From: Xanthomonas sp. AM6
GTDB lineage: Bacteria; Pseudomonadota; Gammaproteobacteria; Xanthomonadales; Xanthomonadaceae
DNA: 64,000 nucleotides
Assembly: GCF_025665335.1 (NCBI RefSeq)
Contig: NZ_CP106869.1
Span: 770,501 to 834,500, forward strand
Direction of reading: 5' to 3'
The first letter of the stretch is position 1; every line of letters starts with the position of its first letter. Below are positions 1-64,000 of this stretch, piece after piece. The position numbers and the translations under genes are program-made. Under the pieces are notes generated by a model. It was not told the origin of the DNA. It searched no databases and was given only the letters and a program-made list of their open reading frames with translations.

Positions 1-382
1 CAGCCGCTTCCCGGAACTGGCCGAACAGCGCGCCTCGGTCGGCAAGTTCTATTTCCGCCCGCCCGGCGGCGAGAGCTGGTGCGACGTGATCCTGCGCCTG
101 CGCAGCGTGGTCGAGGAACTGCGCCGCGACCACGCCGGCGAGCGCGTGCTGATCGTGGCCCACCAGGTCATCGTCAACTGCATGCGCTACCTGCTCGAAC
201 GCCTGGACGAGAAGGCGATCCTGGACATCGACCGCGGCGGCGACGTGCCCAACTGCAGCGTCACCGAATACGCCATCGGCGACGCCGACGGCACGCCGCG
301 CTTCGACCTGGTCCAGGCCAACGCGGTGCCGTTCGAGGTGCCGGTGACCACCGCGGCCGACCAGCCGGGCGGGCCGCGATGA
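1..382 (+). CDS. Histidine phosphatase family protein (3' part only)
   Basis: Only the C-terminal part is present; the reading frame is open from base 2 and the start lies left of the window. The visible protein has a phosphoglycerate-mutase-type fold signature: a GGESW segment followed by a VLIVAHQVIVN segment, whose His matches the second catalytic His of the histidine phosphatase superfamily. The N-terminal RHG motif with the phosphorylated His is outside the window, so the substrate cannot be judged; a fructose-2,6-bisphosphatase or a general sugar phosphatase are both possible. Its TGA overlaps the ATG of the next gene (ATGA), so the two are probably co-transcribed. Confidence 0.75.
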   Translation, partial: SRFPELAEQRASVGKFYFRPPGGESWCDVILRLRSVVEELRRDHAGERVLIVAHQVIVNCMRYLLERLDEKAILDIDRGGDVPNCSVTEYAIGDADGTPRFDLVQANAVPFEVPVTTAADQPGGPR

Positions 383-1245
383 CCCGGGCGCGCGCGATCG
401 CGGTGACGGCGACGCTGCTGCGGCGCTGGCCGTTGCCGAGCGCCGCCGGCGTCACCGGCAAGGAACAGCGCGGGCGCGTGCTGGTGATCGGCGGCAGCAG
501 CGAGATCCCCGGCGCGGCGTTGCTGGCGGCGGAGGCGGCCCTGCGCGCCGGCGCCGGCAAGCTGCAGGTCGCCACCGCGCGTCCGGTGGCCACGGCGATG
601 GCGATCGCCTTGCCCGAGGCGCGGGTGGTGGGGCTGCCGGTGGCCGCCGATGGCGAACTGCGCCTCGGCGGCAAGGCGTTGGAGGACGATGCCGCGCGCG
701 CCGATGCGCTGCTGATCGGTCCCGGCATGCGCGGCCGGCCGGCGCTGCGCAGACAGATCGCGCAGCTGCTGGCGGCCGCCCGCTGCGGCGTGGTGCTGGA
801 TGCCGGTGCGCTGGTGGACACGCGCGGCATGGCCGATCCGGGGCGGATCGTGCTGACCCCGCACCATGGCGAGATGGCCGCGTTGAGCGGCGTGCCGATC
901 GAACGCATCGCCGCCGATCCGGCGGCGATGGCGCTGCGCCACGCGCGCCACAGCGGCGCGGTGGTGGTGCTGAAGTCGGCGACCACGGTGATCGCCGCGC
1001 CCGACGGCACGCACTGGGTGCACCGCGGCGGCAGCGTGTCCCTGGGCACCTCCGGCTCCGGCGACGTGCTCGCCGGCATCATTTGCGGCCTGCTGGCGCG
1101 CGGCGCCGGCAGCGCGCAGGCGGCGGTCTGGGGCGTGCACCTGCACGCGCGCGCCGGCGCCCTGCTGGCCCGCCAGCTCGGCCCGCTCGGCCCCCTGGCC
1201 CGCGAGATCGCGGCCCACCTCCCAGGCCTGCTCGCCACCCGCTGA
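379..1245 (+). CDS. nnrD: ADP-dependent NAD(P)H-hydrate dehydratase
   Basis: A 288-residue ribokinase-like carbohydrate kinase domain (YjeF C-terminal family) that dehydrates damaged NAD(P)HX back to NAD(P)H using ADP in the cytoplasm. Visible family motifs are the GPGMRG loop near residue 113, LTPHHGEMAAL near residue 161 and the nucleotide-binding GTSGSGDVLAGI near residue 222. The epimerase (YjeF N-terminal) domain that is fused in many bacteria is absent, so this is the stand-alone dehydratase form. The ATG was chosen because it overlaps the stop of the upstream phosphatase gene. It ends facing a convergent dehydrogenase gene. Confidence 0.85.
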   Translation: MTRARAIAVTATLLRRWPLPSAAGVTGKEQRGRVLVIGGSSEIPGAALLAAEAALRAGAGKLQVATARPVATAMAIALPEARVVGLPVAADGELRLGGKALEDDAARADALLIGPGMRGRPALRRQIAQLLAAARCGVVLDAGALVDTRGMADPGRIVLTPHHGEMAALSGVPIERIAADPAAMALRHARHSGAVVVLKSATTVIAAPDGTHWVHRGGSVSLGTSGSGDVLAGIICGLLARGAGSAQAAVWGVHLHARAGALLARQLGPLGPLAREIAAHLPGLLATR

Positions 1246-1272
1246 TCCAGGCCCAGCGTCCAAAACGGCAAC

Positions 1273-1298
1273 GGCGGCGCCAAAACCGCAGCGCCGCC
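1273..1298. terminator. GC-rich hairpin between convergent genes
   Basis: GGCGGCGC pairs perfectly with GCGCCGCC across a 10-nt loop, 27 nt after the nnrD stop. There is no T-tract on either side, so it is at best a weak or bidirectional terminator or an mRNA 3' stabiliser. Confidence 0.3.
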
Positions 1299-1329
1299 AT
1301 CGTCTATCGCTAATCCAGGATCCGGGCTT

Positions 1330-1360
1330 CCAATCCCGAATCCCCAATCCCAACTCCCGG
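1330..1360. repeat. GGGATT-type short extragenic tract
   Basis: A run of CAATCCC, GAATCCC, CAATCCC, AACTCCC units. Read on the other strand it is the GGGATTGGGGATTC tract that recurs here at 44670-44692, 45872-45902 and twice between hslV and hslU. It ends 2 bp from the stop of the dehydrogenase gene. Confidence 0.6.
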
Positions 1361-1362
1361 CC

Positions 1363-2229
1363 CTACAGCGTGACCGCCCCACCGGCAATGGTGATCAGCG
1401 TCCCGGAGGTATAGCTGGACGTGTCGGAGGCGAGCAGCACATAGGTCGACGCCAGTTCCACCGGCTGCCCGGGGCGGCCGAACGGGGTCTGCGAACCGAA
1501 GTCCTTCACCGACTCCTCGTCCATGCCGGCGGGAATGAACGGGGTCCAGATCGGGCCCGGCAGCACCGCGTTGACCCGGATCTTCTTGTCGGCGAGCAAC
1601 CCGGCCAGGCCGATGGTCAGGTTGGCGACCGCGCCCTTGGTGGTGGAGTAGGGCAGGATGTTCGGGGTCGGCTTCTTCGAGTTGACCGAGGCGGTGTTGA
1701 TGATCGAACCGCCCTCGGGCATGTGCGGCACCGCCAGCTGCACCAGGTGGAACGGCGCGTGCACGTTGGTGGCGAAGGTCCTCTCCCACTCGTCGAGGGT
1801 GATCTCCTCGAAGCTGTGGAAGTAGCGCTGGTAGGCGGCGTTGTTGACCAGCACGTCGAGCCCGCCGAAACGTTCGACCACGGTCTGGACCAGCGCCTGC
1901 GCCTGCGCGCGGTCGCTGATGTCGCAAGGGTGCAGCAGCACGCGCACGCCGGCGGCCTCGACCAGCTTGCCGATGCGCTCGGCGTCGTCCTGCTCGCTGG
2001 GCAGGTAGGCGATGGCCACGTCGGCGCCTTCGCGCGCGTAGGCAATCGCCACCGCGGCACCGATGCCGCTGTCGCCGCCGGTGATCAGCGTGCGCTTGCC
2101 CTGCAGCAGGCCGTGGCCGACGTAGCTGTCCTCGCCATGGTCCGGTTTCGGGTCCATCTTGTCGGTCAGGCCCGGGAACGACTGCTGCTGCGGCTTGAAC
2201 GGCGGATACGGATAGTTCGGAATCGGCAT
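1363..2229 (-). CDS. SDR family oxidoreductase (YghA / general stress protein 39-like)
   Basis: A 288-residue short-chain dehydrogenase. The Rossmann glycine motif GGDSGIG lies near residue 52, the NNAA motif follows near residue 129, the catalytic Ser is in NTASVNS and the Tyr/Lys pair in YSTTKGA. The long N-terminal arm (MPIPNYPYPPFKPQQQ) is characteristic of the subfamily that includes E. coli YghA and Bacillus Ydad/GSP39 proteins, which are NADP-dependent and of uncertain substrate. The start is the ATG before PIPNYPYP; the frame is open further upstream but family homology begins here. Convergent with nnrD. Confidence 0.85.
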   Translation of the reverse strand: MPIPNYPYPPFKPQQQSFPGLTDKMDPKPDHGEDSYVGHGLLQGKRTLITGGDSGIGAAVAIAYAREGADVAIAYLPSEQDDAERIGKLVEAAGVRVLLHPCDISDRAQAQALVQTVVERFGGLDVLVNNAAYQRYFHSFEEITLDEWERTFATNVHAPFHLVQLAVPHMPEGGSIINTASVNSKKPTPNILPYSTTKGAVANLTIGLAGLLADKKIRVNAVLPGPIWTPFIPAGMDEESVKDFGSQTPFGRPGQPVELASTYVLLASDTSSYTSGTLITIAGGAVTL

Positions 2230-2357
2230 GGCGATGGTTCCTGCGTCGGGGGAACACGCAGCCTGCCGTCGCACAGGTAAAGGATCGGCCAAGGCCATGT
2301 CGTCGCCGCGTGTGCGGCCGCGCCGGACCCGTTGCGGCGCGGGCGTCTGCGCCGGGT

Positions 2358-3959
2358 TTACAGCGGCAGCGATACGCTGAACGCGCTGCCGCGATTCAGG
2401 CCGTCGCTGCCGGCCAGCACCGTGCCGCCGTGCGCGTTCACGATCTCGCGCACCACGGTCAGTCCGATCCCCATGCCGGCGCTGTTGAAGCCGACCGCGT
2501 GCGCGTCCTGCACGAACGGCTCGAACACCAGCGGCAGGGCCTGTGCGGAGATGCCGATGCCGGTGTCGGAGACGACCAGCAGCGCCTGGCCCGCGCGCTG
2601 CTGCAGGTCCAACGCCACGCGGCCGTGCTCGGGCGTGTATTTGGATGCGTTGTCGAGCAGATTGCGCACCACCTGCGACAGCCGCACGCGATCGCCCTGC
2701 ATCTGCAGCGCGTGGCCGGGCAGCTGCACCGCCAGCGACTGCATGCGTGCGCCGATCGCCGGGCGGCAGGCGGCGACCGCTTCCTCCACCGCCTCGCACA
2801 GGTCCATCGGCCGCATGACCAGGCGCAGCTTGCCGGTGCGCACCCGCGACAGGTCCAGCAGGTCGCCGACCAGGCGGGTCATGTGCACGACCTCGTGTTC
2901 GATGATCCGTTGCATGCGCAGCAGGTCGTCCGGCGGCAGGGTGGCGAGCATCGACCCGGCCAGGCGGATCGGGGTCAGCGGATTGCGCAGTTCGTGCGCC
3001 ACGAAGGCCAGGAATTCGCTCTGCCGCTGGTAGGCCCGCTCGGCGCTCGCCTGCAGCTCCTGCGCGCTCAACGCGGCCAGCACCAGGTGCTCGTTGGCCT
3101 GGCGCAGCTGCGCATGCTGGTCGCCACCGGGCGCGGTCTCCGTCGCCCCCGCATTCAGCGCCTGCGCCTTGGCGGTCAACGCGTTGCGGTGCGCGTGCAG
3201 TTCGCCGACGCGGCGCGGGTCGTAGAACTCGAAGCACGTGGTCGACAGGCGCTTGGCGCAATACATCGCATCGTCGGCATGGGACAGCAGGGCCTCGGCA
3301 TTGTCGGCATCGTCCGGATACAGGCTGATGCCGATGCTCACGCCCAGCCGCAGCGCGTCCTCGCCGGCGACCGCGGGCCGTTCGAAGGCCCCGATCAGCG
3401 CGGTCGCCGTCGCCGCGGCATAGGCATTGGCGCTGAGCCCGGTCAGCACCACCACGAACTCGTCGCCGCCGTAGCGCGCCACGGTGGCATGCGCATCGAC
3501 GATGTCGCTGATGCGCTCGGCGGCCACGCGCAGGAACATGTCGCCGGTGGCGTGCCCGAGCAGGTCGTTGACCTGCTTGAATTCGTTCAGATCCAGGAAC
3601 AGCACGGCAATGCGGCTGCGCTGCGCATGCGCCGCGGTGATGGCCAGATTGAGCCGCTCGAACAGCAGTTCGCGGTTGGGCAGCCCGGTCAGCGCGTCGC
3701 GCTTGGCATGGCGCGTGGCGTCCGCCAGCGCCAGTTCGTAGGTCGCCACCTGCGCCTGGGCGCGCAGCGTGGACAACACCAGTTGCTCGTTGGCCGCCTG
3801 CAGGTCGCTGGCGACGCCGCGCGGAACCTGCTCCTTCAGTGCGTTCAGGTCCGCCTGCAGCCGGTCCAGCTCTAGCCGCGCGACCAGCGACTGGCGGCGC
3901 AGGTGCGACAGTTCGAGGCGGGCCACGTCGACGGCGGGCTGCTCGGAAGGCGGCTGCAT
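2358..3959 (-). CDS. GGDEF domain / sensor histidine kinase fusion
   Basis: A 533-residue soluble protein with no membrane segment. Residues 15-85 form a charged probable coiled coil. Residues 86-245 are a diguanylate cyclase domain with DALTGLPN and an intact RYGGDEF signature (164-168) but no RxxD inhibitory site five residues upstream. Residues 280-315 are a second helical linker. A HisKA domain follows with AHELRNPL (His322), an N-box NLLDNASKY (433-441), DTGIGI and GMGIGL ATP-binding motifs. This puts c-di-GMP synthesis and phosphotransfer in one chain. It starts 4 nt after the stop of the KaiC-like gene, so they form one operon and it probably receives input from that ATPase. No receiver protein is encoded next to it. 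Confidence 0.85.
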   Translation of the reverse strand: MQPPSEQPAVDVARLELSHLRRQSLVARLELDRLQADLNALKEQVPRGVASDLQAANEQLVLSTLRAQAQVATYELALADATRHAKRDALTGLPNRELLFERLNLAITAAHAQRSRIAVLFLDLNEFKQVNDLLGHATGDMFLRVAAERISDIVDAHATVARYGGDEFVVVLTGLSANAYAAATATALIGAFERPAVAGEDALRLGVSIGISLYPDDADNAEALLSHADDAMYCAKRLSTTCFEFYDPRRVGELHAHRNALTAKAQALNAGATETAPGGDQHAQLRQANEHLVLAALSAQELQASAERAYQRQSEFLAFVAHELRNPLTPIRLAGSMLATLPPDDLLRMQRIIEHEVVHMTRLVGDLLDLSRVRTGKLRLVMRPMDLCEAVEEAVAACRPAIGARMQSLAVQLPGHALQMQGDRVRLSQVVRNLLDNASKYTPEHGRVALDLQQRAGQALLVVSDTGIGISAQALPLVFEPFVQDAHAVGFNSAGMGIGLTVVREIVNAHGGTVLAGSDGLNRGSAFSVSLPL

Positions 3960-3963
3960 GCGC

Positions 3964-5433
3964 TCAACCCGTGTCGAGCGCGCCGCGCGCGCCGTGCTTG
4001 CGCGTCGGCCGGCCGCCGAGCAGGCCTTCCTGGTCCGGCAGCGCCGCGCCGATGCGGATGCCGCTGTCGTCGATGTGGAATTCCCGCAAGGCGTCCGAGT
4101 GCGCGCTGGCGCGGACCTTGACCACCGCCATGACCCGGCGCAGCCGGCTTTCGACCTCGATGTAGCGCTGCACGATGATCGCATCGGTCATGAAGGCGGT
4201 GCCGTAGGGGCTGAAGCGCAGGTCGGTGTAGCGGTCTTCCAGTTCGGAGGTCATCAGCACGGTGGCCCCGGTCGCGGCCAACGCCACCACCATCCGCGAC
4301 AGCGATTCGCGGAAGTCCTCGCGGAAGGTCGGCGCCAGCGCCAGCTCGAACGCCGACAGCGAATCGATCACCACGCGGGTGGCGCCGAGCCGCTCGATCT
4401 CCGAGACCAGCGCCAGCAGGATCTCGTCGATCGACAGGTCCGGCGCGCGGCTGTCGACGACGCCGACCTGGCCGCTGGCGATCAGCGCCGCCAGCGTGGG
4501 AGCGCGCACGCGCTGCGGCTGCTGCTCGAAGGCGACCAGCACGCCGGTGTCGCCCTGGCGTGCGCCCTCGGCCAGGAACGCGGTGGCGAGCAGGCTCTTG
4601 CCGGAACCGGACGGACCGGCGACCAGCAGCGAATAGCCTTGCGGCAGGCCGCCGCCGAGCATCGTGTCCAGTTCCGGCACGCCCATCGGCAGGCGCGTGC
4701 CGGTCAGCCGCGCCGGTGCGTTCGGCGCCAGCGCCGGCATCGGCGCGAACACGCGCACCCCGGAGCGGTCGATGCGGAACGTGTGCAGTCCCGGCAGCGA
4801 CGGCTTGCCGCGCATCTTCATGATCTCCATCTTGCGCACCATCGAGTTGCGCTGCACGCTCTGGCGCAACCAGATCAGCCCGTCGGCCACGGTGAACACC
4901 GGGTTGGGATCGGATTCCACGAAGTATTCGCCGATCAGGAACGTGGTCGCCTGCCAGCTGGTCATCAGCATGCCCAGCTGCTGGATGAAGCGCTGCAGGT
5001 TGTTGTGCAGGTTGCCGTCGGCGGTGCTGGCCAGCGCCACCGAGCGGAACGAATCGACGAACACCAGCGCCGGGCGATGCGTCTCCACCTCGGCGACGAT
5101 GCGCGCCAGCACCCGGTCCAGGTCGCCGGCCAGGGTTTCCTCGGAGAGGTTGACGAAGTGGATCGTGGCGTTGATCGCGGCGGCATCGAAGAAGTCGAAC
5201 TGCTGTTGGTAGCGCAGCATCTTCAGCGGCGGCTCGCCGAGCACGGTGAAGTACAGCGCCGGGCGTTCGGGCGAGGCCAGCGCGAACATCATCTGGTGCG
5301 CCAGCGTGGTCTTGCCGCAGCCGGGCGGCCCGGCGATCAGGTTGAACGAGAATTCCGGCAACCCTCCGCCCAGCACCTGGTCGAGTCCGGGCACGCCGGT
5401 CGCCAGGGCGCGGAGGATGACTTTACTGCTCAT
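3964..5433 (-). CDS. KaiC-like double-domain RecA-superfamily ATPase
   Basis: A 489-residue protein with two tandem KaiC domains. Walker A motifs are GPPGCGKT (35-42) and GPSGSGKS (273-280), with hydrophobic Walker B strands ending in VFVDS (near 127) and, in the second domain, VVIDS. The catalytic glutamate pair of cyanobacterial KaiC is degraded: VLGE in the first domain and FEQ (302-304) in the second. The C-terminal region aligns with KaiC around MTDAIIVQRY, but the S431/T432 phosphosites correspond to Ala413 and Phe414, so it is unlikely to run a KaiC phosphorylation cycle. No kaiA or kaiB is nearby. The ATG overlaps the TGA of the upstream gene, and a GGDEF/histidine kinase follows 4 nt downstream. 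A signalling scaffold or ATPase switch is an inference. Confidence 0.85.
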   Translation of the reverse strand: MSSKVILRALATGVPGLDQVLGGGLPEFSFNLIAGPPGCGKTTLAHQMMFALASPERPALYFTVLGEPPLKMLRYQQQFDFFDAAAINATIHFVNLSEETLAGDLDRVLARIVAEVETHRPALVFVDSFRSVALASTADGNLHNNLQRFIQQLGMLMTSWQATTFLIGEYFVESDPNPVFTVADGLIWLRQSVQRNSMVRKMEIMKMRGKPSLPGLHTFRIDRSGVRVFAPMPALAPNAPARLTGTRLPMGVPELDTMLGGGLPQGYSLLVAGPSGSGKSLLATAFLAEGARQGDTGVLVAFEQQPQRVRAPTLAALIASGQVGVVDSRAPDLSIDEILLALVSEIERLGATRVVIDSLSAFELALAPTFREDFRESLSRMVVALAATGATVLMTSELEDRYTDLRFSPYGTAFMTDAIIVQRYIEVESRLRRVMAVVKVRASAHSDALREFHIDDSGIRIGAALPDQEGLLGGRPTRKHGARGALDTG

Positions 5434-5864
5434 GGGGAGATGTCCTGGGCGGGCGTGGCCGCGGAGAGGGGAGTCCAGACCGGGCGCAACAGGCGCTCGG
5501 TCAGTTCCGTGCCGATCATGCCAACCAGCAGGTCATGGAAGCTGTGCAGGAGCGCGCCGCCGCCTGCGGCCGCGGCCGGCGCGGGTTGCTCGGCCAGCAC
5601 GCGGCGCAGCACGTCGATGACGCCGCGGTCGCTGGAAATTTCGCTCGCCGCGTACGTCTCGGCCAGCCACGGAAAATGGTCCTTGCAGACGAACAGCGTG
5701 CGCCTGAGCAACGCCGCGACTCCGCGCGCGCCGAGGATCGGCGTCAGCGCATCGTCCATCTGCTGCCACACCTGCACGATCGCGGCGGCGACATCTTCGG
5801 CACTGGCGCGCGCGGCCCGTCGCTCCAGCGTTGCGACAGCGGCCGATAACGCTGGGTTGCCCAT
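5430..5864 (-). CDS. Unknown small protein, first gene of the KaiC-like operon
   Basis: A 144-residue, mostly helical, soluble protein that I do not recognise. It has an N-terminal helix rich in Ala/Arg, the segment VWQQMDDALTPILGARGVAALL, a central LFVCKDHFPWLAE and a C-terminal LLVGMIGTELTERLL. The start is the ATG before GNPALSAAV, since the frame upstream loses typical codon use. Its TGA overlaps the ATG of the KaiC-like gene. Strict coupling to a KaiC-like ATPase and a kinase suggests it is a sensory or adaptor partner, perhaps in the position KaiB holds elsewhere, but no KaiB-like sequence is visible. Confidence 0.7.
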   Translation of the reverse strand: MGNPALSAAVATLERRAARASAEDVAAAIVQVWQQMDDALTPILGARGVAALLRRTLFVCKDHFPWLAETYAASEISSDRGVIDVLRRVLAEQPAPAAAAGGGALLHSFHDLLVGMIGTELTERLLRPVWTPLSAATPAQDISP

Positions 5865-5900
5865 TGGCGCTACGTCCAGCCTAGGGAATGTATGCAGCCA

Positions 5901-5955
5901 CTGTATACCCTTCCGCACATGAGCAACGCGTTGGTGCGCGCCGGCGCGTATACAG
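5901..5955. promoter_or_regulatory. Spaced inverted repeat CTGTATAC / GTATACAG upstream of the KaiC-like operon
   Basis: CTGTATAC (5901-5908) and GTATACAG (5948-5955) are perfect inverted copies separated by 39 nt, upstream of the start at 5864. Each contains the 6-bp palindrome GTATAC. The same TGTATA half-site is the building block of the des operator 850 bp away, so a shared regulator is possible. No convincing -35/-10 pair was found between them. Confidence 0.35.
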
Positions 5956-6067
5956 AAATGCGCAGGCGCAAACCGTCGGCACGGTGCCTGGGGGCGCAAA
6001 ACGCCAGAACGCCAACGCGCGCGCTGGAACGGCTGTCGCGACGCTGCGCCGAACCCGGCGCGCGGAT

Positions 6068-6715
6068 TCAGGCCGACGCGGCGATCGTGCGCGAGCCGAG
6101 GATGATCATGCGCAGCATCGCGCTGATCTGCCGCACCAGTTCCGGGTCCTTCTCCGGCGGCAGGTCCATCGCGGTGGCGCCCATCGCGAACACCAGCCGG
6201 GTGATCGCCTTGGACACCAGCGCCGGCTCGTGCAGCGGCGCGTTGTCGATCGCTGCCAGGCGGATCAGGTCCACCCGCAGTTCTTCCTCGAAGTAGTTCA
6301 GTTCGCGATCCACCGCGCGCTTGAACGCGTCCGAGCCGACCGTGCCCTCGCGCAGCAGCACGTGCAGCAGCTTGTCGTCGGCGCGCAGCTGCTCCATGAA
6401 GGTTTCCACCGAGCTGAGGATCACGCTGCGGTTGCTGCCGGCCGCGCGCTGCCGCGCCTGGCCGATGATGGTGCGCAGCGAACTGCCGGCCAGGTCGATC
6501 AGCGCCACCGCCAGTTCGTCCATGTCGCGGAACTGGCGGTAGAAGCTGTTGGGGGCGATGCCGGCCTCGCGGGTCACTTCGCGCAGGCTCAGCGTGGACA
6601 CGCTGCGGTGCGGCCCGATCAGCTTCAATGCCGCCGCCAGCAGGTCTTCGCGCGAGATCGCGCTCTTGCGCGCGGGCAGCGCGTCCTCGGGCAGGGGCAG
6701 GGGAGTGGAGGTCAT
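6068..6715 (-). CDS. desT: TetR/FabR-type repressor of unsaturated fatty acid genes (DesT-like)
   Basis: A 215-residue TetR-family regulator. The N-terminal helix-turn-helix covers about residues 20-65 (ISREDLLAAALKLIG, then SLREVTREAGIAPNSFYRQF), matching the FabR/DesT branch. The C-terminal part is the acyl-CoA-sensing helical domain. In Pseudomonas, DesT binds unsaturated or saturated acyl-CoA and controls the divergent desC-desB operon; the same divergent arrangement is present here, with an inverted repeat in the 93-bp gap. The start is the ATG before TSTPLPLPED. The gene symbol rests on family plus context. Confidence 0.8.
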   Translation of the reverse strand: MTSTPLPLPEDALPARKSAISREDLLAAALKLIGPHRSVSTLSLREVTREAGIAPNSFYRQFRDMDELAVALIDLAGSSLRTIIGQARQRAAGSNRSVILSSVETFMEQLRADDKLLHVLLREGTVGSDAFKRAVDRELNYFEEELRVDLIRLAAIDNAPLHEPALVSKAITRLVFAMGATAMDLPPEKDPELVRQISAMLRMIILGSRTIAASA

Positions 6716-6762
6716 GGACGGGCTGAGCCAGGCAAGACAGGGATCATAGCGCCTTCGCTGAA

Positions 6763-6800
6763 TATACAAGTGTATAGACATCTGTATCTGCGCCTGTATA
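6763..6800. promoter_or_regulatory. des operator: TATACA-AG-TGTATA with phased half-sites
   Basis: A perfect inverted repeat TATACAAGTGTATA (6763-6776, 6-bp arms, 2-bp spacer) resembles FabR/DesT-type operators, which have a similar two-armed palindrome. Two further copies of its right arm, TGTATC (6783-6788) and TGTATA (6795-6800), follow at an exact 12-bp period. The site overlaps the promoter of desC and probably the -35 of desT (CTTGTA, 6770-6765 on the minus strand, paired with TATGAT at 6748-6743), so one repressor could control both directions. Confidence 0.6.
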
Positions 6801-6802
6801 GT
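6775..6802 (+). promoter_or_regulatory. Candidate desC promoter, probably leaderless
   Basis: TAGACA (6775-6780), a 16-bp spacer and TATAGT (6797-6802) lie so that transcription would begin at or next to the ATG at 6809. There is no Shine-Dalgarno sequence before that ATG (only GGGCCC), which fits a leaderless transcript. Confidence 0.45.
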
Positions 6803-6808
6803 GGGCCC

Positions 6809-7885
6809 ATGAACGCTGCCCGCCGTCCTGCCTCCCCCCGCTCCGCCACCCGCGCCCTGCGCGCCTGGGTGCAGCCGGAGGTGTTCGATTTCTGGTCCAC
6901 GCGCATCCATCCGCTGTGGACCTGGCAGCGCCCGCGCGCGCGGCTGCTGCAGCGCGAGCGCGCCAGCAGCGATGCGGTGACCCTGGTCCTCAAGGCCAAC
7001 CGCCACTGGCGCGGCCTGCGCGCCGGCCAGCATGTGCAGCTGGGCGTGGAGATCGACGGGCGCCGCCTGAGCCGCAGCTACAGCCCCACGCCGCTGCCGG
7101 GCGGGCGCCTGGCGATCACGGTCAAGGCGATCGACGGCGGCCGCGTCAGCCAGTACCTGGCCGACACGGCGCGGATCGGCGAGGTGTTCGAACTGGGCCA
7201 GGCGTTCGGCGACATGGTGCTGCCGGCCGCGCCGCACGGGCGCTGGCTGCTGCTTGCCGCCGGCAGCGGCATCACCCCGATGCGCGCGCTGCTGCGGCAG
7301 CTGGGCGACGCCGGCATGCCCGCCGACGTGGACCTGATCTACTGGGCGCGGCATCGCGCGCAGCTGTGCTTCGTCGACGAACTGCAGGCGCTGTCCGCCG
7401 CACACCCGCGGTTCCGCCTGCAGCTGGCGATCACCGGCGAAGGCGATGCGCCGGCGCCGCGCGTGGACAGCATGTCGCTGGCGCACCTGGCCGGGCTGGA
7501 GCAGGCGCAGGTGCTGGCCTGCGGCCCGGGCGGATTCGTGCAGGCCGCGCGTGCGCGGCTGGACGGCCGCGTCGCCCGCTTCCAGGCCGAGGCGTTCAGC
7601 GCGCCGCTGCTGGCCGATGCCGAACACGGCACGGTCGCGGTGACCCTGGCGCGCAGCGGCCGCGTGCTGCAGCTGCCGCGCGGGCAATCGCTGCTCACCG
7701 CGCTGGAAGCCGAAGGCCTGCGCCCGAAGCACGGCTGCCGCATGGGCATCTGCAACAGCTGCGCCTGCGGCAAGCAGTCCGGGGCCACCCGCGACCTGCT
7801 CACCGGCGCGCACGCCACCGAACCGGGGTCGATGCTGAAGCTGTGCATCAACAGCGCCAGCAGCGACCTGATCCTGGACCTCTGA
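6809..7885 (+). CDS. desC: Ferredoxin reductase partner of acyl desaturase (DesC-like)
   Basis: A 358-residue oxidoreductase that feeds electrons from NAD(P)H to the desaturase. A short N-terminal region leads into an FAD-binding ferredoxin-reductase domain (LSRSYSPTP near residue 90), then an NAD(P)-binding domain with AAGSGITPMRALLRQL, and a C-terminal plant-type [2Fe-2S] domain with HGCRMGICNSCACGK and a fourth Cys in KLCIN. This reductase-ferredoxin fusion with a desaturase directly downstream matches Pseudomonas DesC/DesB. An AAGGA Shine-Dalgarno for desB sits in the 11-nt gap. Confidence 0.85.
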   Translation: MNAARRPASPRSATRALRAWVQPEVFDFWSTRIHPLWTWQRPRARLLQRERASSDAVTLVLKANRHWRGLRAGQHVQLGVEIDGRRLSRSYSPTPLPGGRLAITVKAIDGGRVSQYLADTARIGEVFELGQAFGDMVLPAAPHGRWLLLAAGSGITPMRALLRQLGDAGMPADVDLIYWARHRAQLCFVDELQALSAAHPRFRLQLAITGEGDAPAPRVDSMSLAHLAGLEQAQVLACGPGGFVQAARARLDGRVARFQAEAFSAPLLADAEHGTVAVTLARSGRVLQLPRGQSLLTALEAEGLRPKHGCRMGICNSCACGKQSGATRDLLTGAHATEPGSMLKLCINSASSDLILDL

Positions 7886-7896
7886 AGGACTTCCCC

Positions 7897-9027
7897 ATGG
7901 CTGCTCCCCGCAACCGCGCACTGACCCCGGCCGAACTGCAGGCCTTCGGCGACGAACTGGACGCGCTGCGCGTGCGCACCGTCGCCACCCTGGGCGAAGC
8001 CGACGCGCGCTACATCCGCCGCATCGTCGCCGCGGTGCGCTACACCGGCCTGGCCGGGCGCGCGCTGCTGTTCCTGGGCGCGTTCGTGCACAGCGTGCTG
8101 TGGCCGGCGTGGATCGCCGGCGTGGCGCTGCTGACCCTGTCCAAGATCCTGGAGAACATGGAGCTGGGCCACAACGTGATGCATGGCCAGTACGACTGGA
8201 TGGGCGATGCGCACTTGAACGGCAACACCTACGAGTGGGACATCGTCGCCACCGGCGACAACTGGCGCAAGACGCACAACTTCAAGCACCACACCTACAC
8301 CAACGTGCGCGGCATGGACGACGACATCGGCTACGGCCTGCTGCGGATCTTCCCCGAGCAGCGCTGGCGCCCGTTCTACCTGGCGCAGCCGTTCATCGCG
8401 GTGGTGTTCGCGCTGCTGTTCGAATGGGGCGTGGCGATCCAGGACCTGCGCCTGGGCCGCTGGTTCGCCGGCAAGATGAAGCGCGGCGAGCTGCGCCGCA
8501 CCTTCCTGCCGGTCGGGCGCAAGATGGGCCGGCAGATCCTGAAGGACTACGTGGTGTTCCCGGCGCTGGCCGGCCCGTTCTTCCTGCCGGTGCTGCTGGG
8601 CAACCTCGCCGCCAACGTGCTGCGCAGCATCTGGACCTTCGTGATCATCTTCTGCGGCCACTTCACCGCCGATGCGGAGACATTCCCGAAGGAGTCGATC
8701 AAGAACGAGTCGCGCGGCCACTGGTACCTGCGCCAGCTGCGCGGTTCCTCCAACCTGGCCGGCGGCAAGCTGCTGAACGTGCTGTCGGGCAACCTGAGCC
8801 ACCAGATCGAGCACCATTTCTACCCGGACATCCCGGCCAACCGCTACGCGGCGCTGGCGGTGGAGGTCAAGGCGATCTGCGCGCGCTACGGCCAGCACTA
8901 CAACACCGGCTCGCTGCCGCGCCAGTTCGGCCAGGTGATGTGGCGGATCGTGCGCCACGCCTTCCCGAGCCGGCCGCGGCCGGTGCGCCAGACGCGGCCG
9001 GCCGAGGCGGTGCAGCAGACGGGTTGA
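7897..9027 (+). CDS. desB: Acyl-CoA/phospholipid delta-9 type fatty acid desaturase (DesB-like)
   Basis: A 376-residue integral membrane di-iron desaturase. The three histidine boxes are intact: HNVMH, HNFKHH and HQIEHH. Hydrophobic stretches before the first box and around residues 165-180 and 225-250 give the usual hairpin transmembrane pairs. With DesC it introduces double bonds into saturated acyl chains under aerobic conditions, adjusting membrane fluidity; the exact substrate (acyl-CoA or lipid) is not visible. It lies 11 nt after desC and is followed by a strong terminator, so the operon is desC-desB. Confidence 0.88.
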   Translation: MAAPRNRALTPAELQAFGDELDALRVRTVATLGEADARYIRRIVAAVRYTGLAGRALLFLGAFVHSVLWPAWIAGVALLTLSKILENMELGHNVMHGQYDWMGDAHLNGNTYEWDIVATGDNWRKTHNFKHHTYTNVRGMDDDIGYGLLRIFPEQRWRPFYLAQPFIAVVFALLFEWGVAIQDLRLGRWFAGKMKRGELRRTFLPVGRKMGRQILKDYVVFPALAGPFFLPVLLGNLAANVLRSIWTFVIIFCGHFTADAETFPKESIKNESRGHWYLRQLRGSSNLAGGKLLNVLSGNLSHQIEHHFYPDIPANRYAALAVEVKAICARYGQHYNTGSLPRQFGQVMWRIVRHAFPSRPRPVRQTRPAEAVQQTG

Positions 9028-9065
9028 GCGCCGGCGCGCGCAGCGGCGCGCATGGGTCGCATGAG

Positions 9066-9098
9066 ACAGGCGGGGTTTCCCCGCCTGTTTCGTTTTGC
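9066..9098 (+). terminator. Rho-independent terminator of desC-desB
   Basis: ACAGGCGGGG and CCCCGCCTGT form a perfect 10-bp stem around a TTT loop, followed by TTCGTTTT. It lies 39 nt after the desB stop. Confidence 0.85.
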
Positions 9099-9213
9099 GC
9101 TCCGGAATCTGGAGCCGCCTTCCACGCCTCGCTCACGCCGCGCCGCCGATCATCCGCGCTGCCCGCGCATCGCCGCCTGGTGCGCCGGTCCATTCGACTG
9201 TGCGAGGTCCGCG

Positions 9214-9654
9214 ATGAAGCCTGCCAACCTGTTCAATGTGGTCGCCAAGAAGGCGTCGTACGCGGCCGGCACGCCATGGACGTTCTGCATCGCGGTCGGC
9301 ATCGTGGTGCTGTGGGGCGCCACCGGCCCGGTGTTCGGCTTCAACGACACCTGGCAGCTGGTGATCAACACCGGCACCACCATCATCACCTTCCTGATGG
9401 TGTTCCTGATCCAGCACACCCAGAACGCCGACACCGCGGCGATGCAGATCAAGCTGGACGAACTGATCCGGGTCACTGCGAAAGCCAACGACGAGCTGCT
9501 CGATCTCGAAGAACTGGACGAGAAGCGGCTGGAGGAGATCCGCAAGCAGTACGAGACGCTGGCGCACAAGGCGGGCGAAGCGCTGCGCTCGCGCAACGCG
9601 AATCGCGGCGCGGCTGGCAAGGAAGGGAGGTCCACGCGCGGCGACGGCGACTGA
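9214..9654 (+). CDS. Low-affinity iron permease family membrane protein
   Basis: A 146-residue protein with two hydrophobic segments (about residues 22-45 and 49-68), including the family motif FNDTWQLVINTGTTIITFLMVFLIQ, followed by QNADTAAMQIKLDELIR and a charged coiled-coil tail. This matches the bacterial branch of the Fet4-like low-affinity iron permease family, whose role in bacteria is not established and may be unrelated to iron. The start is the ATG before KPANLFN. Confidence 0.75.
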   Translation: MKPANLFNVVAKKASYAAGTPWTFCIAVGIVVLWGATGPVFGFNDTWQLVINTGTTIITFLMVFLIQHTQNADTAAMQIKLDELIRVTAKANDELLDLEELDEKRLEEIRKQYETLAHKAGEALRSRNANRGAAGKEGRSTRGDGD

Positions 9655-9715
9655 CGTCGCGATCCGTTGTTTGCCGCGAGACGTGGCGGGCATGCCTGCA
9701 GCGGGCATGCGCGCG

Positions 9716-9732
9716 TCCGATGCATCATCGGA
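9716..9732. other. Small hairpin between convergent genes
   Basis: TCCGATG-CAT-CATCGGA forms a 7-bp stem that can extend by three G/C pairs past a one-base bulge. There is no T-tract. It may help end the two convergent transcripts. Confidence 0.25.
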
Positions 9733-9798
9733 ACGCACGCACATGGTCTGCGTGGCGTCGCTGCCGCTCGCTCGGCAGACAAACGCGCGATCGGCGCC

Positions 9799-10044
9799 TT
9801 ACGTCAGCGCCGGCCCGCTATACAGGCCAGCCGCGTTCTCTCCGTTCTCTCCACCACGCCGCGCTTCGGTGGCGGACACCACGTCGCCGTGCGGCGGCGT
9901 GAACGTGCCATCGTCCGGTACGGCGCGGTAGGCCCCATCCTGCGAAAACGCCACGCCTTGTTGCGCGCTGCCGCGACGGCGATACGCCCTGGCCGCCGCG
10001 ACGGCGGCGCCAGCGATCGCCAGTTTCCAAAGTAGTCCGCTCAT
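9799..10044 (-). CDS. Small hypothetical protein with an N-terminal membrane helix
   Basis: An 81-residue protein: one Ala-rich hydrophobic helix (GLLWKLAIAGAAVAAARAY) followed by a basic RRRG stretch and a polar tail with HGDVVSATEARRGG. An AGGAG Shine-Dalgarno precedes the ATG at a suitable distance. I do not recognise a family. It is divergent from the next glycine-rich gene across 233 bp, and both look like small stress-associated proteins, which is only an impression. Confidence 0.55.
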   Translation of the reverse strand: MSGLLWKLAIAGAAVAAARAYRRRGSAQQGVAFSQDGAYRAVPDDGTFTPPHGDVVSATEARRGGENGENAAGLYSGPALT

Positions 10045-10277
10045 GTTCGGCTCCTGTGCCAGATGAAGCCCGATCGTCGGCGCACGCCGGTTAGCACTGC
10101 GTGGAAGGCGTGCGACTGCGCCGTGCATTCGTCTTCCGCAAAACGGCGCCATTCATGCAGGACGTGGTGTTCGCGCCGTGTTCATCCCGCCTTATGCCGT
10201 CGCTAACACGCGTACGCCCAGGCTTGGTCGCACGCCGTGTCGTCGCGCATGGCATCGGAGCATCGAGGAGATCTTTC

Positions 10278-10625
10278 ATGAGCAATCACGATTCCCGCAC
10301 ACCGGTGGGGCACGACGTCCGTCAGGCCGGCGATCGCGGCGGTGCCGAGGCCACGCGCGACAACGGCAGCCATGGCGGCGGCGCGTCCGCTGCGCCGTCC
10401 CGCACGGCATCCGGGCAGGCGCCACAGGACCCGCCGGCGGACGCTGCAGGCGCCGACCGCAGTGGCCAGACCCAGCCGAATTTCGGCCAGGCCGGCACCT
10501 ATGGCGCCACCGGCGAACATGCTGGCGGGGCGCACGGCAGGGCGGCGAGCGGCGGCTATCACGAGGATGCCTCCGGCGAAGGCGGCGGCCGCGACGAGCG
10601 CGCCGGCGGCAGCGAAAACCAGTGA
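10278..10625 (+). CDS. Small glycine/alanine-rich hypothetical protein
   Basis: A 115-residue, hydrophilic, low-complexity protein rich in Gly, Ala, Asp and Arg, with no Cys, no hydrophobic segment and no recognisable domain; probably disordered. A good Shine-Dalgarno (CGAGGAG, 10264-10270) lies 7 nt before the ATG, which is the main reason to accept it. Such proteins resemble desiccation- or stress-related hydrophilins, but that is speculation. Confidence 0.5.
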   Translation: MSNHDSRTPVGHDVRQAGDRGGAEATRDNGSHGGGASAAPSRTASGQAPQDPPADAAGADRSGQTQPNFGQAGTYGATGEHAGGAHGRAASGGYHEDASGEGGGRDERAGGSENQ

Positions 10626-10742
10626 CACCGCCCGCGCCGGGGTGAGTGCAGGCGGCACCGGCGCGCCGGTGGGGGGCGCCGGGACCACGCCTGTGTAACG
10701 GATCGCGTGCCAGCATCTCCGCTTCCTCATGTGGAGATGATC

Positions 10743-12467
10743 ATGTCCAAGCCGAACGTGGCCCGCCTGCTCGCCGAGACGCTGCATAGCGCGGGGGTGG
10801 AACGCATCTGGGGCGTCACCGGCGACAGCCTCAACGGGCTCACCGATGCGTTGCGGCAGATGGACAGCATCGAGTGGATGCACGTGCGCCACGAAGAGGT
10901 GGCCGCGTTCGCCGCCGGCGCCGAGGCGGCGCTGAGCGGCAAGCTCGCGGTCTGCGCCGGCAGCTGCGGCCCGGGCAACCTGCACCTGATCAATGGCCTG
11001 TTCGACTGCCACCGCAGCCACCAGCCGGTGCTGGCGATCGCCGCGCATATCCCGTCCTCGGAGATCGGCCTGGGCTACTTCCAGGAGACCCATCCGCAGG
11101 AACTGTTCCGCGAATGCAGCCACTACGTCGAACTGGTCACCAACCCGGCGCAGATGCCGGAGGTGCTGCATCGGGCGATGCGCACCGCCATCCTGAAACA
11201 AGGCGTGGCGGTGGTGGTGATTCCCGGCGACGTGGCGCTGCTGGAGCTGCCCAAGGCCACGCCGACCGCGTGGCCGGCGTTGGCGCCGCCGCGGATCCTG
11301 CCGGCCGATGCCGACCTGGCGCGTCTGGCCGAATTGCTGCAGGCGAGCAAGGCCACCACGCTGCTGTGCGGCAGCGGCTGCGCCGGCGCGCATGACGAAG
11401 TGGTGGCGCTGGCCGACCTGCTCGGCGCGCCGGTCGTGCACGCGCTGCGCGGCAAGGAATACGTGGAGTGGGACAACCCGTTCGACGTCGGCATGACCGG
11501 CCTGATCGGTTTCAGTTCCGGCTACCAGGCCATGCTCAACTGCGACACGCTGCTGATGCTCGGCACCGATTTCCCGTATCGCCAGTTCTACCCGAAGGAT
11601 GCGGCGATCGTCCAGGTCGACCGCGACCCGTCCGCGCTGGGCCGGCGCACGCCGCTGCAGCTGGGCATCGCCGCCGACGTGCGCGAGACCATCGCCGCGC
11701 TGCTGCCGAAGCTGCAGCGGCGCGAGGAGCGCGGCTTCCTGGACAAGTCGCTGGCGCACTACCGCAAGGCGCGCGAGGGCCTGGACGAACTGGCCGTGGC
11801 GGCCGCGCCCGGCGAACCGCTGCACCCGCAGTTCGTGACCAGCATGATCGACCTGCTGGCCGAGGAGGACGCGATCTTCAGCTGCGACGTCGGCACGCCG
11901 ACGGTGTGGGCGGCGCGCTACCTGCGCATGAACGGCAAGCGCCGCCTGCTCGGCTCGTTCAACCACGGCTCGATGGCCAACGCGATGCCGCAGGCGCTGG
12001 GCGCGCAGGCGCAGTTCCCGCGCCGGCAGGTGATCTCGCTGTCCGGCGACGGCGGCTTCAGCATGCTGATGGGTGACTTCATTTCCCTGGCGCAGCTCGG
12101 CCTGCCGGTGAAGGTGGTGGTCTACAACAACGGCTCGCTCGGCTTCGTGGCGATGGAAATGAAGTCGGCCGGGTACCTGGACACCGGCACCGACCTGAGC
12201 AACCCGGACTTCGCCGCGATGAGCAACGCGATGGGCATCCTCGGCCTGCGCGTGGACGAATCGGCACAGCTGGAACCGGCGCTGCGCGAGGCATTCGCGC
12301 ATCCGGGGCCGGTGCTGGTCGACGTGCGCGTGGCCACCCAGGAACTGGTGATCCCGCCGGCGATCAAGCTGGAGCAGGCCAAGGGCATGGGCCTGTACCT
12401 GTTGCGCGCGGTGATGAGCGGACGCGGCGACGAGGTGATCGAACTGGTCAAGACCAACCTGCGCTGA
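10743..12467 (+). CDS. poxB: Pyruvate dehydrogenase (quinone) / pyruvate oxidase
   Basis: A 574-residue thiamine diphosphate enzyme, close to the 572 residues of E. coli PoxB, which decarboxylates pyruvate to acetate and CO2 and passes electrons to ubiquinone at the membrane. Visible are the catalytic Glu in [16 protein letters not shown], the FAD-domain core, and the ThDP/Mg motif from [12 protein letters not shown] to [19 protein letters not shown] loop also matches the family. Related acetolactate synthases differ in this loop and in the C-terminus. The start at 10743 follows a GTGGAGA Shine-Dalgarno. It appears monocistronic. Confidence 0.85.
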
Positions 12468-12675
12468 GCCGTCGATGGCGGCGCCGCGCCGTTTCCGCGC
12501 AACCTTTCGCATCTGTGGACACTACGGCTGATCTGGAGCGTCATCCTCGCCGCCTGCCCGGGCATGGCGGCGGTGGTGCGGTGCTGGCCGGTGCCGCGGG
12601 CGTGGAAGGCGGGGATCTGGGGCGGCAGTGCGGCGGCGTCGCCTACGCCTGTCCCACCTGCGACGGTGCGCTGAA

Positions 12676-13662
12676 TCAGTCCGCCGCCACGCCCGCGACC
12701 ACGTCGCAGGCGATCCCGGCCGCGGCCAGCTGCGCGGCCAACTGCGCGTGCGGCGCCCGCCGGAACGCATCGCCCGGCTTCAGGCTGACCACGCGCTGCC
12801 CGGCCTGCACCTGTTCGATCAGCAAGGCCAGATGCGCGGCATCGTCGGCCGGCAGCGGTTGCCGTGTCGCATCGCGGCGCGCCAGGCCCAGCACCGCCGC
12901 GCTCACCGCGGGGTCGCACAGCAGCAGGTCGGCCTGGTTCAACGCGCGCAGCGCCTTCAGCGTCAGCGCGCCGGGATCGCCGTTGCCGGTGCCGACCAGC
13001 CACACGCTGCCGCGCCGCGGCACGTCCTCCCCGCTGCGTTGCAGGGCATCGTGGAAGGCCTGCTCGGCGGCCTGGGTCTGCCCGCTTTGCAGCAACACCT
13101 GCACCGGGCCTTCCAGCACCTGTTCGAACCAGCGCCGGCGCTGCGCCAGCTGCGGCAGGCGCGCGCGGATCGCCTCGCGGTGGCGCGCGAACAGCTGCGC
13201 CAGCTGCGCGTAGGAATGGTCCAGTTCGGTCTCCCAGCGCTCGCGCAGGCGCCGCGCCAGCATCGGCGCCGCGCCGCTGGAGGAGATCGCCACCAGCAAC
13301 GGATCGCGGTCGATGATCGCCGGCACCTGGAACGTGGACAGCTCGGCATCGTCGACCACGTTGACCAGCTTGCGGCGCTGCCCGGCCTGCGCGGCGAGAT
13401 CGCGGTTGAAGGCGGTGTCGTCGGTGGCGGCGATCACCAGCCAGGCGCCGTCCAGCCACTGCGGGTCGAACGCGCCGTCGACCCGCTGCAGCCGGCCCTG
13501 CGCCAGCCATTGCGCCACCGTGGCGTTGAGCGCGTGCGCGTACACCTGCACCTGCGCGCCGGCGTGCAGCAGCGCCTCGATCTTGCGCATCGCCACCTCG
13601 CCGCCGCCGACCACCAGCACGCGGCGCCCGGCCAGGTCGGCGAACAAGGGATACAGCGGCAT
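12676..13662 (-). CDS. cysG: Siroheme synthase with degenerate, truncated methyltransferase domain
   Basis: A 328-residue protein against 457 for E. coli CysG. Residues 1-215 are the precorrin-2 dehydrogenase/sirohydrochlorin ferrochelatase module: [25 protein letters not shown] site, NVVDD, and the Ser-rich [15 protein letters not shown] loop. After residue 216 the uroporphyrinogen methyltransferase module is present only as its first half and is eroded: GTGNGD replaces [14 protein letters not shown] replaces RLKGGDPF, and the protein ends at VVAGVAAD where the second half should begin. It can therefore oxidise and ferrochelate precorrin-2 but probably not methylate. The methylation is supplied by the separate gene at 23291-24079. 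Siroheme is the cofactor of NirB. It is divergent from nasT. Confidence 0.85.
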
Positions 13663-13706
13663 GCGGACTCCTGCGGGGTGGGGGCGGCTCGCGGCGGGCG
13701 CTTGTT

Positions 13707-13720
13707 GCATGGCACCATGC
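13707..13720. promoter_or_regulatory. Palindrome GCATGG-CA-CCATGC upstream of nasT
   Basis: A perfect 6-bp inverted repeat with a 2-bp spacer in the 89-bp divergent gap between cysG and nasT. The core TGCATGGC recurs in the upstream region of the nitrate operon at 15909-15916. It may be an operator, but no regulator can be named. Confidence 0.35.
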
Positions 13721-13751
13721 GGCTCAGCCAACTTCCGTTAGCCAGGTCCGA

Positions 13752-14327
13752 ATGCTGCGCGTCCTGCTGGTCAACGATACCGAAAAGCCGATCGGGCAGC
13801 TGCGCCAGGCGCTGCTGGACGCCGGCTACGAGGTGTTGGACGAGGTCGCGGCGGCGCCGGCATTGCTCAAGGCGGTGTCCACCCAGCAGCCGGACGTGGT
13901 CATCATCGACGTCGATTCGCCCTCGCGCGATACCCTCGAGCAACTGGCGCTGATCCACCGCCAGGCGCCGCGCCCGGTGGTGATGTTCTCCGCCGACGGC
14001 GACGACCAGCTGATCCGCGCGGCGGTGGGCGCCGGCGTCACCACCTACGTGGTCGACGGCCTGGCGCCGGCGCGGCTGGCGCCGATCGTGCAGGTGGCGC
14101 TGGCGCGCTTCGAGCAGGAAGCGGGCATGCGCCGGCAGCTGGACGAAGTGCAGGGCAAGCTGCGCGATCGCGAACAGATCGATCGCGCCAAGCGCCTGCT
14201 GATGGACAAGCGCGGCATGAGCGAGAACGAGGCCTACGCCGCGCTGCGGCAGCAGGCGATGAAACAGGGACTGAAGCTGGCCGAGGTCGCCCAGCGCATC
14301 CTCGCGATGGCCGACCTGCTGGGATGA
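13752..14327 (+). CDS. nasT: ANTAR-domain response regulator (transcription antiterminator)
   Basis: A 191-residue NasT-type protein. Residues 1-120 form a receiver-like domain with DVVIIDVDSPSRD; residues 125-185 form the ANTAR RNA-binding domain, with the conserved IDRAKRLLMDKRGMSENEAY and ALRQQAMKQGLKLAEVAQRI helices. Known NasT proteins bind a pair of hexaloop hairpins in the leader of nitrate assimilation operons and prevent termination; NasS sequesters NasT when nitrate is absent. Such a leader lies downstream at 16067-16182. The nasS gene follows 7 nt later with an AGGAAG Shine-Dalgarno. Confidence 0.9.
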   Translation: MLRVLLVNDTEKPIGQLRQALLDAGYEVLDEVAAAPALLKAVSTQQPDVVIIDVDSPSRDTLEQLALIHRQAPRPVVMFSADGDDQLIRAAVGAGVTTYVVDGLAPARLAPIVQVALARFEQEAGMRRQLDEVQGKLRDREQIDRAKRLLMDKRGMSENEAYAALRQQAMKQGLKLAEVAQRILAMADLLG

Positions 14328-14334
14328 GGAAGCG

Positions 14335-15450
14335 ATGAGCGCACCACTGCACCGCGAACCGCGCACGCTGCGCCTGGGCTACCTGCCGCTGATCGACTGC
14401 GCGCCGCTGATCGCCGCGGTGCGGCTGGGCCTGGACCGCCGCCACGGCCTGCGCCTGGAACTGCAACGGCAGGCGTCGTGGGCGGCGGTGCGCGACAAGC
14501 TGCTGTCCGGCGAACTGGACGCGGCGCACGCGCTGGCCGGCCTGATCTACGGCGTGGAGTGCGGCATCGGCGGCCCGCAGGCCGACCTGGCGATCCTGCT
14601 GACCCTCAACCAGAACGGCCAGGCCATCGCCCTGGCGCCGGCGCTGGCCGACGCGGTTGCGCAGGGCACGCCGCTGCGCGTGGCCTTGGCCGCGCTGGGG
14701 CGCCCGCCGGTGTTCGCGCAGACCTTCCCCACCGGCACCCACGCGATGTGGCTGTACTACTGGCTGGCGGCGCAGGGCGTGGACCCGATCGGCGCCATCC
14801 AGGCGGTGACCCTGCCGCCGTCGCAGATGCCCGACGCGCTGGCGCGCGGCGAACTGGACGGCTACTGCGCCGGCGAACCGTGGGCGGCGCAGGCCGAAGC
14901 GATAGGCGTGGGCCGGCGCGTGATCCGCAGCGGCGACCTGTGGCCCGGACATCCGGAGAAGGTGCTGGCCTGCCGCCGCGCGTTCGCGGCGTTGCAGCCG
15001 GAGCTGGCGACCGCGCTGACCGCCACGCTGCTGGAGGCCTGCCGCTGGCTCGACGCTGCCGCGCATCGCCGCCAGGCAGTGGCGTGGCTGGCCGATGCGG
15101 AGGTGATCGGGTTGCCGGCCGAGCGCATCGCCGCGTGCCTGCTGCCGGGCGGCGCCGCCGACGATGGCGCCGATCCGCAGGGGCTGCGCTTCCATGCCGA
15201 TGGTGTGGCGAACATGCCGTGGCTGTCGGACGGGCGCTGGTTCCTGCAGCAGTTCCGGCGCTGGGGGTGGTTGCCGGCGAGCGCGGCGGGCGCCGCACAG
15301 GATGCGGTGCACGATGCGCAGGTCGTGGCGCGGGTGCATCGGTTGGACATCTACCGTGCTGCCGCTGCGCAGTCGGGCGTGGCGCTGCCGGCGCACGACG
15401 CGCGCGACGACGGGTTGCCGGATTGGCATGCCGTGCGCGCACCCAAGTAG
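14335..15450 (+). CDS. nasS: Cytoplasmic nitrate sensor, NasT antagonist
   Basis: A 371-residue NrtA/CmpA-like nitrate-binding protein. The start MSAPLHREPRTLRLGYLPLIDCAPLIAA has no signal peptide or Tat motif, so it is a cytoplasmic sensor rather than a periplasmic ABC component. Other family features include AHALAGLIYGVECGIGG, QTFPTGTHAMWLYYWL and GELDGYCAGEPW. In known systems NasS holds NasT inactive until nitrate or nitrite binds. The gene order here is nasT then nasS, the reverse of the common nasS-nasT. It ends 590 bp before the sigma-54 promoter of the structural genes. Confidence 0.88.
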   Translation: MSAPLHREPRTLRLGYLPLIDCAPLIAAVRLGLDRRHGLRLELQRQASWAAVRDKLLSGELDAAHALAGLIYGVECGIGGPQADLAILLTLNQNGQAIALAPALADAVAQGTPLRVALAALGRPPVFAQTFPTGTHAMWLYYWLAAQGVDPIGAIQAVTLPPSQMPDALARGELDGYCAGEPWAAQAEAIGVGRRVIRSGDLWPGHPEKVLACRRAFAALQPELATALTATLLEACRWLDAAAHRRQAVAWLADAEVIGLPAERIAACLLPGGAADDGADPQGLRFHADGVANMPWLSDGRWFLQQFRRWGWLPASAAGAAQDAVHDAQVVARVHRLDIYRAAAAQSGVALPAHDARDDGLPDWHAVRAPK

Positions 15451-16040
15451 CCAGGTTCTTTGAGCGACGGACCGGTACCCGGGCGAAAGCGCGAGAGAAC
15501 GTCCAGGGACCGCGTTGGACTATCCTCGCGACGTCGAAACCGTCCCGGTCGAACGCATCGACCGTGGCATGGCCGGCATGTCATGGCGGCGCGCCGTTGT
15601 CGCGGCGTGCGCGATGGCGCTCGATGGAATGTCTCGATCCAAGCGACCATGCGCAGCGAATGCCAGCTGCGCCTCGCGCGCGAAGGCCTCCGCATGCCGC
15701 GAAGCGCCGCGGAGCCGCCGCGTCGATGTCGTGGATCGGATGCCTTTCTTGGGGACCGGCGGCGGCACCGTGGCGACGGTGTGACGGTTCGGCAGGCGCA
15801 CGGCCGTGCTGGCCCAGCGCTTTTGCAACGACCGTTTCGATGCGCGTTCCCGCGCGCAGCGGATGTGCTGAAAGCAAAGGATGCGGTTGCCGCGGCGCAC
15901 AATAACGGTGCATGGCGCACCAACTTGTGTTCGCTGCAGCCTGCAAGCCTCGCCTCGATGGCGCCGAGGCGCACGCCGAGATGCCGCCATGCCGCTGAAT
16001 TTCCTGGAAATTCGAGGTAATCCAGGCGCGGCCGAAAACC
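15451..16040. other. Long non-coding upstream region of the nitrate operon
   Basis: No convincing gene is visible in these 590 bp; an open frame at 15460-16020 is Arg/Ala-rich with no family likeness. Two palindromes stand out: GGTGC-ATGGC-GCACC (15907-15921) and GAATTTCC-T-GGAAATTC (15997-16013). The second ends 27 bp before the sigma-54 -24 element. The length and position suit binding of a sigma-54 activator such as NtrC, but neither palindrome matches the usual NtrC order GCAC-N7-GTGC. Confidence 0.5.
15997..16013. promoter_or_regulatory. Perfect palindrome GAATTTCC-T-GGAAATTC
   Basis: An 8-bp perfect inverted repeat with a single central base, AT-rich in a GC-rich context, just upstream of the sigma-54 promoter. 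It is probably a protein-binding site; the protein is unknown. Confidence 0.45.
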
Positions 16041-16055
16041 TGGCACGCCGATTGC
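16041..16055 (+). promoter_or_regulatory. Sigma-54 (-24/-12) promoter of the nitrate operon
   Basis: TGGCACG-CCGA-TTGC fits the RpoN consensus TGGCACG-N4-TTGCW except for the final W (here G), with GG at 16042-16043 and GC at 16054-16055 in the invariant 10-bp spacing. Transcription would start about 12 nt after the GC, that is near 16067, which is exactly where the first leader hairpin begins. Confidence 0.8.
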
Positions 16056-16066
16056 GATAGTCCTCC

Positions 16067-16132
16067 TGCGGACGCAACGGGGTGTCCGCACCAACTCGAT
16101 TCGGCAGGCGGGCCAACGGCGGTCCGCCTGCC
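16067..16132 (+). ncRNA. NasT (ANTAR) target leader: two hexaloop hairpins
   Basis: Hairpin 1 (16067-16090): TGCGGACGC pairs with GTGTCCGCA (nine pairs, one G-U) around the hexaloop AACGGG. Hairpin 2 (16103-16132): GGCAGGCGGGCC pairs with GGTCCGCCTGCC (twelve pairs, one G-U) around the hexaloop AACGGC. Both loops have A at position 1 and G at position 4, the hallmark of ANTAR RNA targets, and the hairpins are 12 nt apart. The adjacent upstream genes encode the ANTAR protein and its sensor. Structures were folded by eye. Confidence 0.88.
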
Positions 16133-16137
16133 CAGAC

Positions 16138-16182
16138 AACGGCGTCTTCCGGTGCGAACCGGACGGCGCCGTTTTCGTTTTT
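16138..16182 (+). terminator. Leader terminator controlled by NasT
   Basis: AACGGCG (16138-16144) pairs with CGCCGTT (16167-16173), with an inner stem TCCGGT/ACCGGA around a GCGA loop, followed by the T-rich run TTTTCGTTTTT. It lies 5 nt after hairpin 2 and 72 nt before the transporter start, so it can end transcription before the operon. The 3' arm could alternatively pair with 16115-16125 inside hairpin 2. Confidence 0.82.
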
Positions 16183-16254
16183 CCCTTCCTCAACTACCGC
16201 GCGCGGCGGGTGGTGTGCAGCGCTGCGGCCCAACGTTTCTCGGAGATGGCGCGG

Positions 16255-17463
16255 ATGAACCGATCGTTCTGGCAAGCCGGGCATACGCCCACGCTGTTGT
16301 CGGCGTTCCTGTATTTCGACCTGAGCTTCATGGTCTGGTACCTGCTCGGTCCGCTGCAGGTGCAGATCGCCGCGGCGCTGCAGCTGGATACGCAGCAGCG
16401 GGCGCTGATGGTGGCGGTGCCGATCCTGTGCGGGGCGGTGCTGCGGCTGGTCCTGGGCATGCTCGCCGACGTGATCGGCGCCAAGCGCGCAGGCATGCTG
16501 GCGCAGGTGCTGGTGATCGCGGCGCTGGCGGTGGCATGGCAGCTGGGCGTGCACAGTTTCGCGCAGGTGCTGCTGCTGGGGCTGATGCTGGGCGTGGCCG
16601 GGGCCTCGTTCGCGGTGGCGCTGCCGCTGGCCTCGCGCTGGTATCCGCCGCAGCACCAGGGCACGGCGATGGGCATCGCCGGCGCCGGCAATTCCGGCAC
16701 GGTGTTCGCGGCGCTGTTCGCGCCGGTGCTGGCCACCGCGTTCGGCTACCAGGCGGTGTTCGGGCTGGCCTGCATTCCGTTGCTGCTGACCTTACTGGTG
16801 TTCGCGCTGTGCGCCAGGGACGCGCCGGTGGAGGTGCCGCGCAAGCACCTGGGCGACTACGCGCGGGTGCTGGTCGGCAACCGCGATTCGTGGTGGTTCA
16901 TGCTGTTCTACGCGATCACCTTCGGCGGCTTCGCCGGGTTCGCCAGCGCCTTGCCCGGCTACTTCCACGACCAGTTCGACTTCTCGCCCAAGCTCGCCGG
17001 CTGGGCCACCGCGGCGTGCGTGCTGGCCGGATCGGTGATGCGCCCGCTGGGCGGTGCGCTGGCCGACCGCGTCGGCGGCACCCGCACATTGCTGTCGATC
17101 TATCTGCTGGTGGCGCTGCTGGTGGCTGCCGCGGCGGTCGGCGTCGGCGGTCCGGCGGCGACGGTGGCGCTGTTCGTGCTGACCCTGCTGTGCCTGGGCA
17201 CCGGCAACGGCGCGGTGTTCCAGCTGGTGCCGCAGCGCTTCGGCCGCGACATCGGGCTGATGACCGGGCTGATCGGCATGGCCGGCGGCATCGGCGGCTT
17301 CCTGCTCGCGGCGGGGCTGGGCATCGTCAAGCAGCACACCGGCAGCTATGCGCTGGGGCTGTGGCTGTTCGCCGGCTGCGCGCTGCTGGCCTGGGGCCTG
17401 CTGTCCAACGTCAAGCAGCACTGGCGCAGCCAGTGGGCCGCGGCCGGCGCGGCGCGCGTCTGA
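16255..17463 (+). CDS. narK: Nitrate/nitrite MFS transporter
   Basis: A 402-residue, twelve-helix major facilitator of the NarK/NasA type. The start region FWQAGHTPTLLSAFLYFDLSF and the signatures MGIAGAGNSGTVFAALFAP and GTGNGAVFQLVPQRFGRDIGLMTG with GMAGGIGGF are the nitrate signature regions of the family. The ATG at 16255 is chosen because a GGAG (16242-16245) lies 9 nt before it; an ATG at 16246 directly abuts that GGAG. It imports nitrate for the downstream nitrate and nitrite reductases and is the first gene after the NasT-controlled terminator. Confidence 0.9.
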   Translation: MNRSFWQAGHTPTLLSAFLYFDLSFMVWYLLGPLQVQIAAALQLDTQQRALMVAVPILCGAVLRLVLGMLADVIGAKRAGMLAQVLVIAALAVAWQLGVHSFAQVLLLGLMLGVAGASFAVALPLASRWYPPQHQGTAMGIAGAGNSGTVFAALFAPVLATAFGYQAVFGLACIPLLLTLLVFALCARDAPVEVPRKHLGDYARVLVGNRDSWWFMLFYAITFGGFAGFASALPGYFHDQFDFSPKLAGWATAACVLAGSVMRPLGGALADRVGGTRTLLSIYLLVALLVAAAAVGVGGPAATVALFVLTLLCLGTGNGAVFQLVPQRFGRDIGLMTGLIGMAGGIGGFLLAAGLGIVKQHTGSYALGLWLFAGCALLAWGLLSNVKQHWRSQWAAAGAARV

Positions 17464-17488
17464 TCCCCTCCATCGAAGCGAGACTCGC

Positions 17489-19942
17489 ATGAACAAGCCA
17501 AGACTGGTGGTGGTGGGCAACGGCATGGCCGGCATCCGCACCGTGGAAGAACTGCTCAAGCTGATGCCGGGGATGTACGACATCACCGTGTTCGGCGCCG
17601 AGCCGCATCCGAACTACAACCGCATCCTGCTCTCGCCGGTGCTGGCCGGCGAGCAGCGGTTCGAGGAGATCGTGCTCAATCCGCTGGACTGGTACGCCGA
17701 GCACGGCATCCGCCTGCACGTGGGCAAGGAAGTGACCCGCATCGACCGGATCAGGCGCAAGGTGATCGCCGCCGACGGCACCGAGGCCGGCTACGACCGC
17801 CTGCTGCTGGCCACCGGCTCGCTGCCGATCGTGCTGCCGGTGCCGGGCAAGGAGCTGAAGGGCGTGATCGGCTACCGCGACATGCACGACACCCAGACCA
17901 TGATCGACACCGCCACGCGCAAGCGCCACGCGGTGGTGATCGGCGGCGGCCTGCTCGGGCTGGAGGCGGCCAACGGGCTGAAGCAGCGCGGCATGCAGGT
18001 GACCGTGGTGCACCTGGCCGACTGGCTGCTGGAGCGCCAGCTCGACCCGGTCGCCGGGCAGCTGTTGCAGCGCTCGCTCGGCGAACGCGGCCTGGACTTC
18101 CGCCTCGGCACCTCCACCACCGAACTGGTCGGCAACGCCGATGGCGAAGTGGTCGCGGTGAAGTTCTCCGACGGCAGCGAGGTGCCGGCCGACCTGGTGG
18201 TGATGGCCGCCGGCATCCGCCCCAACATCGCGCTGGCGCAGGCCGCCGGCATCCACTGCACGCGCGGCATCGTGGTCAACGACACGCTGCAGACCTTCGA
18301 TCCGCGGGTGTACGCGGTCGGCGAATGCGCCAGCCACCGCGGCATCGCCTACGGCCTGGTCGCGCCGCTGTTCGAGCAGGCCAAGATCTGCGCCAACCAC
18401 CTGGCCGGGTTCGGCATCGGCATCTACCGCGGCTCGGTGGCCTCGACCAAGCTCAAGGTCACCGGCATCGACCTGTTCTCGGCCGGCGACTTCATGGGCG
18501 GGGAGGGCAGCGAGGAGATCGTGCTGTCCGACCCGGCCGGCGGCGTCTACAAGAAGCTGGTGCTGAAGGACGACAGGCTGGTCGGCGCCTGCCTGTACGG
18601 CGACACCAACGACGGCGCCTGGTATTTCCAGCTGCTCAAGGACGCCAGCCCGATCGGCGAGCGCCGCGAACGGCTGATGTTCGGCGAGAGCGCGCTCGGC
18701 GACGCCGGCACCGCCGGGCAGGACCGCGCCAGCACGATGCGCGACAGCGACGAGGTGTGCGGCTGCAACGGCGTGTGCAAGGGCGCCATCGTCAAGGCGA
18801 TCAACGCGCAGGGCCTGTTCACCGTGGACGAGGTCAAGAAGCAGACCAAGGCGGCCAGTTCCTGCGGATCGTGCACCGGCTTGGTCGAGCAGATCCTGAT
18901 GAACTGCCTGGGTTCCAACTTCCAGCCCACGCCCAAGACCAAGGCGGTGTGCGGCTGCACCGACCTCAGCCACGGCGAGGTGCGCCAGGCGATCCGCGAG
19001 GGCCGGCTGCTCACCCATGCCGCGGTGTACGCGCAACTGCAGTGGCGCAGCCCGAACGGCTGCGCGACGTGCCGCCCGGCGATCAACTACTACCTGCTGT
19101 CGACCTGGCCGCGCGAGGCGGTGGACGATCCGCAGTCGCGCTTCATCAACGAGCGCGCCCACGCCAACATCCAGAAGGACGGCACCTTCTCGGTGATCCC
19201 GCAGATGAAGGGCGGGGTGACCAACGCCTCGGAACTGCGCCGCATCGCCGACGTGGCCGACAAGTACGAAGTGCCGATGGTCAAGGTCACCGGCGGCCAG
19301 CGCATCGACCTGCTCGGGATCCGCAAGGAAGACCTGGTGAGCGTGTGGAAGGACCTGGGGATGAATTCCGGGCATGCCTACGGCAAGTCGATCCGCACGG
19401 TGAAGACCTGCGTGGGCAGCGAGTTCTGCCGCTTCGGCACGCAGAACAGCACGCAGATGGGCATCGACCTGGAGACCATGCTGGCCAACATGTGGAGCCC
19501 GCACAAGGTGAAGCTGGCGGTGTCCGGCTGCCCGCGCAACTGCGCCGAGTCCGGGATCAAGGACGTGGGCATCATCGCGGTGGAGTCCGGCTGGGAGCTG
19601 CACATCGGCGGCAACGGCGGCATGAAGACCGAGGTCGCCAAGTTCCTGGTCAAGGTCAAGAGCGCCGAGGAGGTGAAGGAGTACACCGGCGCGTTCCTGC
19701 AGCTGTACCGCGAGGAGGCCTACTACCTGGACCGCACCGTGCACTACATCGAGCGCGTGGGCATGGACTACATCCGCCAGCGCGTGGTCGAGGACGCGGC
19801 CAACCGCCGCGCCTTGTACGAGCGCCTGCTGTACGCGCTGGAAGGCCTGCCCGATCCGTGGGCCGAACGCATCGCCGGGGCCAGGCAGCGCGAATTCCAG
19901 CCGCTGCGCGTGGCCGCGCCGCTGGCGCTGGTGGAGGACTGA
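17489..19942 (+). CDS. nirB: NADH-dependent nitrite reductase, large subunit
   Basis: An 817-residue cytoplasmic enzyme that reduces nitrite to ammonium with six electrons from NADH. It has an N-terminal FAD/NAD domain (VVVGNGMAGIRTVEEL; second dinucleotide site VVIGGGLLGLEAANGL), a BFD-like [2Fe-2S] region with VCGCNGVCKG and SSCGSCTG near residues 425-470, a second Cys cluster CGC...CATC near residues 490-530, and the C-terminal siroheme/[4Fe-4S] domain with TCVGSEFC and GCPRNCAES. All cluster ligands are present. Siroheme would come from the CysG remnant and SUMT at the two ends of the locus. nirD begins 3 nt after the stop. Confidence 0.93.
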   Translation: MNKPRLVVVGNGMAGIRTVEELLKLMPGMYDITVFGAEPHPNYNRILLSPVLAGEQRFEEIVLNPLDWYAEHGIRLHVGKEVTRIDRIRRKVIAADGTEAGYDRLLLATGSLPIVLPVPGKELKGVIGYRDMHDTQTMIDTATRKRHAVVIGGGLLGLEAANGLKQRGMQVTVVHLADWLLERQLDPVAGQLLQRSLGERGLDFRLGTSTTELVGNADGEVVAVKFSDGSEVPADLVVMAAGIRPNIALAQAAGIHCTRGIVVNDTLQTFDPRVYAVGECASHRGIAYGLVAPLFEQAKICANHLAGFGIGIYRGSVASTKLKVTGIDLFSAGDFMGGEGSEEIVLSDPAGGVYKKLVLKDDRLVGACLYGDTNDGAWYFQLLKDASPIGERRERLMFGESALGDAGTAGQDRASTMRDSDEVCGCNGVCKGAIVKAINAQGLFTVDEVKKQTKAASSCGSCTGLVEQILMNCLGSNFQPTPKTKAVCGCTDLSHGEVRQAIREGRLLTHAAVYAQLQWRSPNGCATCRPAINYYLLSTWPREAVDDPQSRFINERAHANIQKDGTFSVIPQMKGGVTNASELRRIADVADKYEVPMVKVTGGQRIDLLGIRKEDLVSVWKDLGMNSGHAYGKSIRTVKTCVGSEFCRFGTQNSTQMGIDLETMLANMWSPHKVKLAVSGCPRNCAESGIKDVGIIAVESGWELHIGGNGGMKTEVAKFLVKVKSAEEVKEYTGAFLQLYREEAYYLDRTVHYIERVGMDYIRQRVVEDAANRRALYERLLYALEGLPDPWAERIAGARQREFQPLRVAAPLALVED

Positions 19943-19945
19943 GCC

Positions 19946-20323
19946 ATGCAGGCCGCGACCGATCTCATCGCCCCCGACAGCGGCGCGTCCGCCGCGAACG
20001 TGCAGCACTGGATCCGCATCTGCCGCCTCGACGACATTCCCGCGCTCGGCGCGCGCGTGCTGCAGATCGCCGGCGCCGACCCGATCGCGCTGTTCCGCAC
20101 CGACGGCGACCGCGTGTTCGCGCTGGTCGATCGATGCCCGCACAAGGGCGGGCCGCTGTCGCAGGGCATCGTCGCCGGCGACAGCGTCACCTGCCCGCTG
20201 CACAACTGGAACATCGCCCTGGACAGCGGCCAGGCCTGCGCGCCGGACGTGGGCTGCGCGCGCCGCTTCCCGGTGCGGGTGGACGACGGCGAGGTATGGC
20301 TGTCGTTGCGGGGCGCCGCGTGA
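19946..20323 (+). CDS. nirD: Nitrite reductase small subunit, Rieske type
   Basis: A 125-residue Rieske-fold subunit. The iron-sulfur ligands are intact (DRCPHKGGPLSQG and VTCPLHNWNI), unlike many NirD proteins that have lost them. It partners NirB. It starts 3 nt after nirB, and its TGA overlaps the ATG of the nitrate reductase gene (TGATG). Confidence 0.9.
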   Translation: MQAATDLIAPDSGASAANVQHWIRICRLDDIPALGARVLQIAGADPIALFRTDGDRVFALVDRCPHKGGPLSQGIVAGDSVTCPLHNWNIALDSGQACAPDVGCARRFPVRVDDGEVWLSLRGAA

Positions 20324-23112
20324 TGGACGGCGCGCACGTGCCTGCAGCGAACGTGGCGGCGGGCAACGCGGCGCGGCGCACGCTGACCCGGTCCACCTGC
20401 TGCTACTGCGGCGTCGGCTGCGGCGTGCTGATCGAAACCGAGCACGCCGCCGACGGCGCCGCGCGCATCGTCGGCATCGACGGCGACCCCGAGCATCCGG
20501 CCAATTACGGCCGCCTGTGCAGCAAGGGCCGCACCTTGCCGGACACCGTGCGCAGCACGCACGGCCGCGCGCTGCAGCCGGAACTGCGCACGCACCGCGA
20601 CGCGCCGCGGCGCGCGGTGGACTGGGCGGTGGCGCTGGACAGCGTGGCCGACCGCCTGGCCGGCATCGTCGAGCGGCATGGGCCGGACGCGGTGGCGTTC
20701 TACCTGTCCGGGCAGCTGCTGACCGAGGACTACTACGTCTTCAACAAGCTGGCCAAGGGCCTGCTCGGCACCAACAACATCGACACCAATTCGCGGCTGT
20801 GCATGTCCAGCGCGGTCGCCGGCTACAAGCTGGCGCTGGGCGCGGACGGCCCGCCGACCTGCTACGAGGACCTGGACCTGGCCAGGACCGTGCTGCTGGC
20901 CGGCAGCAACATGGCCTATGCGCATCCGGTGCTGTTCCGCCGGCTCGAGGAGGCGCGCGCGCGCGATCCGGACGTGCGCTGGATCGTGGTCGATCCGCGC
21001 CGCACCGACACCGCGGCGATGGCGGACCTGCACCTGCCGATCCAGCCCGGCACCGACGTGGCGCTGTTCAACGGCATGCTGCACCACCTGATCTGGGAAG
21101 ACCGCATCGACCGCGCGTTCATCGCCGCGCACACGCAGGGCTTCGCCGAACTGCGGCAGACCTTGCGCGAATACACCCCGGCGATGGCGGCCGACCTCTG
21201 CGGCATCCCGGTCGCCGACCTGGTGCAGGCGGCGGAATGGTTCGGCCGCGAGGCGCCCGCGCTGTCGCTGTACTGCATGGGCCTGAACCAGTCCGCGCAC
21301 GGCACCGACAAGAACCTGGCGCTGATCCACCTGCACCTGGCCACCGCGCAGATCGGCAAGCCCGGCGCCGGCCCGTTCTCGCTGACCGGGCAGCCGAACG
21401 CCATGGGCGGGCGCGAGGTCGGCGGCATGGCGACGATGCTGGCCGCGCATCGCGAGATCGACAACGCCGCCGACCGCGCCGAACTGGAACGGCTGTGGCA
21501 GCTGCCGGCCGAGCGGCTGTCGGCGCGTCCCGGGCTGCCGGCGGTGGCGCTGTTCGAGGCGCTGCGCAACGGCCGGGTCAAGGCGGTGTGGATTGCCTGC
21601 ACCAATCCCGTGCACTCGATGCCGGACGTCGCGCAGGTGCGCGACGCGCTGCGCCAGGCCGAACTGGTGATCGTGCAGGACGCCTTCGTGCACACCGACA
21701 CGGTGCCGTTCGCCGACGTGCTGTTGCCGGCGGCGAGCTGGGGCGAGAAGGACGGCACGGTGACCAATTCCGAGCGCCGCATCTCGCGCGTGCGCCAGGC
21801 GCTGCCGGCGCCGGGCGCGGCCAGGCCGGACTGGTGGATCGCCAACGAGGTGGCGCGGCGGCTGGAAGCGCGCCTGGACGCGCCGGCGGCCGGCTCGCGC
21901 TTCGGCTTCGCCGATCCCGCGGCGGTGTTCGCCGAGCATTGCGCGCTGAGCGTCGGCCGCGACCTGGACATCGGCGGGCTCGACCACGCGCGGCTGGACG
22001 CGCAGGGCCCGCAGCAATGGCCGCTGCCGGCCGGCGCCGCGCACGGCCAGGCGCGGCGCTACGCCGACGGCGTGTTCGCCACCGCCGATGGCCGCGCGCG
22101 CTTCCATCCCATGCCCTACAGGCCGGTCGCCGAGCCGACTTCGGCACGCTTTCCGCTGCGCCTGCTGACTGGGCGGCTGCGCGACCAGTGGCACGGCATG
22201 TCGCGCAGCGGCAGGGTGCCGGGGCTGTTCGCGCACAGCCCGCAGCCGGGCCTGCGCATGCACCCGCAGGACGCGGCGCGGCGCGGGCTGTCCGCCGGCG
22301 ACCTGGTGCGCGTGACCAGCAAGCGCGGCAGCCTGGTGCTGCCGCTGGAACCGTGCGAGGAAATGCGCTCGGGCGACGTGTTCGCCGCGATGCACTGGAA
22401 CGCGCAGTTCCTGGACAGCGGCGGCATCAACGAACTCAGCCTGGCGACGGTGGACGCGCGCTCGCAGCAACCCGAGCTCAAGCACGCCGCGGTGCGCGTG
22501 GAGAAGGCCGAGTTCGGCTGGCACCTGCTGCTGGCGCGGCGCGGCGACGCGCTGGCGCTGCAGGCCGTCGCGCAGCCATGGCTGCGCACCTTCGGCTACG
22601 CCGCGTTGAGCCTGCAGGCCGAGACCGGCGGGCAGGACCAGGCCTGGCTGGTGCTGCGTGCCGCCGCCGAGCAGGCGCCGGCCCCTGCGCAACTGGAGGC
22701 GCTGGCGGCGGCGCTGGCGCTGGCCGGCGGCGATGCCGACACCCTCGAATACCGCGACGCGCGCCGCGGCCTGCTCAAGCGCGTCGCCTGGCGCGGCGCC
22801 GCGCCGGCCAGCCATCTCGACGGCCTGCTGCTGGCCGGCGCGCAGCGCGATGCCGGCGGCGAAGCGCTGCTGGAGCGCGCGCTGAGCGGCGAGGTCTGGT
22901 ACGGCGCGCGGCTGGCGGCGTTCGCCCAGGCCGGCGGCGCACGCGATCCGGTGGTGTGCCAATGCACCCAGGTGCGCGAATCGGCGATCCGCGCCGAAGC
23001 CGCGCGCGGCGCCGCCCCGGCCGAGATCCGCACCCGGCTGGGCTGCGGCAGCGTGTGCGGCTCGTGCATGCCGCAGGTGCTGCGGCTGTGCGCCACGGCC
23101 GCAAGCGCATGA
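20323..23112 (+). CDS. nasA: Assimilatory nitrate reductase catalytic subunit
   Basis: A 929-residue molybdopterin oxidoreductase that reduces nitrate to nitrite in the cytoplasm. The N-terminal [4Fe-4S] motif is STCCYCGVGCGVLIE with the fourth Cys in YGRLCSKG, followed by the bis-MGD domains (LLTEDYYVFNKLAKG, NTNSRLCMSSAV, LTGQPNAMGGREVGG). The molydopterin dinucleotide-binding C-terminal domain is followed by a BFD-like [2Fe-2S] tail with VCQCTQVRESAI and GCGSVCGSCMPQV, a feature of assimilatory enzymes that take electrons directly rather than through NapB or NarGHI. No signal peptide. The ATG overlaps the nirD stop. Confidence 0.92.
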   Translation: MDGAHVPAANVAAGNAARRTLTRSTCCYCGVGCGVLIETEHAADGAARIVGIDGDPEHPANYGRLCSKGRTLPDTVRSTHGRALQPELRTHRDAPRRAVDWAVALDSVADRLAGIVERHGPDAVAFYLSGQLLTEDYYVFNKLAKGLLGTNNIDTNSRLCMSSAVAGYKLALGADGPPTCYEDLDLARTVLLAGSNMAYAHPVLFRRLEEARARDPDVRWIVVDPRRTDTAAMADLHLPIQPGTDVALFNGMLHHLIWEDRIDRAFIAAHTQGFAELRQTLREYTPAMAADLCGIPVADLVQAAEWFGREAPALSLYCMGLNQSAHGTDKNLALIHLHLATAQIGKPGAGPFSLTGQPNAMGGREVGGMATMLAAHREIDNAADRAELERLWQLPAERLSARPGLPAVALFEALRNGRVKAVWIACTNPVHSMPDVAQVRDALRQAELVIVQDAFVHTDTVPFADVLLPAASWGEKDGTVTNSERRISRVRQALPAPGAARPDWWIANEVARRLEARLDAPAAGSRFGFADPAAVFAEHCALSVGRDLDIGGLDHARLDAQGPQQWPLPAGAAHGQARRYADGVFATADGRARFHPMPYRPVAEPTSARFPLRLLTGRLRDQWHGMSRSGRVPGLFAHSPQPGLRMHPQDAARRGLSAGDLVRVTSKRGSLVLPLEPCEEMRSGDVFAAMHWNAQFLDSGGINELSLATVDARSQQPELKHAAVRVEKAEFGWHLLLARRGDALALQAVAQPWLRTFGYAALSLQAETGGQDQAWLVLRAAAEQAPAPAQLEALAAALALAGGDADTLEYRDARRGLLKRVAWRGAAPASHLDGLLLAGAQRDAGGEALLERALSGEVWYGARLAAFAQAGGARDPVVCQCTQVRESAIRAEAARGAAPAEIRTRLGCGSVCGSCMPQVLRLCATAASA

Positions 23113-23290
23113 GCGCGGTTGCGGCCTCTGCCGGCTTGGCGCAGTCCGCGACCAATGGTGCGTGCGTGGCCCGCGCGCTCGGCGGTAGGGGCGCAGTGGC
23201 GCGAACGCGCGTGCGGCTCGTCCATGCCACAGGTGCTCCCGTGGGTGCGAATCCTCCTGTTCTATTTCTTCTTCCTCTGCGGAGTCTTCG

Positions 23291-24079
23291 ATGAGCGATG
23301 CGAGCATGTCCGGCCTGCGCCACGGCGGTGGCGAAGTGGTGCTGCTGTCGGCCGGTCCTGGCGACCTGGAGTTGCTGACGCTGAAGGCGGTCAAGGCGCT
23401 GGCCGCGGCGCAGGTGCTGCTGCTCGACGACCTGGTCAACCCGGACATCGTGCAGTTCGCGCCGCAGGCGCGGGTGATCCGGGTCGGCAAGCGCGGCGGC
23501 TGCCGCTCCACGCCGCAGGACTTCATCTGCCGGCTGATGCGGCGCTATGCGCTGCAGGGCGCACAGGTGGTGCGCGCCAAGGGCGGCGAGGCCCTGCTGT
23601 TCGGCCGCGCCGGCGAGGAGATCGCGTTCCTGCGCGCTTCCGGCGTGGCGGTGCGCATCGTCAACGGCGTCAGCGCCGGGTTCGCCGCCGCGGCCGGGCT
23701 GGGCCTGTCGCTGACCCATCGCGACCACTGCCATGGCATCACCTTCGTCACCGCGCACACCCAGGACCATGGCGAGCCGGACTGGGCGGCACTGTGCGCC
23801 ACCGGCACCACGCTGGCGATCTACATGGGCATGGGCCGCATCGCGGCGCTCGGCGCCGCCCTGCTGCGGCACCTGCCCGGCGATACCCCGGCCGCGGTAG
23901 TGCAATCGGCGAGCCTGCCGCAGCAGGCGCAGCTGCTGACCACGCTCCAGCGGCTGGCCGTCGATGCCGAAGGCCTCGGCATGGGCGCCCCGGGAGTGAT
24001 CCTGATCGGCGGCGCGGTGGGCGAGGCGCGGGTGCAGGCGCAGGTCGCGCAGTTGCAGGCGATGCAAGCGACGGCATGA
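23291..24079 (+). CDS. cobA: Uroporphyrinogen-III C-methyltransferase (SUMT)
   Basis: A 262-residue S-adenosylmethionine-dependent methylase making precorrin-2, the precursor of siroheme. Family motifs are VVLLSAGPGDLELLTLKAVKAL, VVRAKGGEALLFGRAGEE (usually RLKGGDPFIFGRGGEE), VNGVSAGFAAAAG and TLAIYMGMGRIA. It supplies the methyltransferase activity missing from the truncated CysG at 12676-13662. It lies 178 bp after nasA; that gap shows no gene or clear promoter, so it may be the last gene of the nitrate operon. Confidence 0.87.
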   Translation: MSDASMSGLRHGGGEVVLLSAGPGDLELLTLKAVKALAAAQVLLLDDLVNPDIVQFAPQARVIRVGKRGGCRSTPQDFICRLMRRYALQGAQVVRAKGGEALLFGRAGEEIAFLRASGVAVRIVNGVSAGFAAAAGLGLSLTHRDHCHGITFVTAHTQDHGEPDWAALCATGTTLAIYMGMGRIAALGAALLRHLPGDTPAAVVQSASLPQQAQLLTTLQRLAVDAEGLGMGAPGVILIGGAVGEARVQAQVAQLQAMQATA

Positions 24080-24081
24080 TC

Positions 24082-24232
24082 CCTTGTGGGAGCGGCTTCG
24101 GTCGCGACGGGCCTTGCCGGTAGAGCCCGTCGCGACTGAAGTCGCTCCTACAGAGTCCCGCGGCTTGAACGGCATGGCGAAGAGACGCCCTCCCTTGTAG
24201 GAGCGGCTTCAGCCGCGACGAGCGAAGCCGGG
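24082..24232. repeat. Palindromic repeat block, copy A
   Basis: A paired element (24085-24153: TGTGGGAGCGGCTTCGGTCGCGAC, spaced, then its inverse ending GCTCCTACA) plus a single element (24196-24222, TGTAGGAGCGGCTTCAGCC then GCGAC). The spacer between them, CCCGCGGCTTGAACGGCATGG onward, is copied in block B, so the whole 150-bp unit is duplicated. Confidence 0.8.
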
Positions 24233-24331
24233 TAACTTGGTGTCACATAACGTGTCCGACCGATGACGCGCGGCGTACATATAGGCCGCCATGCCGCCGC
24301 CATGACGCAAACGACGCAGGCGACTGCATGG

Positions 24332-24483
24332 TCCCTGTGGGAGCGACTTCAGTCGCGACAGGCTCTACCGGTAGGGCCCGTCGCGACTGAAGTCGCTCCT
24401 ACAGGATTCCGCGGCTTGAACGGCATGGCGAAGAGACGCGCTCCCTTGTAGGAGCGGCTTCAGCCGCGACGAGCGGAGCCGAC
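24332..24483. repeat. Palindromic repeat block, copy B
   Basis: A near-identical copy of the block at 24082-24232: paired element 24336-24404 and single element 24447-24473, with the same spacer (CGCGGCTTGAACGGCATGG, then CGAAGAGACGC). It differs by substitutions that keep the stems paired, for example GACTTCAGTC for GGCTTCGGTC. Confidence 0.8.
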
Positions 24484-24792
24484 AGCGTCTCGGCGCCGGA
24501 CAACGTGCCAAGTCGATGCGGCGAGGCCATGGGGTATCCGAAAGCGGATAAATCCAAGGCTTCGGATGCAGTCGGGGCCCAAGCCCCTCTCTGCAGTGCA
24601 ACTGCGCCCGCCGCGCCCGCTGCCGCCGAAGCGGCTCGAACCCCGTGCTCCAGCCGAGGCTCGAAGAGCGCGGCGGCGCGCGATGCCTCCGGCGCGCTGC
24701 CGCCATCGCGAGTCCGGCGCGGAACCGTCGATTGGTTGCGCGTCCGGCGCGCTTATGCCCCCGCTCGCCCTTCTGCCGGCGCCTGGACCATT
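24484..24792. other. Gap without a recognisable gene
   Basis: About 310 bp between the repeat block and the end of glgX. I see no credible coding region, RNA or hairpin with a T-tract. It contains the beginning of the 3' untranslated side of the glycogen operon. Confidence 0.4.
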
Positions 24793-26967
24793 TCAGGCCG
24801 CCGGCGTCGGCGACGGCGCCGCGTTCTGGTGCTGGGCGGCGGCGACCTTGCCGTCGCGTTCGGCGGCCAGCAGGGTCAGCGAGCGGCCGATGCCGTGCCA
24901 TTGCGAGCCGCCGGGCAGGCCGTGCTCGTGGTCGCGTTCGGCGGTGTCGATCAGCACGCGCCAGTGTTCGCCCTCGACCAGGGGCAGGGTGAAGGTCACG
25001 TCCTCGGCGGCGCCGTTGACGATCATCAGCAAGGTCACGTTCGACGCCGCCTGACGCAGGCCGCTGGCCGGCGCCCTGCCGTCCAGGCGCATCATCATCG
25101 CCCGCGCGTGCGGGTCGTGCCACGACGCCTCGGTCATCTCCTCGCCGTCCGGCGCCAGCCAGCTGACGTCCTTGATGCCCAGCTCCTCGTCGTAGACGCC
25201 GTCGAAGAAGCGCGCGCGATGCAGCAGCGGATAGTGCGCGCGCAGGTGGGTCAGGCGCGCCACGAACGCGGTCAGCCGCTGCGCGCGCTCGTCGTCGTCC
25301 CAGTTCAGCCAGGTCAGTTCGTTGTCCTGGCAGTAGGTGTTGTTGTTGCCGCCCTTGCTGCGCCCGAATTCGTCGCCGGCCAGCAGCATCGGCGTGCCCT
25401 GCGACAGCAGCAGCGTGGCCAGGATGTTGCGCATCTGCCGCTGGCGCAGCGCGTTGATCTGCTCGTCGTCGGTCTCGCCCTCCACGCCGTAGTTGGCCGA
25501 GATGTTGTTGTCCGAGCCGTCGCGGTTGTCCTCGCCGTTGGCCTCGTTGTGCTTGTGCTCGTAGCTGACCAGGTCGTGCAGGGTGAAGCCGTCGTGGGCG
25601 GTGACGAAGTTGACCGAGGCGGTGGGGCGGCGGCCGCGATGGTTGAACAGGTCGGCCGAGCCGGTCAGGCGCGTGGCCAGTTCGGCCAGCTGGCCTTCGT
25701 CGCCGCGCCAGAACGCGCGCACGGTGTCGCGGAACTTGTCGTTCCATTCCGACCAGCCCGGCGGGAAGCCGCCGACCTGGTAGCCGCCCGGGCCCACGTC
25801 CCACGGCTCGGCGATCAGCTTGACCTGGCTCAGCAACGGGTCCTGGCGGCAGGCGTCGAGGAAGCCGCCCTTGGGATCGAAGCCGTGGTGCTCGCGGCCG
25901 AGGATGGTCGCCAGGTCGAAGCGGAACCCGTCCACGTGCATTTCCGACACCCAGTAGCGCAGCGAGTCGTTGACCATGCGCAGCGCGCCGGCGTTGGTCA
26001 GGTCGAAGGTGTTGCCGGTGCCGGTGTCGTTGATGTAGAAGCGGCGGTCCTGCGCCAGGCGGTAGTAGCTGGCGTTGTCGATGCCCTTGAACGACAACGT
26101 CGGCCCCAGCTCGTTGCCTTCGGCGGTGTGGTTGTAGACCACGTCCAGGATCACCTCCAGCCCGGCATGGTGCAGCCGCGCCACCATCTGCTTGAACTCG
26201 GCGACCGTGCGCGTGGCCATGTAGCGCGGCTGCGGCGCGAAGAAGCCGATGGTGTTGTAGCCCCAGTAGTTGCGCAGGCCCTGCTTGAGCAGGTATTCGT
26301 CGTCGACGAAGGCGTGCACCGGCAGCAGTTCCACCGCGGTCATGCCGAGCCGCTTGATGTGCTCCACCACGTCGTCGACCTTGAGCCCGGAGAAGGTACC
26401 GCGCCAGGCTTCGGGCACCGACGGGTGGCGCATGGTGGTGCCGCGCACGTGGGTCTCGTAGATCACGGTGCGGTCCCACGGCGTCTGCAGGCGCTGGTCC
26501 TTGCCCCAGGTGAAGGCCGGATCGATCACCGCGCACTTGGGCATGTAGGCGGCGCTGTCGCGGCGGTCGAAGCTCAGGTCCGCGTCCTTGTGGCCGATGG
26601 TGTAGCCGAACAGCGCCGGCGCCCATTTCAGTTCGCCGACCAGCTGCTTGGCGTAGGGATCGAGCAGCAGCTTGTTGGGATTGAAGCGGTGCCCGGCGTC
26701 GGGCGCGTACGGGCCGTACACGCGGTAGCCGTACAGCTGGCCGGGGCGCGCGTCGGGCAGGTAGCCGTGCCAGATCTCGTCGGTGTATTCGGGCAGGACG
26801 ATGCGCTCGACCTCGCGCCCGCGCTCGTCGAACAGGCACAGCTCCACCTTGGTGGCGTTGCTCGAGTACAGCGCGAAATTGACGCCCAGGCCGTCCCAGG
26901 TGGCGCCCAGCGGATACGAGCGGCCCTCGCGGATGCGGGAGCGGCGGGCGAGCTTGCGGAGGGGCAT
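24793..26967 (-). CDS. glgX: Glycogen debranching enzyme
   Basis: A 724-residue GH13 isoamylase-type enzyme that hydrolyses alpha-1,6 branches of glycogen. An N-terminal CBM48 domain (SYPLGATWDGLGVNFALYS) precedes the barrel; the catalytic residues lie in DGFRFDLATI (nucleophile Asp), LIAEPWDVG (acid Glu) and TAHDGFTLHD (Asp). The GlgX/TreX-type motifs YNHTAEGNELGPTLSFKG and AGDEFGRSKGGNNN are present. It is the last gene of the leftward glgA-to-glgX operon, 10 nt after the DUF2934 gene. Free malto-oligosaccharides released here are substrates for MalQ and TreY. Confidence 0.92.
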   Translation of the reverse strand: MPLRKLARRSRIREGRSYPLGATWDGLGVNFALYSSNATKVELCLFDERGREVERIVLPEYTDEIWHGYLPDARPGQLYGYRVYGPYAPDAGHRFNPNKLLLDPYAKQLVGELKWAPALFGYTIGHKDADLSFDRRDSAAYMPKCAVIDPAFTWGKDQRLQTPWDRTVIYETHVRGTTMRHPSVPEAWRGTFSGLKVDDVVEHIKRLGMTAVELLPVHAFVDDEYLLKQGLRNYWGYNTIGFFAPQPRYMATRTVAEFKQMVARLHHAGLEVILDVVYNHTAEGNELGPTLSFKGIDNASYYRLAQDRRFYINDTGTGNTFDLTNAGALRMVNDSLRYWVSEMHVDGFRFDLATILGREHHGFDPKGGFLDACRQDPLLSQVKLIAEPWDVGPGGYQVGGFPPGWSEWNDKFRDTVRAFWRGDEGQLAELATRLTGSADLFNHRGRRPTASVNFVTAHDGFTLHDLVSYEHKHNEANGEDNRDGSDNNISANYGVEGETDDEQINALRQRQMRNILATLLLSQGTPMLLAGDEFGRSKGGNNNTYCQDNELTWLNWDDDERAQRLTAFVARLTHLRAHYPLLHRARFFDGVYDEELGIKDVSWLAPDGEEMTEASWHDPHARAMMMRLDGRAPASGLRQAASNVTLLMIVNGAAEDVTFTLPLVEGEHWRVLIDTAERDHEHGLPGGSQWHGIGRSLTLLAAERDGKVAAAQHQNAAPSPTPAA

Positions 26968-26977
26968 GCGGAGATCC

Positions 26978-27166
26978 TTACGACGTGGCGGGGCCGTTGC
27001 CGGCCGGAGAAAGCGGTTGGTCCTGCGGGGCGGCGTGGGCTTCGGCGTCGACCAGGCGTTCGGCCATCGCCCAGTGGCGGGCGGCGCGGCCGTCGGGCCG
27101 GCCCTCGGCCTCCCAGATTTCGTGTGCGAGTTGTTCGATGCGGCGCTTGCGTGTTTCTGCGTCCAT
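26978..27166 (-). CDS. DUF2934 family small protein
   Basis: A 62-residue protein whose first half, RRIEQLAHEIWEAEGRPDGR then AARHWAMAERLVDA, is the DUF2934 motif (basic helix, WE..GRP.G...HW..AE). The function is unknown; the family is often found next to glycogen and trehalose genes. It sits between treY (10 nt) and glgX (10 nt), so it is expressed with them. Confidence 0.75.
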   Translation of the reverse strand: MDAETRKRRIEQLAHEIWEAEGRPDGRAARHWAMAERLVDAEAHAAPQDQPLSPAGNGPATS

Positions 27167-27176
27167 GGCGGTCTTG

Positions 27177-29798
27177 TCAGGGGAAGGTGGCCAGTACGGC
27201 GACCGGGAAGTCGGCGAGCAGCTCGGACACCGGCATCGCCGCCGAGGCCGCGAGCGTGCGCCCGCCCAACACATGCCGGTACTGTGCCGTGGGCAGCGTC
27301 AGCAAGGTGTTATGCCAGTCCAGCGGGGCGCGCAGCGGCGCGGCCGGATCCAGCGCCTGCCGCGCCGCGGTCAGGCGCGGCACCACCACCGCCAGGGTCT
27401 GGCCCTCGTGTTCGCGCAGGAAGCCGAGCACGTGCTCGGCCTGCGGGCCGTGCGCGGACAGCGGGCGATAGCGGCCGTGCGCGAACAGCGCCGGATGCGC
27501 GGCGCGCAGCTGCAGCAGCTGCGCGCTCAGCCAGGCCTTGACGTGGCCGCTGTGCCAGTCGCGCAGCAGCTGCGCCGGTGCGGTGGTGTCGCGCAGCCAG
27601 GCCTGGCGCTGCGCGTAGTCCACCGGGCGGCGGTTGTCCGGATCGACCAGCGACAGGTCCCAGCCTTCGCTGCCCTGGTACAGGTCCGGCACGCCGGGCA
27701 CGGTCAGGCGCAGCGTGGTCTGCACCAGGCTGTTGAGCGCGCCGGCCGGCGCCAGCGCCGCCGCGGCCTGCGCCAGCGCCTGGCGCAACGGCGCGCCGGC
27801 CGGCGCCAGCAGCGCCGCGTCCAGCAGCGCGCGCGCGCCGGTTTCGTAGGCCTCGTCCGGCCAGGTCCAGTGGGTGCGCAGCTTGGCCTCGCGGGCGGCC
27901 TTCAGCTGCCACGCGGCGATGCGCTCGGCGTAGTCGCGCAACCCGTCGGCATCGTCGGCGGCCAGCTCCAGCGGCCAGGCCGCGACCAGCATCTGCCACA
28001 GCATCAGCACGTCGCCGGGCAGCGGCGCGACGCTGGCGTCCGGCAGCAGGTCGGCGGCCAGGGCCTGGAAGCGCGCGACCTGCGCGTCCCACCACGGCGC
28101 CTGCGCGCTGAGCACCGCCAGGCGCATGCGCACGTCTTCGCCGCGCTTGTGGTCGTGGGTGGCGGTGGCCAGCAGCGTGCGCGGGTGGCGCTGCGCGCGC
28201 GCGGCGTTGGCGGCGTGGAACGCGTCCGGCGCCAGCGCGAACACGTCCGGGTCGCTGCCGACCTCGTTGCGCGACAGCAGCACGCCATGGCGGTAGAACG
28301 CGGTGTCCTCGACCGACTTGGCGTTCAGCGGCGCCGACAGCTGCTCGATGCGCCGGCGCACGATGCGCCGCAGCGCCACCTGCGCCTTGCCGGTGCCGCG
28401 GCCGTCGCGGCTCCAGCGCTCGATCGCGTCGATCGCCGCGCACACCCGCGGCTCGGCGCCGGCGCGCGCGCGCTGCGCGGCCTGCGCCAGGCGCGACGCA
28501 TCGCCTTCGTCCAGGCCGTCGGGGCCGGCGTAGGTGCGGTACACCTCGAACTGCCGCAGCAGCGCCATCAGCCCGCGGGCCAGCATCTGCGGGCTGAACT
28601 CGCGGGTGGCCGGGTCCAGGTGCGCGGCGGCGGCCAGCGCCTGCACGGTACGCACGAACTCGGTCTGCAGCGAGCCCTGCAGGATCTCGTCGCGCGCGGC
28701 GCGCTGTTCCTGGCCGAAATCGCCGCTGCGGCCGGTCTCGCGGCGCCACAGTGCGGTCAACGGCGCGGCGCCGGCCGGATCGTGCAGCACGCCGGCGACC
28801 TGGTCCATGAACTCGTAGCCGGTGGTGCCGTCGCACGGCCAATCGGCGCGCAGGGTTTCCTGCGGCGCCAGGATCTTCTCGATGTACAGCGCCACGCCGC
28901 CGGCGCCGATGCCGCGGCGGCGCCCGGCGCGGTCCAGCTGCGCGCGCAGCCGCTGCACGTAGCCGGTGGGGTCGGCCAGGCCGTCGACGTGGTCCACGCG
29001 CACGCCGTCCAGATGGCCCTCGGCGACCAGCCGCAGCGGCAGCTCGTGCACCGCGGCGAACACCTCGTTCTGCTCCACGCGCAGCGCGGCTAGCGAGGTG
29101 ATGTCGAAGAAGCGCCGGTAGTTCAGCATGTCGTTGCCGACCCGCCACCACGCCAGGCGGTAGCACTGGCGCTCGATCAGCCGGTGCAGGGTGTCGTCGC
29201 CCAGCCGCGCGGCATCGTTGAGCCGCGCCGCCCAGGCCTGGCGCGTGGCGGGCGGGTCCTGCGCGACGGGGCCTTCCAGGCGGATCGGGAAACGCTGGTC
29301 GTGGTGCTCCAGCTGCACCTCGCCGTGTTCGTCGACCCGCAGCTGCAGCGCGCCTTCGCTCAGCGCCTGCGCGTACGGTCGGTCTAGCACCGGCAGCCAC
29401 AGCTTGCCGTCGCGGCCGGGGGCGCGCCAGTCGATGTCGAACCAGCCGGCGTGGCGGCTCTGCCGGCCGTGCTTGAGCACGTCCCACCACCACGGATTGG
29501 CCGCGTGCGCGGCCATGTGGTTGGGCACAATGTCCAGGATCAGGCCCATGCCGTGCGCGCGCACGCGTTCGGACAGCTGCAGCAGCGCTGGCTCGCCGCC
29601 GAGTTCGGGATTGACCTGGCGCGGATCGGTGACGTCGTAGCCATGGGTGGAGCCGGGCACCGCGGTGCCGATCGGCGACAGGTACAGGTGGCTGATGCCC
29701 AGGTCGGCGTAGTAGGGCACCTGCGCGGCGGCGTCGAGCAGGGTGAAGCCGGCATGCAGTTGCAGGCGGGCGGTGGCGCGCAGCGGGATCAAGCTCAT
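27177..29798 (-). CDS. treY: Malto-oligosyltrehalose synthase
   Basis: An 873-residue GH13 enzyme that isomerises the reducing-end glucose of maltodextrins to an alpha,alpha-1,1 linkage. Visible are the N-terminal ATARLQLHAGFTLLDA and GISHLYLSPIGTAVPGSTHGYDV, LDGVRVDHVDGL (nucleophile Asp), ALYIEKIL (acid Glu), SVEDTAFYRH and ATATHDHKRGED (Asp), then VPDLYQGSE near the C-terminus. The ATG overlaps the malQ stop (ATGA). It works with TreZ to release trehalose. Confidence 0.92.
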   Translation of the reverse strand: MSLIPLRATARLQLHAGFTLLDAAAQVPYYADLGISHLYLSPIGTAVPGSTHGYDVTDPRQVNPELGGEPALLQLSERVRAHGMGLILDIVPNHMAAHAANPWWWDVLKHGRQSRHAGWFDIDWRAPGRDGKLWLPVLDRPYAQALSEGALQLRVDEHGEVQLEHHDQRFPIRLEGPVAQDPPATRQAWAARLNDAARLGDDTLHRLIERQCYRLAWWRVGNDMLNYRRFFDITSLAALRVEQNEVFAAVHELPLRLVAEGHLDGVRVDHVDGLADPTGYVQRLRAQLDRAGRRRGIGAGGVALYIEKILAPQETLRADWPCDGTTGYEFMDQVAGVLHDPAGAAPLTALWRRETGRSGDFGQEQRAARDEILQGSLQTEFVRTVQALAAAAHLDPATREFSPQMLARGLMALLRQFEVYRTYAGPDGLDEGDASRLAQAAQRARAGAEPRVCAAIDAIERWSRDGRGTGKAQVALRRIVRRRIEQLSAPLNAKSVEDTAFYRHGVLLSRNEVGSDPDVFALAPDAFHAANAARAQRHPRTLLATATHDHKRGEDVRMRLAVLSAQAPWWDAQVARFQALAADLLPDASVAPLPGDVLMLWQMLVAAWPLELAADDADGLRDYAERIAAWQLKAAREAKLRTHWTWPDEAYETGARALLDAALLAPAGAPLRQALAQAAAALAPAGALNSLVQTTLRLTVPGVPDLYQGSEGWDLSLVDPDNRRPVDYAQRQAWLRDTTAPAQLLRDWHSGHVKAWLSAQLLQLRAAHPALFAHGRYRPLSAHGPQAEHVLGFLREHEGQTLAVVVPRLTAARQALDPAAPLRAPLDWHNTLLTLPTAQYRHVLGGRTLAASAAMPVSELLADFPVAVLATFP

Positions 29799-31753
29799 TG
29801 GTCGGTTCCTTGCGCGGCGGAGGCGGCGCGGCGGGCCTGCGCGAACGCGTCCAGGCGGGTGTCGAGCGGGGTGTCGGCGGCGGCCGCGTCCGGTGCCGGC
29901 ACGCGCCGGCGCCAGTTCGGATGGCCGTCGACGGTGCCCGGCAGATTCGGTTGCTGGTCCAGGCCCAGCGCGTCCTCGGCCGGCAGCAGCGCCAGCGGCG
30001 AGGGCGTGGCGGCGACGAAGCGCAGCGCGCCCAGTTCCGGATCCTGCGCCTGCCCCCGCGCCAGCGCGGCGGCGACCGCGCCGTCCATGCTGGCCACGTC
30101 GGCGGCGCGGGCCAGGTGGTCGGCGCGCTGCTGCGCGGCGTCGGACAGCTGCAGGCGCCGGCGCCAGTCGATGTCCTCGCCGCGGCGCCAGCCGCGCAGG
30201 GTCGGCAGGTCGTGGGTGGTGGTGGTGGCGATCGCATCGCCGCGCCAGCGCGCCGGCGGCAGGAACGCGCCCTTGGCGTCGCGGGTGAACAGCAGCACGT
30301 CGATGCCCATGACCCCGCGCTGCGACAGTTCGGCGCGGATGCCGTCCGGCACCACGCCCAGGTCCTCGCCGATCACGATCGCGCGGTGCCGCCACGATTC
30401 CAGCGCCAGCAGCCGCAGCAGGTCGTGCAACGGATAGCGCAGGTACACGCCGTCGGCGGAACTGGCGCCGCGCGGGATCGTCCACAGCCGCAGCAGGCCG
30501 AGGATGTGGTCGATGCGCACGCCGCCGCGGTCGCGCAGCACCGCGCGCAACAACTCGATGAACGGCGCATAGCCGCTGGCGCGCAGGCCGGTCGGCGAGT
30601 AGCCGCCGATGCCCCAGGCCTGGCCGTCGCCGTTGAACGCATCCGGCGGCGCGCCCAGTTCCAGCCCGGCCAGCACCGCCTGCGGCCAGGCCGCGGCTTC
30701 GGCGCCGCCCGGATCGAAGCCCACCGCCAGGTCGGCGATCAGGCCGATGCCCATGCCGGCCTCGCGCGCCTGTGCCTGCACGCCGGCCCAGCTGCGCGCG
30801 GCCAGCCATTGCGCGAAGCGGTGCAGGGCCGGGTCGGCGTCGCCGAAATCGCGCGCGGCGAATGCGGCGTAGTCGCGCAAGGCGGCGCCGCGTTCGTGCT
30901 CGAATGCGGCGAAATCCGCCTGCAGGGCGGCGTCGGCCTGGGCGAAGTCGGCATGCAGCTGGCGCAGCCACTGCCACTTCGCCGCGGCCGAAGCCGGCCA
31001 GTCGATCAGCGCACGCGCCTGCGCGTCGGCGAAGGCCTGCTCCAGCCCGGCCGCCTGCAGCGCGCGCTGCGCCGCGGCGGCGCCGAGCACGCGCGCCGGC
31101 GCGGCCTGCAGCGGGTCCAGGAAGCGGCGGTCGCCGGGCGAGTACGGGCTGTAGTGGGTGCCGACCGGCCGCGCCGCGTGCACCGGGCTCAGCGCGATCG
31201 CGTCGCCGCCGGCCGCGGCGATGCGATCGGCCCAGGCGGCCACGCCGTCCGCGTCGCCGATGCCGGCGTCGCGCGGGCCTTGCGCCGAGTACACCTGCAG
31301 CGACAGGCCCCAGCGCCGTGGCGCATCGTCGCCGACCGCATCGGCCACGCCGTAGCAACGCGCCGGCGCCAGCGCCAGGGTGGTGTGGCGGTCGCCGTGC
31401 TGCAGGGTCCAGTAGCCGTGGGTGTCGAGCGCGGCCACGCGGCCCTGCGCATCGAAGCGGCCGTCGCGCTGGCTGCCGTCTTCGTGCGCGAGCCGGTACG
31501 CCGCGCCGGGGGTGCCGCCGACTTCGATCGGCGCGCCGAGGTCGGCGGTCAGCAGCGGTGCGGCGGTGGCGGTGGCCTGCAGCCGGCGCAGGCTGTCGCG
31601 GCAGGCGGCGTCGTCGCGCGCGTCCAGGCCGAGCGCGCCGAGCACGCTGCGCAGCGTGTCCGCGCCGACCGTGCGCGGCGTGTCGGAGGCGTCGATCCAG
31701 TCGACCAGCAGGCCGGCGGCGGAGGCCAGGGTGTGCAGGGGAGTATCGGTCAT
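29795..31753 (-). CDS. malQ: 4-alpha-glucanotransferase (amylomaltase)
   Basis: A 652-residue GH77 disproportionating enzyme that transfers alpha-1,4 glucan chains. Residues 1-130 form an N-terminal region typical of the longer proteobacterial MalQ proteins; the barrel follows with RRWGLSLQVYSAQ, SPYSPGDRRFLDPL, GVRIDHILGLLRLW (Asp), VIGEDLGVVP (Glu) and TTTTHDLPTLRGW (Asp). It lengthens short maltodextrins so that TreY and GlgX can act on them. It is separated from treZ by 142 nt, the only sizeable gap of the operon, in which I see no terminator. Confidence 0.9.
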   Translation of the reverse strand: MTDTPLHTLASAAGLLVDWIDASDTPRTVGADTLRSVLGALGLDARDDAACRDSLRRLQATATAAPLLTADLGAPIEVGGTPGAAYRLAHEDGSQRDGRFDAQGRVAALDTHGYWTLQHGDRHTTLALAPARCYGVADAVGDDAPRRWGLSLQVYSAQGPRDAGIGDADGVAAWADRIAAAGGDAIALSPVHAARPVGTHYSPYSPGDRRFLDPLQAAPARVLGAAAAQRALQAAGLEQAFADAQARALIDWPASAAAKWQWLRQLHADFAQADAALQADFAAFEHERGAALRDYAAFAARDFGDADPALHRFAQWLAARSWAGVQAQAREAGMGIGLIADLAVGFDPGGAEAAAWPQAVLAGLELGAPPDAFNGDGQAWGIGGYSPTGLRASGYAPFIELLRAVLRDRGGVRIDHILGLLRLWTIPRGASSADGVYLRYPLHDLLRLLALESWRHRAIVIGEDLGVVPDGIRAELSQRGVMGIDVLLFTRDAKGAFLPPARWRGDAIATTTTHDLPTLRGWRRGEDIDWRRRLQLSDAAQQRADHLARAADVASMDGAVAAALARGQAQDPELGALRFVAATPSPLALLPAEDALGLDQQPNLPGTVDGHPNWRRRVPAPDAAAADTPLDTRLDAFAQARRAASAAQGTDQ

Positions 31754-31895
31754 GGGCAAGTCGGGCCGCGGCAGGGGGAAGGAGGACGCGCCGCCGCTGC
31801 GGCCGCGCACGCGAAGGCGTGCGCGGTGTTCGGCGACGAACGGGACGGCCAGCTTGCCGGGGGCGCCGTCGCGATGGCGTCGCGACAGCGTGTGG

Positions 31896-33692
31896 CTACG
31901 GTGTGGAACCGGGCCGGTAGCGCGCGATGAACGCGTTGGGCGGCAGTTGCGCCGGGTCGTCGCCGGCGTTCTCTCCATGCACGGTGGTGCCGGGCAGGTC
32001 CAGCGCCACCGGCGCCTCGCCGAAGTTCGCGGCCACGTGCCATTCCCCATCGCCCAGGTTCCAGCCCGCGGCCACCGCCTTCGGCCCCAGCGTGCGTGCG
32101 CCCAGCGCGCGCGCCTGTGGCAGCGTGGGCACGAGGCGCCGTTGGCGCAGCGCCATCAGCGCCGCGAACCAGTCGCGCCAGCGCGCGCCCTCGCCGTGGG
32201 TGGCGTCGTTGATGTCGGCGATGGACGCTTCGAACGTGCTCGGCGCGTTCGGGTCGGGAATGGTCGCGCGCTGCTGCGGATCGGCGAACGCGGCGAAATG
32301 CGCGAACTCGCGGCGCCGGCCTTCGCGCACCGCTTCGTCCAGCGGCGGCGCGAAGTCGGTGAAGAACAGGAACGGGGTGCGGCTGCCCCACGGTTCGCCC
32401 ATGAAGAACAGCGGGATCATCGGGGTCAGCGCGGTCAGCGCCAGCGCCGCGCGCAGCGCCGGTTCGCTCACCTGGGTGATGAGCCGGTCGCCGCGTGCGC
32501 GGTTGCCGATCTGGTCGTGGTTCTGCGCGAAGATCACGAACTTGTGCGGCGGCAGCTGCGCGCTCGGTTCGCCGCGCGCATGCCCGCGGTGGTCGGCCTG
32601 GCCCTGGTAGGCGAAGCCTTCGCCCAGTACCCGCGCCAGGTGCTGCGCCGGCGCGTCGGCGAAGCCGGCGTAGTAGCCCTCGTGCTCGCCGGTCAGCAGC
32701 ACGTGCAGGCTGTTGTGGAAGTCGTCGTCCCACTGCGCGCTGTAGCCGCGCTCCAGCACGCCGGCCTGGTTGGCCTCGTTCTCCAGCACCAGGTGCACGT
32801 GGCGCCCGTCAGGCACGCTGGCCATGATCGCCTCGCGCAAGGTGTCCAGGAAGGCGTTGGGCACGATCGCGTGCACCGCGTCCAGGCGCAGGCCGTCGAA
32901 GCGGTATTCGTGCAGCCACATCAGCGCGTTGTCGATGAAGTAGCGCTGCACCGGCGCCAGCCGGAAGTCGATCGCCGCGCCCCACGGGGTCGGCGCGTCC
33001 TCGCGGAAGAACGGCGAGGCGTACTGGCCGATGTAGTTGCCGTCCGGGCCGAAGTGGTTGTAGACCACGTCCAGGAACACGCTCAGGCCCAGCCCGTGCG
33101 CCTCGTCGATCAGCGCCTTGAGTTCGTCGGGATGGCCGTAGGCGGCGGCCGGCGCGTACGGCAGCACGCCGTCGTAGCCCCAGTTGTGGCGGCCGGGGAA
33201 GGCGGCCAGCGGCATCAGCTCGATCGCGGTGACGCCGAGCGCGGCCAGCGTCTGCAACTGCGCGCGCAGCCCGGCGTAGCCGCCGCAGGCGCCCACGTGC
33301 AGTTCGTAGAACACCGTTTCCGCCCACGGCCGGCCGCGCCAGGCGTCGTGCTTCCAGCGGTAGCCGTCGCTGGCCAGCACCGCGCTGGCGCCGTGCACGC
33401 CGTCGGGCTGCCAGCGCGAAGCGGGATCGGGCACCGGCTCGCCGCCGTCGATCGCGTAGCGGTAGCGGGTGCCGGCGGCGCAGGGGAGGGTGGCGGCGAA
33501 ATAGCCGTCCCCCGCAGCGGCCAGCGGACGCCGGCTGCCGTCGTCGAACACCAGTTCCACGCCGGTGGCGTCCGGCGCCCACAGCGCGAAGGCGACCTCG
33601 CCGTCGGCGGTGGGCCAGGCGCCCTGGCGCAGCGCGGCGTGCGGCGTCGTTGTCGCGGCGCCGGTCGGTGGTGCGTTCGTTGCGATGTTCAC
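31896..33692 (-). CDS. treZ: Malto-oligosyltrehalose trehalohydrolase
   Basis: A 598-residue GH13 enzyme releasing trehalose from maltooligosyl-trehalose. An N-terminal beta domain (FALWAPDATGVELVFDDG) is followed by the barrel with FYELHVGACG, FLDVVYNHFGPDGNY, FDGLRLDAVHAI (Asp), LVLENEANQAG (Glu) and FAQNHDQIGNR (Asp). The start is GTG at 33692, only 1 nt after the glgB stop, which suggests coupling. Together with TreY it turns stored glycogen into the osmoprotectant trehalose. Confidence 0.92.
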   Translation of the reverse strand: MNIATNAPPTGAATTTPHAALRQGAWPTADGEVAFALWAPDATGVELVFDDGSRRPLAAAGDGYFAATLPCAAGTRYRYAIDGGEPVPDPASRWQPDGVHGASAVLASDGYRWKHDAWRGRPWAETVFYELHVGACGGYAGLRAQLQTLAALGVTAIELMPLAAFPGRHNWGYDGVLPYAPAAAYGHPDELKALIDEAHGLGLSVFLDVVYNHFGPDGNYIGQYASPFFREDAPTPWGAAIDFRLAPVQRYFIDNALMWLHEYRFDGLRLDAVHAIVPNAFLDTLREAIMASVPDGRHVHLVLENEANQAGVLERGYSAQWDDDFHNSLHVLLTGEHEGYYAGFADAPAQHLARVLGEGFAYQGQADHRGHARGEPSAQLPPHKFVIFAQNHDQIGNRARGDRLITQVSEPALRAALALTALTPMIPLFFMGEPWGSRTPFLFFTDFAPPLDEAVREGRRREFAHFAAFADPQQRATIPDPNAPSTFEASIADINDATHGEGARWRDWFAALMALRQRRLVPTLPQARALGARTLGPKAVAAGWNLGDGEWHVAANFGEAPVALDLPGTTVHGENAGDDPAQLPPNAFIARYRPGSTP

Positions 33693-33693
33693 G

Positions 33694-35943
33694 TCAGTGC
33701 TCCGCTTGCAACCAGAGGGTGGACAGCGGCGGCAGGGTCAGCGCCAGCGATTGCGCATGCCCGTGCATCGGCTGCGCCACGGTGCGCAGGGCGCCGCCGT
33801 TGCCCTGATTGGAGCCGCCGTAGTGGCCGCTGTCGGTATTGAGGAGTTCGCGCCACTGCCCGCTGCGCGGCACGCCGAGGCAGTAGCCGTGATGCACGGT
33901 CGGGGTGAAGTTGCTCACCGCCAGCAGCGGCGGCGCGCCGCCGTCGCGGTCGTGGCGCACGAAGGCGAACACGCTGTTGCGGTGGTCGTCGGCCACGCTC
34001 CATTCGAAGCCGTCGGGCGCGCGGTCGCTGCGGTACAGCGCCGGCAGCGCGCGCAGCTGGCGGTTGAGGTCGCCGACCAGCCGCGCCACGCCGCGATGCT
34101 CCGGGCGCTGCGCCTGCGCCCAGTCCAGCGCGCGGTCGTGGTCCCATTCCTGCCACTGCCCGAACTCGCCGCCCATGAACAGCAGCTTGCGCCCCGGGTG
34201 CGCCCACATGAAGGCCAGGTAGGCGCGCAGGTTGGCGAAGCGCTGCCAGGCGTCGCCGGGCATCTTCGCCAGCAGCGAGCCCTTGCCCGGCGCCACCTCG
34301 TCGTGCGACAGCGGCAGCACGAAGTGCTCGGAGAACGCGTACACCAGGCCGAAGGTCATCTCGCTGTGGTGGTGCTGGCGGTGGATCGGGTCGCGCCGCA
34401 TGTAGCTCAGCGTGTCGTGCATCCAGCCCATGTTCCACTTGTGGCTGAAGCCCAGCCCGCCCTGCTCCGGCGGCGCGGTCACGCCCGGCCAGGAAGTGGA
34501 TTCCTCGGCCATCACCCGCACCCCGGGGAAGCGCTGCGCGATCTCGGCGTTGAGCCGGCGCAGGAACGCGACCGCCTCCAGGTTCTCGCGCCCGCCTGCG
34601 GCGTTGGGCACCCATTCGCCCTCGTTGCGGCCGTAGTCGCGGTACAGCATCGAGGCCACCGCATCCACGCGCAGGCCATCGACGTGGAAGCGCTCGATCC
34701 ATTCCAGCGCGCTGCCGATCAGGTAGGCGACCACTTCGGCACGGCCGTAGTTGTAGATCAGGGTGTTCCACTCGCGGTGCACGCCTTCGCGCGGATCGGC
34801 GTGTTCGTACAGCGCGGTGCCGTCGAAGCGCTGCAGGCCGTGCGCGTCGTCGGGGAAGTGCGCGCCGACCCAGTCCAGGATCACCCCGATCCCGGCCTGG
34901 TGGCAGGCATCGACGAAGCGCGCGAAGCCGTCCGCGTCGCCATGCCGCGCGGTCGGCGCGTACAGGCCCAGCGGCTGGTAGCCCCAGGAGCCGCCGAACG
35001 GATACTCGGCGATCGGCAGCAGCTCGATATGGGTGAAGCCCAGTTCCTGCACGTACGGGATCAACTGCGCGGCCAGCGCGTCCCATTGCAGCGGCTGGCC
35101 GTGCGCGTCGTGGCGCCAGGAGCCGGCGTGCAGTTCGTAGATGCTCATCGGCTGCGCGGCGCCGGCGCGCGCCTGGCGCTGCGCCAGCCAGTCCGCATCG
35201 TGCCAGGCGACGGCGCCGGCACTGGGCACCACCGAGGCGGTGTCCGGGGCGCGCGTGCTGTGCCGCGCGACCGGGTCGGCCTTGCGCGGCAGCGCGGTGC
35301 CGTCGGCGGCGAGGATCTCGTACTGGTAGTGCTCGCCGCCACGCAGCCCGGGCACGAACAGTTCCCATACGCCGGCCTCGCGATGCAGGCGCATCGGATG
35401 GCGGCGGCCGTCCCAGCCGTTGAAGTCGCCGACCAGCGCGACCCGGCGCGCATGCGGCGCCCACACCGCGAAGCGCACCCCGTCCACCGCGCCGAGGCGG
35501 GCGTGGTGCGCGCCCAACGCGGTGCGCAGCGCGGCGCCGTCGCCATCGGCCATGCCGCGCAGCCAGGCCGGGTCCAGCACCGGGCCGAACGCATAGGGGT
35601 CGTCGCTTTCCTGGACCGCGTCCGGCCACACGATGCGCAGCCGGTACGGCACCGCCGTCTTCAGTTCGCCTTCGAAGAGGCCTTCGGCCTCGGGGTGGGC
35701 GCGCATCCGCGCCACCAGCTTGCCGGCGGCGTCGAGCAGGCCCACCGCGTCGGCGCCCGGCACCAGCGCGCGCACCCGCACCGTGCCATCGGCGGCGGCA
35801 TGCGGACCCAGCCAGGCGAACGCATCCACCGCCTCGCCGCGCGCCAGCGCCTGCAGCGCCAGCCGTTCGTGCTCGTCGTCCGCCGCTTCCAGCGGCGCGT
35901 CCCACACCGGCGTCGCGTCCGGCGACCGCTCCCGTTCGCTCAT
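33694..35943 (-). CDS. glgB: 1,4-alpha-glucan branching enzyme
   Basis: A 749-residue GH13 branching enzyme of the long form, with two N-terminal beta domains (residues about 25-115 and 125-225), the second being CBM48 ([20 protein letters not shown]). Barrel motifs: [41 protein letters not shown] (Asp), [11 protein letters not shown] (Glu), [14 protein letters not shown] (Asp) and the C-terminal ALPALYRSD with [12 protein letters not shown]. It forms alpha-1,6 branches on the GlgA product. The ATG overlaps the glgA stop (ATGA). Confidence 0.93.
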
Positions 35944-37511
35944 GCCACCGCCGACGCCGGGGCCGCGGTGCGGTCGTACAGGGCCATGTACTTGCGCCCG
36001 GCCAGGTCCCAGCCGCTGGGCCGCAGCATCGCCGCGCGGCGCATCGCCTGCAGCAGGCGCGGCAGGCGGAAGGTGCGGAACACCCGCTGCAGGCAGCGGC
36101 GCAGGCCGTCGGCGGACGGGTCCTCGAACAGGAACCCGGTCACGCCGTCGTCCACGGTGTCGATCAGGCCGCCGGTGGCGTGCGCGATCGGCAGGCTGCC
36201 GAAGCGCTGCGCGTACATCTGGCTCAGCCCGCACGGCTCGAAGCGCGACGGCATCAGCAGGAAGTCCGAGCCGGCGAACATGCGCCGCGCCAGGCGTTCC
36301 TCGAAGCCGATGTGGGCGCCGACCTGGCCGGGGAAGCGCCGCGCCAGCGCCGCCACCGCCTTCTCGATCTGCGGCTCGCCGCCGCCGATCACCACGATCT
36401 GGCCGCCGGCGGCGACGATCTGCGGCGCCACCTCGCAGATCAGGTCCAGGCCCTTCTGGTGCACCAGCCGCGACACCACCGCGAACAGCGGCCCGTCGCT
36501 GTCGATCAGGCCGAACGCGCGGCGCACGTGGGCGGCGTTCTCGCGCTTGCCCTGGAACTGGTCGATGCCGAAATGGGCGTGCAGGTGGTCGTCGGTGCGC
36601 GGGTCCCAGCTGGCGTCGATGCCGTTGACGATGCCGCTGAGGCGGCCGCTGGCGGCATGCCGGGCCAGCAGCGATTCCAGGCCGCAGCCCTGCGCCGGGC
36701 CGGTGATCTGCGCGGCGTAGCTGACGCTGACCGTGTTGACGTGGTCGGCGTGGACGATGCCGGCGCGCAGGAACGACATCTGCCCGTAGAACTCCAGGTC
36801 CTGCAGGCCCTCGGTGGGGATGCCCAGGGCGCCGGCCATCGCGTACGGGAACAGGCCCTGGTAGGCCAGGTTGTGGATGGTCAGCAGGCACGGCGTGCGC
36901 CCGCCGGACCAGCGCACGTAGGCGGCGGCCAGCGCACACGGCCAGTCGTTGAGGTGCAGCAGGTCCGGGTTCCAGTCCAGCCCGGCCTGGCCGCCGGCGA
37001 TCTGCGCGGCCGCGTACGACAGCGTGGCGAAGCGCAGCGCGTTGTCTTCCCAGTCGCGGCCTTCGCTGGACACGTACGGCGAGCCCTGGCGCTCGAACAG
37101 TTGCGGGCACAGCAGCACGTACACGCACAGGCCGTCGGGGCGTTCGGCGCGGCCCAGCGCGCAGGCCGGCATGCCGGCGTGCGCGGCGATGTGGCCGACG
37201 ATCTCCAGCGGGCCGGTCTTGCGCAGCACCGCCGGGTAGCCCGGGATCAGCACGCGGATGTCGCAGCTGCCGCGCAGCGCGCGCGGCAGCGCCGCGGCCA
37301 CGTCGCCGAGCCCGCCGGCCTTGATGAAGTCGGCCATTTCCGAGGTCACGAACAGGCTGGCGCGACGCGGCGCGGGCTGCAGCTTGACGGTGACCTCGGC
37401 GGCGCGGATGAAGCGGCCGCGCGCATCGCGATGGCGGCGCCGGGGGGCGCGCAGGACCGGATGGGTATCGCGTTGTCTATCGGGCAAATCGGCGAGCGTA
37501 GGGGGCGACAT
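35940..37511 (-). CDS. glgA: Glycogen synthase
   Basis: A 523-residue GT5 starch/glycogen synthase using ADP-glucose. The core begins near residue 50 with the substrate-binding loop [44 protein letters not shown] and the C-terminal [20 protein letters not shown] with THATGG-like [11 protein letters not shown] are family features. The first 50 residues are an Arg-rich extension not present in E. coli GlgA, so the true start could be a later codon. First gene of the operon. No glgC or glgP lies in the window, so ADP-glucose supply and phosphorolysis are encoded elsewhere. Confidence 0.9.
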
Positions 37512-37861
37512 GGCAGTTCCGTCGAAGAGGGGGAGACGGGGACACGGAAAGCAACTGCCGCCGCATGCCCACAACAGGCGCGCGGCGTAAAACCAAAGAT
37601 GGAAGAGGTACAGCGGACAAGCGGGTCAGCGCTTCTTCAGCAATGTACGAACGCGGCGATAAAAGGGGCGTGAAGTGCGCGTGTTGTCTACGCTACAGAT
37701 GGGCTGCTGCCGCATAGTGAATCGGCCGCATCGCAGGCGGTCCCACGCAGCAGGCTCGCATGAATCGTTTAGCTTCGTTTTCCGCATCGCCGCCGGCCGC
37801 GCCGGCCGGCGTGAACCTGCGGGTTGTGGGGTCTTCATCCGGCCTGTGCTGCAATGCCGGC
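37512..37861. other. Upstream region of glgA, no clear gene
   Basis: These 350 bp separate glgA from a divergent small gene and should hold both promoters. I see no strong -35/-10 pair, hairpin or repeat. A minus-strand open frame (37626-37838) has no Shine-Dalgarno or family likeness and was not accepted. Confidence 0.4.
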
Positions 37862-38107
37862 ATGACCCAACCCGACCAACGGATGCGCCGCGAACTGGAT
37901 GGCTTCGTACTGGACGCGATCCTCGCCGCAGGCCCGGACGGGGTGCTGGTGCCGCAGATCCGGATCTCGGGCGACGACGGCGCCGTACTCGGCCGGCATG
38001 CGTTCGACGGGGTCTACTTCGGCGACGTCCGCGCCGGCGAGCATTTCGTCGCCGAACGCCTGGCGGCGATCCGTTCGGCGCGGTACGGAAAGCTGGTGTT
38101 CGGCTGA
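37862..38107 (+). CDS. Small hypothetical protein
   Basis: An 81-residue soluble protein with no recognised domain; the C-terminal FDGVYFGDVRAGEHFVAERLAAIRSARYG reads like a compact alpha/beta fold. The start is uncertain: the ATG used here has no good Shine-Dalgarno, and an in-frame ATG at 37760 would add 34 low-complexity residues. It is followed 32 nt later by the convergent response regulator gene. Confidence 0.45.
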   Translation: MTQPDQRMRRELDGFVLDAILAAGPDGVLVPQIRISGDDGAVLGRHAFDGVYFGDVRAGEHFVAERLAAIRSARYGKLVFG

Positions 38108-38139
38108 CCCATGCCGCGCGCCCGCGCCAGCGGCATCCG

Positions 38140-38514
38140 CTAGTGGGTGGGCTGCAGGCGCTGCAATGCCGCCAACAGGCCGGAATGGCTGTAGGGCTTG
38201 GACAGGAAGCCGGTATGGGTGGGCAGCGTCGCGGTCTCGGGGTTCTTCATGCCGGAGGTGAGCAGGGCGGGGATGGTCACCGCGCGCCGGCGCAGTTCGC
38301 GCACCATGGTCACGCCGTCGCAGCCGGGCATCTGCACGTCGCTGAAGATCAGGTCCACGTCCGGATGCTGCTCGAGCAACACCAGCGCCTCGTTGGCGGT
38401 CCCGGCCGACAGCACCCGATAGCCATCGGCATCGAGCATCATTGCCGCCAATTCCCGGATCGTCTGGTCGTCCTCCACCAAAAGAATCGTGGTGAGGGCG
38501 CAAGTCCCGCGCAT
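38140..38514 (-). CDS. Single-domain response regulator
   Basis: A 124-residue receiver domain without an output domain. Acidic pocket VEDD, phosphorylation site LIFSDVQMPGCDG (Asp), LLTSGMKN and the Lys in FLSKPYSHSGLL are all intact. It is divergent from the PAS histidine kinase at 38595, with an 80-bp shared promoter region, and is the likely partner of that kinase. A phosphorelay shuttle or hybrid-kinase-type role is possible. Confidence 0.82.
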   Translation of the reverse strand: MRGTCALTTILLVEDDQTIRELAAMMLDADGYRVLSAGTANEALVLLEQHPDVDLIFSDVQMPGCDGVTMVRELRRRAVTIPALLTSGMKNPETATLPTHTGFLSKPYSHSGLLAALQRLQPTH

Positions 38515-38594
38515 AATGCTGGTGCCATCGGCTTCGTTGCCCGCAGCTTCGCCATTGAGCGGTGAAGCGCTGGTGACGCCACGGTGATGCCGAT

Positions 38595-39908
38595 ATGCTC
38601 GACCACCTAATCGCGAGACGTCGCTTGCCCACTCACGCCCGCTATCGACAGATCGTCGAACTCTCGCACGATTGCATCAAGGAGATCGGCCGCGACGGCG
38701 TGGTGCGCTCGATCAACGCGCACGGCCTGGTCCTGCTGGGCGCGGCGGAACCCAAGCGCATCGTCGGCCGCGAATGGGTGGCGCTGTGGCCGCAGGACAT
38801 GCGCCCGCTCGCCGAAACCGCGCTGGCCGCGGCGCTGCGCAACGAACAGTACGAATTCTGGGCGCAGCGCCCGACCCTGGACGGGCGCCCGCGCTGGTGG
38901 CACGTGCTGGCCAGCCCGCTGACCAATGCCGACGCCGAAGTGGAAAGCGTGCTGGTGATCAGCCGCGACGTCACCGAGCATCGCCAGATCGAGGAAGCCC
39001 TGCGCACCCTCGGCGACCTGCCGCAGGCCCGCGCCGTGCCGCCGCTGGCGGCCAGCGAAACGCTCGGGCGGCAGCAGCTGCAGGCCGAGCACACCCAGCT
39101 GCGCGGGCAGCTGGACATCGCCCTGGCCGCGCAGCGCGTCGCCGAGCGGGCGATGACCCAGGCGCAGAAGGGCGAGGCGATCGGGCAGATGCTCGCCGGC
39201 ATCGTCCACGACTTCAACAACATGCTGCAGACCGCGATGACCTCGGTGAGCATGGTCGCCGAGCATCCGCAGCGCCTGCAGCCGGACCAGCGCAAGCTGC
39301 TCGGCATCGCCAGCGAGGCGCTGCAGCACGGCGCGCGGATGACCCGGCGCCTGCTCGGCTTCGCCCGCGCGCACCCGGTCAAGCCGGAATGGCTGGACCT
39401 GTGCGAGGTGGTGGTGACCATGCAGCCGCTGCTGGCGCAGGCGCTGGGCGGGGAAATGAAATTGCAGCTGGCCACCACCGACGGCGGCGCCACCACCTAT
39501 GCCGACCGCGGCTCGGTCGAGCAGGCGGTGATGAACCTGGCGCTGAACGCGCGCGATGCCTGCCGGCCGGGCGACCTGGTGTCGATCCGCTGCGGCACCC
39601 TGCAGGTGCCGCCGTCGCCGGAAGCGGCGGCGATGCGCCAGCCGGGCCGCTACGTGACCCTGTCGGTCAGCGACCAGGGCGAGGGCATGTCCGAGGAGAC
39701 CAAGTCGCGGCTGTTCGAGGCCTATTTCACCACCAAGCCCGAGGGCAAGGGCACCGGCCTGGGCCTGGCCCAGGTCTACGGCCTGGTGCGCCAGGCCGGC
39801 GGCTTCGTCGATGTGGATTCGGCGCTGGGCCATGGCACCACCATCACCCTGGCGTTCCCCTACGTCGCCGAAGCGCCGCCCGGCGAAGGCGACAGCGCAG
39901 CGCACTAG
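38595..39908 (+). CDS. PAS domain sensor histidine kinase (HDFNN type)
   Basis: A 437-residue cytoplasmic kinase with no membrane helix. A PAS domain spans about residues 15-130 (IVELSHDCIKEIGRDGVVRSIN, ending ISRDVTEHRQIEEAL). A coiled coil (residues 150-195) leads to a phosphoacceptor region IVHDFNNMLQTAM with the non-classical HDFNN motif, an N-box MNLALNARDAC, DQGEGM and GTGLGLAQVYG ATP lid motifs. HDFNN kinases often pair with stand-alone or fused receivers, consistent with the divergent receiver gene. Confidence 0.85.
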   Translation: MLDHLIARRRLPTHARYRQIVELSHDCIKEIGRDGVVRSINAHGLVLLGAAEPKRIVGREWVALWPQDMRPLAETALAAALRNEQYEFWAQRPTLDGRPRWWHVLASPLTNADAEVESVLVISRDVTEHRQIEEALRTLGDLPQARAVPPLAASETLGRQQLQAEHTQLRGQLDIALAAQRVAERAMTQAQKGEAIGQMLAGIVHDFNNMLQTAMTSVSMVAEHPQRLQPDQRKLLGIASEALQHGARMTRRLLGFARAHPVKPEWLDLCEVVVTMQPLLAQALGGEMKLQLATTDGGATTYADRGSVEQAVMNLALNARDACRPGDLVSIRCGTLQVPPSPEAAAMRQPGRYVTLSVSDQGEGMSEETKSRLFEAYFTTKPEGKGTGLGLAQVYGLVRQAGGFVDVDSALGHGTTITLAFPYVAEAPPGEGDSAAH

Positions 39909-39922
39909 GCCTCCAGCGCGGA

Positions 39923-40462
39923 TCAGCGTGCCGGCAACCGTTCGCTCAGGCTGACCGCGAACGCCTCGTGCAACAGCCGCAACGCGCGCTGCTGGCGCGC
40001 CGCGCCGAACGTGGCGCAGCACGAGGGCGGCACCTGCACCTGGAAATCGCGCATCCGCGCATCGATCGCGGTGGCCAGCACGCAGGCGTCGGTGGCCACG
40101 CCGGTGATCAGCAGGCGCTCGGCCTGCAACCGCGACAGCAGCACCTGCAGCGCCGAATCCAGGAACGCCGAATGCTTCGGCTTGAGCACGTAGTAGTCCT
40201 GCGGCTGCGGCGCCAGCAGCCTGGCGATCCGCGCGCCGCGCTGCGCCGGGTCGGCGCACAGCGTCCACAGGCCTTCGAAATCGGTCTGCCAGTCGGCGAA
40301 GTTGTCGTTGGCGAACAGTACCGGCCAGCCGCGGCGATGGAAGCGTGCGCGCAGCTGCGCGATGCGCCCGGCCACCGGCAGCGCCGCCTTGGCCAGGCGC
40401 GCGCCGTCGGGGAAATCGAAACGGCTGACCATGTCCACGATCAGCAGCGCCGGCCGGCTCAC
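39923..40462 (-). CDS. Isochorismatase-family cysteine hydrolase
   Basis: A 179-residue hydrolase with the family triad: Asp in ALLIVDMVSRF, Lys in VLKPKHSAF and Cys in GVATDACVLATAID. Nicotinamidase and isochorismatase share this fold; the substrate cannot be set from sequence. The start is a GTG whose GTGA overlaps the stop of the upstream membrane protein gene, so translation is coupled. An unusual feature is RFDFPDG in place of the more common QNDF after the first Asp. Confidence 0.75.
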   Translation of the reverse strand: MSRPALLIVDMVSRFDFPDGARLAKAALPVAGRIAQLRARFHRRGWPVLFANDNFADWQTDFEGLWTLCADPAQRGARIARLLAPQPQDYYVLKPKHSAFLDSALQVLLSRLQAERLLITGVATDACVLATAIDARMRDFQVQVPPSCCATFGAARQQRALRLLHEAFAVSLSERLPAR

Positions 40463-40746
40463 GAGGGGTGCCCGCGTGCGTCGCGCAGGCGCCGCCGTTT
40501 CAGCGTCTGCAGCAGCTGCCCGGCCACGGCGGTCAGCAGCACCAGCGTGTTGGTGGCTACGAACACGTAGTTGCGCAGCGCCAGGCTGTAGACGATGAAC
40601 AGCACCGAGGCGCTGATCTGGCCGACGAACAGCCAGGCCGACACCGCCTGCACGTCGGGCGCGCGCCATTGCTTGTGGATCTGCCGCAGCAGCGTCGCCA
40701 CCAGGATCAGCGTCGCCGCCCAGCCGACCAGGTCCAGCGGCTTCAT
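40459..40746 (-). CDS. SemiSWEET/PQ-loop family small membrane protein
   Basis: A 95-residue protein with three predicted transmembrane helices (about residues 5-20, 35-55 and 60-85), the arrangement of one MtN3/PQ-loop repeat, and LRQIHKQW in the position of the PQ loop. Bacterial SemiSWEETs dimerise to carry sugars; the cargo here is unknown. It is the first gene of a two-gene unit with the isochorismatase-like hydrolase. Confidence 0.65.
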   Translation of the reverse strand: MKPLDLVGWAATLILVATLLRQIHKQWRAPDVQAVSAWLFVGQISASVLFIVYSLALRNYVFVATNTLVLLTAVAGQLLQTLKRRRLRDARGHPS

Positions 40747-41061
40747 CGGGCGCTCCGTCGCGGTCGCCAAGTGCCGCACGGCAGGCGCAGTGCCTGCGCC
40801 GATGCAGCGATGCGGGCGGTGCGTGGCGCGGCCGCCGGATGGAGGGTCGGCATCGCGGGATGGAACGGTTGGCGCATGTGCGCTGCCTCGTGTACTGACC
40901 GCCTCCATGTTCTCCGCGCGCGGTGAAACGCGGGTGAGCGCCACGCAATGGCTGAACGGACCGCGGCCCGCGGCGCGGTCGCGCGCTCGGCGATCTTCGC
41001 GAAAGCTTACTATTTAAGGTTTACAGTGGCGGCCGTATTTTGCCCGCCGACAGGAGAGAAC
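40747..41061. other. Intergenic region with AT-rich promoter island upstream of opgH
   Basis: No gene is visible. At 41001-41025, GAAAGCTTACTATTTAAGG with TTTACA is a sharp AT-rich patch in a 70% GC background, 40-60 nt before a Shine-Dalgarno (AGGAGAG, 41052-41058). It is the likely opgH promoter, with TATTTA as a candidate -10, but no confident -35 was found. Confidence 0.4.
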
Positions 41062-41157
41062 GTGGGGACCAGTGGCAATCACAACAGGGTGCCGGCCGCG
41101 GCGCCAGGGTCCGGGCCGTGGCAGTGCGCTGCCCGACGAGGCCGGCGGATCGCATGA
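41062..41157 (+). CDS. Short ORF translationally coupled to opgH (possible leader peptide)
   Basis: A 31-residue frame beginning with GTG 3 nt after the strong Shine-Dalgarno AGGAGAG. Its TGA (41155-41157) overlaps the ATG of opgH (41154) as ATGA. opgH itself has no clear Shine-Dalgarno, so ribosomes finishing this frame could reinitiate there. The peptide is basic at its end ([10 protein letters not shown]) and has no known relatives that I can name. It could also be chance, or the ribosome site could serve a longer opgH form. Confidence 0.4.
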
Positions 41158-43085
41158 GCATGGTCGTTCCCCCACCGACCCTGCCCGATGCGGTTTCCCT
41201 CGATGCCGGCCACGCGGTGCTGCCGCCCGAGGCGCCCTTGCCGATGCCGGTGCAGAGCCTGCGCGAGGGCAAGCTGCGCAACAGGCGCCTGCCCAGCACG
41301 CCGGTCGGCATGTTCTGGCGGCGGCTGTACGTGTTCGGCACCACTGCGCTGATGACCGCCTACGCCAGCGTGCTGATCGCCAAGGTGTTGCTGATCGGCG
41401 GCGTCAGCGTGCTGGAAGCCTGCCTGATGGCGCTGTTCATCCCGCTGTTCGCGTGGATCGCGTTCTCGTTCGTCAGCGCGCTGGCCGGATTCGTGACCCT
41501 GGTGTTCGGCGCCGGGCGCAAGCTCGGCATCGATCCGGACGCGCCGCTGCCGAACGTGCGCAGCCGTACCGCCTTGCTGATGCCGACCTACAACGAGGAT
41601 CCGCACCGGCTGATGGCCGGGCTGCAGGCGATCTACGAATCGGTCGAGGCCACCGGCCAGATCGAGCACTTCGATTTCTTCATCCTCAGCGACACCACGC
41701 GCGAGCAGGTCGGCGCCGAGGAAGAGCAGGTCTACGCCGACCTGGTCGCGCGCACCGGCGGCCAGGGCCGCATCTACTACCGGCGCCGCGCCGACAACGC
41801 CGAACGCAAGGCCGGCAACATCGCCGACTGGGTGCGCCGCTTCGGCGGCGCCTACCCGCAGATGCTGATCCTGGACGCCGACAGCCTGATGACCGGCGAG
41901 ACCATCGTGCGCCTGGTCGCGGGGATGGAGAACAACCCCGACGTCGGCCTGATCCAGACCCTGCCGGAAGTGGTCAACGGCAACAGCCTGTTCGCGCGCA
42001 TGCAGCAGTTCGGCGGCCGCGTCTACGGCCCGGTGATCGCCTACGGCGTGGCCTGGTGGCACGGCGCGGAGAGCAATTACTGGGGCCACAACGCGGTGAT
42101 CCGCACCCAGGCCTTCGCCGAACAGGCCGGCCTGCCGGCGCTGCCCGGGCGCAAGCCGTTCGGCGGGCACGTGCTCAGCCACGATTTCGTCGAGGCCGCG
42201 CTGATGCGCCGCGGCGGCTGGGCCACGCACATGGTGCCGTACCTGCAGGGCAGCTACGAGGAAGGCCCGCCGACCCTGACCGACCTGCTGGTGCGCGACC
42301 GCCGCTGGTGCCAGGGCAACCTGCAGCATTCCAAGGTGGTCGCCGCGCGCGGCCTGCACTGGATCAGCCGCCTGCACATGATGATCGGCATCGGCCACTA
42401 CTTCACCGCGCCGATGTGGGGCTTGCTGATGCTGATCGGCATCGCGATCCCGCTGCAGAGCGATGGCTTCGACCTGGTCGCCTCGGTGGTGTCCCCGTTC
42501 TCGCCGGCGCGCTACTGGCACCAGCAGGACTCCACCCGGGTGTTCTGGGTGTTCGCGGTGACCATGTTCGTGCTGCTGGCGCCGAAGGTGCTGGGCTACT
42601 TCGCGATGCTGCTCAAGCCGGAGGAGCGGCGCGGCTGCGGCGGCGCGCTGCGCGCGTTGCTGAGCATGCTGCTGGAGACCGTGCTGGCGGCGCTGATGGC
42701 GCCGGTGGTGATGTACGTGCAGTCGCGCGGCGTGGCCGAAGTGCTGGCCGGCAAGGATTCGGGCTGGGACGCGCAGCAGCGCGACGACGGCCGTCTGTCG
42801 TGGCTGGCGCTGGCGCGCAGCTACGGCGGGCTCAGCGCGTTCGGGCTGTTGATGGGCGCGATGGCTTACGTGGTGTCGCCGTCGCTGGCGATGTGGATGG
42901 CGCCGGTGGTGATCGGCATGGCGCTGGCGATCCCGGTGGTCGCGGTGAGTTCCTCGCGCGCGGCCGGCCTGTGGCTGCGCCAGTTGCGCATCCTGGCCAT
43001 CCCCGAGGAGCGGCAGCCGCCGGCGGTGCTGCTGCGCGCGGGCGAACTGCGCCGCGCCGCGGCCGCGCGCCGCATCGCCAGCTGA
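41154..43085 (+). CDS. opgH: Osmoregulated periplasmic glucan glucosyltransferase
   Basis: A 643-residue inner-membrane GT2 enzyme that polymerises beta-linked glucans from UDP-glucose and exports them. The start has [18 protein letters not shown], then two membrane helices (residues 55-110), the catalytic domain with [30 protein letters not shown] (DxD), [14 protein letters not shown] and [10 protein letters not shown] (the Q/RxxRW-type acceptor motif), and further helices to the C-terminus. Known as hrpM in plant pathogens, where it affects virulence. No opgG is next to it. The start at 41154 overlaps the stop of a short upstream ORF; a second in-frame ATG is at 41160. Confidence 0.9.
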
Positions 43086-43139
43086 CCGGGCGGCCGGTGC
43101 GGCAGGCATAATGCGCCGCATCTCGATGGGGACGCGCGC

Positions 43140-43805
43140 ATGCTGGACACCGTAGAACACGAAACCGCCGCCTCGCCGGCCTGGACCGTCCTGTGGCTGC
43201 ACGGGCTCGGCGCCGACGGCAACGACTTCGCGCCGTTGGTGCCGGAACTGCTGCGGCCGGGCTGGCCGGCGCTGCGCTTCGTGTTCCCGCACGCGCCGGT
43301 ACGCGCGGTGACGATCAACAACGGCGTGCGCATGCGTGCCTGGTACGACATCGTCAGCGCCGATTTCTCCAACCGCGCCGACAGCGCCGGTGTCGCCGCC
43401 TCGGTGGCCCAGGTCGAGGAACTGATCGCGCGCGAGCACGAACGCGGCGTGCCCGCCGAGCGCCTGCTGCTGGCCGGCTTCTCGCAGGGCGGCGCCATCA
43501 CCCTGGCCACCGGCCTGCGCCGCGAACGGCCGCTGGCCGGCCTGATCGGCCTGTCCACCTACCTGCCGGACGTGGCCGACGTGGCCCGCTGGCATGCGCC
43601 GGCGGCGCTGTCGCAGCCGCTGTTCATGGCCCACGGCCAGGGCGACCCGGTGATCCCGCAGCCCTACGCCGAGCAGACCGCGCAGGCGCTGCAGGCGCTG
43701 GGCATGCCGGTGCAGTGGCGCCGCTATCCGATGGCGCACCAGGTCTGCGCCGAGGAGATCGACGATCTGCGCGACTGGATGAGCGCGCGCTTCGCCGCCG
43801 GCTGA
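43140..43805 (+). CDS. Carboxylesterase / phospholipase family hydrolase
   Basis: A 221-residue alpha/beta hydrolase of the EstB/acyl-protein-thioesterase family. Motifs: VLWLHGLGADGNDF (oxyanion region), nucleophile GFSQGGAI, acid in HGQGDPVIP and His in YPMAHQVC. The family hydrolyses short-chain esters, and its physiological substrate is unknown. A CATAAT -10 (43106-43111) lies 28 nt before the ATG and a GGGGA Shine-Dalgarno follows. It is upstream of an AlgR-like gene. Confidence 0.83.
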   Translation: MLDTVEHETAASPAWTVLWLHGLGADGNDFAPLVPELLRPGWPALRFVFPHAPVRAVTINNGVRMRAWYDIVSADFSNRADSAGVAASVAQVEELIAREHERGVPAERLLLAGFSQGGAITLATGLRRERPLAGLIGLSTYLPDVADVARWHAPAALSQPLFMAHGQGDPVIPQPYAEQTAQALQALGMPVQWRRYPMAHQVCAEEIDDLRDWMSARFAAG

Positions 43806-43932
43806 GGCGCGGCCATGGCGCCGGGCGCGCGGGCCGGGGTCGAGGCGCCGCCGCCGCGGCGCGGATGACGGCCCGCCGGCAGCGGGGCTACTATGCGGCG
43901 AGACCGCGCTCCAGCCCACTGAGGTGACGTAC

Positions 43933-44664
43933 GTGAAGGTGGTGATCGCCGACGACGAACCCTTGGCGCGCGAGCGCCTGCGCGCGCTGCTGGCCGAGCA
44001 CGCCGGCATCGAGGTGGTGGCCGAGGCCGGCAACGGCCTGGAAGCGCTGCACGCCTGCGCCGAACTGCATCCGGACCTGGTGCTGCTGGACATCGCCATG
44101 CCCGGCGTCGACGGGCTGGAGACCGCGCGCCACCTGGCCAGCTTCGAGCCGCGCCCGGCGGTGGTGTTCTGCACCGCCTACGACGCGCACGCGCTGTCCG
44201 CGTTCGAGGCCGCGGCGATCGACTACCTGATGAAGCCGGTGCGCGCCGAACGGCTGGCGGCGGCGCTGGAGCGCGCCAGCACCTTCATGGCCGGGCGCCG
44301 CGGCAGCGTCGGCGCCGCGCCGTCGGAACGGCGCCGCACCCACCTGTGCGCGCGCCTGCGCGGCAGCCTGCGGCTGATCCCGGTCGACGACATCCACTAC
44401 CTGCAGGCCGAGGAAAAGTACGTGGTGGTGCACCACGCGCGCGGCGAGGACCTGATCGAGGAATCGCTGAAGTCGCTGGAAGAGGAATTCGCCGAGCGCT
44501 TCGTGCGCATCCACCGCAATTGCCTGGTCGCGCGCCACGAGCTGGTCGAGCTGCGGCGCCTGGGCGAGGGCCAGGTGCACGCGGTGCTGCGCCATGGCAA
44601 GCAGCCGCTGGAGGTGAGCCGGCGTTGCGTGGCGCAGTTGCGGCAGGGGATCCGGCATCTTTGA
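43933..44664 (+). CDS. algR: LytTR response regulator (AlgR-like)
   Basis: A 243-residue regulator. Residues 1-120 form a receiver with [20 protein letters not shown], phosphorylation site [26 protein letters not shown] and MKPVRAERL. Residues 140-243 form a LytTR DNA-binding domain ([36 protein letters not shown]). The GTG at 43933 is preferred to the GTG at 43924 because GAGGTGA (43921-43927) is then a well-spaced Shine-Dalgarno. In Pseudomonas, algR precedes hemC as it does here, but the algZ sensor is absent from the window. Confidence 0.85.
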
Positions 44665-44669
44665 GGAGC

Positions 44670-44692
44670 CGGGAGTGGGGATTGGGGAGTCG
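44670..44692. repeat. GGGATT-type short extragenic tract
   Basis: GCCGGGAGTGGGGATTGGGG then AGTCG, directly after the algR stop; same family as 1330-1360, opposite orientation. Confidence 0.55.
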
Positions 44693-44743
44693 AAAGAGCA
44701 GGCCGTTCGGCCGAAAGCCGGGATGGGCGGCGGCGGTTTCCGC

Positions 44744-44749
44744 GATAAT
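44744..44749 (+). promoter_or_regulatory. Candidate -10 of hemC, probable leaderless transcript
   Basis: GATAAT lies 6 nt (GGGCCG) before the hemC ATG, which places the start of transcription at the start codon. No Shine-Dalgarno is present. Confidence 0.45.
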
Positions 44750-44755
44750 GGGCCG

Positions 44756-45679
44756 ATGAAGATCCTGCGCATCGCTACCCGCAAGAGCCCGCTCGCCCTG
44801 TGGCAGAGCGAACACGTCGCCGCGTGCCTGCGCCAGGCGCATCCGCAGCTGGAGGTGGTGCTGGTGCCGATGAGCACCCGCGGCGACGAGGTGCTGGACC
44901 GCTCGCTGGCGGCGATCGGCGGCAAGGGCCTGTTCCTGAAGGAGCTGGAGCTGGCGATGCTGCGCGGCGAGGCCGATTGCGCGGTGCATTCGCTCAAGGA
45001 CGTGCCGATGGAACTGGATCCGCCGTTCGTGCTGCCGGCGATCCTGGCGCGTGCCGACCCGGCCGATGCGCTGGTCTCCAACCTGTACGCGTCGCTGGAC
45101 GCATTGCCGCTGGGCGCGCGCGTGGGCACCTCGTCGCTGCGCCGGCAGGCGCAGCTGCGCGCGCGGCGCCCGGACCTGCAGTTGCAGGACCTGCGCGGCA
45201 ACATCAACACGCGCCTGGCCAAGCTCGACAACGGCGGCTACGACGCGATCGTGCTGGCCTGCGCCGGCCTGCAGCGGCTGGGCCTGGAGGCGCGCATCAC
45301 CCAGCGCCTGCAGCCGCCGGACTGGCTGCCGGCGCCGGCGCAGGGCGCCATCGCGGTGGAATGCCGCGGCGACGCCGCGGCCGCGCTGGACCTGTTCGCC
45401 GCGCTCGACGATGCGCCCACCCGGACCTGCGTGGAAGCCGAGCGGGCGATGAACCGCGCGCTGCATGGCAGCTGCCATGTGCCGGTGGCCGCGTTCGCGC
45501 AATGGCGCGGCGAGGACCTGCTGCTGCAAGGCCTGGTCGGCGGGGCCGACGACGGGCGCCTGGTGCGCGCCGACGCGCAACGCCCGGCACGCGATCCGGA
45601 AGCGCTCGGCCAGGCCGTCGCCGAAGCCCTGCTCGGCGCCGGCGCCCGCGAATTGCTGGACGCCGCCGCCCCGGCCTGA
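44756..45679 (+). CDS. hemC: Hydroxymethylbilane synthase (porphobilinogen deaminase)
   Basis: A 307-residue tetrapyrrole enzyme that links four porphobilinogens into hydroxymethylbilane, upstream of heme and of the siroheme needed by NirB. Motifs: [69 protein letters not shown] and the dipyrromethane-cofactor Cys in [12 protein letters not shown]. hemD does not follow; repeats and a DUF481 gene do instead. Confidence 0.93.
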
Positions 45680-45755
45680 GGGTCCCTCGACTCATGCACG
45701 CGCCGAATCGGAAGAAGGCCGTGGCCGCATCCGACGGCACCCGCTTCAGCAAACC

Positions 45756-45824
45756 TGTAGGAGCGACTTCAGTCGCGACAGGGCTCTACCGGTAAAGCCC
45801 GTCGCGACTGAAGTCGCTCCCACA
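45756..45824. repeat. Paired palindromic repeat
   Basis: TGTAGGAGCGACTTCAGTCG then CGAC, the linker AGGGCTCTACCGGTAAAGCC, and the inverse copy ending CGCTCCCACA. Each half folds as a hairpin, and the pair also forms one long inverted repeat. Confidence 0.8.
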
Positions 45825-45871
45825 CTGCCGCGAACGCATCAGCCAAACGACTGCGCCCCAGCGCACGCCGC

Positions 45872-45902
45872 TGCCAATCCCGACTCCCCAATCCCCAATC
45901 CC
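45872..45902. repeat. GGGATT-type short extragenic tract
   Basis: CCAATCCCGACTCCCCAATC then CCCAATCCCGG, ending 4 bp from the stop of the DUF481 gene, the same placement as at 1330-1360. Confidence 0.6.
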
Positions 45903-45906
45903 GGCG

Positions 45907-46692
45907 TCACAGGAACTTGTAGACCACGTTCATCGTCGTCAGCGTATCGGTCTTCTTCTTGTCGTCGCTGACGTCGCTGTTGTGGCGCGCCTGCCAGCCG
46001 GCCTTCAGCGCCAGCCGCGAGTTCATGCTGACCGAGATGCCCAGGTCGTTCTGCGCGAAGGTGTTGTACGAGCCCGATTCGACCAGCAGGGTATTGGCCA
46101 GCTCGGTGTTGGCGGTCAGGCCGTACTTGAAGTCGAGCAGGCCGCGGCCGATCAGCCCGGTCTCGGTGCGGTCCTCTTCCACGTCGTGGGCGCGGCGCAC
46201 GCCGGGGCCGATCTGCACGTCCAGGCTCTTGCGCTCGCCGTCCATGATCCGCGTGCCGTAGCCGATGCCGATCGTGGCCAGGCGGTCGTAGGTGGCGAAA
46301 TCGTCGCGCTCGTAGCGCAGCGAGGCGGTCAGCTGGCGGTGTTCGCCCAGCTGCAGCGCGCTGCCGGCGCTGCCGGTGTAGCGGTTGGAGGTGGTCTGGC
46401 GCACGCGCTCGGTGCTGCCGTCGTCGTTGGTGTTGGTGTACTCGGCGCTGGCGCGCAGCGCGAACAGGTCGATGCTGTGGATCCAGTCGCCGTCCAGGTA
46501 CTGGCCCTTGAGCCGGCCGTTGAAGCTCTCGTTGGAACTGTTGCCGCGCGAGGACGCGAAGCCCAGTTCGCCGGAGCCGCTCCACGGTGAGCTGCCGGGT
46601 GCCGGCGGGGAGGACGCATCGGCGGCCCAGGCCGAGGCGGTGCACAGCAGCAGCGAGGCGAGGGCGGTGACGAGGGTGGCGCGGCGGGGCAT
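45907..46692 (-). CDS. DUF481 (YdiY-like) outer-membrane beta-barrel protein
   Basis: A 261-residue exported protein with a signal peptide (LVTALASLLLCTASAWAAD, cleavage near residue 24). The mature part begins with GSGELGFASSRGNSSNESFNG, the DUF481 hallmark, and continues as alternating beta strands to a C-terminal aromatic VVYKFL. The family is related to salt-induced outer-membrane proteins with no proven activity. A GGAG Shine-Dalgarno precedes the ATG. It is divergent from the WYL regulator across 196 bp that contains GAAAT-N7-ATTTC (46734-46750), a possible operator. Confidence 0.8.
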   Translation of the reverse strand: MPRRATLVTALASLLLCTASAWAADASSPPAPGSSPWSGSGELGFASSRGNSSNESFNGRLKGQYLDGDWIHSIDLFALRASAEYTNTNDDGSTERVRQTTSNRYTGSAGSALQLGEHRQLTASLRYERDDFATYDRLATIGIGYGTRIMDGERKSLDVQIGPGVRRAHDVEEDRTETGLIGRGLLDFKYGLTANTELANTLLVESGSYNTFAQNDLGISVSMNSRLALKAGWQARHNSDVSDDKKKTDTLTTMNVVYKFL

Positions 46693-46875
46693 GGCTTCTT
46701 TCTCCAGGTGTGGGGACGCAGCCTTCGGCTAACGAAATGGAAACGATTTCATCATACCGGATCCACATGACGCTCCGGCCGCAGCGCGTCCCGTGCTTCA
46801 TCGTCGGTTCGGGCGGGCCGCCACGGTCCGCGGGGCGCGCCCGGCCGTGTCGCGTTTTTCCGCCACGGACTCAGA

Positions 46876-46881
46876 CATAAT
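46876..46881 (+). promoter_or_regulatory. Candidate -10 of the WYL regulator gene, probable leaderless transcript
   Basis: CATAAT lies 7 nt before the ATG (CGGCGCC between). No Shine-Dalgarno is present. Confidence 0.4.
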
Positions 46882-46888
46882 CGGCGCC

Positions 46889-47860
46889 ATGGACCGCTAC
46901 GAACGCATCAACGCACTGCACCGGCTGCTCAAGTCCGCCCGCTACCCGGTGACGGTGGCGCGGCTGCAGGACGAACTGGGCTGCTCCCGCGCCACCGTGT
47001 ACCGCGACCTGGCCTTCCTGCGCGATGCGCTGATGGCCCCGGTCGAGGGCGACGGCGAGGCCGGGTTCCGCTACGAGTCCGGGGAGAGCGACCGCTTCGA
47101 ACTGCCGGGGCTGTGGCTCAGCTCCGAGGAGCTGCACGCGCTGCTGGCCTCGCAGCAGCTGCTGGCGCGCACCGGCGGCGGGGTGCTGTCCTCGGTGCTG
47201 GCGCCGCTGCAGCAGCGCATCGAGAGCCTGCTGGCGGCGCAGGCCGGGGCCACCCACTGGCCGGTGGAGCGGGTGCGGGTGATCCCGCACCGCGGCCGCA
47301 AGCTCGACGAGGCCAGCTTCCGCACCGTGGCCTCGGCGGTGCTGGAGCGCAAGCGGCTGTCGTTCGACTACCGCGCCCGCTCCACCGACGAATCGACCAA
47401 GCGCACGGTGTCGCCGCAGCGCATCACCCACTACCGCGACAACTGGTACCTGGACGCCTGGGACCACGGCCGCGACGCGGTGCGCAGCTTCGCGGTGGAC
47501 CGCATCAACCACGCGCGGCTGCTCGACCAGCCGGCGCAGGACGTGGCCGACGAGGAACTGGATTCGCAGCTGGCGGCCAGCTACGGGATCTTCTCCGGCG
47601 CGCCCAAGGGCTGGGCGACGATCGTATTCAGCCCCAAGGCCGCGCGCTGGGTCGCCGACGAGCACTGGCATTCCAAGCAGCAGGGGCGCTTCCTGGCCGA
47701 CGGCCGCTACGAACTGAAGGTGCCGTACAGCGTCTCGCGCGAGTTGCTGATGGACGTGCTGCACTACGGCTCGGATGCGGAAATCGTCGAGCCGCGCTCG
47801 CTGCGCGAGCAGGCCAAGGCGCTGCTGTCGCTGGCGCTGAGCAACTACAGCGACGACTGA
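46889..47860 (+). CDS. YafY/WYL-domain transcriptional regulator
   Basis: A 323-residue regulator. The N-terminal DeoR-like helix-turn-helix (residues 5-60: INALHRLLKSARYPVTVARL, LGCSRATVYRDLAFL) is followed by a WYL domain (residues 140-215, with SPQRITHYRDNWYLDAWDH and FAVDRINHARLL) and a C-terminal WCX-like extension. WYL domains bind small ligands or nucleic acid, and some regulate defence islands, but nothing defence-related is adjacent. Its targets are unknown; the divergent DUF481 gene is a candidate. Confidence 0.82.
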   Translation: MDRYERINALHRLLKSARYPVTVARLQDELGCSRATVYRDLAFLRDALMAPVEGDGEAGFRYESGESDRFELPGLWLSSEELHALLASQQLLARTGGGVLSSVLAPLQQRIESLLAAQAGATHWPVERVRVIPHRGRKLDEASFRTVASAVLERKRLSFDYRARSTDESTKRTVSPQRITHYRDNWYLDAWDHGRDAVRSFAVDRINHARLLDQPAQDVADEELDSQLAASYGIFSGAPKGWATIVFSPKAARWVADEHWHSKQQGRFLADGRYELKVPYSVSRELLMDVLHYGSDAEIVEPRSLREQAKALLSLALSNYSDD

Positions 47861-47998
47861 CGCGTTCGCTGCGCGCAAGGCGAGTGCGCCGGTGTTGGCG
47901 CTGCGCGGTCTCCCCCACTTCCGTGCGTCGTCTGTCGCGTGCAGGGGCGGCGCTGCCCTTTCCGGGGATCAGCGGAGGCAGGCGCGCCGATGGCGCCT

Positions 47999-48023
47999 GT
48001 CGCGGCTGAAAGCCGCTCCTACA
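47999..48023. repeat. Single palindromic repeat overlapping the end of the HxlR gene
   Basis: GTCGCGGCTGAAAGCCGCTC then CTACA. Its CTA supplies the TAG stop (48019-48021) of the HxlR gene on the minus strand. Confidence 0.7.
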
Positions 48024-48447
48024 GCGCATCCAGCGGCGCGCCGCCGCCGCGACTCAGGATGGTGCCGATGTTGGTCTCGATCCAGTCCACCAGCGCGTGC
48101 ACGTGCGCCGCCGCCTCCGCGCCCAGCGGGGTCAGCGCGTATTCCACGCGCGGCGGCACCACCGGGTAGGCGGTGCGTTGCACGAATCCGTCCGCTTCCA
48201 GCGCCTGCAGGGTCTGCGCCAGCATCTTCTCGCTGACCCCCTCCAGGCTGCGGCGCAGGTCGCCGAAGCGATGCGTGCCCTTGCGCAGCGCCACCAGCAC
48301 CAGCACGCCCCAGCGGCTGGTCACATGGCTGAGCACGGCGCGCGAGGGGCAATGCTGCGCGAACACCTGGCCGCGCGTGGCGTCCGCGGGCGCGGCGCGC
48401 GCGGCGTCGCAAGGAATGTCGGAAAGAACGCTGGCCAAGCGCTGCAC
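48019..48447 (-). CDS. HxlR-family winged-helix regulator
   Basis: A 142-residue regulator. The HxlR domain starts at AQHCPSRAVLSHVTSRWGVLVL, with the redox-type Cys in HCPSR, followed by LRKGTHRFGDLRRSLEGVSEKMLAQTL and the wing TAYPVVPPRVEYALTPLG. HxlR proteins often sense aldehydes or oxidants through this Cys. The start is GTG and uncertain; the first 30 residues are unrelated to the domain. The stop codon lies in a palindromic repeat. Confidence 0.82.
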   Translation of the reverse strand: MQRLASVLSDIPCDAARAAPADATRGQVFAQHCPSRAVLSHVTSRWGVLVLVALRKGTHRFGDLRRSLEGVSEKMLAQTLQALEADGFVQRTAYPVVPPRVEYALTPLGAEAAAHVHALVDWIETNIGTILSRGGGAPLDAL

Positions 48448-48535
48448 CTGTCTGGGGGAGAGACGGCCCGATCATACGTGGGCCGGCCGGCGCTTCGCTG
48501 AGCGGCAGGTGATCGGCGCCGCGCCGAGGATGGGC

Positions 48536-49117
48536 TCAGGGCTCGCTGGGCACTTCGAAGCCGAGCTTGCCGACCTGGTCGCGGCGCTGCGGCACGCGCT
48601 TGAGCTTGTCGACGTTGATCCCGTAGTCGCGGTCCAGCTTGCCGATCAGTTCACGGTACTGCTTGTGGTCCATGTCCGGCTGGCGCGCGAACACCCAGGC
48701 CAGGTCGCGGCCGGGATAGTCGATCAGCGCCCAGGAATAGTCCGGCGCCACCTCGAGGATGCGGTACTTGGTCGGCACCACGGCGAACAGCCAGGTGGTC
48801 CAGCGGCGGTTGCCGCTGTCCTCCTTGACCGAGGCGCGCGAGGTGACCTCCTTGACCGGCGCGTCGAAGCCCTCGCGGTAGCGGTGGCGCACGCCGATCT
48901 TGCCGTCTTCCTTGAGCGTGTACTCGTCGCTGCTGGCGACGTGGCCGCGTTCGGCGAAGTAGGGCACGTGCGCGATCACGTACCAGCGGCCCATGAAGCG
49001 CTGCAGGTCGATCGGCGGCTGCGCGGCTTCGCGCTCCGGGGATTTCGCCCGCGCCGCCGGCAGGGGGACGGCCATGCCGAGCAGCAGCACGGAGGCGAAC
49101 AGGGAGAGCAGGCGCAT
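48536..49117 (-). CDS. Exported lipocalin family protein
   Basis: A 193-residue protein with a signal peptide (LLSLFASVLLLGMAVPLPAARA) lacking a lipobox Cys, so it should be a soluble periplasmic protein, unlike the lipoprotein Blc. The lipocalin signature FMGRWYVIAHVPYFAERG starts near residue 41, and YSWALIDYPGRDLAWVFARQ resembles the second signature of bacterial lipocalins. It probably binds lipids or hydrophobic ligands in envelope maintenance. Confidence 0.85.
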   Translation of the reverse strand: MRLLSLFASVLLLGMAVPLPAARAKSPEREAAQPPIDLQRFMGRWYVIAHVPYFAERGHVASSDEYTLKEDGKIGVRHRYREGFDAPVKEVTSRASVKEDSGNRRWTTWLFAVVPTKYRILEVAPDYSWALIDYPGRDLAWVFARQPDMDHKQYRELIGKLDRDYGINVDKLKRVPQRRDQVGKLGFEVPSEP

Positions 49118-49249
49118 AAGACGGGAATCCGGAGACTTGAAGGGACACGCTAGTGAGTATCGGGCGAAAGCGATGTCAATAGTGGGTCGCAGCCGTTGAG
49201 ATGGGCCCGCGGCACGCTGCGCGCCTCATCACCGTCCGGAGTCGCCGCC

Positions 49250-49549
49250 ATGCCGATCGCCCCTTCGTCCCGTCCCGCCCACGTGCCGCATCCCGGCCTG
49301 CGCCGCCTGGTGCTGCAGGCGCTGCTCGCCGGGCTGGCCCTGGTCCTGGTGTGGCCGGCCGCGCGCGGCTCCGGCGAATGGCTAGGCTGGCGGCCGCTGT
49401 GGCTGCTGGGCATGCCGCTGAGCGCGTGGTGGGCGCTGCACCGCTTCCCGCTGCCGCTGCGGCCGCTGCGCCGGGTTCTGGCGCGGCTGCGGCCGCGGGT
49501 CCAGGCGCGCCGGCGCGCGCCGGCATGGCGGGTCAGCCGCGCGGCCTGA
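49250..49549 (+). CDS. Small hydrophobic hypothetical protein
   Basis: A 99-residue protein with two hydrophobic segments (residues 20-36 and 43-58) and a strongly basic tail (PLRRVLARLRPRVQARRR). A CGGAG Shine-Dalgarno (49237-49241) lies 8 nt before the ATG. I do not recognise a family. Confidence 0.5.
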   Translation: MPIAPSSRPAHVPHPGLRRLVLQALLAGLALVLVWPAARGSGEWLGWRPLWLLGMPLSAWWALHRFPLPLRPLRRVLARLRPRVQARRRAPAWRVSRAA

Positions 49550-49614
49550 CCTTCGGCAGGGGAGGGCCGCGACCCTGCATGCTACGGTTCGGGACTGTTC
49601 TCCTGGACCTGCCC

Positions 49615-51720
49615 ATGCCCTCTCTTGCCCATGCCTGCCTGCTCGCCGGACTGATCGCCTCCGGTACCGCCGCAGCGAAGGAAACCGCGATGCCCCAAGA
49701 TCCCCATGCCTGGCTGGAAGACGTCACCGGCGCCAAGCCGCTGGACTGGGTCAAGGCGCAGAACGCCAAGACCGAGGCGCGGCTGACCGCGCAGCCGGGC
49801 TTCCAGGCGCGCGAGGCCGGCATCCGCGAAGTGCTGGATTCGGACGCGAAGATCCCGGCGGTGCAGAAGATCGGCCCGTACTACTACAACCTGTGGAAGG
49901 ACCGCGAGCACGAGCGCGGCCTGTGGCGGCGCACCACCCTGGAGGAATACCGCAAGCCCGAGCCGAAGTGGGAAACGGTGCTGGACCTGGACGCGCTGAA
50001 CAAGGCCGAGGGCGAGAACTGGGTGTGGCACGGCGCCGACTGCCTGCGCCCGGACTACCGCCGCTGCCTGATCGCGCTGTCGCGCGGCGGCGCCGACGCC
50101 GACGTCACCCGCGAGTTCGACCTGGGCAGCAAGCAGTGGGTCAAGGACGGCTTCTTCCGCCCCGAGGCCAAGGGCGGGCTGGGCTGGATCGATGCCGATA
50201 CCGTGTACCTCTACACCGATTTCGGCGCCGGCTCGCTGACCAGCTCCGGCTATCCGCGGGTGGTCAAGCAGTGGAAGCGCGGCACCCCGCTGCAGAGCGC
50301 GACGCTGGTCTACGAGGGCAAGCCGGAGGACATGTACATCGCCGCGATGCACGACGACACGCCCGGCTACGAGCGCGATTTCGTCAGCCGCACGCTGGCC
50401 TTCTACAACGACGAGCTGTACCTGCGGGGCGCCGACGGCCGCCTGGCCAAGATCGACGTGCCCAACTCGGCCAACAAGCGCGTGCACCGGCAGTGGCTGA
50501 CCCTGGAACTGCGCGAGGCGTGGACCGTGGGCGGCACCACCTATCCGGCCGGCGCCTTGCTGGTGGCCAAGTTCGACGACTTCATGGCCGGCAAGCGCGC
50601 GTTCCGGGTGGTGTTCGCCCCGACCGAGACGACGTCGCTGGCCTCGTTCGCGTGGACCAAGTCGCACCTGGTGCTGAACGTGCTCGACAACGTCAAGAGC
50701 CGGCTGTGGGTGCTGACCCCGGGCGAAGGCGAGTGGGCGCGCGCGCCGTTCCCGGTCGGCGACCTGGCCTTCGGCAGCACCAGCGTGGAGGCGGTCGACG
50801 CCGACGAGAACGACCAGGTGTGGCTGACCTCCACCGATTTCCTGACCCCGACCACGCTGATGCTGGCCGACGTGCAGCGCGGCCCGCAGAGCATCGAGAC
50901 GCTGAAGGCGATGCCGAGCTTCTTCGATGCGTCCAAGGATGAGATCGAGCAGCACTTCGCCGTGTCCAAGGACGGCACCAAGGTGCCGTACTTCCTGGTC
51001 CGGCCCAAGCAGCTCAAGCTGGACGGCAGCAATCCGACCCTGCTGTACGCCTACGGCGGCTTCGAGATCTCGATGACGCCGTTCTACTCCGGCGGCCTGG
51101 GCCGCGCCTGGCTCGACCAGGGTGGCGTGTACGCGCTGGCCAACATCCGCGGCGGCGGCGAGTACGGCCCGCGCTGGCACCAGGCGGCGCTGAAGCAGAA
51201 CCGGCACAAGGCCTACGAGGACATGGCGGCGGTGGCGCAGGACCTGGCCGCGCGCAAGATCACCTCGGCCAAGCACCTGGGCGTGCAGGGCGGCAGCAAC
51301 GGCGGGCTGATGGCCGGCAACATGCTGGTGCAGTACCCGCAGCTGTTCGGCGCGGTGGTGGTGCAGGTGCCGCTGCTGGACATGAAGCGCTACAGCCACC
51401 TGCTGGCCGGCGCGTCGTGGATGGCCGAGTACGGCAATCCGGACACCGACGACTGGACCTACATCCAGACCTTCTCCCCGTACCACCTGTTCGACCCGAA
51501 GAAGACCTACCCGCCGGTGATCTTCCTGACCTCCACCCGCGACGACCGGGTGCACCCGGGCCATGCGCGCAAGATGGCGGCGAAGATGATCGAGGCCGGC
51601 AAGGACGTGACCTACTACGAGAACATCGAAGGCGGCCACGGCGGCGCGGCCAACAATGCGCAGGCCGCGCACATGCAGGCGCTGGCGTACGGGTTCCTGT
51701 GGGAGCGGCTGGCCAAGTGA
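49615..51720 (+). CDS. Exported prolyl oligopeptidase family serine peptidase (S9A)
   Basis: A 701-residue peptidase with an N-terminal signal peptide (LAHACLLAGLIASGTAAA). A beta-propeller covers about residues 60-430; the catalytic alpha/beta domain has nucleophile GVQGGSNGGLMAGN, Asp in TSTRDDRVHPGHA and His in EGGHGGAANN. It cleaves short proline-containing peptides, here in the periplasm or outside. An in-frame ATG at 49579 would place 12 residues before the signal peptide. A perfect 12-bp hairpin follows the stop. Confidence 0.87.
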   Translation: MPSLAHACLLAGLIASGTAAAKETAMPQDPHAWLEDVTGAKPLDWVKAQNAKTEARLTAQPGFQAREAGIREVLDSDAKIPAVQKIGPYYYNLWKDREHERGLWRRTTLEEYRKPEPKWETVLDLDALNKAEGENWVWHGADCLRPDYRRCLIALSRGGADADVTREFDLGSKQWVKDGFFRPEAKGGLGWIDADTVYLYTDFGAGSLTSSGYPRVVKQWKRGTPLQSATLVYEGKPEDMYIAAMHDDTPGYERDFVSRTLAFYNDELYLRGADGRLAKIDVPNSANKRVHRQWLTLELREAWTVGGTTYPAGALLVAKFDDFMAGKRAFRVVFAPTETTSLASFAWTKSHLVLNVLDNVKSRLWVLTPGEGEWARAPFPVGDLAFGSTSVEAVDADENDQVWLTSTDFLTPTTLMLADVQRGPQSIETLKAMPSFFDASKDEIEQHFAVSKDGTKVPYFLVRPKQLKLDGSNPTLLYAYGGFEISMTPFYSGGLGRAWLDQGGVYALANIRGGGEYGPRWHQAALKQNRHKAYEDMAAVAQDLAARKITSAKHLGVQGGSNGGLMAGNMLVQYPQLFGAVVVQVPLLDMKRYSHLLAGASWMAEYGNPDTDDWTYIQTFSPYHLFDPKKTYPPVIFLTSTRDDRVHPGHARKMAAKMIEAGKDVTYYENIEGGHGGAANNAQAAHMQALAYGFLWERLAK

Positions 51721-51727
51721 CCGCTGC

Positions 51728-51755
51728 GGTCCGCTTCCGGGCACGGAAGCGGACC
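51728..51755 (+). terminator. Perfect 12-bp hairpin after the S9 peptidase gene
   Basis: GGTCCGCTTCCG and CGGAAGCGGACC pair fully around a GGCA loop, 7 nt after the stop. Only TTCG follows, not a T-tract, so termination efficiency is uncertain. Confidence 0.55.
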
Positions 51756-52267
51756 TTCGCCCGTTCGTCGCTACGAAGAGAAAACGATGCTGCTGCGCCT
51801 GGCGCTGGCGGCCAGCCACCGCACGGTGGAACGTGCGCGCTATGCGTTGCGACGGTCCGGCGCTCAGCGCGCGTTTCGCCGCGGTAAAGCCCGCCCCGGC
51901 GTGGCCGGCGCAACTGGCATCGCGCCTGCCGTCGGCGCGCAGCGGTCGCGCATCCTGGTTCCTGCCGGCCGATGGCGGCAGCGGCGGACGCCAGAGGCTG
52001 GCCTCGAGCACTGACCCGACCGCGTCGGGTTGGCCGGCGCCGGATCCTAACGGTGGCGCGCGTTCGCTCGGCGATGCCGGTACATCGGCACCGATGCCGA
52101 CTACACCTTGCTGGCGCGAGGGCCGCGGCGCGGCGGCGATGCTCCCGCGCACTTTCCGCTGCCGGAGCTGCGCGAACTGCTCTGGTACTGTACCCCGCCG
52201 CATCGGCGCGAGGCCAGCGCGCGGCAGTTCCTCGACCAGGTGGGATGCGGCGACCGAGCGGCTGGCC
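51756..52267. pseudogene. Gap of 512 bp, with a possible gene remnant at about 52081-52250
   Basis: No intact gene is visible. In the plus frame from 52081 the translation YIGTDADYTLLARGPRR, then FPLPELRELLWYCTPPHRRE and ASARQFLDQVG, reads like a real protein fragment but has no good start and breaks into poor sequence upstream. I cannot name a family. It could be a decayed gene or chance coding-like GC-rich sequence. Confidence 0.2.
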
Positions 52268-53479
52268 TCAGAGCGACCAGCGCTCCAGCCCACGGGCAAT
52301 GCGCGCCACCGCTTCCTGCAGCCGCGGCAGGCTCTGCGTGTAGGCGATGCGCACGTGCTGGCGCGCGCGGTGCTGGCCGAAGTCCACGCCCGGGGTGAAC
52401 GCCACGTGCTCGGTCTCCAGGAAATGCGCGCAGAACGCCTGCGCGTCGTCGGTGAACGCGCTGACGTCGGCGTACAGGTAGAACGCGCCCTGCGGCTCGA
52501 CTTCGATGCGCAGGCCGAGCGCGCGCAGCGCCGGCAGCAGGTAGTCGCGGCGTTGCGCGAACTCGGCGCGCCGCGCTTCCAGGATCTGCAGGGTGTCCGG
52601 CCGGAAGCAGGCCAGCGCCGCATGCTGGGCGATGCTCGAGGCGCTGATGTACAGGTTCTGCGCCAGCTTCTCCAGCGACGGCACGGCCGCGCGCGGCGCC
52701 ACCAGCCAGCCCAGGCGCCAGCCGGTCATGCCGAAGTACTTGGAGAAGCTGTTGAGCACGTAGGCCTCGTCGTCGACCTCGAGCACGCTGGGCGCGTCGA
52801 TGCCGTAGCTCAGGCCGTGGTAGATCTCGTCGACCACCAGGTGGCCGCCGCGCGCGCGCAGCGCCTGCGCCAGCGCGGCCAGTTCGGCGCGGTCCAGCAG
52901 GGTGCCGGTCGGGTTGGCCGGCGAGGCGACCAGCGCGCCGACGCTGTCGGCGTTCCAGTGCGCGTCCAGCAGCGCCGGGGTCAGCTGGTAGCGGCTGTCC
53001 GGGCCGACCGGCACCAGCTGCGCGGCGCCTTCGACCAGGCGCAGGAAATGCCGGTTGCACGGATAGCCGGGGTCGGCCATCAGCCAGCGCTTGCCCGGAT
53101 CGACCAGCAGCGCGCTGGCCAGCAGCAGCGCACCGGACCCGCCGGGGGTGATCAGGATCCGCGCCGGATCCAGGTCCACGCCGTGGCGTTGCCGGTAGAA
53201 CGCCGCCAGCGCCTCGCGCAGCGCCGGCAGCCCGCGCGCGGCGGTGTAGCGGGTATGCCCGGCGGCCAACGCGGCCTGGCCCGCGGCGACGATCGGCGCG
53301 GCGGTGCCGAAGTCCGGTTCGCCGATCTCCAGGTGGATCACGTCGTGGCCGGCGTGTTCCAGTTCGTTGGCGCGGGCCAGCAGCGCCATCACGTGGAACG
53401 GTTCGATGTCGCGGCTGCGTTGGCTGTAGGCGGGCGCCGCGCGCGCCGCGGTCGGGGTGTCGGTCGGGGAGGAAGCCAT
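52268..53479 (-). CDS. Class I/II PLP-dependent aminotransferase
   Basis: A 403-residue fold-type I aminotransferase. Motifs: VIHLEIGEPDFGTAAPIV, TRYTAARGLPALREALAAFY, PANPTGTLLDRAEL, VVDEIYHGLSYG and the PLP Lys in NSFSKYFGMTGWRLGW, with Arg in VRIAYTQSLP. It belongs to the aspartate/tyrosine/aromatic group, but the substrate cannot be told from these motifs. A TATCAT hexamer lies 6 nt before the ATG. The frame is open further upstream, but homology begins after the ATG used. Confidence 0.86.
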   Translation of the reverse strand: MASSPTDTPTAARAAPAYSQRSRDIEPFHVMALLARANELEHAGHDVIHLEIGEPDFGTAAPIVAAGQAALAAGHTRYTAARGLPALREALAAFYRQRHGVDLDPARILITPGGSGALLLASALLVDPGKRWLMADPGYPCNRHFLRLVEGAAQLVPVGPDSRYQLTPALLDAHWNADSVGALVASPANPTGTLLDRAELAALAQALRARGGHLVVDEIYHGLSYGIDAPSVLEVDDEAYVLNSFSKYFGMTGWRLGWLVAPRAAVPSLEKLAQNLYISASSIAQHAALACFRPDTLQILEARRAEFAQRRDYLLPALRALGLRIEVEPQGAFYLYADVSAFTDDAQAFCAHFLETEHVAFTPGVDFGQHRARQHVRIAYTQSLPRLQEAVARIARGLERWSL

Positions 53480-53485
53480 GGCCCG

Positions 53486-53491
53486 ATGATA
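53486..53491 (-). promoter_or_regulatory. Candidate -10 of the aminotransferase gene, probable leaderless transcript
   Basis: On the minus strand TATCAT is followed by CGGGCC and then the ATG at 53479. No Shine-Dalgarno is present. Confidence 0.4.
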
Positions 53492-53643
53492 GAGGAGCGC
53501 GGCGCACAAAGTCGTTGCGCGCGCTTGCCAGGATGCGGCGTTGCGCGGAGACTCGGCCGGCACCGTGCGGCGCCGCCGCACTGCCGCCTCCCGGCCCGGG
53601 CGGCGCGTCCCCAGTTGCGTTGCCGCCGCCGGAGCCCCATTAG

Positions 53644-55770
53644 ATGCATCCCCGTCCCTTGCTAGCGAGCTTCTTCCTGCTCATGACCGCGCCCTTCGCT
53701 TCCGCCCTCGCCACCGATGCCACGCCGCCGCACCCGGCCAAGCAGCCGCATACGGTCAAGGCGCCGTTCGGCGCCACCCGCCAGGACGACTACTACTGGC
53801 TGCGCGACGACAAGCGCGAAAACCCGCAGATGCTGGCCTATCTCAACGCCGAGAACGCCTACGCCGACCAGTTGCTGAAGCCGCTCAAGCCGCTGGAGGA
53901 CACGCTGTACAAGGAGATCGTCGGCCGCATCAAGCAGGACGACAGCAGCGTGCCATACCGCGAGCGCGGCTACTGGTACTACACGCGCTACGAGAGCGGC
54001 AAGGACTACCCGGTGCATGCGCGGCGCAAGGGCAGCATGGAGGCGCCGGAGGAAATCCTGCTCGACGTCAACGCGATGGCCGCGGGCAAGGGCTATTTCA
54101 GCGTCGGCGACGCGGTGGTCAGCCAGGACAACCGCCTCCTGGCCTGGACCGAGGACGACGTCGGCCGCCGCCAGTACGTGGTGCGCTTCAAGAACCTGGA
54201 CACCGGCGAGGTCTACGCCGACCGCGTGCCCGGGGTGTCGCCGGACCTGGTCTGGGCCGACGACAACAAGACCCTGTTCTACGTCGAGAACGACCCGGAA
54301 ACGCTGCTCACCGTGCGCGTCAGGAAGCACGTGCTGGGCACGCCGGCCGCGCAGGACGCGCTGGTCTACGAGGAGAAGGACGACAGCTTCTACATGGGCC
54401 TGGGCCGCACCCGCGACGACAAGTACATCCTCATCGGCGTGGAGAGCACCGTGTCCTCCGAGCAGCGCTACGCGCCGGCCGCCGACCCGCAGCATTTCAC
54501 CGTGCTGGCGCCGCGCGAGCGCGACGTCGAATACAGCGCCGACCATTTCGACGGGCGCTGGGTGATCCGCACCAACTGGAAGGCCAAGAACTACGCGCTG
54601 ATGACCGCGCCCGACGGCGCCACCAAGCGCGCGCAATGGCAGGCCTGGCTGCCCTACGACGAGAAGGTGTTCATCGACAGTTTCGAGCTGTTCGACGGCT
54701 TCACCGCGATCGCCGAGCGCTCCAACGGCCTGGAGCGGATCCGCCTGCACTTCGCCGACGGCAAGGAAGACTACGTCCAGGCCGACGAGCCGGCGTACTC
54801 GATGGGGCTGTCGGTCAATCCCGAACCGGACACGCCGTGGCTGCGCTACGGCTACACCTCGCTGACCACCCCGGCCACCACCTACGAACTCAACACCCGC
54901 ACCGGCGAGCGCAGGCTGCTCAAGCAGCAGCCGGTGATCGGCTACGACGCGAGCAAGTACCAGACCGAGCGCGTGTGGGTGACCGCGCGCGACGGGGTCA
55001 AGGTGCCGGTGTCGCTGGTGTACAGGAAGGGCTTCAAGAAGGACGGCAGCGCGGCGCTGTACCAGTACGCCTACGGCAGCTACGGCATGTCCACCGATCC
55101 CAACTTCAACCTGCCGGTGGTCAGCCTGCTCGACCGCGGCGTGGTCTACGCCATCGCGCACATCCGCGGCGGCCAGGAGATGGGCCGCGACTGGTACGAC
55201 CAGGGCAAGCTGCTCAACAAGAAGAACACCTTCACCGACTTCATCGACGTGACCCGCGGCCTGGTCAAGCTGGGCTATGCGGCGCCGGACCGCGTCGCCG
55301 CGGCCGGCGGCAGCGCCGGCGGCCTGCTGATGGGCGCGATCGCGAACATGGCGCCGCAGGATTACCGGGTGCTGGTGGCGCAGGTGCCGTTCGTCGACGT
55401 GGTCACCACCATGCTCGACCCGAGCATCCCGCTGACCACCAACGAGTACGACGAGTGGGGCAACCCGGAGAAGAAGACGTACTACGACTACATGCTCGCC
55501 TATTCGCCGTACGACAACGTCGCGCGCCAGGCGTACCCGGCGCTGTTCGTCGGCACCGGCCTGTGGGATTCGCAGGTGCAGTACTGGGAGCCGGCGAAGT
55601 GGGTGGCCAAGCTGCGCGAAGCCAACACCGGCACCGCGCCGATCGTGTTCCGGGTCAACATGGAAGCCGGCCACGGCGGCAAGTCCGGGCGGTTCCGCCG
55701 CTACCGCGAGCAGGCCGAATCGTACGCGTTCATGCTGGACCAGCTGGGCGTGGCGCACGCGGCGAAGTAG
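53644..55770 (+). CDS. ptrB: Exported oligopeptidase B-like serine peptidase (S9A)
   Basis: A 708-residue peptidase. Oligopeptidase B traits: DDYYWLRDDKRENPQMLAYL near the N-terminus, RGYWYYTRYESGKDYPVHARR, and the catalytic domain with IAHIRGGQEMGRDWYDQGK, nucleophile AAGGSAGGLLMG, Asp in GTGLWDSQVQYWEPAKW and His in MEAGHGGKSGR. It should cut after Lys/Arg in short peptides. Unlike typical cytosolic PtrB it begins with a signal peptide (LLASFFLLMTAPFASALA), so it is probably periplasmic. The symbol indicates family. Confidence 0.85.
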   Translation: MHPRPLLASFFLLMTAPFASALATDATPPHPAKQPHTVKAPFGATRQDDYYWLRDDKRENPQMLAYLNAENAYADQLLKPLKPLEDTLYKEIVGRIKQDDSSVPYRERGYWYYTRYESGKDYPVHARRKGSMEAPEEILLDVNAMAAGKGYFSVGDAVVSQDNRLLAWTEDDVGRRQYVVRFKNLDTGEVYADRVPGVSPDLVWADDNKTLFYVENDPETLLTVRVRKHVLGTPAAQDALVYEEKDDSFYMGLGRTRDDKYILIGVESTVSSEQRYAPAADPQHFTVLAPRERDVEYSADHFDGRWVIRTNWKAKNYALMTAPDGATKRAQWQAWLPYDEKVFIDSFELFDGFTAIAERSNGLERIRLHFADGKEDYVQADEPAYSMGLSVNPEPDTPWLRYGYTSLTTPATTYELNTRTGERRLLKQQPVIGYDASKYQTERVWVTARDGVKVPVSLVYRKGFKKDGSAALYQYAYGSYGMSTDPNFNLPVVSLLDRGVVYAIAHIRGGQEMGRDWYDQGKLLNKKNTFTDFIDVTRGLVKLGYAAPDRVAAAGGSAGGLLMGAIANMAPQDYRVLVAQVPFVDVVTTMLDPSIPLTTNEYDEWGNPEKKTYYDYMLAYSPYDNVARQAYPALFVGTGLWDSQVQYWEPAKWVAKLREANTGTAPIVFRVNMEAGHGGKSGRFRRYREQAESYAFMLDQLGVAHAAK

Positions 55771-55789
55771 CGCGGGCTGCCCGGCATCC

Positions 55790-55985
55790 TGTCGCGGCTG
55801 AAGCCGCTGCTGCAGAACCCGGCGGCGCGCCGGCCGGTCGCACTGTAGGAGCGGCTTCAGCCGCGACCGACCGGTTCCGGAGCCTGCCAGGTTTCCGGCT
55901 TCGCTCGTCGCGGCTGAAGCCGCTCCTACAGTCGCATGCGCTCGGCTGGCTGGGTGCACTGTGGGAGGGACTTCAGTCCCGACTG
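55790..55985. repeat. Cluster of four palindromic repeats
   Basis: Elements at 55790-55816, 55844-55867, 55907-55930 and 55961-55985 in alternating orientation, filling most of the 350-bp gap. The last is a variant, GTGGGAGGGACTTCAGTCCC then GAC, in which GGGACTTCAGTCCC replaces GCGGCTTCAGCCGC with paired changes on both arms. Confidence 0.8.
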
Positions 55986-56110
55986 CAGGACGGTGCGGCA
56001 GCCGCGCCGTGTCGCGCGTCGCGACCGATGGCCCGGGGCCGTGCGGGCGCCTCCACGGGAGCGAAGGCGCCCAGCGGCACAGGGGCCGCATCGGCATCCG
56101 GCCGCGGCTT

Positions 56111-56116
56111 TATCAT
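56111..56116 (+). promoter_or_regulatory. Candidate -10 of the DUF454 gene, probable leaderless transcript
   Basis: TATCAT, then GCGCCG, then ATG at 56123. No Shine-Dalgarno is present. Confidence 0.45.
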
Positions 56117-56122
56117 GCGCCG

Positions 56123-56503
56123 ATGGAACCCCCTTCCCGTTTCCGCTGGGCATGGTGGCTGCTGGCCTATGTCAGCCTGGCGACGGGCATCGTCGGCATC
56201 TTCGTGCCGGGGTTGCCGACCACGGTGTTCGTGCTGATCTCGGCCTACGCCGCTTCGCGCGGCTCCGAGCGGCTGCGCCGGCGGCTGCTGGAGGATCCGC
56301 GCTTCGGCCCCAGCATCCGCGACTGGGAGACGCACGGCGCGGTCAGCCGCCGCGGCAAGTGGATGGCGACGCTGACCATGGCGGCGTGCGCGCTGGTGCT
56401 GCTGCTGTTCGTGCACAAGCCGTGGGTGCAGGCGCTGGCGATCGGCTGCATGAGCTGCGTGGCGCTGTGGCTGTGGCTGCGCCCGGAGCCGCCGCGCGAT
56501 TGA
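56123..56503 (+). CDS. DUF454 (YbaN-like) inner-membrane protein
   Basis: A 126-residue protein with three or four membrane helices. The family core WLLAYVSLATGIVGIFVPGLPTTVFVLISAYAASRGSERL is present, followed by DPRFGPSIRDWETHGAVSRRGKWMA and two C-terminal helices. The family has no established biochemical function. Confidence 0.82.
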   Translation: MEPPSRFRWAWWLLAYVSLATGIVGIFVPGLPTTVFVLISAYAASRGSERLRRRLLEDPRFGPSIRDWETHGAVSRRGKWMATLTMAACALVLLLFVHKPWVQALAIGCMSCVALWLWLRPEPPRD

Positions 56504-56547
56504 CGCCGCCAGCCGCACCCGGCACAGCCGATTCATGCCCTTCTGGC

Positions 56548-56553
56548 TATACT
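56548..56553 (+). promoter_or_regulatory. Candidate -10 of lptM-dapF operon, probable leaderless transcript
   Basis: TATACT, then CGGCGC, then ATG at 56560. No Shine-Dalgarno is present. Confidence 0.5.
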
Positions 56554-56559
56554 CGGCGC

Positions 56560-56811
56560 ATGAGCACATCGTTCCGTCATCCGATCCGTATCGCCCTGTT
56601 CGGTGCCGCCTTGCTGGCGCTGTCCGGGTGCGGCAACAAGGGCCCGCTGGTGATGCCGCAGAAGCCGGTCCCGGTGGAAGCCGCGCCGGCCACGCCGTCC
56701 GACGCCACGCCGCCGGCCACCACCGACCCCGCCGGCCAGGCGCAGCCGGTCGATGGCCAGCAGCAGCCGGTCGACGACACCACCACCACGCCCACCGATG
56801 GGAATGAGTGA
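56560..56811 (+). CDS. lptM: LptM-like lipoprotein upstream of dapF
   Basis: An 83-residue lipoprotein: signal peptide with lipobox ALSGC (Cys24), then NKGPLVMP and a Pro/Thr/Gln-rich tail. The short CGNKGPL motif after the Cys is the LptM (YifL) signature; in E. coli this protein helps mature the LptD translocon in the outer membrane. The order lptM-dapF matches E. coli. It overlaps dapF by 8 nt. Confidence 0.82.
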
Positions 56812-57658
56812 GGCCAACGCCGCGGCGCGCCTGCGCTTTTCCAAGATGCAGGGCGCGGGCAACGATTTCGTGGTGCTCGACCTGCGCGACGGCACCCCGG
56901 CGCCGGACGCCGCGCTGGCGATGCGCATGGCCGACCGGCATTTCGGCATCGGCTGCGACCAACTGCTGACCATCGAGGCGCCGCGCAGCGCCGAGGCGGT
57001 GGCCAGCTACCGCATCTGGAACACCGACGGCAGCCTGGCCGGGCAGTGCGGCAACGGCGCGCGCTGCGTCGCCGCCTGGCTGGTGCGCGACGGCGCCGCC
57101 GGCAGCGACCCGTTCGTCATCGACAGCCCGTTCGCCTCGCACCGCATCGAGCGCGGCGCCGATGGCCAGTTCGCGGTGGCGATGGGCGTGCCGCGCTTCG
57201 CCCCGGAGGACGTGCCGCTGATCGGCTTCCCGCGCGCGCGCGAGGAATACGTGCTGCCGCTGCAGGGCGGCAGCGTGCGCTTCGGCGCGGTGTCGATGGG
57301 CAATCCGCATGCGGTGCTGGAAGTGGGTTTGGTGGACGCGGCGCCGGTCGAGCGGCTGGGGCCGTTGCTGCAGCAGCACGCGTCGTTTCCCGATTCGGTC
57401 AACGTCGGCTTCGCCCAGGTGATCGACCGCGGCCACGTGCGCCTGCGCGTGTACGAGCGCGGCGTCGGCGAGACCCTGGCCTGCGGCAGCGGCGCCTGCG
57501 CGGCCGCGGCGGTGCTGATCCAGCGCGGCCGCGTGGAGCGCGACGTGCGCGTGGTGCTGCCCGGCGGCGAGCTGCGCATCCGCTGGCCGCACGACGACGC
57601 GCCGGTGGTGATGTCCGGGCCGGCCGCGTTCGTTTTCGATGGGGAGTGGATCCGATGA
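56804..57658 (+). CDS. dapF: Diaminopimelate epimerase
   Basis: A 284-residue enzyme converting LL- to meso-diaminopimelate for lysine and peptidoglycan synthesis. Both catalytic cysteines are present, in [13 protein letters not shown] and [13 protein letters not shown], and [15 protein letters not shown] begins the fold. The ATG at 56804 is chosen; an ATG at 56798 is in frame and also possible. The stop overlaps the next ATG (ATGA). Confidence 0.93.
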
Positions 57659-58326
57659 GCGACACCCAGGACAAGATCGGCGCGCACGAGATCGCCGCAT
57701 GGCTGCGCCGCCACCCGGCGTTCCTGAAGCAGTTCCCCGACCTGGCGCTGACCCTGGTGGTGCCGCGCGACGACGGCCCGACCGCATCGCTGGCCAGCTA
57801 CCAGCTGGAAGTGCTGCGCGACAAGAACCGCGAACTGGCGCGGCGCCTGTCCGAGCTGGCCGGCAACGCCCAGGTCAACGAGCGCCTGGCGGTGCGCACC
57901 CACCAGCTGACCCTGGCGCTGATGCGCCAGACCAGCGCCGCCGACAGCGTGCGCGCGATGGCCGCCTCGCTGCAGGAGGATTTCCAGGGCGACCTGGTCA
58001 GCATCGTGCTGCTGCGGCCGCTGCCCGGGCTGGAGCAGGCGCCGTGGCTGCAGATCCTGGCCCAGGACGATCCGCGGCTGGCGCCGTTCCGCGACTGCCT
58101 GCAGGACGGCGAGCCGATCTGCGGCCGCCTGCAGCCGGAAAAGCAGGCGCTGCTGTACGCCGAACGCATCGAGGAAGTGCAGTCCACCGCGCTGCTGCCG
58201 CTGCCGGGCGTGGGCCTGCTCGCGGTCGGCAGCCGCGATCCGAACCGCTTCTATCCCGGCATGGGCACCTTGTTCCTGCGCATGATGGGCGAGTCGCTGA
58301 CGGTGGCGTTGCAGCGCTTCGCATGA
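57655..58326 (+). CDS. DUF484 family protein (YigA-like)
   Basis: A 223-residue protein. The N-terminus [21 protein letters not shown] is the DUF484 start; a coiled coil ([20 protein letters not shown]) leads into a GAF-like domain ending [21 protein letters not shown]. Found between dapF and xerC in many gammaproteobacteria, function unknown. Coupled to both neighbours by ATGA overlaps. Confidence 0.88.
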
Positions 58327-59297
58327 ACGCCGGGACGCAGGACGCGGGACGCGGGGCGCGAAAAGCGCGATCGGGCGCGCCGGCCGGTGCTGCCGCCGTT
58401 GAAGCCGCGTCCCGCGTCCCGGATCCCGCGTCCCGCTTCCTCGCCTACCTGCAGGTCGAGCGGCGCATGTCCGCGCACACGCTGGACGCGTACCGCCGCG
58501 ACCTGGCCGCGCTGGCGGCCTGGGCGGCGGACAATGCCGGCGGCGACATCGCCGCGCTCGGCGCCGAGCAGCTGCGCCATTTCATCGCCGCCGAACACCG
58601 CCGCGGGCTGTCGCCGAAGAGCCTGCAGCGGCGCTTGTCGGCCTGCCGCAGTTTCTACGCATGGCTGCTCAAGCACGGTGCCATCGCCGCCAGCCCGGCC
58701 GCCGCGCTGCGCGCGCCGAAGGCGCCGCGCAAGCTGCCGCAGGTGCTGGACGCGGACGAGGCGGTGCGCCTGGTCGAAGTGCCGACCGACGTGCCGCTGG
58801 GCCTGCGCGACCGCGCGCTGCTGGAACTGTTCTATTCCTCCGGGCTGCGCCTGAGCGAGCTGTGCGCGCTGCGCTGGCGCGACCTGGATTTCGCCAGCGG
58901 CCTGGTCCGCGTGCTCGGCAAGGGCAACAAGCAGCGGCTGGTGCCGGTCGGCTCGCACGCGCGCAAGGCGCTGCTGGAATGGCAGGCGGAGACCAGGGCG
59001 GCGGCCGAGGCGCCGGTGTTTCCGGGCCGTGGCGGCGCGCCGATCGGCGCGCGCGCGGTGCAGATCCGGATCAAGCAGCTGGCCGGGCGCCAGGGCCTGT
59101 TCAAGCACGTGCACCCGCACATGCTGCGGCACAGTTTCGCCAGCCACATCCTCGAATCCTCCGGCGACCTGCGCGGCGTGCAGGAACTGCTCGGCCACGC
59201 CGACATCGCCACCACGCAGATCTACACCCATCTGGATTTCCAGCACCTGGCCAAGGTCTACGACGCCGCGCATCCGCGCGCCAAGCGCAAGTCCTGA
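58323..59297 (+). CDS. xerC: Tyrosine recombinase XerC
   Basis: A 324-residue recombinase that, with XerD, resolves chromosome dimers at dif. The core has all catalytic residues: Arg in [14 protein letters not shown], Lys in [25 protein letters not shown] (His, Arg), [16 protein letters not shown] (His, Tyr). The N-terminal 38 residues before [21 protein letters not shown] exceed the usual start by about 25-30 residues and are encoded by a GGGACGC repeat. The ATG overlaps the DUF484 stop, and no alternative start lies between the repeat and the core. Confidence 0.9.
58331..58437. repeat. GGGACGC-type inverted repeat inside the xerC coding region
   Basis: GGACGCGGGACGCGG (58340-58354) and CCGCGTCCCGCGTCC (58405-58419) are perfect 15-bp inverted copies, flanked by further imperfect units (CGGGACGCA, GGGGCGCG; GGATCCCGCGTCCCGC). 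They encode the non-conserved N-terminal arm of XerC and could fold in the mRNA. Confidence 0.7.
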
Positions 59298-59390
59298 CGG
59301 CGGAATCCTGCCCGCGCTTGTTCTCGATCAAGGCGCGCCGCGCCGCCGCTGCGGACACTGCCCGCTCCAGTGCAGCGACTAGGCGTCCCG

Positions 59391-59642
59391 ATGGCCAAAC
59401 CCTTTCCATTGAAACCCGCGCATCCCGAGCGGATCTGCTGGGGCTGCGACCGCTATTGCGCTGCGCAGGATCTGGCCTGCGGCAACGGCTCCGGGCGCGT
59501 CATGCACCCGCTCGAGATGCAAGGCGAGGACTGGTACCTGCTGTGGGGCGTCGCGCCCGAGCCCGGGCACCCGGGCCGCGCCAAGATCGGCGACGATCGA
59601 AAGCCGACGCTTGAACCGGCCGCGGCCTGCCCCCACACCTGA
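59391..59642 (+). CDS. DUF3079 family small Cys-rich protein
   Basis: An 83-residue protein. [19 protein letters not shown] then [13 protein letters not shown] and DWYLLWG is the DUF3079 pattern, with CWGCDRYC and ACGNGS as likely metal-binding cysteines. Function unknown. It precedes hslV by 20 nt. Confidence 0.78.
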
Positions 59643-59662
59643 AGAACCGCTCAGGAGGCCGC

Positions 59663-60214
59663 ATGGACCCCAGTCAGAACCCCAACGTTTTCCACGCCAC
59701 CACGATCCTGTCGGTGCGCCGCAATGGCCGCGTCGCCGTGGCCGGCGATGGCCAGGTGACGCTGGGCCATACCGTGATGAAAGGCAACGCGCGCAAGGTG
59801 CGCCGGCTCGGCCGCGACGGCCAGGTGCTGGCCGGTTTCGCCGGCGCCGCCGCCGATGCCTTCACCCTGTTCGAACTGTTCGAGGCCAAGCTCGACAAGC
59901 ACGGCCAGCTGACCCGCGCGGCGGTGGAACTGGCCAAGGATTGGCGCACCGAGCGCCGCCTGGGCAAGCTCGAGGCGCTGCTGGCGGTGGCCGACAAGGA
60001 AACCTCGCTGATCATCAGCGGCACCGGCGACGTGATCGAGCCGGAGGACGGCATCATCGCCATCGGCTCGGGCGGTTCCTACGCGCTGTCGGCGGCGCGC
60101 GCGCTGCTCGGCCACACCGACCTCGACGCCAAGACCATCGCGGTCGAAGCGCTGAACATCGCCGGCGACATCTGCATCTATACCAATCGCAACGTGGTGG
60201 TCGAAGAGCTGTGA
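59663..60214 (+). CDS. hslV: ATP-dependent protease peptidase subunit HslV
   Basis: A 183-residue N-terminal-nucleophile peptidase of the HslUV (ClpYQ) protease. The catalytic Thr lies in [12 protein letters not shown], with [25 protein letters not shown] and [17 protein letters not shown]. The first 12 residues ([12 protein letters not shown]) precede the Thr, so maturation must remove a propeptide rather than only Met as in E. coli. An AGGAGG Shine-Dalgarno sits before the ATG. Confidence 0.93.
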
Positions 60215-60216
60215 AT

Positions 60217-60318
60217 CGGGAATGGGGAATGGGGAATCGCAACCGCGGTTCCTGTCTCCGTTGCCGATGACGCCTGCTCTTCCCACTCCCGATTCTCCAT
60301 ACCCGATTCCCTCTTCGA
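60217..60318. repeat. Opposed GGGAAT-type tracts between hslV and hslU
   Basis: GGGAATGGGGAATGGGGAATC (60219-60239, part) and, inverted, CCCACTCCCGATTCTCC with CCCGATTCCC (60284-60316). The two could pair in the hslVU transcript as a long imperfect stem. Confidence 0.6.
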
Positions 60319-60328
60319 TTTCCCGACC

Positions 60329-61693
<1,365 letters not shown>

Positions 61694-61733
61694 CAGCGCG
61701 CGTGCCGGTACGCAGCAGGCGAACCGGCACCTT

Positions 61734-61802
61734 GTGTGAGCGACTTCAGTCGCGACGGGCATTCCCGGTGAAGCCTCGTCGCGACCGAAGTCGCTCCTGC
61801 AG
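61734..61802. repeat. Paired palindromic repeat
   Basis: GTGTGAGCGACTTCAGTCGC then GAC, a linker with ATTCCCGGTGAAGCC, and the inverse copy ending GTCGCTCCTGCA. Confidence 0.75.
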
Positions 61803-61920
61803 ACGTTCCATCGGCAGACCGGATACGCAAGAAGGCACCGGCGCAGTGCGGCAGCGCGGCGCCGGTGCCGCGTGTTACGCGGCCACGACTGCCTGCCAGA
61901 CGTCGGTTTCCCGGAAAACG

Positions 61921-61990
61921 TGTAGGAGCGGCTTCAGCCGCGACGAGGCTCCACCGGTAAAGCCTGTCGCGGCTGAAGCCGCTCCTACAG
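61921..61990. repeat. Paired palindromic repeat
   Basis: TGTAGGAGCGGCTTCAGCCG then CGAC, the linker GAGGCTCCACCGGTAAAGCC, and the inverse copy GGCTGAAGCCGCTCCTACA. It is the best preserved paired element in the window. Confidence 0.8.
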
Positions 61991-62036
61991 CCAAACATGC
62001 GTGCCCGGCGCCGCCTCACTGCGGGCATCCCCACAC

Positions 62037-63401
62037 TCAATACAACGGCGTCCCCGCCTGGTACGCGGCCACGAAGCCCTGCCAGTCGAGCTGTACCTGC
62101 GCGGCATAGTCGAACGCGAACTGGCGCAGTTCGGCTTTCAGCCCGCTCTTGCTGCTGGCCGCCGCGTCGATCTGCTTGTCGATGCTGTAGCTCACCACCG
62201 CCGGATCGTAGTCCTGGTCGGCCAGCGCGTGCGCCGAGGCCAGCGCCTGGCCCAGGTAGGTGGCGGCGGTGGCCAGCTTGCCGGCGCTGCTCAGCGCGGC
62301 CGGGTCCAGGTCTTCCTGGAACGGCGATTTCTCGTGCACGTAGAACGGCACGCCGGCGACGCTGGCGTAGCCGATCAGCACGTCGGCATCCAGGGTCTGC
62401 GCCTTGGCGGTGCGCGCCACGCGCGCGCCTTCGTGGTTGTCGTAGCTGGAAGCGGGCATCTGCGACGGTGCGGCGGCGGCGACCACGCTGGCCGCTTCCT
62501 GCTTCCATTCCAGGATCACGTCGTCGCCGGTCGCGGCGCTGGCGCCTTCGACCAGCACGTACAGCCGCTTGCGGCCGAGGCTGCCGGTGCCCGAGCCGAG
62601 TTTCTGGCGCACGTCCTTGACCGTGTAGTAGCTCGCTGCATGGCGCTTGGACGCGGCGATCGAGGCGACATAGCCGTTCATCGCGGCGCCGACCGCGGCG
62701 TAGGTGGCGCTGTCCACCGCGACCAGGTTGTCCAGGGACTGGAACGTGCGCTTGCCGCCACTGACGGCGGTGTACTTGCCCAGCAGGCCGCTGCGGCTCT
62801 TGCCGTCGGCGCTGTCGATGGCCTTGGCCACCACGCCGCTGGTGTTGCTCTTGCCGAGCTGGAAGCTCTTCTCGGCGTCGCTGCCCTTGAAGTCGCCGAT
62901 CTTGTCCAGGTAGGCGCCGACCATGGTGTCGATCGCGCTGCCGATGTCGCTGTCGGACAGGCCGTTGTCGCGACCGGCCAGGACCATGCTCGCCGCCAGC
63001 CGGCGCAGGTCCCACACGTACTGGCCGAGATGGCCCTCGTCGAAGTCGGCGACGTGGAACACCGCCTTGCCGCTGCTGTCGCGCGCGGCGTCGAAGTTGC
63101 CGACGTGGGTGTCGCCGCCGAGCCAGGTGTAGCCGGTCTGCGGCGTGGTCCACAGCGAGGCCGGCCAGGTGGTCATGTCCTGGTAGAACAGATGATCGGT
63201 GCCGCGATAGAACGCGTAGGCGCTGCCGGCCATCGTCGCCATCTTGGTGTCCAGCTCGGCCTGCTGCGCGGCGTAGGGATGGTTGTAGTCGCGGATCTGC
63301 TGCACCACCCAGGCGTCGCGCTGGCTGGCGGCGGTGGCGCAGCCGGCGGTGGCGGCCAGGATCAGGCCGATCAGCAGCAGGCGCGGCAGGCGGGTGGGCA
63401 T
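62037..63401 (-). CDS. DUF2252 family protein, probable lipoprotein
   Basis: A 454-residue protein with an N-terminal LLLIGLILAATAGC segment, a likely lipoprotein signal (Cys21) although the -3 position is Thr. The DUF2252 core follows: FYRGTDHLFYQDM, TWLGGDTHVGNFDAARD, VFHVADFDEGHLGQYVWDLRRLA (kinase-like HVGN and DFDE motifs), LGRKRLYVLVEG and EDLDPAALSS. The fold resembles aminoglycoside-phosphotransferase-type kinases, but function and envelope location are unexplained. A GGAG Shine-Dalgarno precedes the ATG. Confidence 0.8.
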   Translation of the reverse strand: MPTRLPRLLLIGLILAATAGCATAASQRDAWVVQQIRDYNHPYAAQQAELDTKMATMAGSAYAFYRGTDHLFYQDMTTWPASLWTTPQTGYTWLGGDTHVGNFDAARDSSGKAVFHVADFDEGHLGQYVWDLRRLAASMVLAGRDNGLSDSDIGSAIDTMVGAYLDKIGDFKGSDAEKSFQLGKSNTSGVVAKAIDSADGKSRSGLLGKYTAVSGGKRTFQSLDNLVAVDSATYAAVGAAMNGYVASIAASKRHAASYYTVKDVRQKLGSGTGSLGRKRLYVLVEGASAATGDDVILEWKQEAASVVAAAAPSQMPASSYDNHEGARVARTAKAQTLDADVLIGYASVAGVPFYVHEKSPFQEDLDPAALSSAGKLATAATYLGQALASAHALADQDYDPAVVSYSIDKQIDAAASSKSGLKAELRQFAFDYAAQVQLDWQGFVAAYQAGTPLY

Positions 63402-63490
63402 CGTGGGTCTCCAGGCGCGGACAGGGACGCCAGTCGAGCATGCCGGCATTGCACGGCGATGAATCGCCGGCCGCCGCGCCGCGTCGCCCG

Positions 63491-64000
63491 CTAGAGGTAG
63501 CGCAGCCAGGCCAGGTCGCGGCGCCGCGCCTTCAGCCGCGCGAACGCGGCGACCGGCCAGTACAGCGCCAGCCCCAGCACCGCGGCGATCGCCCACAGCG
63601 CGGCCACGCTGTCCACGCCGAACAGCGTGCCCTGGTTCGGCCCCCAATGCGCCAGCGCGGCCAGGTACAGCAGCCTCAGCACGTACAGGTGCAGCAGGTA
63701 GAAGAACATCGGCGCCGCGCCGATCGTGGCCAGCGGCGCCAGCGCCCGCGCCAGCCGCGGCTGCTCGTACAGGCGCAGCAACAGCAGGCCCACGCCCAGG
63801 GTCAGCAGCAGGAACAGCAGCGACGGCGGGTACTTGGTCACGTTGAAGAAGCGCATCGCGGTATGCACGACGTCGGCATCGGCATGCCATGGCGCATCGC
63901 CGTAGCCGTTGTGCCAGCGCACCAGGTGGAACAGCGCCAGCGCGCCGAGCCCGCAGGCCAGCAGCCGGCGCTGCCGTTGCGCCGGCGCGGTGGCGGCGCC
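63491..64000 (-). CDS. DUF1624 / heparan-alpha-glucosaminide N-acetyltransferase-like membrane protein (C-terminal part)
   Basis: The gene runs off the right edge; 169 residues of its C-terminus are visible. FFNVTKYPPSLLFLLLTLG and TIGAAPMFFYLLHLYVLRLLY are typical of DUF1624 acyltransferase-like proteins with many membrane helices; at least four helices lie in this part. The substrate is unknown. The start is outside the window. Confidence 0.75.
   Translation of the reverse strand, partial: GAATAPAQRQRRLLACGLGALALFHLVRWHNGYGDAPWHADADVVHTAMRFFNVTKYPPSLLFLLLTLGVGLLLLRLYEQPRLARALAPLATIGAAPMFFYLLHLYVLRLLYLAALAHWGPNQGTLFGVDSVAALWAIAAVLGLALYWPVAAFARLKARRRDLAWLRYL

Follow-up and report, generated by a model that had tools for sequence, protein, structure and literature searches.

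A putative NasT-controlled antitermination leader with three ANTAR-type hairpins upstream of the narK-nirB operon for nitrate assimilation in Xanthomonas

Introduction

Between the nitrate sensor gene nasS and a nitrate transporter gene of Xanthomonas sp. AM6 lies a cluster of hairpins that raises the question of how the downstream nitrate genes are switched on and which of the hairpins a regulator would recognize. The locus was analyzed within a 64,000-nucleotide stretch of this genome (contig NZ_CP106869.1, 770501 to 834500; here called the window; positions are counted from its first letter), for which a preliminary description had proposed that two hairpins and a following terminator with a T-run form a nearly ideal leader for the ANTAR protein NasT.

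Antitermination by ANTAR proteins, NasS-NasT systems, and two-hairpin leaders are already known. In ANTAR antitermination as described by Ramesh et al. (PMC3369931) and by Stewart and van Tilbeurgh (PMC3369936), the second hairpin overlaps a terminator, and SELEX with NasR, a related protein, returned a rule of A1 and G4 in the loop and of a closing C:G pair (PMC7496416). The affinity of NasR given in the latter source is about 1 µM for the hairpin pair and about 12 µM for a single hairpin. In P. denitrificans, nitrate frees NasT from NasS and NasT binds the leader RNA, and mutating hairpin HI of the nasA leader lowers expression (PMC3795266, PMC5424462).

Results

The nitrate locus

The window comes from a Xanthomonas genome of 4.9 Mb whose NasT shares 99% identity with its counterpart in X. 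bonasiae FX4. The genes nasT and nasS come first and are followed, after about 600 nt, by the leader, the gene for an MFS nitrate transporter, and nirB. Pfam profiles bore out the surroundings given by the preliminary description, that is, genes for an ANTAR protein and a nitrate sensor upstream and for a transporter downstream: nasT (13752 to 14327, + strand) encodes a receiver-plus-ANTAR protein (Response_reg, 1.5e-13; ANTAR, 9.3e-18), the proposed RNA-binding antiterminator; nasS (14335 to 15450, + strand) encodes an NMT1-like nitrate/nitrite sensor (NMT1_2, 8.6e-81); and the narK-like transporter gene (16255 to 17463, + strand) matches MFS_1. A receiver-ANTAR protein adjoining an NMT1-like sensor is the layout of a NasS-NasT two-component system, and the whole genome has no ANTAR match other than NasT. 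Counted from a GTG at 16210, the narK frame would run from 16210 to 17463; the ATG at 16255, with GGAG upstream of it, appears to be the likelier start, and alignments with relatives begin at about residue 12 to 17 of the GTG frame. Downstream of nirB, reading of the open frames suggests a nitrate reductase and a cobA-like methyltransferase. A CysG-like siroheme synthase frame (12676 to 13731, − strand) was also seen, in which the tetrapyrrole methylase domain covers only profile positions 2 to 119 of 212; this frame may be truncated, and the cobA-like gene (23291 to 24079, named by reading) may compensate for it.

Three ANTAR-type hairpins and a terminator

Sequence and fold agree with the stems and loops originally given for the first two hairpins of the leader, all elements of which lie on the + strand. 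P0 (16067 to 16090; 9 bp; loop AACGGG, 16076 to 16081) and P1 (16103 to 16132; 12 bp; loop AACGGC, 16115 to 16120) have uninterrupted stems with one G-U pair in each, and the surrounding 127-nt region (16060 to 16186) folds at −72.5 kcal/mol, compared with −50.5 ± 3.8 kcal/mol for 200 dinucleotide shuffles (z, −5.77), none of which folded as low. The fold of this region contains the stem of the intrinsic terminator already noted (16138 to 16173), which is followed by TTTTCGTTTTT, a T-rich run reaching 16182; the consensus fold of 42 related leaders (see below) supports the terminator as well. A strict terminator scan did not report this element (16138 to 16182), probably because of an internal mismatch.

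A further hairpin was overlooked by the preliminary description. P2 (16134 to 16147), AGAC-AACGGC-GTCT with its loop at 16138 to 16143, is supported by a conserved core and by folds of the growing transcript, and related leaders carry an ANTAR-type hairpin, aagacAACGGCgtctt or aggacAACGGCgtcct, directly 3' of P1. Since the P2 loop and most of the P2 3' arm are also the 5' arm of the terminator, P2 and the terminator are mutually exclusive. When the transcript was grown from 16067 in 3-nt steps, considering minimum free energy only and no kinetics, P2 was present with 3' ends from 16147 to 16165 and was lost at 16168, coincident with the appearance of the 3' arm of the terminator. P2 by itself is weak (−2.3 to −2.9 kcal/mol) compared with the terminator (−26.5 kcal/mol), and the two are completed about 20 to 30 nt apart, which suggests that NasT would have to act fast. 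A complete P0-P1 pair exists in the transcript from 16132 on.

Because the second ANTAR hairpin described in the literature overlaps the terminator, and because it is P2 that does so here, the canonical pair is P1 plus P2, tandem hexaloop hairpins whose loops both read AACGGC with A1 and G4 in place, and not P0 plus P1 as first assigned; P0 is an extra hairpin. The proposal of a NasT/ANTAR leader itself is upheld on three counts: the hairpins covary, the leader co-occurs with ANTAR proteins, and it is conserved downstream of nasT-nasS in the Xanthomonadaceae. Given that the motif has been described with two hairpins, and that the window and 40 of the 42 aligned leaders hold three of ANTAR type, we refer to this leader as a variant.

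A predicted sigma-54 promoter at the leader

Also missed earlier was a −24/−12 element, TGGCACG-CCGA-TTGC (TGGCACGCCGATTGC), at 16041 to 16055 on the + strand, an exact match to the sigma-54 consensus, TGGCACG-N4-TTGC. By the usual spacing convention, the +1 site would presumably fall at about 16067, the first base of P0. This element is the sole match in the window at one mismatch or fewer; shuffled sequences average 2.9 such matches (about 3 expected per window), so that its weight derives only from its exactness, place, and conservation. The element was found in all 42 aligned Xanthomonadaceae leaders, in part by selection, since these had been cut at a sigma-54-like match, and in each of them the P0 loop starts 20 to 23 nt past the C of the −12 element. 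We infer that sigma-54 drives transcription of the leader.

Conservation and covariation in the Xanthomonadaceae

A NasT alignment scan of named genomes gave 75 loci, 54 of which were counted as Xanthomonadaceae from their titles, and a leader matching a model of the P1-P2 core was present at 45 of these 54. The core model detected no leader at the remaining nine (L069, L071, L090, L093, L095, L107, L117, L118, and L142), among which L090, L093, and L107 end at contig ends and nasT is broken or partial at L117, L118, and L142. The leader stays with transport genes. It is found next to narK in genome G111, about 6 kb downstream of nasS. The Pseudoxanthomonas wuyuanensis leader (L074) precedes a gene that by reading encodes a putative binding protein of a nitrate ABC transporter, with 32% identity to NasS, and that of Lysobacter sp. 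M2-1 (L073) precedes a porin-like gene and nirB (both named by reading).

Several features of these loci vary. The distance from nasS to the leader differs strongly among close relatives (about 0.6 kb in the window, 1.9 kb in L068, and 6 kb in L177); broken or partial nasT genes occur in X. axonopodis DSM 3585, X. cissicola, and X. vasicola (L117, L118, and L142) and in genome G085 (L022 and L038); and three of six genomes searched from the window's genus have no NasT match at E ≤ 1e-20.

We aligned 42 leaders, namely, the window and 41 other Xanthomonadaceae sequences (alignment A3; L109, identical to L103, was excluded, and L105, L111, and L114 were inspected separately). The closing C:G pair is present in 42/42 leaders for each of P0, P1, and P2, loop residues A1 and G4 are present in 40/42 for P0 and in 42/42 for both P1 and P2, and the P2 core GACAACGGCGTC is identical throughout. 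Leaders L084 and L094 have kept the P0 stem and lost A1/G4. Outside the alignment, the P0 loop of L105 and L114 reads AACGGC, and Lysobacter penaei (L111) has no evident P0 and no evident sigma-54 element. Loop-to-loop spacing in the 42 leaders is 36 to 42 nt from P0 to P1 and 21 to 26 nt from P1 to P2.

Covariance of the two originally reported stems in relatives had been suggested as a check, and both of them, P0 and P1, covary. Over the three hairpins of A3, 93.6% of the alignment cells are paired, and the covariation score is 0.346, compared with 0.206 ± 0.013 in shuffled and at most 0.103 in slid alignments; P0 alone scores 0.397 (0.263 ± 0.019 when shuffled and no more than 0.180 when slid), and 7 of its 9 pairs show two-sided changes. 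As related sequences inflate such scores, the slid control and a set of 16 representatives sharing less than 80% identity, in which P0 retains 5 to 9 of its 9 pairs, weigh more. Wobble pairs are common in P0 (G-U at the second pair from the loop in 20/42 leaders and U-G at the third in 12/42). A wider alignment of 30 leaders (A4) combined nine Xanthomonadaceae leaders and the window with loci of other genomes, for which 23 of 30 wider loci were tried (L048 and L066 could not be parsed, L042 was omitted as being of the same genus as L041, and the limits of L067 were placed manually). Here, the P1-P2 core scored 0.526 (0.176 ± 0.022 when shuffled and no more than 0.128 when slid). The GAC/GTC pairs of P2 are invariant in A3 and never, or nearly never, vary in A4, which makes covariation uninformative for them. 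The outermost P2 pair, one side of which falls outside the terminator stem, is kept through two-sided changes in 9/30 leaders and unpaired in 6/30. The covariation expected of an ANTAR target is thus found for P1 and P0, and within P2 the outermost pair alone varies on both sides.

Co-occurrence with ANTAR proteins

The P1-P2 core model (R1) was searched over 369 gammaproteobacterial genomes, using in searches of more than 40 genomes stricter filters by which weak matches may be missed. In its own genome it gave one strong match (8.3e-11), the next being at 0.059; matches there at E ≥ 0.059 were set aside as chance without close study. At E ≤ 1e-4, all 34 genomes with a match encode an ANTAR protein, compared with 114 of the 369 overall (Fisher, 9e-20), a test that is partly circular because 20 of the 34 supplied training sequences; the other 14, some of them close kin of training genomes, all encode an ANTAR protein too. 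An ANTAR protein was present in 43 of 45 genomes (absent in 2) at E ≤ 0.001 and in 49 of 59 (absent in 10) at E ≤ 0.01. At the strictest cutoff, 32/34 genomes have a match no more than 10 kb from an ANTAR gene and 23/34 have one no more than 1 kb away; in G448 and G275, match and ANTAR gene are on different contigs. Some genomes hold more than one core match: three positions near nasT in G228 (contig C17, 91249, 96260, and 97946), and two adjacent matches in G316 (contig C17, 13806 and 13853), possibly a multihairpin leader.

A third hairpin outside the Xanthomonadaceae

We scanned 36 non-Xanthomonadaceae leaders for a C-A..G..-G hairpin in the 70 nt upstream of the core, with 400 shuffles as a control. 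Twenty-eight came from the R1 genome search (one locus per genome, from 57 non-Xanthomonadaceae genomes matched by R1) and eight from NasT loci with the core model; L136, which duplicates the match of L126, was omitted, as was L121 (E, 0.033). A third hairpin of at least 4 bp was found in 14/36 leaders (0.63 expected), of at least 5 bp in 7/36 (0.24 expected), and of at least 6 bp in 6/36 (0.10 expected), and none of the 400 shuffles reached these counts. Hexaloops of other kinds, comprising 15-fold more sequences and divided into three classes, served for comparison; at 4 bp they were found in 3, 2, and 5 of the 36 leaders, and at 5 bp in 3, 0, and 2. The 14 hairpins are not all independent, as three come from one genus (G168, G315, and G422) and L125 and L130 are alike. 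Three are misplaced: L139 has its hairpin in the promoter, and L162 (G449) and L119 have theirs within nasT. Dropping them leaves 11, 6, and 5 hairpins at the three lengths; we left our assessment of the third hairpin unchanged, because the 6 of at least 5 bp still greatly exceed the 0.24 expected by chance. No P0 of at least 4 bp was found in 22 of the 36 leaders, which, together with the three misplaced hairpins, indicates that P0 is dispensable for NasT control in general.

Relation to Rfam families

At gathering thresholds, Rfam gave no match in the window. Below threshold, the leader resembles narK RNA (RF03032), to which it is not assigned because it scores 31.2 bits against a gathering threshold of 43.2; the match covers model positions 31 to 70 of 72, which correspond to P1 and P2. 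The start of the RF03032 model (GGCaC...UUGC) resembles the sigma-54 element and its tail resembles P2, but the Rfam structure consists of one hairpin (31 to 50), with ACGACAAAGACGUCGC as an unpaired tail and without P0. In two leaders that exceed the gathering score, the first 15 positions are a sigma-54-like element, positions 31 to 50 are the first ANTAR hairpin, and the unpaired last stretch reads GAC-AAAGGC-GTC. As judged from L039 and L040, RF03032 seems to combine a DNA sigma-54 promoter with an RNA hairpin pair whose second hairpin was left unpaired. At E ≤ 0.01, RF03032 matched 29 of the 369 genomes (2 above gathering), 25 of which encode an ANTAR protein. The open-access papers searched contain no mention of RF03032 or "narK RNA."

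Pseudomonas sRNA P11 (RF00625) is similar in that its consensus holds C-AACGau-G, GGAC-AAAGGC-GUCC, and then a terminator-like arm; it differs in that the window scores 20 bits (gathering, 70) and that it is filed as an sRNA. Because of this ANTAR-type hairpin pair and terminator-like arm, P11 may, instead of being an sRNA, belong to the leaders of nitrate genes, under NasT control in P. aeruginosa.

Other candidates were rejected. Weak Rfam matches to Atu_C3, mir-3122, P6, asX3, and RNase MRP were regarded as chance or terminator-shaped; weaker RF03032 matches elsewhere in the genome (L003 to L005) were set aside as chance without close study; L049, L053, L061, and L063 (G248, G481, G180, and G341), in genomes without an ANTAR match, were judged chance; and a copy of GACAACGGCGTC in L178 (16.4 bits), within open frames and with neither promoter nor terminator, looks like chance.

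Discussion

The reading that we favor, with a probability of roughly 0.77, is that the hairpins belong to the leader of the narK-nirB operon for nitrate assimilation and that this leader is controlled by NasT antitermination at P1-P2, with P0 aiding the early capture of NasT. Sigma-54 RNA polymerase would start at about 16067, at P0. Without nitrate, NasS would hold NasT and the transcript would end at the terminator (16138 to 16182); with nitrate, freed NasT would bind the hexaloop hairpins of the nascent leader and, on P1 and P2, keep the 5' arm of the terminator within P2, allowing readthrough into narK and beyond. NasT thus probably holds the leader open when nitrate is present, and, as the preliminary description had suggested, we infer that the whole nitrate operon is under antitermination control. 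For P0, we judge it most likely that P0 and P1 catch NasT before P2 has been made, making timely occupancy of P1-P2 likelier. It is tempting to go further and to regard NasT leaders with three ANTAR hairpins as a distinct, recurrent class in Proteobacteria, in which P0-P1 loads NasT cotranscriptionally and hands it over to P1-P2. This is a tentative idea, which we hold at somewhat less than even odds; if it were true, a weakly binding regulator could win the race against a terminator made about 20 to 30 nt later.

Alternatively, NasT might act on P1-P2 only, and P0 might be a hairpin that stabilizes the 5' end of the transcript, its ANTAR-like loop being a relic of duplication. The fixed place of P0 at the predicted +1 site, at constant distance from the −12 element in 42/42 leaders, and the persistence of its stem without A1/G4 in two leaders fit such a role. 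However, a plain hairpin needs no such loop, A1 and G4 are retained in 40/42 leaders while the stem covaries, and similar third hairpins are commoner outside the Xanthomonadaceae than in shuffles; we consider this explanation unlikely. More doubtful still is that P0-P1 acts as a decoy, in competition with P1-P2 for NasT, and imposes a threshold instead of helping. P1 is indeed common to both pairs, and the spacing of P0-P1 exceeds that of P1-P2, so that a NasT dimer bound there might be unproductive, but maintenance in 40/42 leaders requires a benefit, and none is evident. It is very improbable that P0 is a DNA operator, a dyad from +1 to +24 for a DNA-binding protein, rather than an RNA element: a near-palindrome that coincides with the start site and keeps a fixed distance from the promoter would suit an operator, but the common wobble pairs of P0 break DNA symmetry while keeping RNA pairing, and its loop has the ANTAR pattern of P1 and P2. 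That the hairpin at 16138 to 16182 is simply the unregulated terminator of the nasTS transcript, as its position downstream of nasS might suggest, is hardly credible given the sigma-54 element between nasS and the hairpins, the covarying ANTAR hairpins, and the G111 leader and narK some 6 kb from nasS. A leader that stands apart from nasS, in front of transport genes and with a promoter of its own, as at L177, already argues against it.

Compared with known systems, the leader shares with the ANTAR dual-hairpin RNA of the nasF, amiE, and eut leaders (Ramesh et al. 2012, PMC3369931) the A1/G4 hexaloops, the closing C:G pair, a last hairpin that overlaps the terminator, a nearby ANTAR gene, and nitrogen genes downstream; it differs by the extra P0 5' of the pair, the motif in that source being a two-hairpin one. 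The nasA leader of P. denitrificans is alike in that its hairpins sit in the nasS-nasA gap. It differs in that the accessible parts of PMC3795266 and PMC5424462 describe HI and HII and mention, without data, a "series of regulatory hairpins," with no third ANTAR hairpin. No description of a three-hairpin ANTAR leader was found in the accessible parts of PMC3369931, PMC3369936, PMC7496416, PMC3795266, PMC5424462, PMC6759348, and PMC8164766 or in literature listings, and novelty is claimed within this open-access scope.

For nitrate regulation in this family, the third hairpin, conserved in nearly all aligned Xanthomonadaceae leaders and present in some NasT leaders elsewhere, poses the testable question of how a low-affinity regulator manages to bind in time. 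The results also suggest a function for narK RNA of Rfam, namely, a sigma-54 promoter followed by a NasT hairpin pair, and a model corrected in this sense would aid the search for nitrate regulons.
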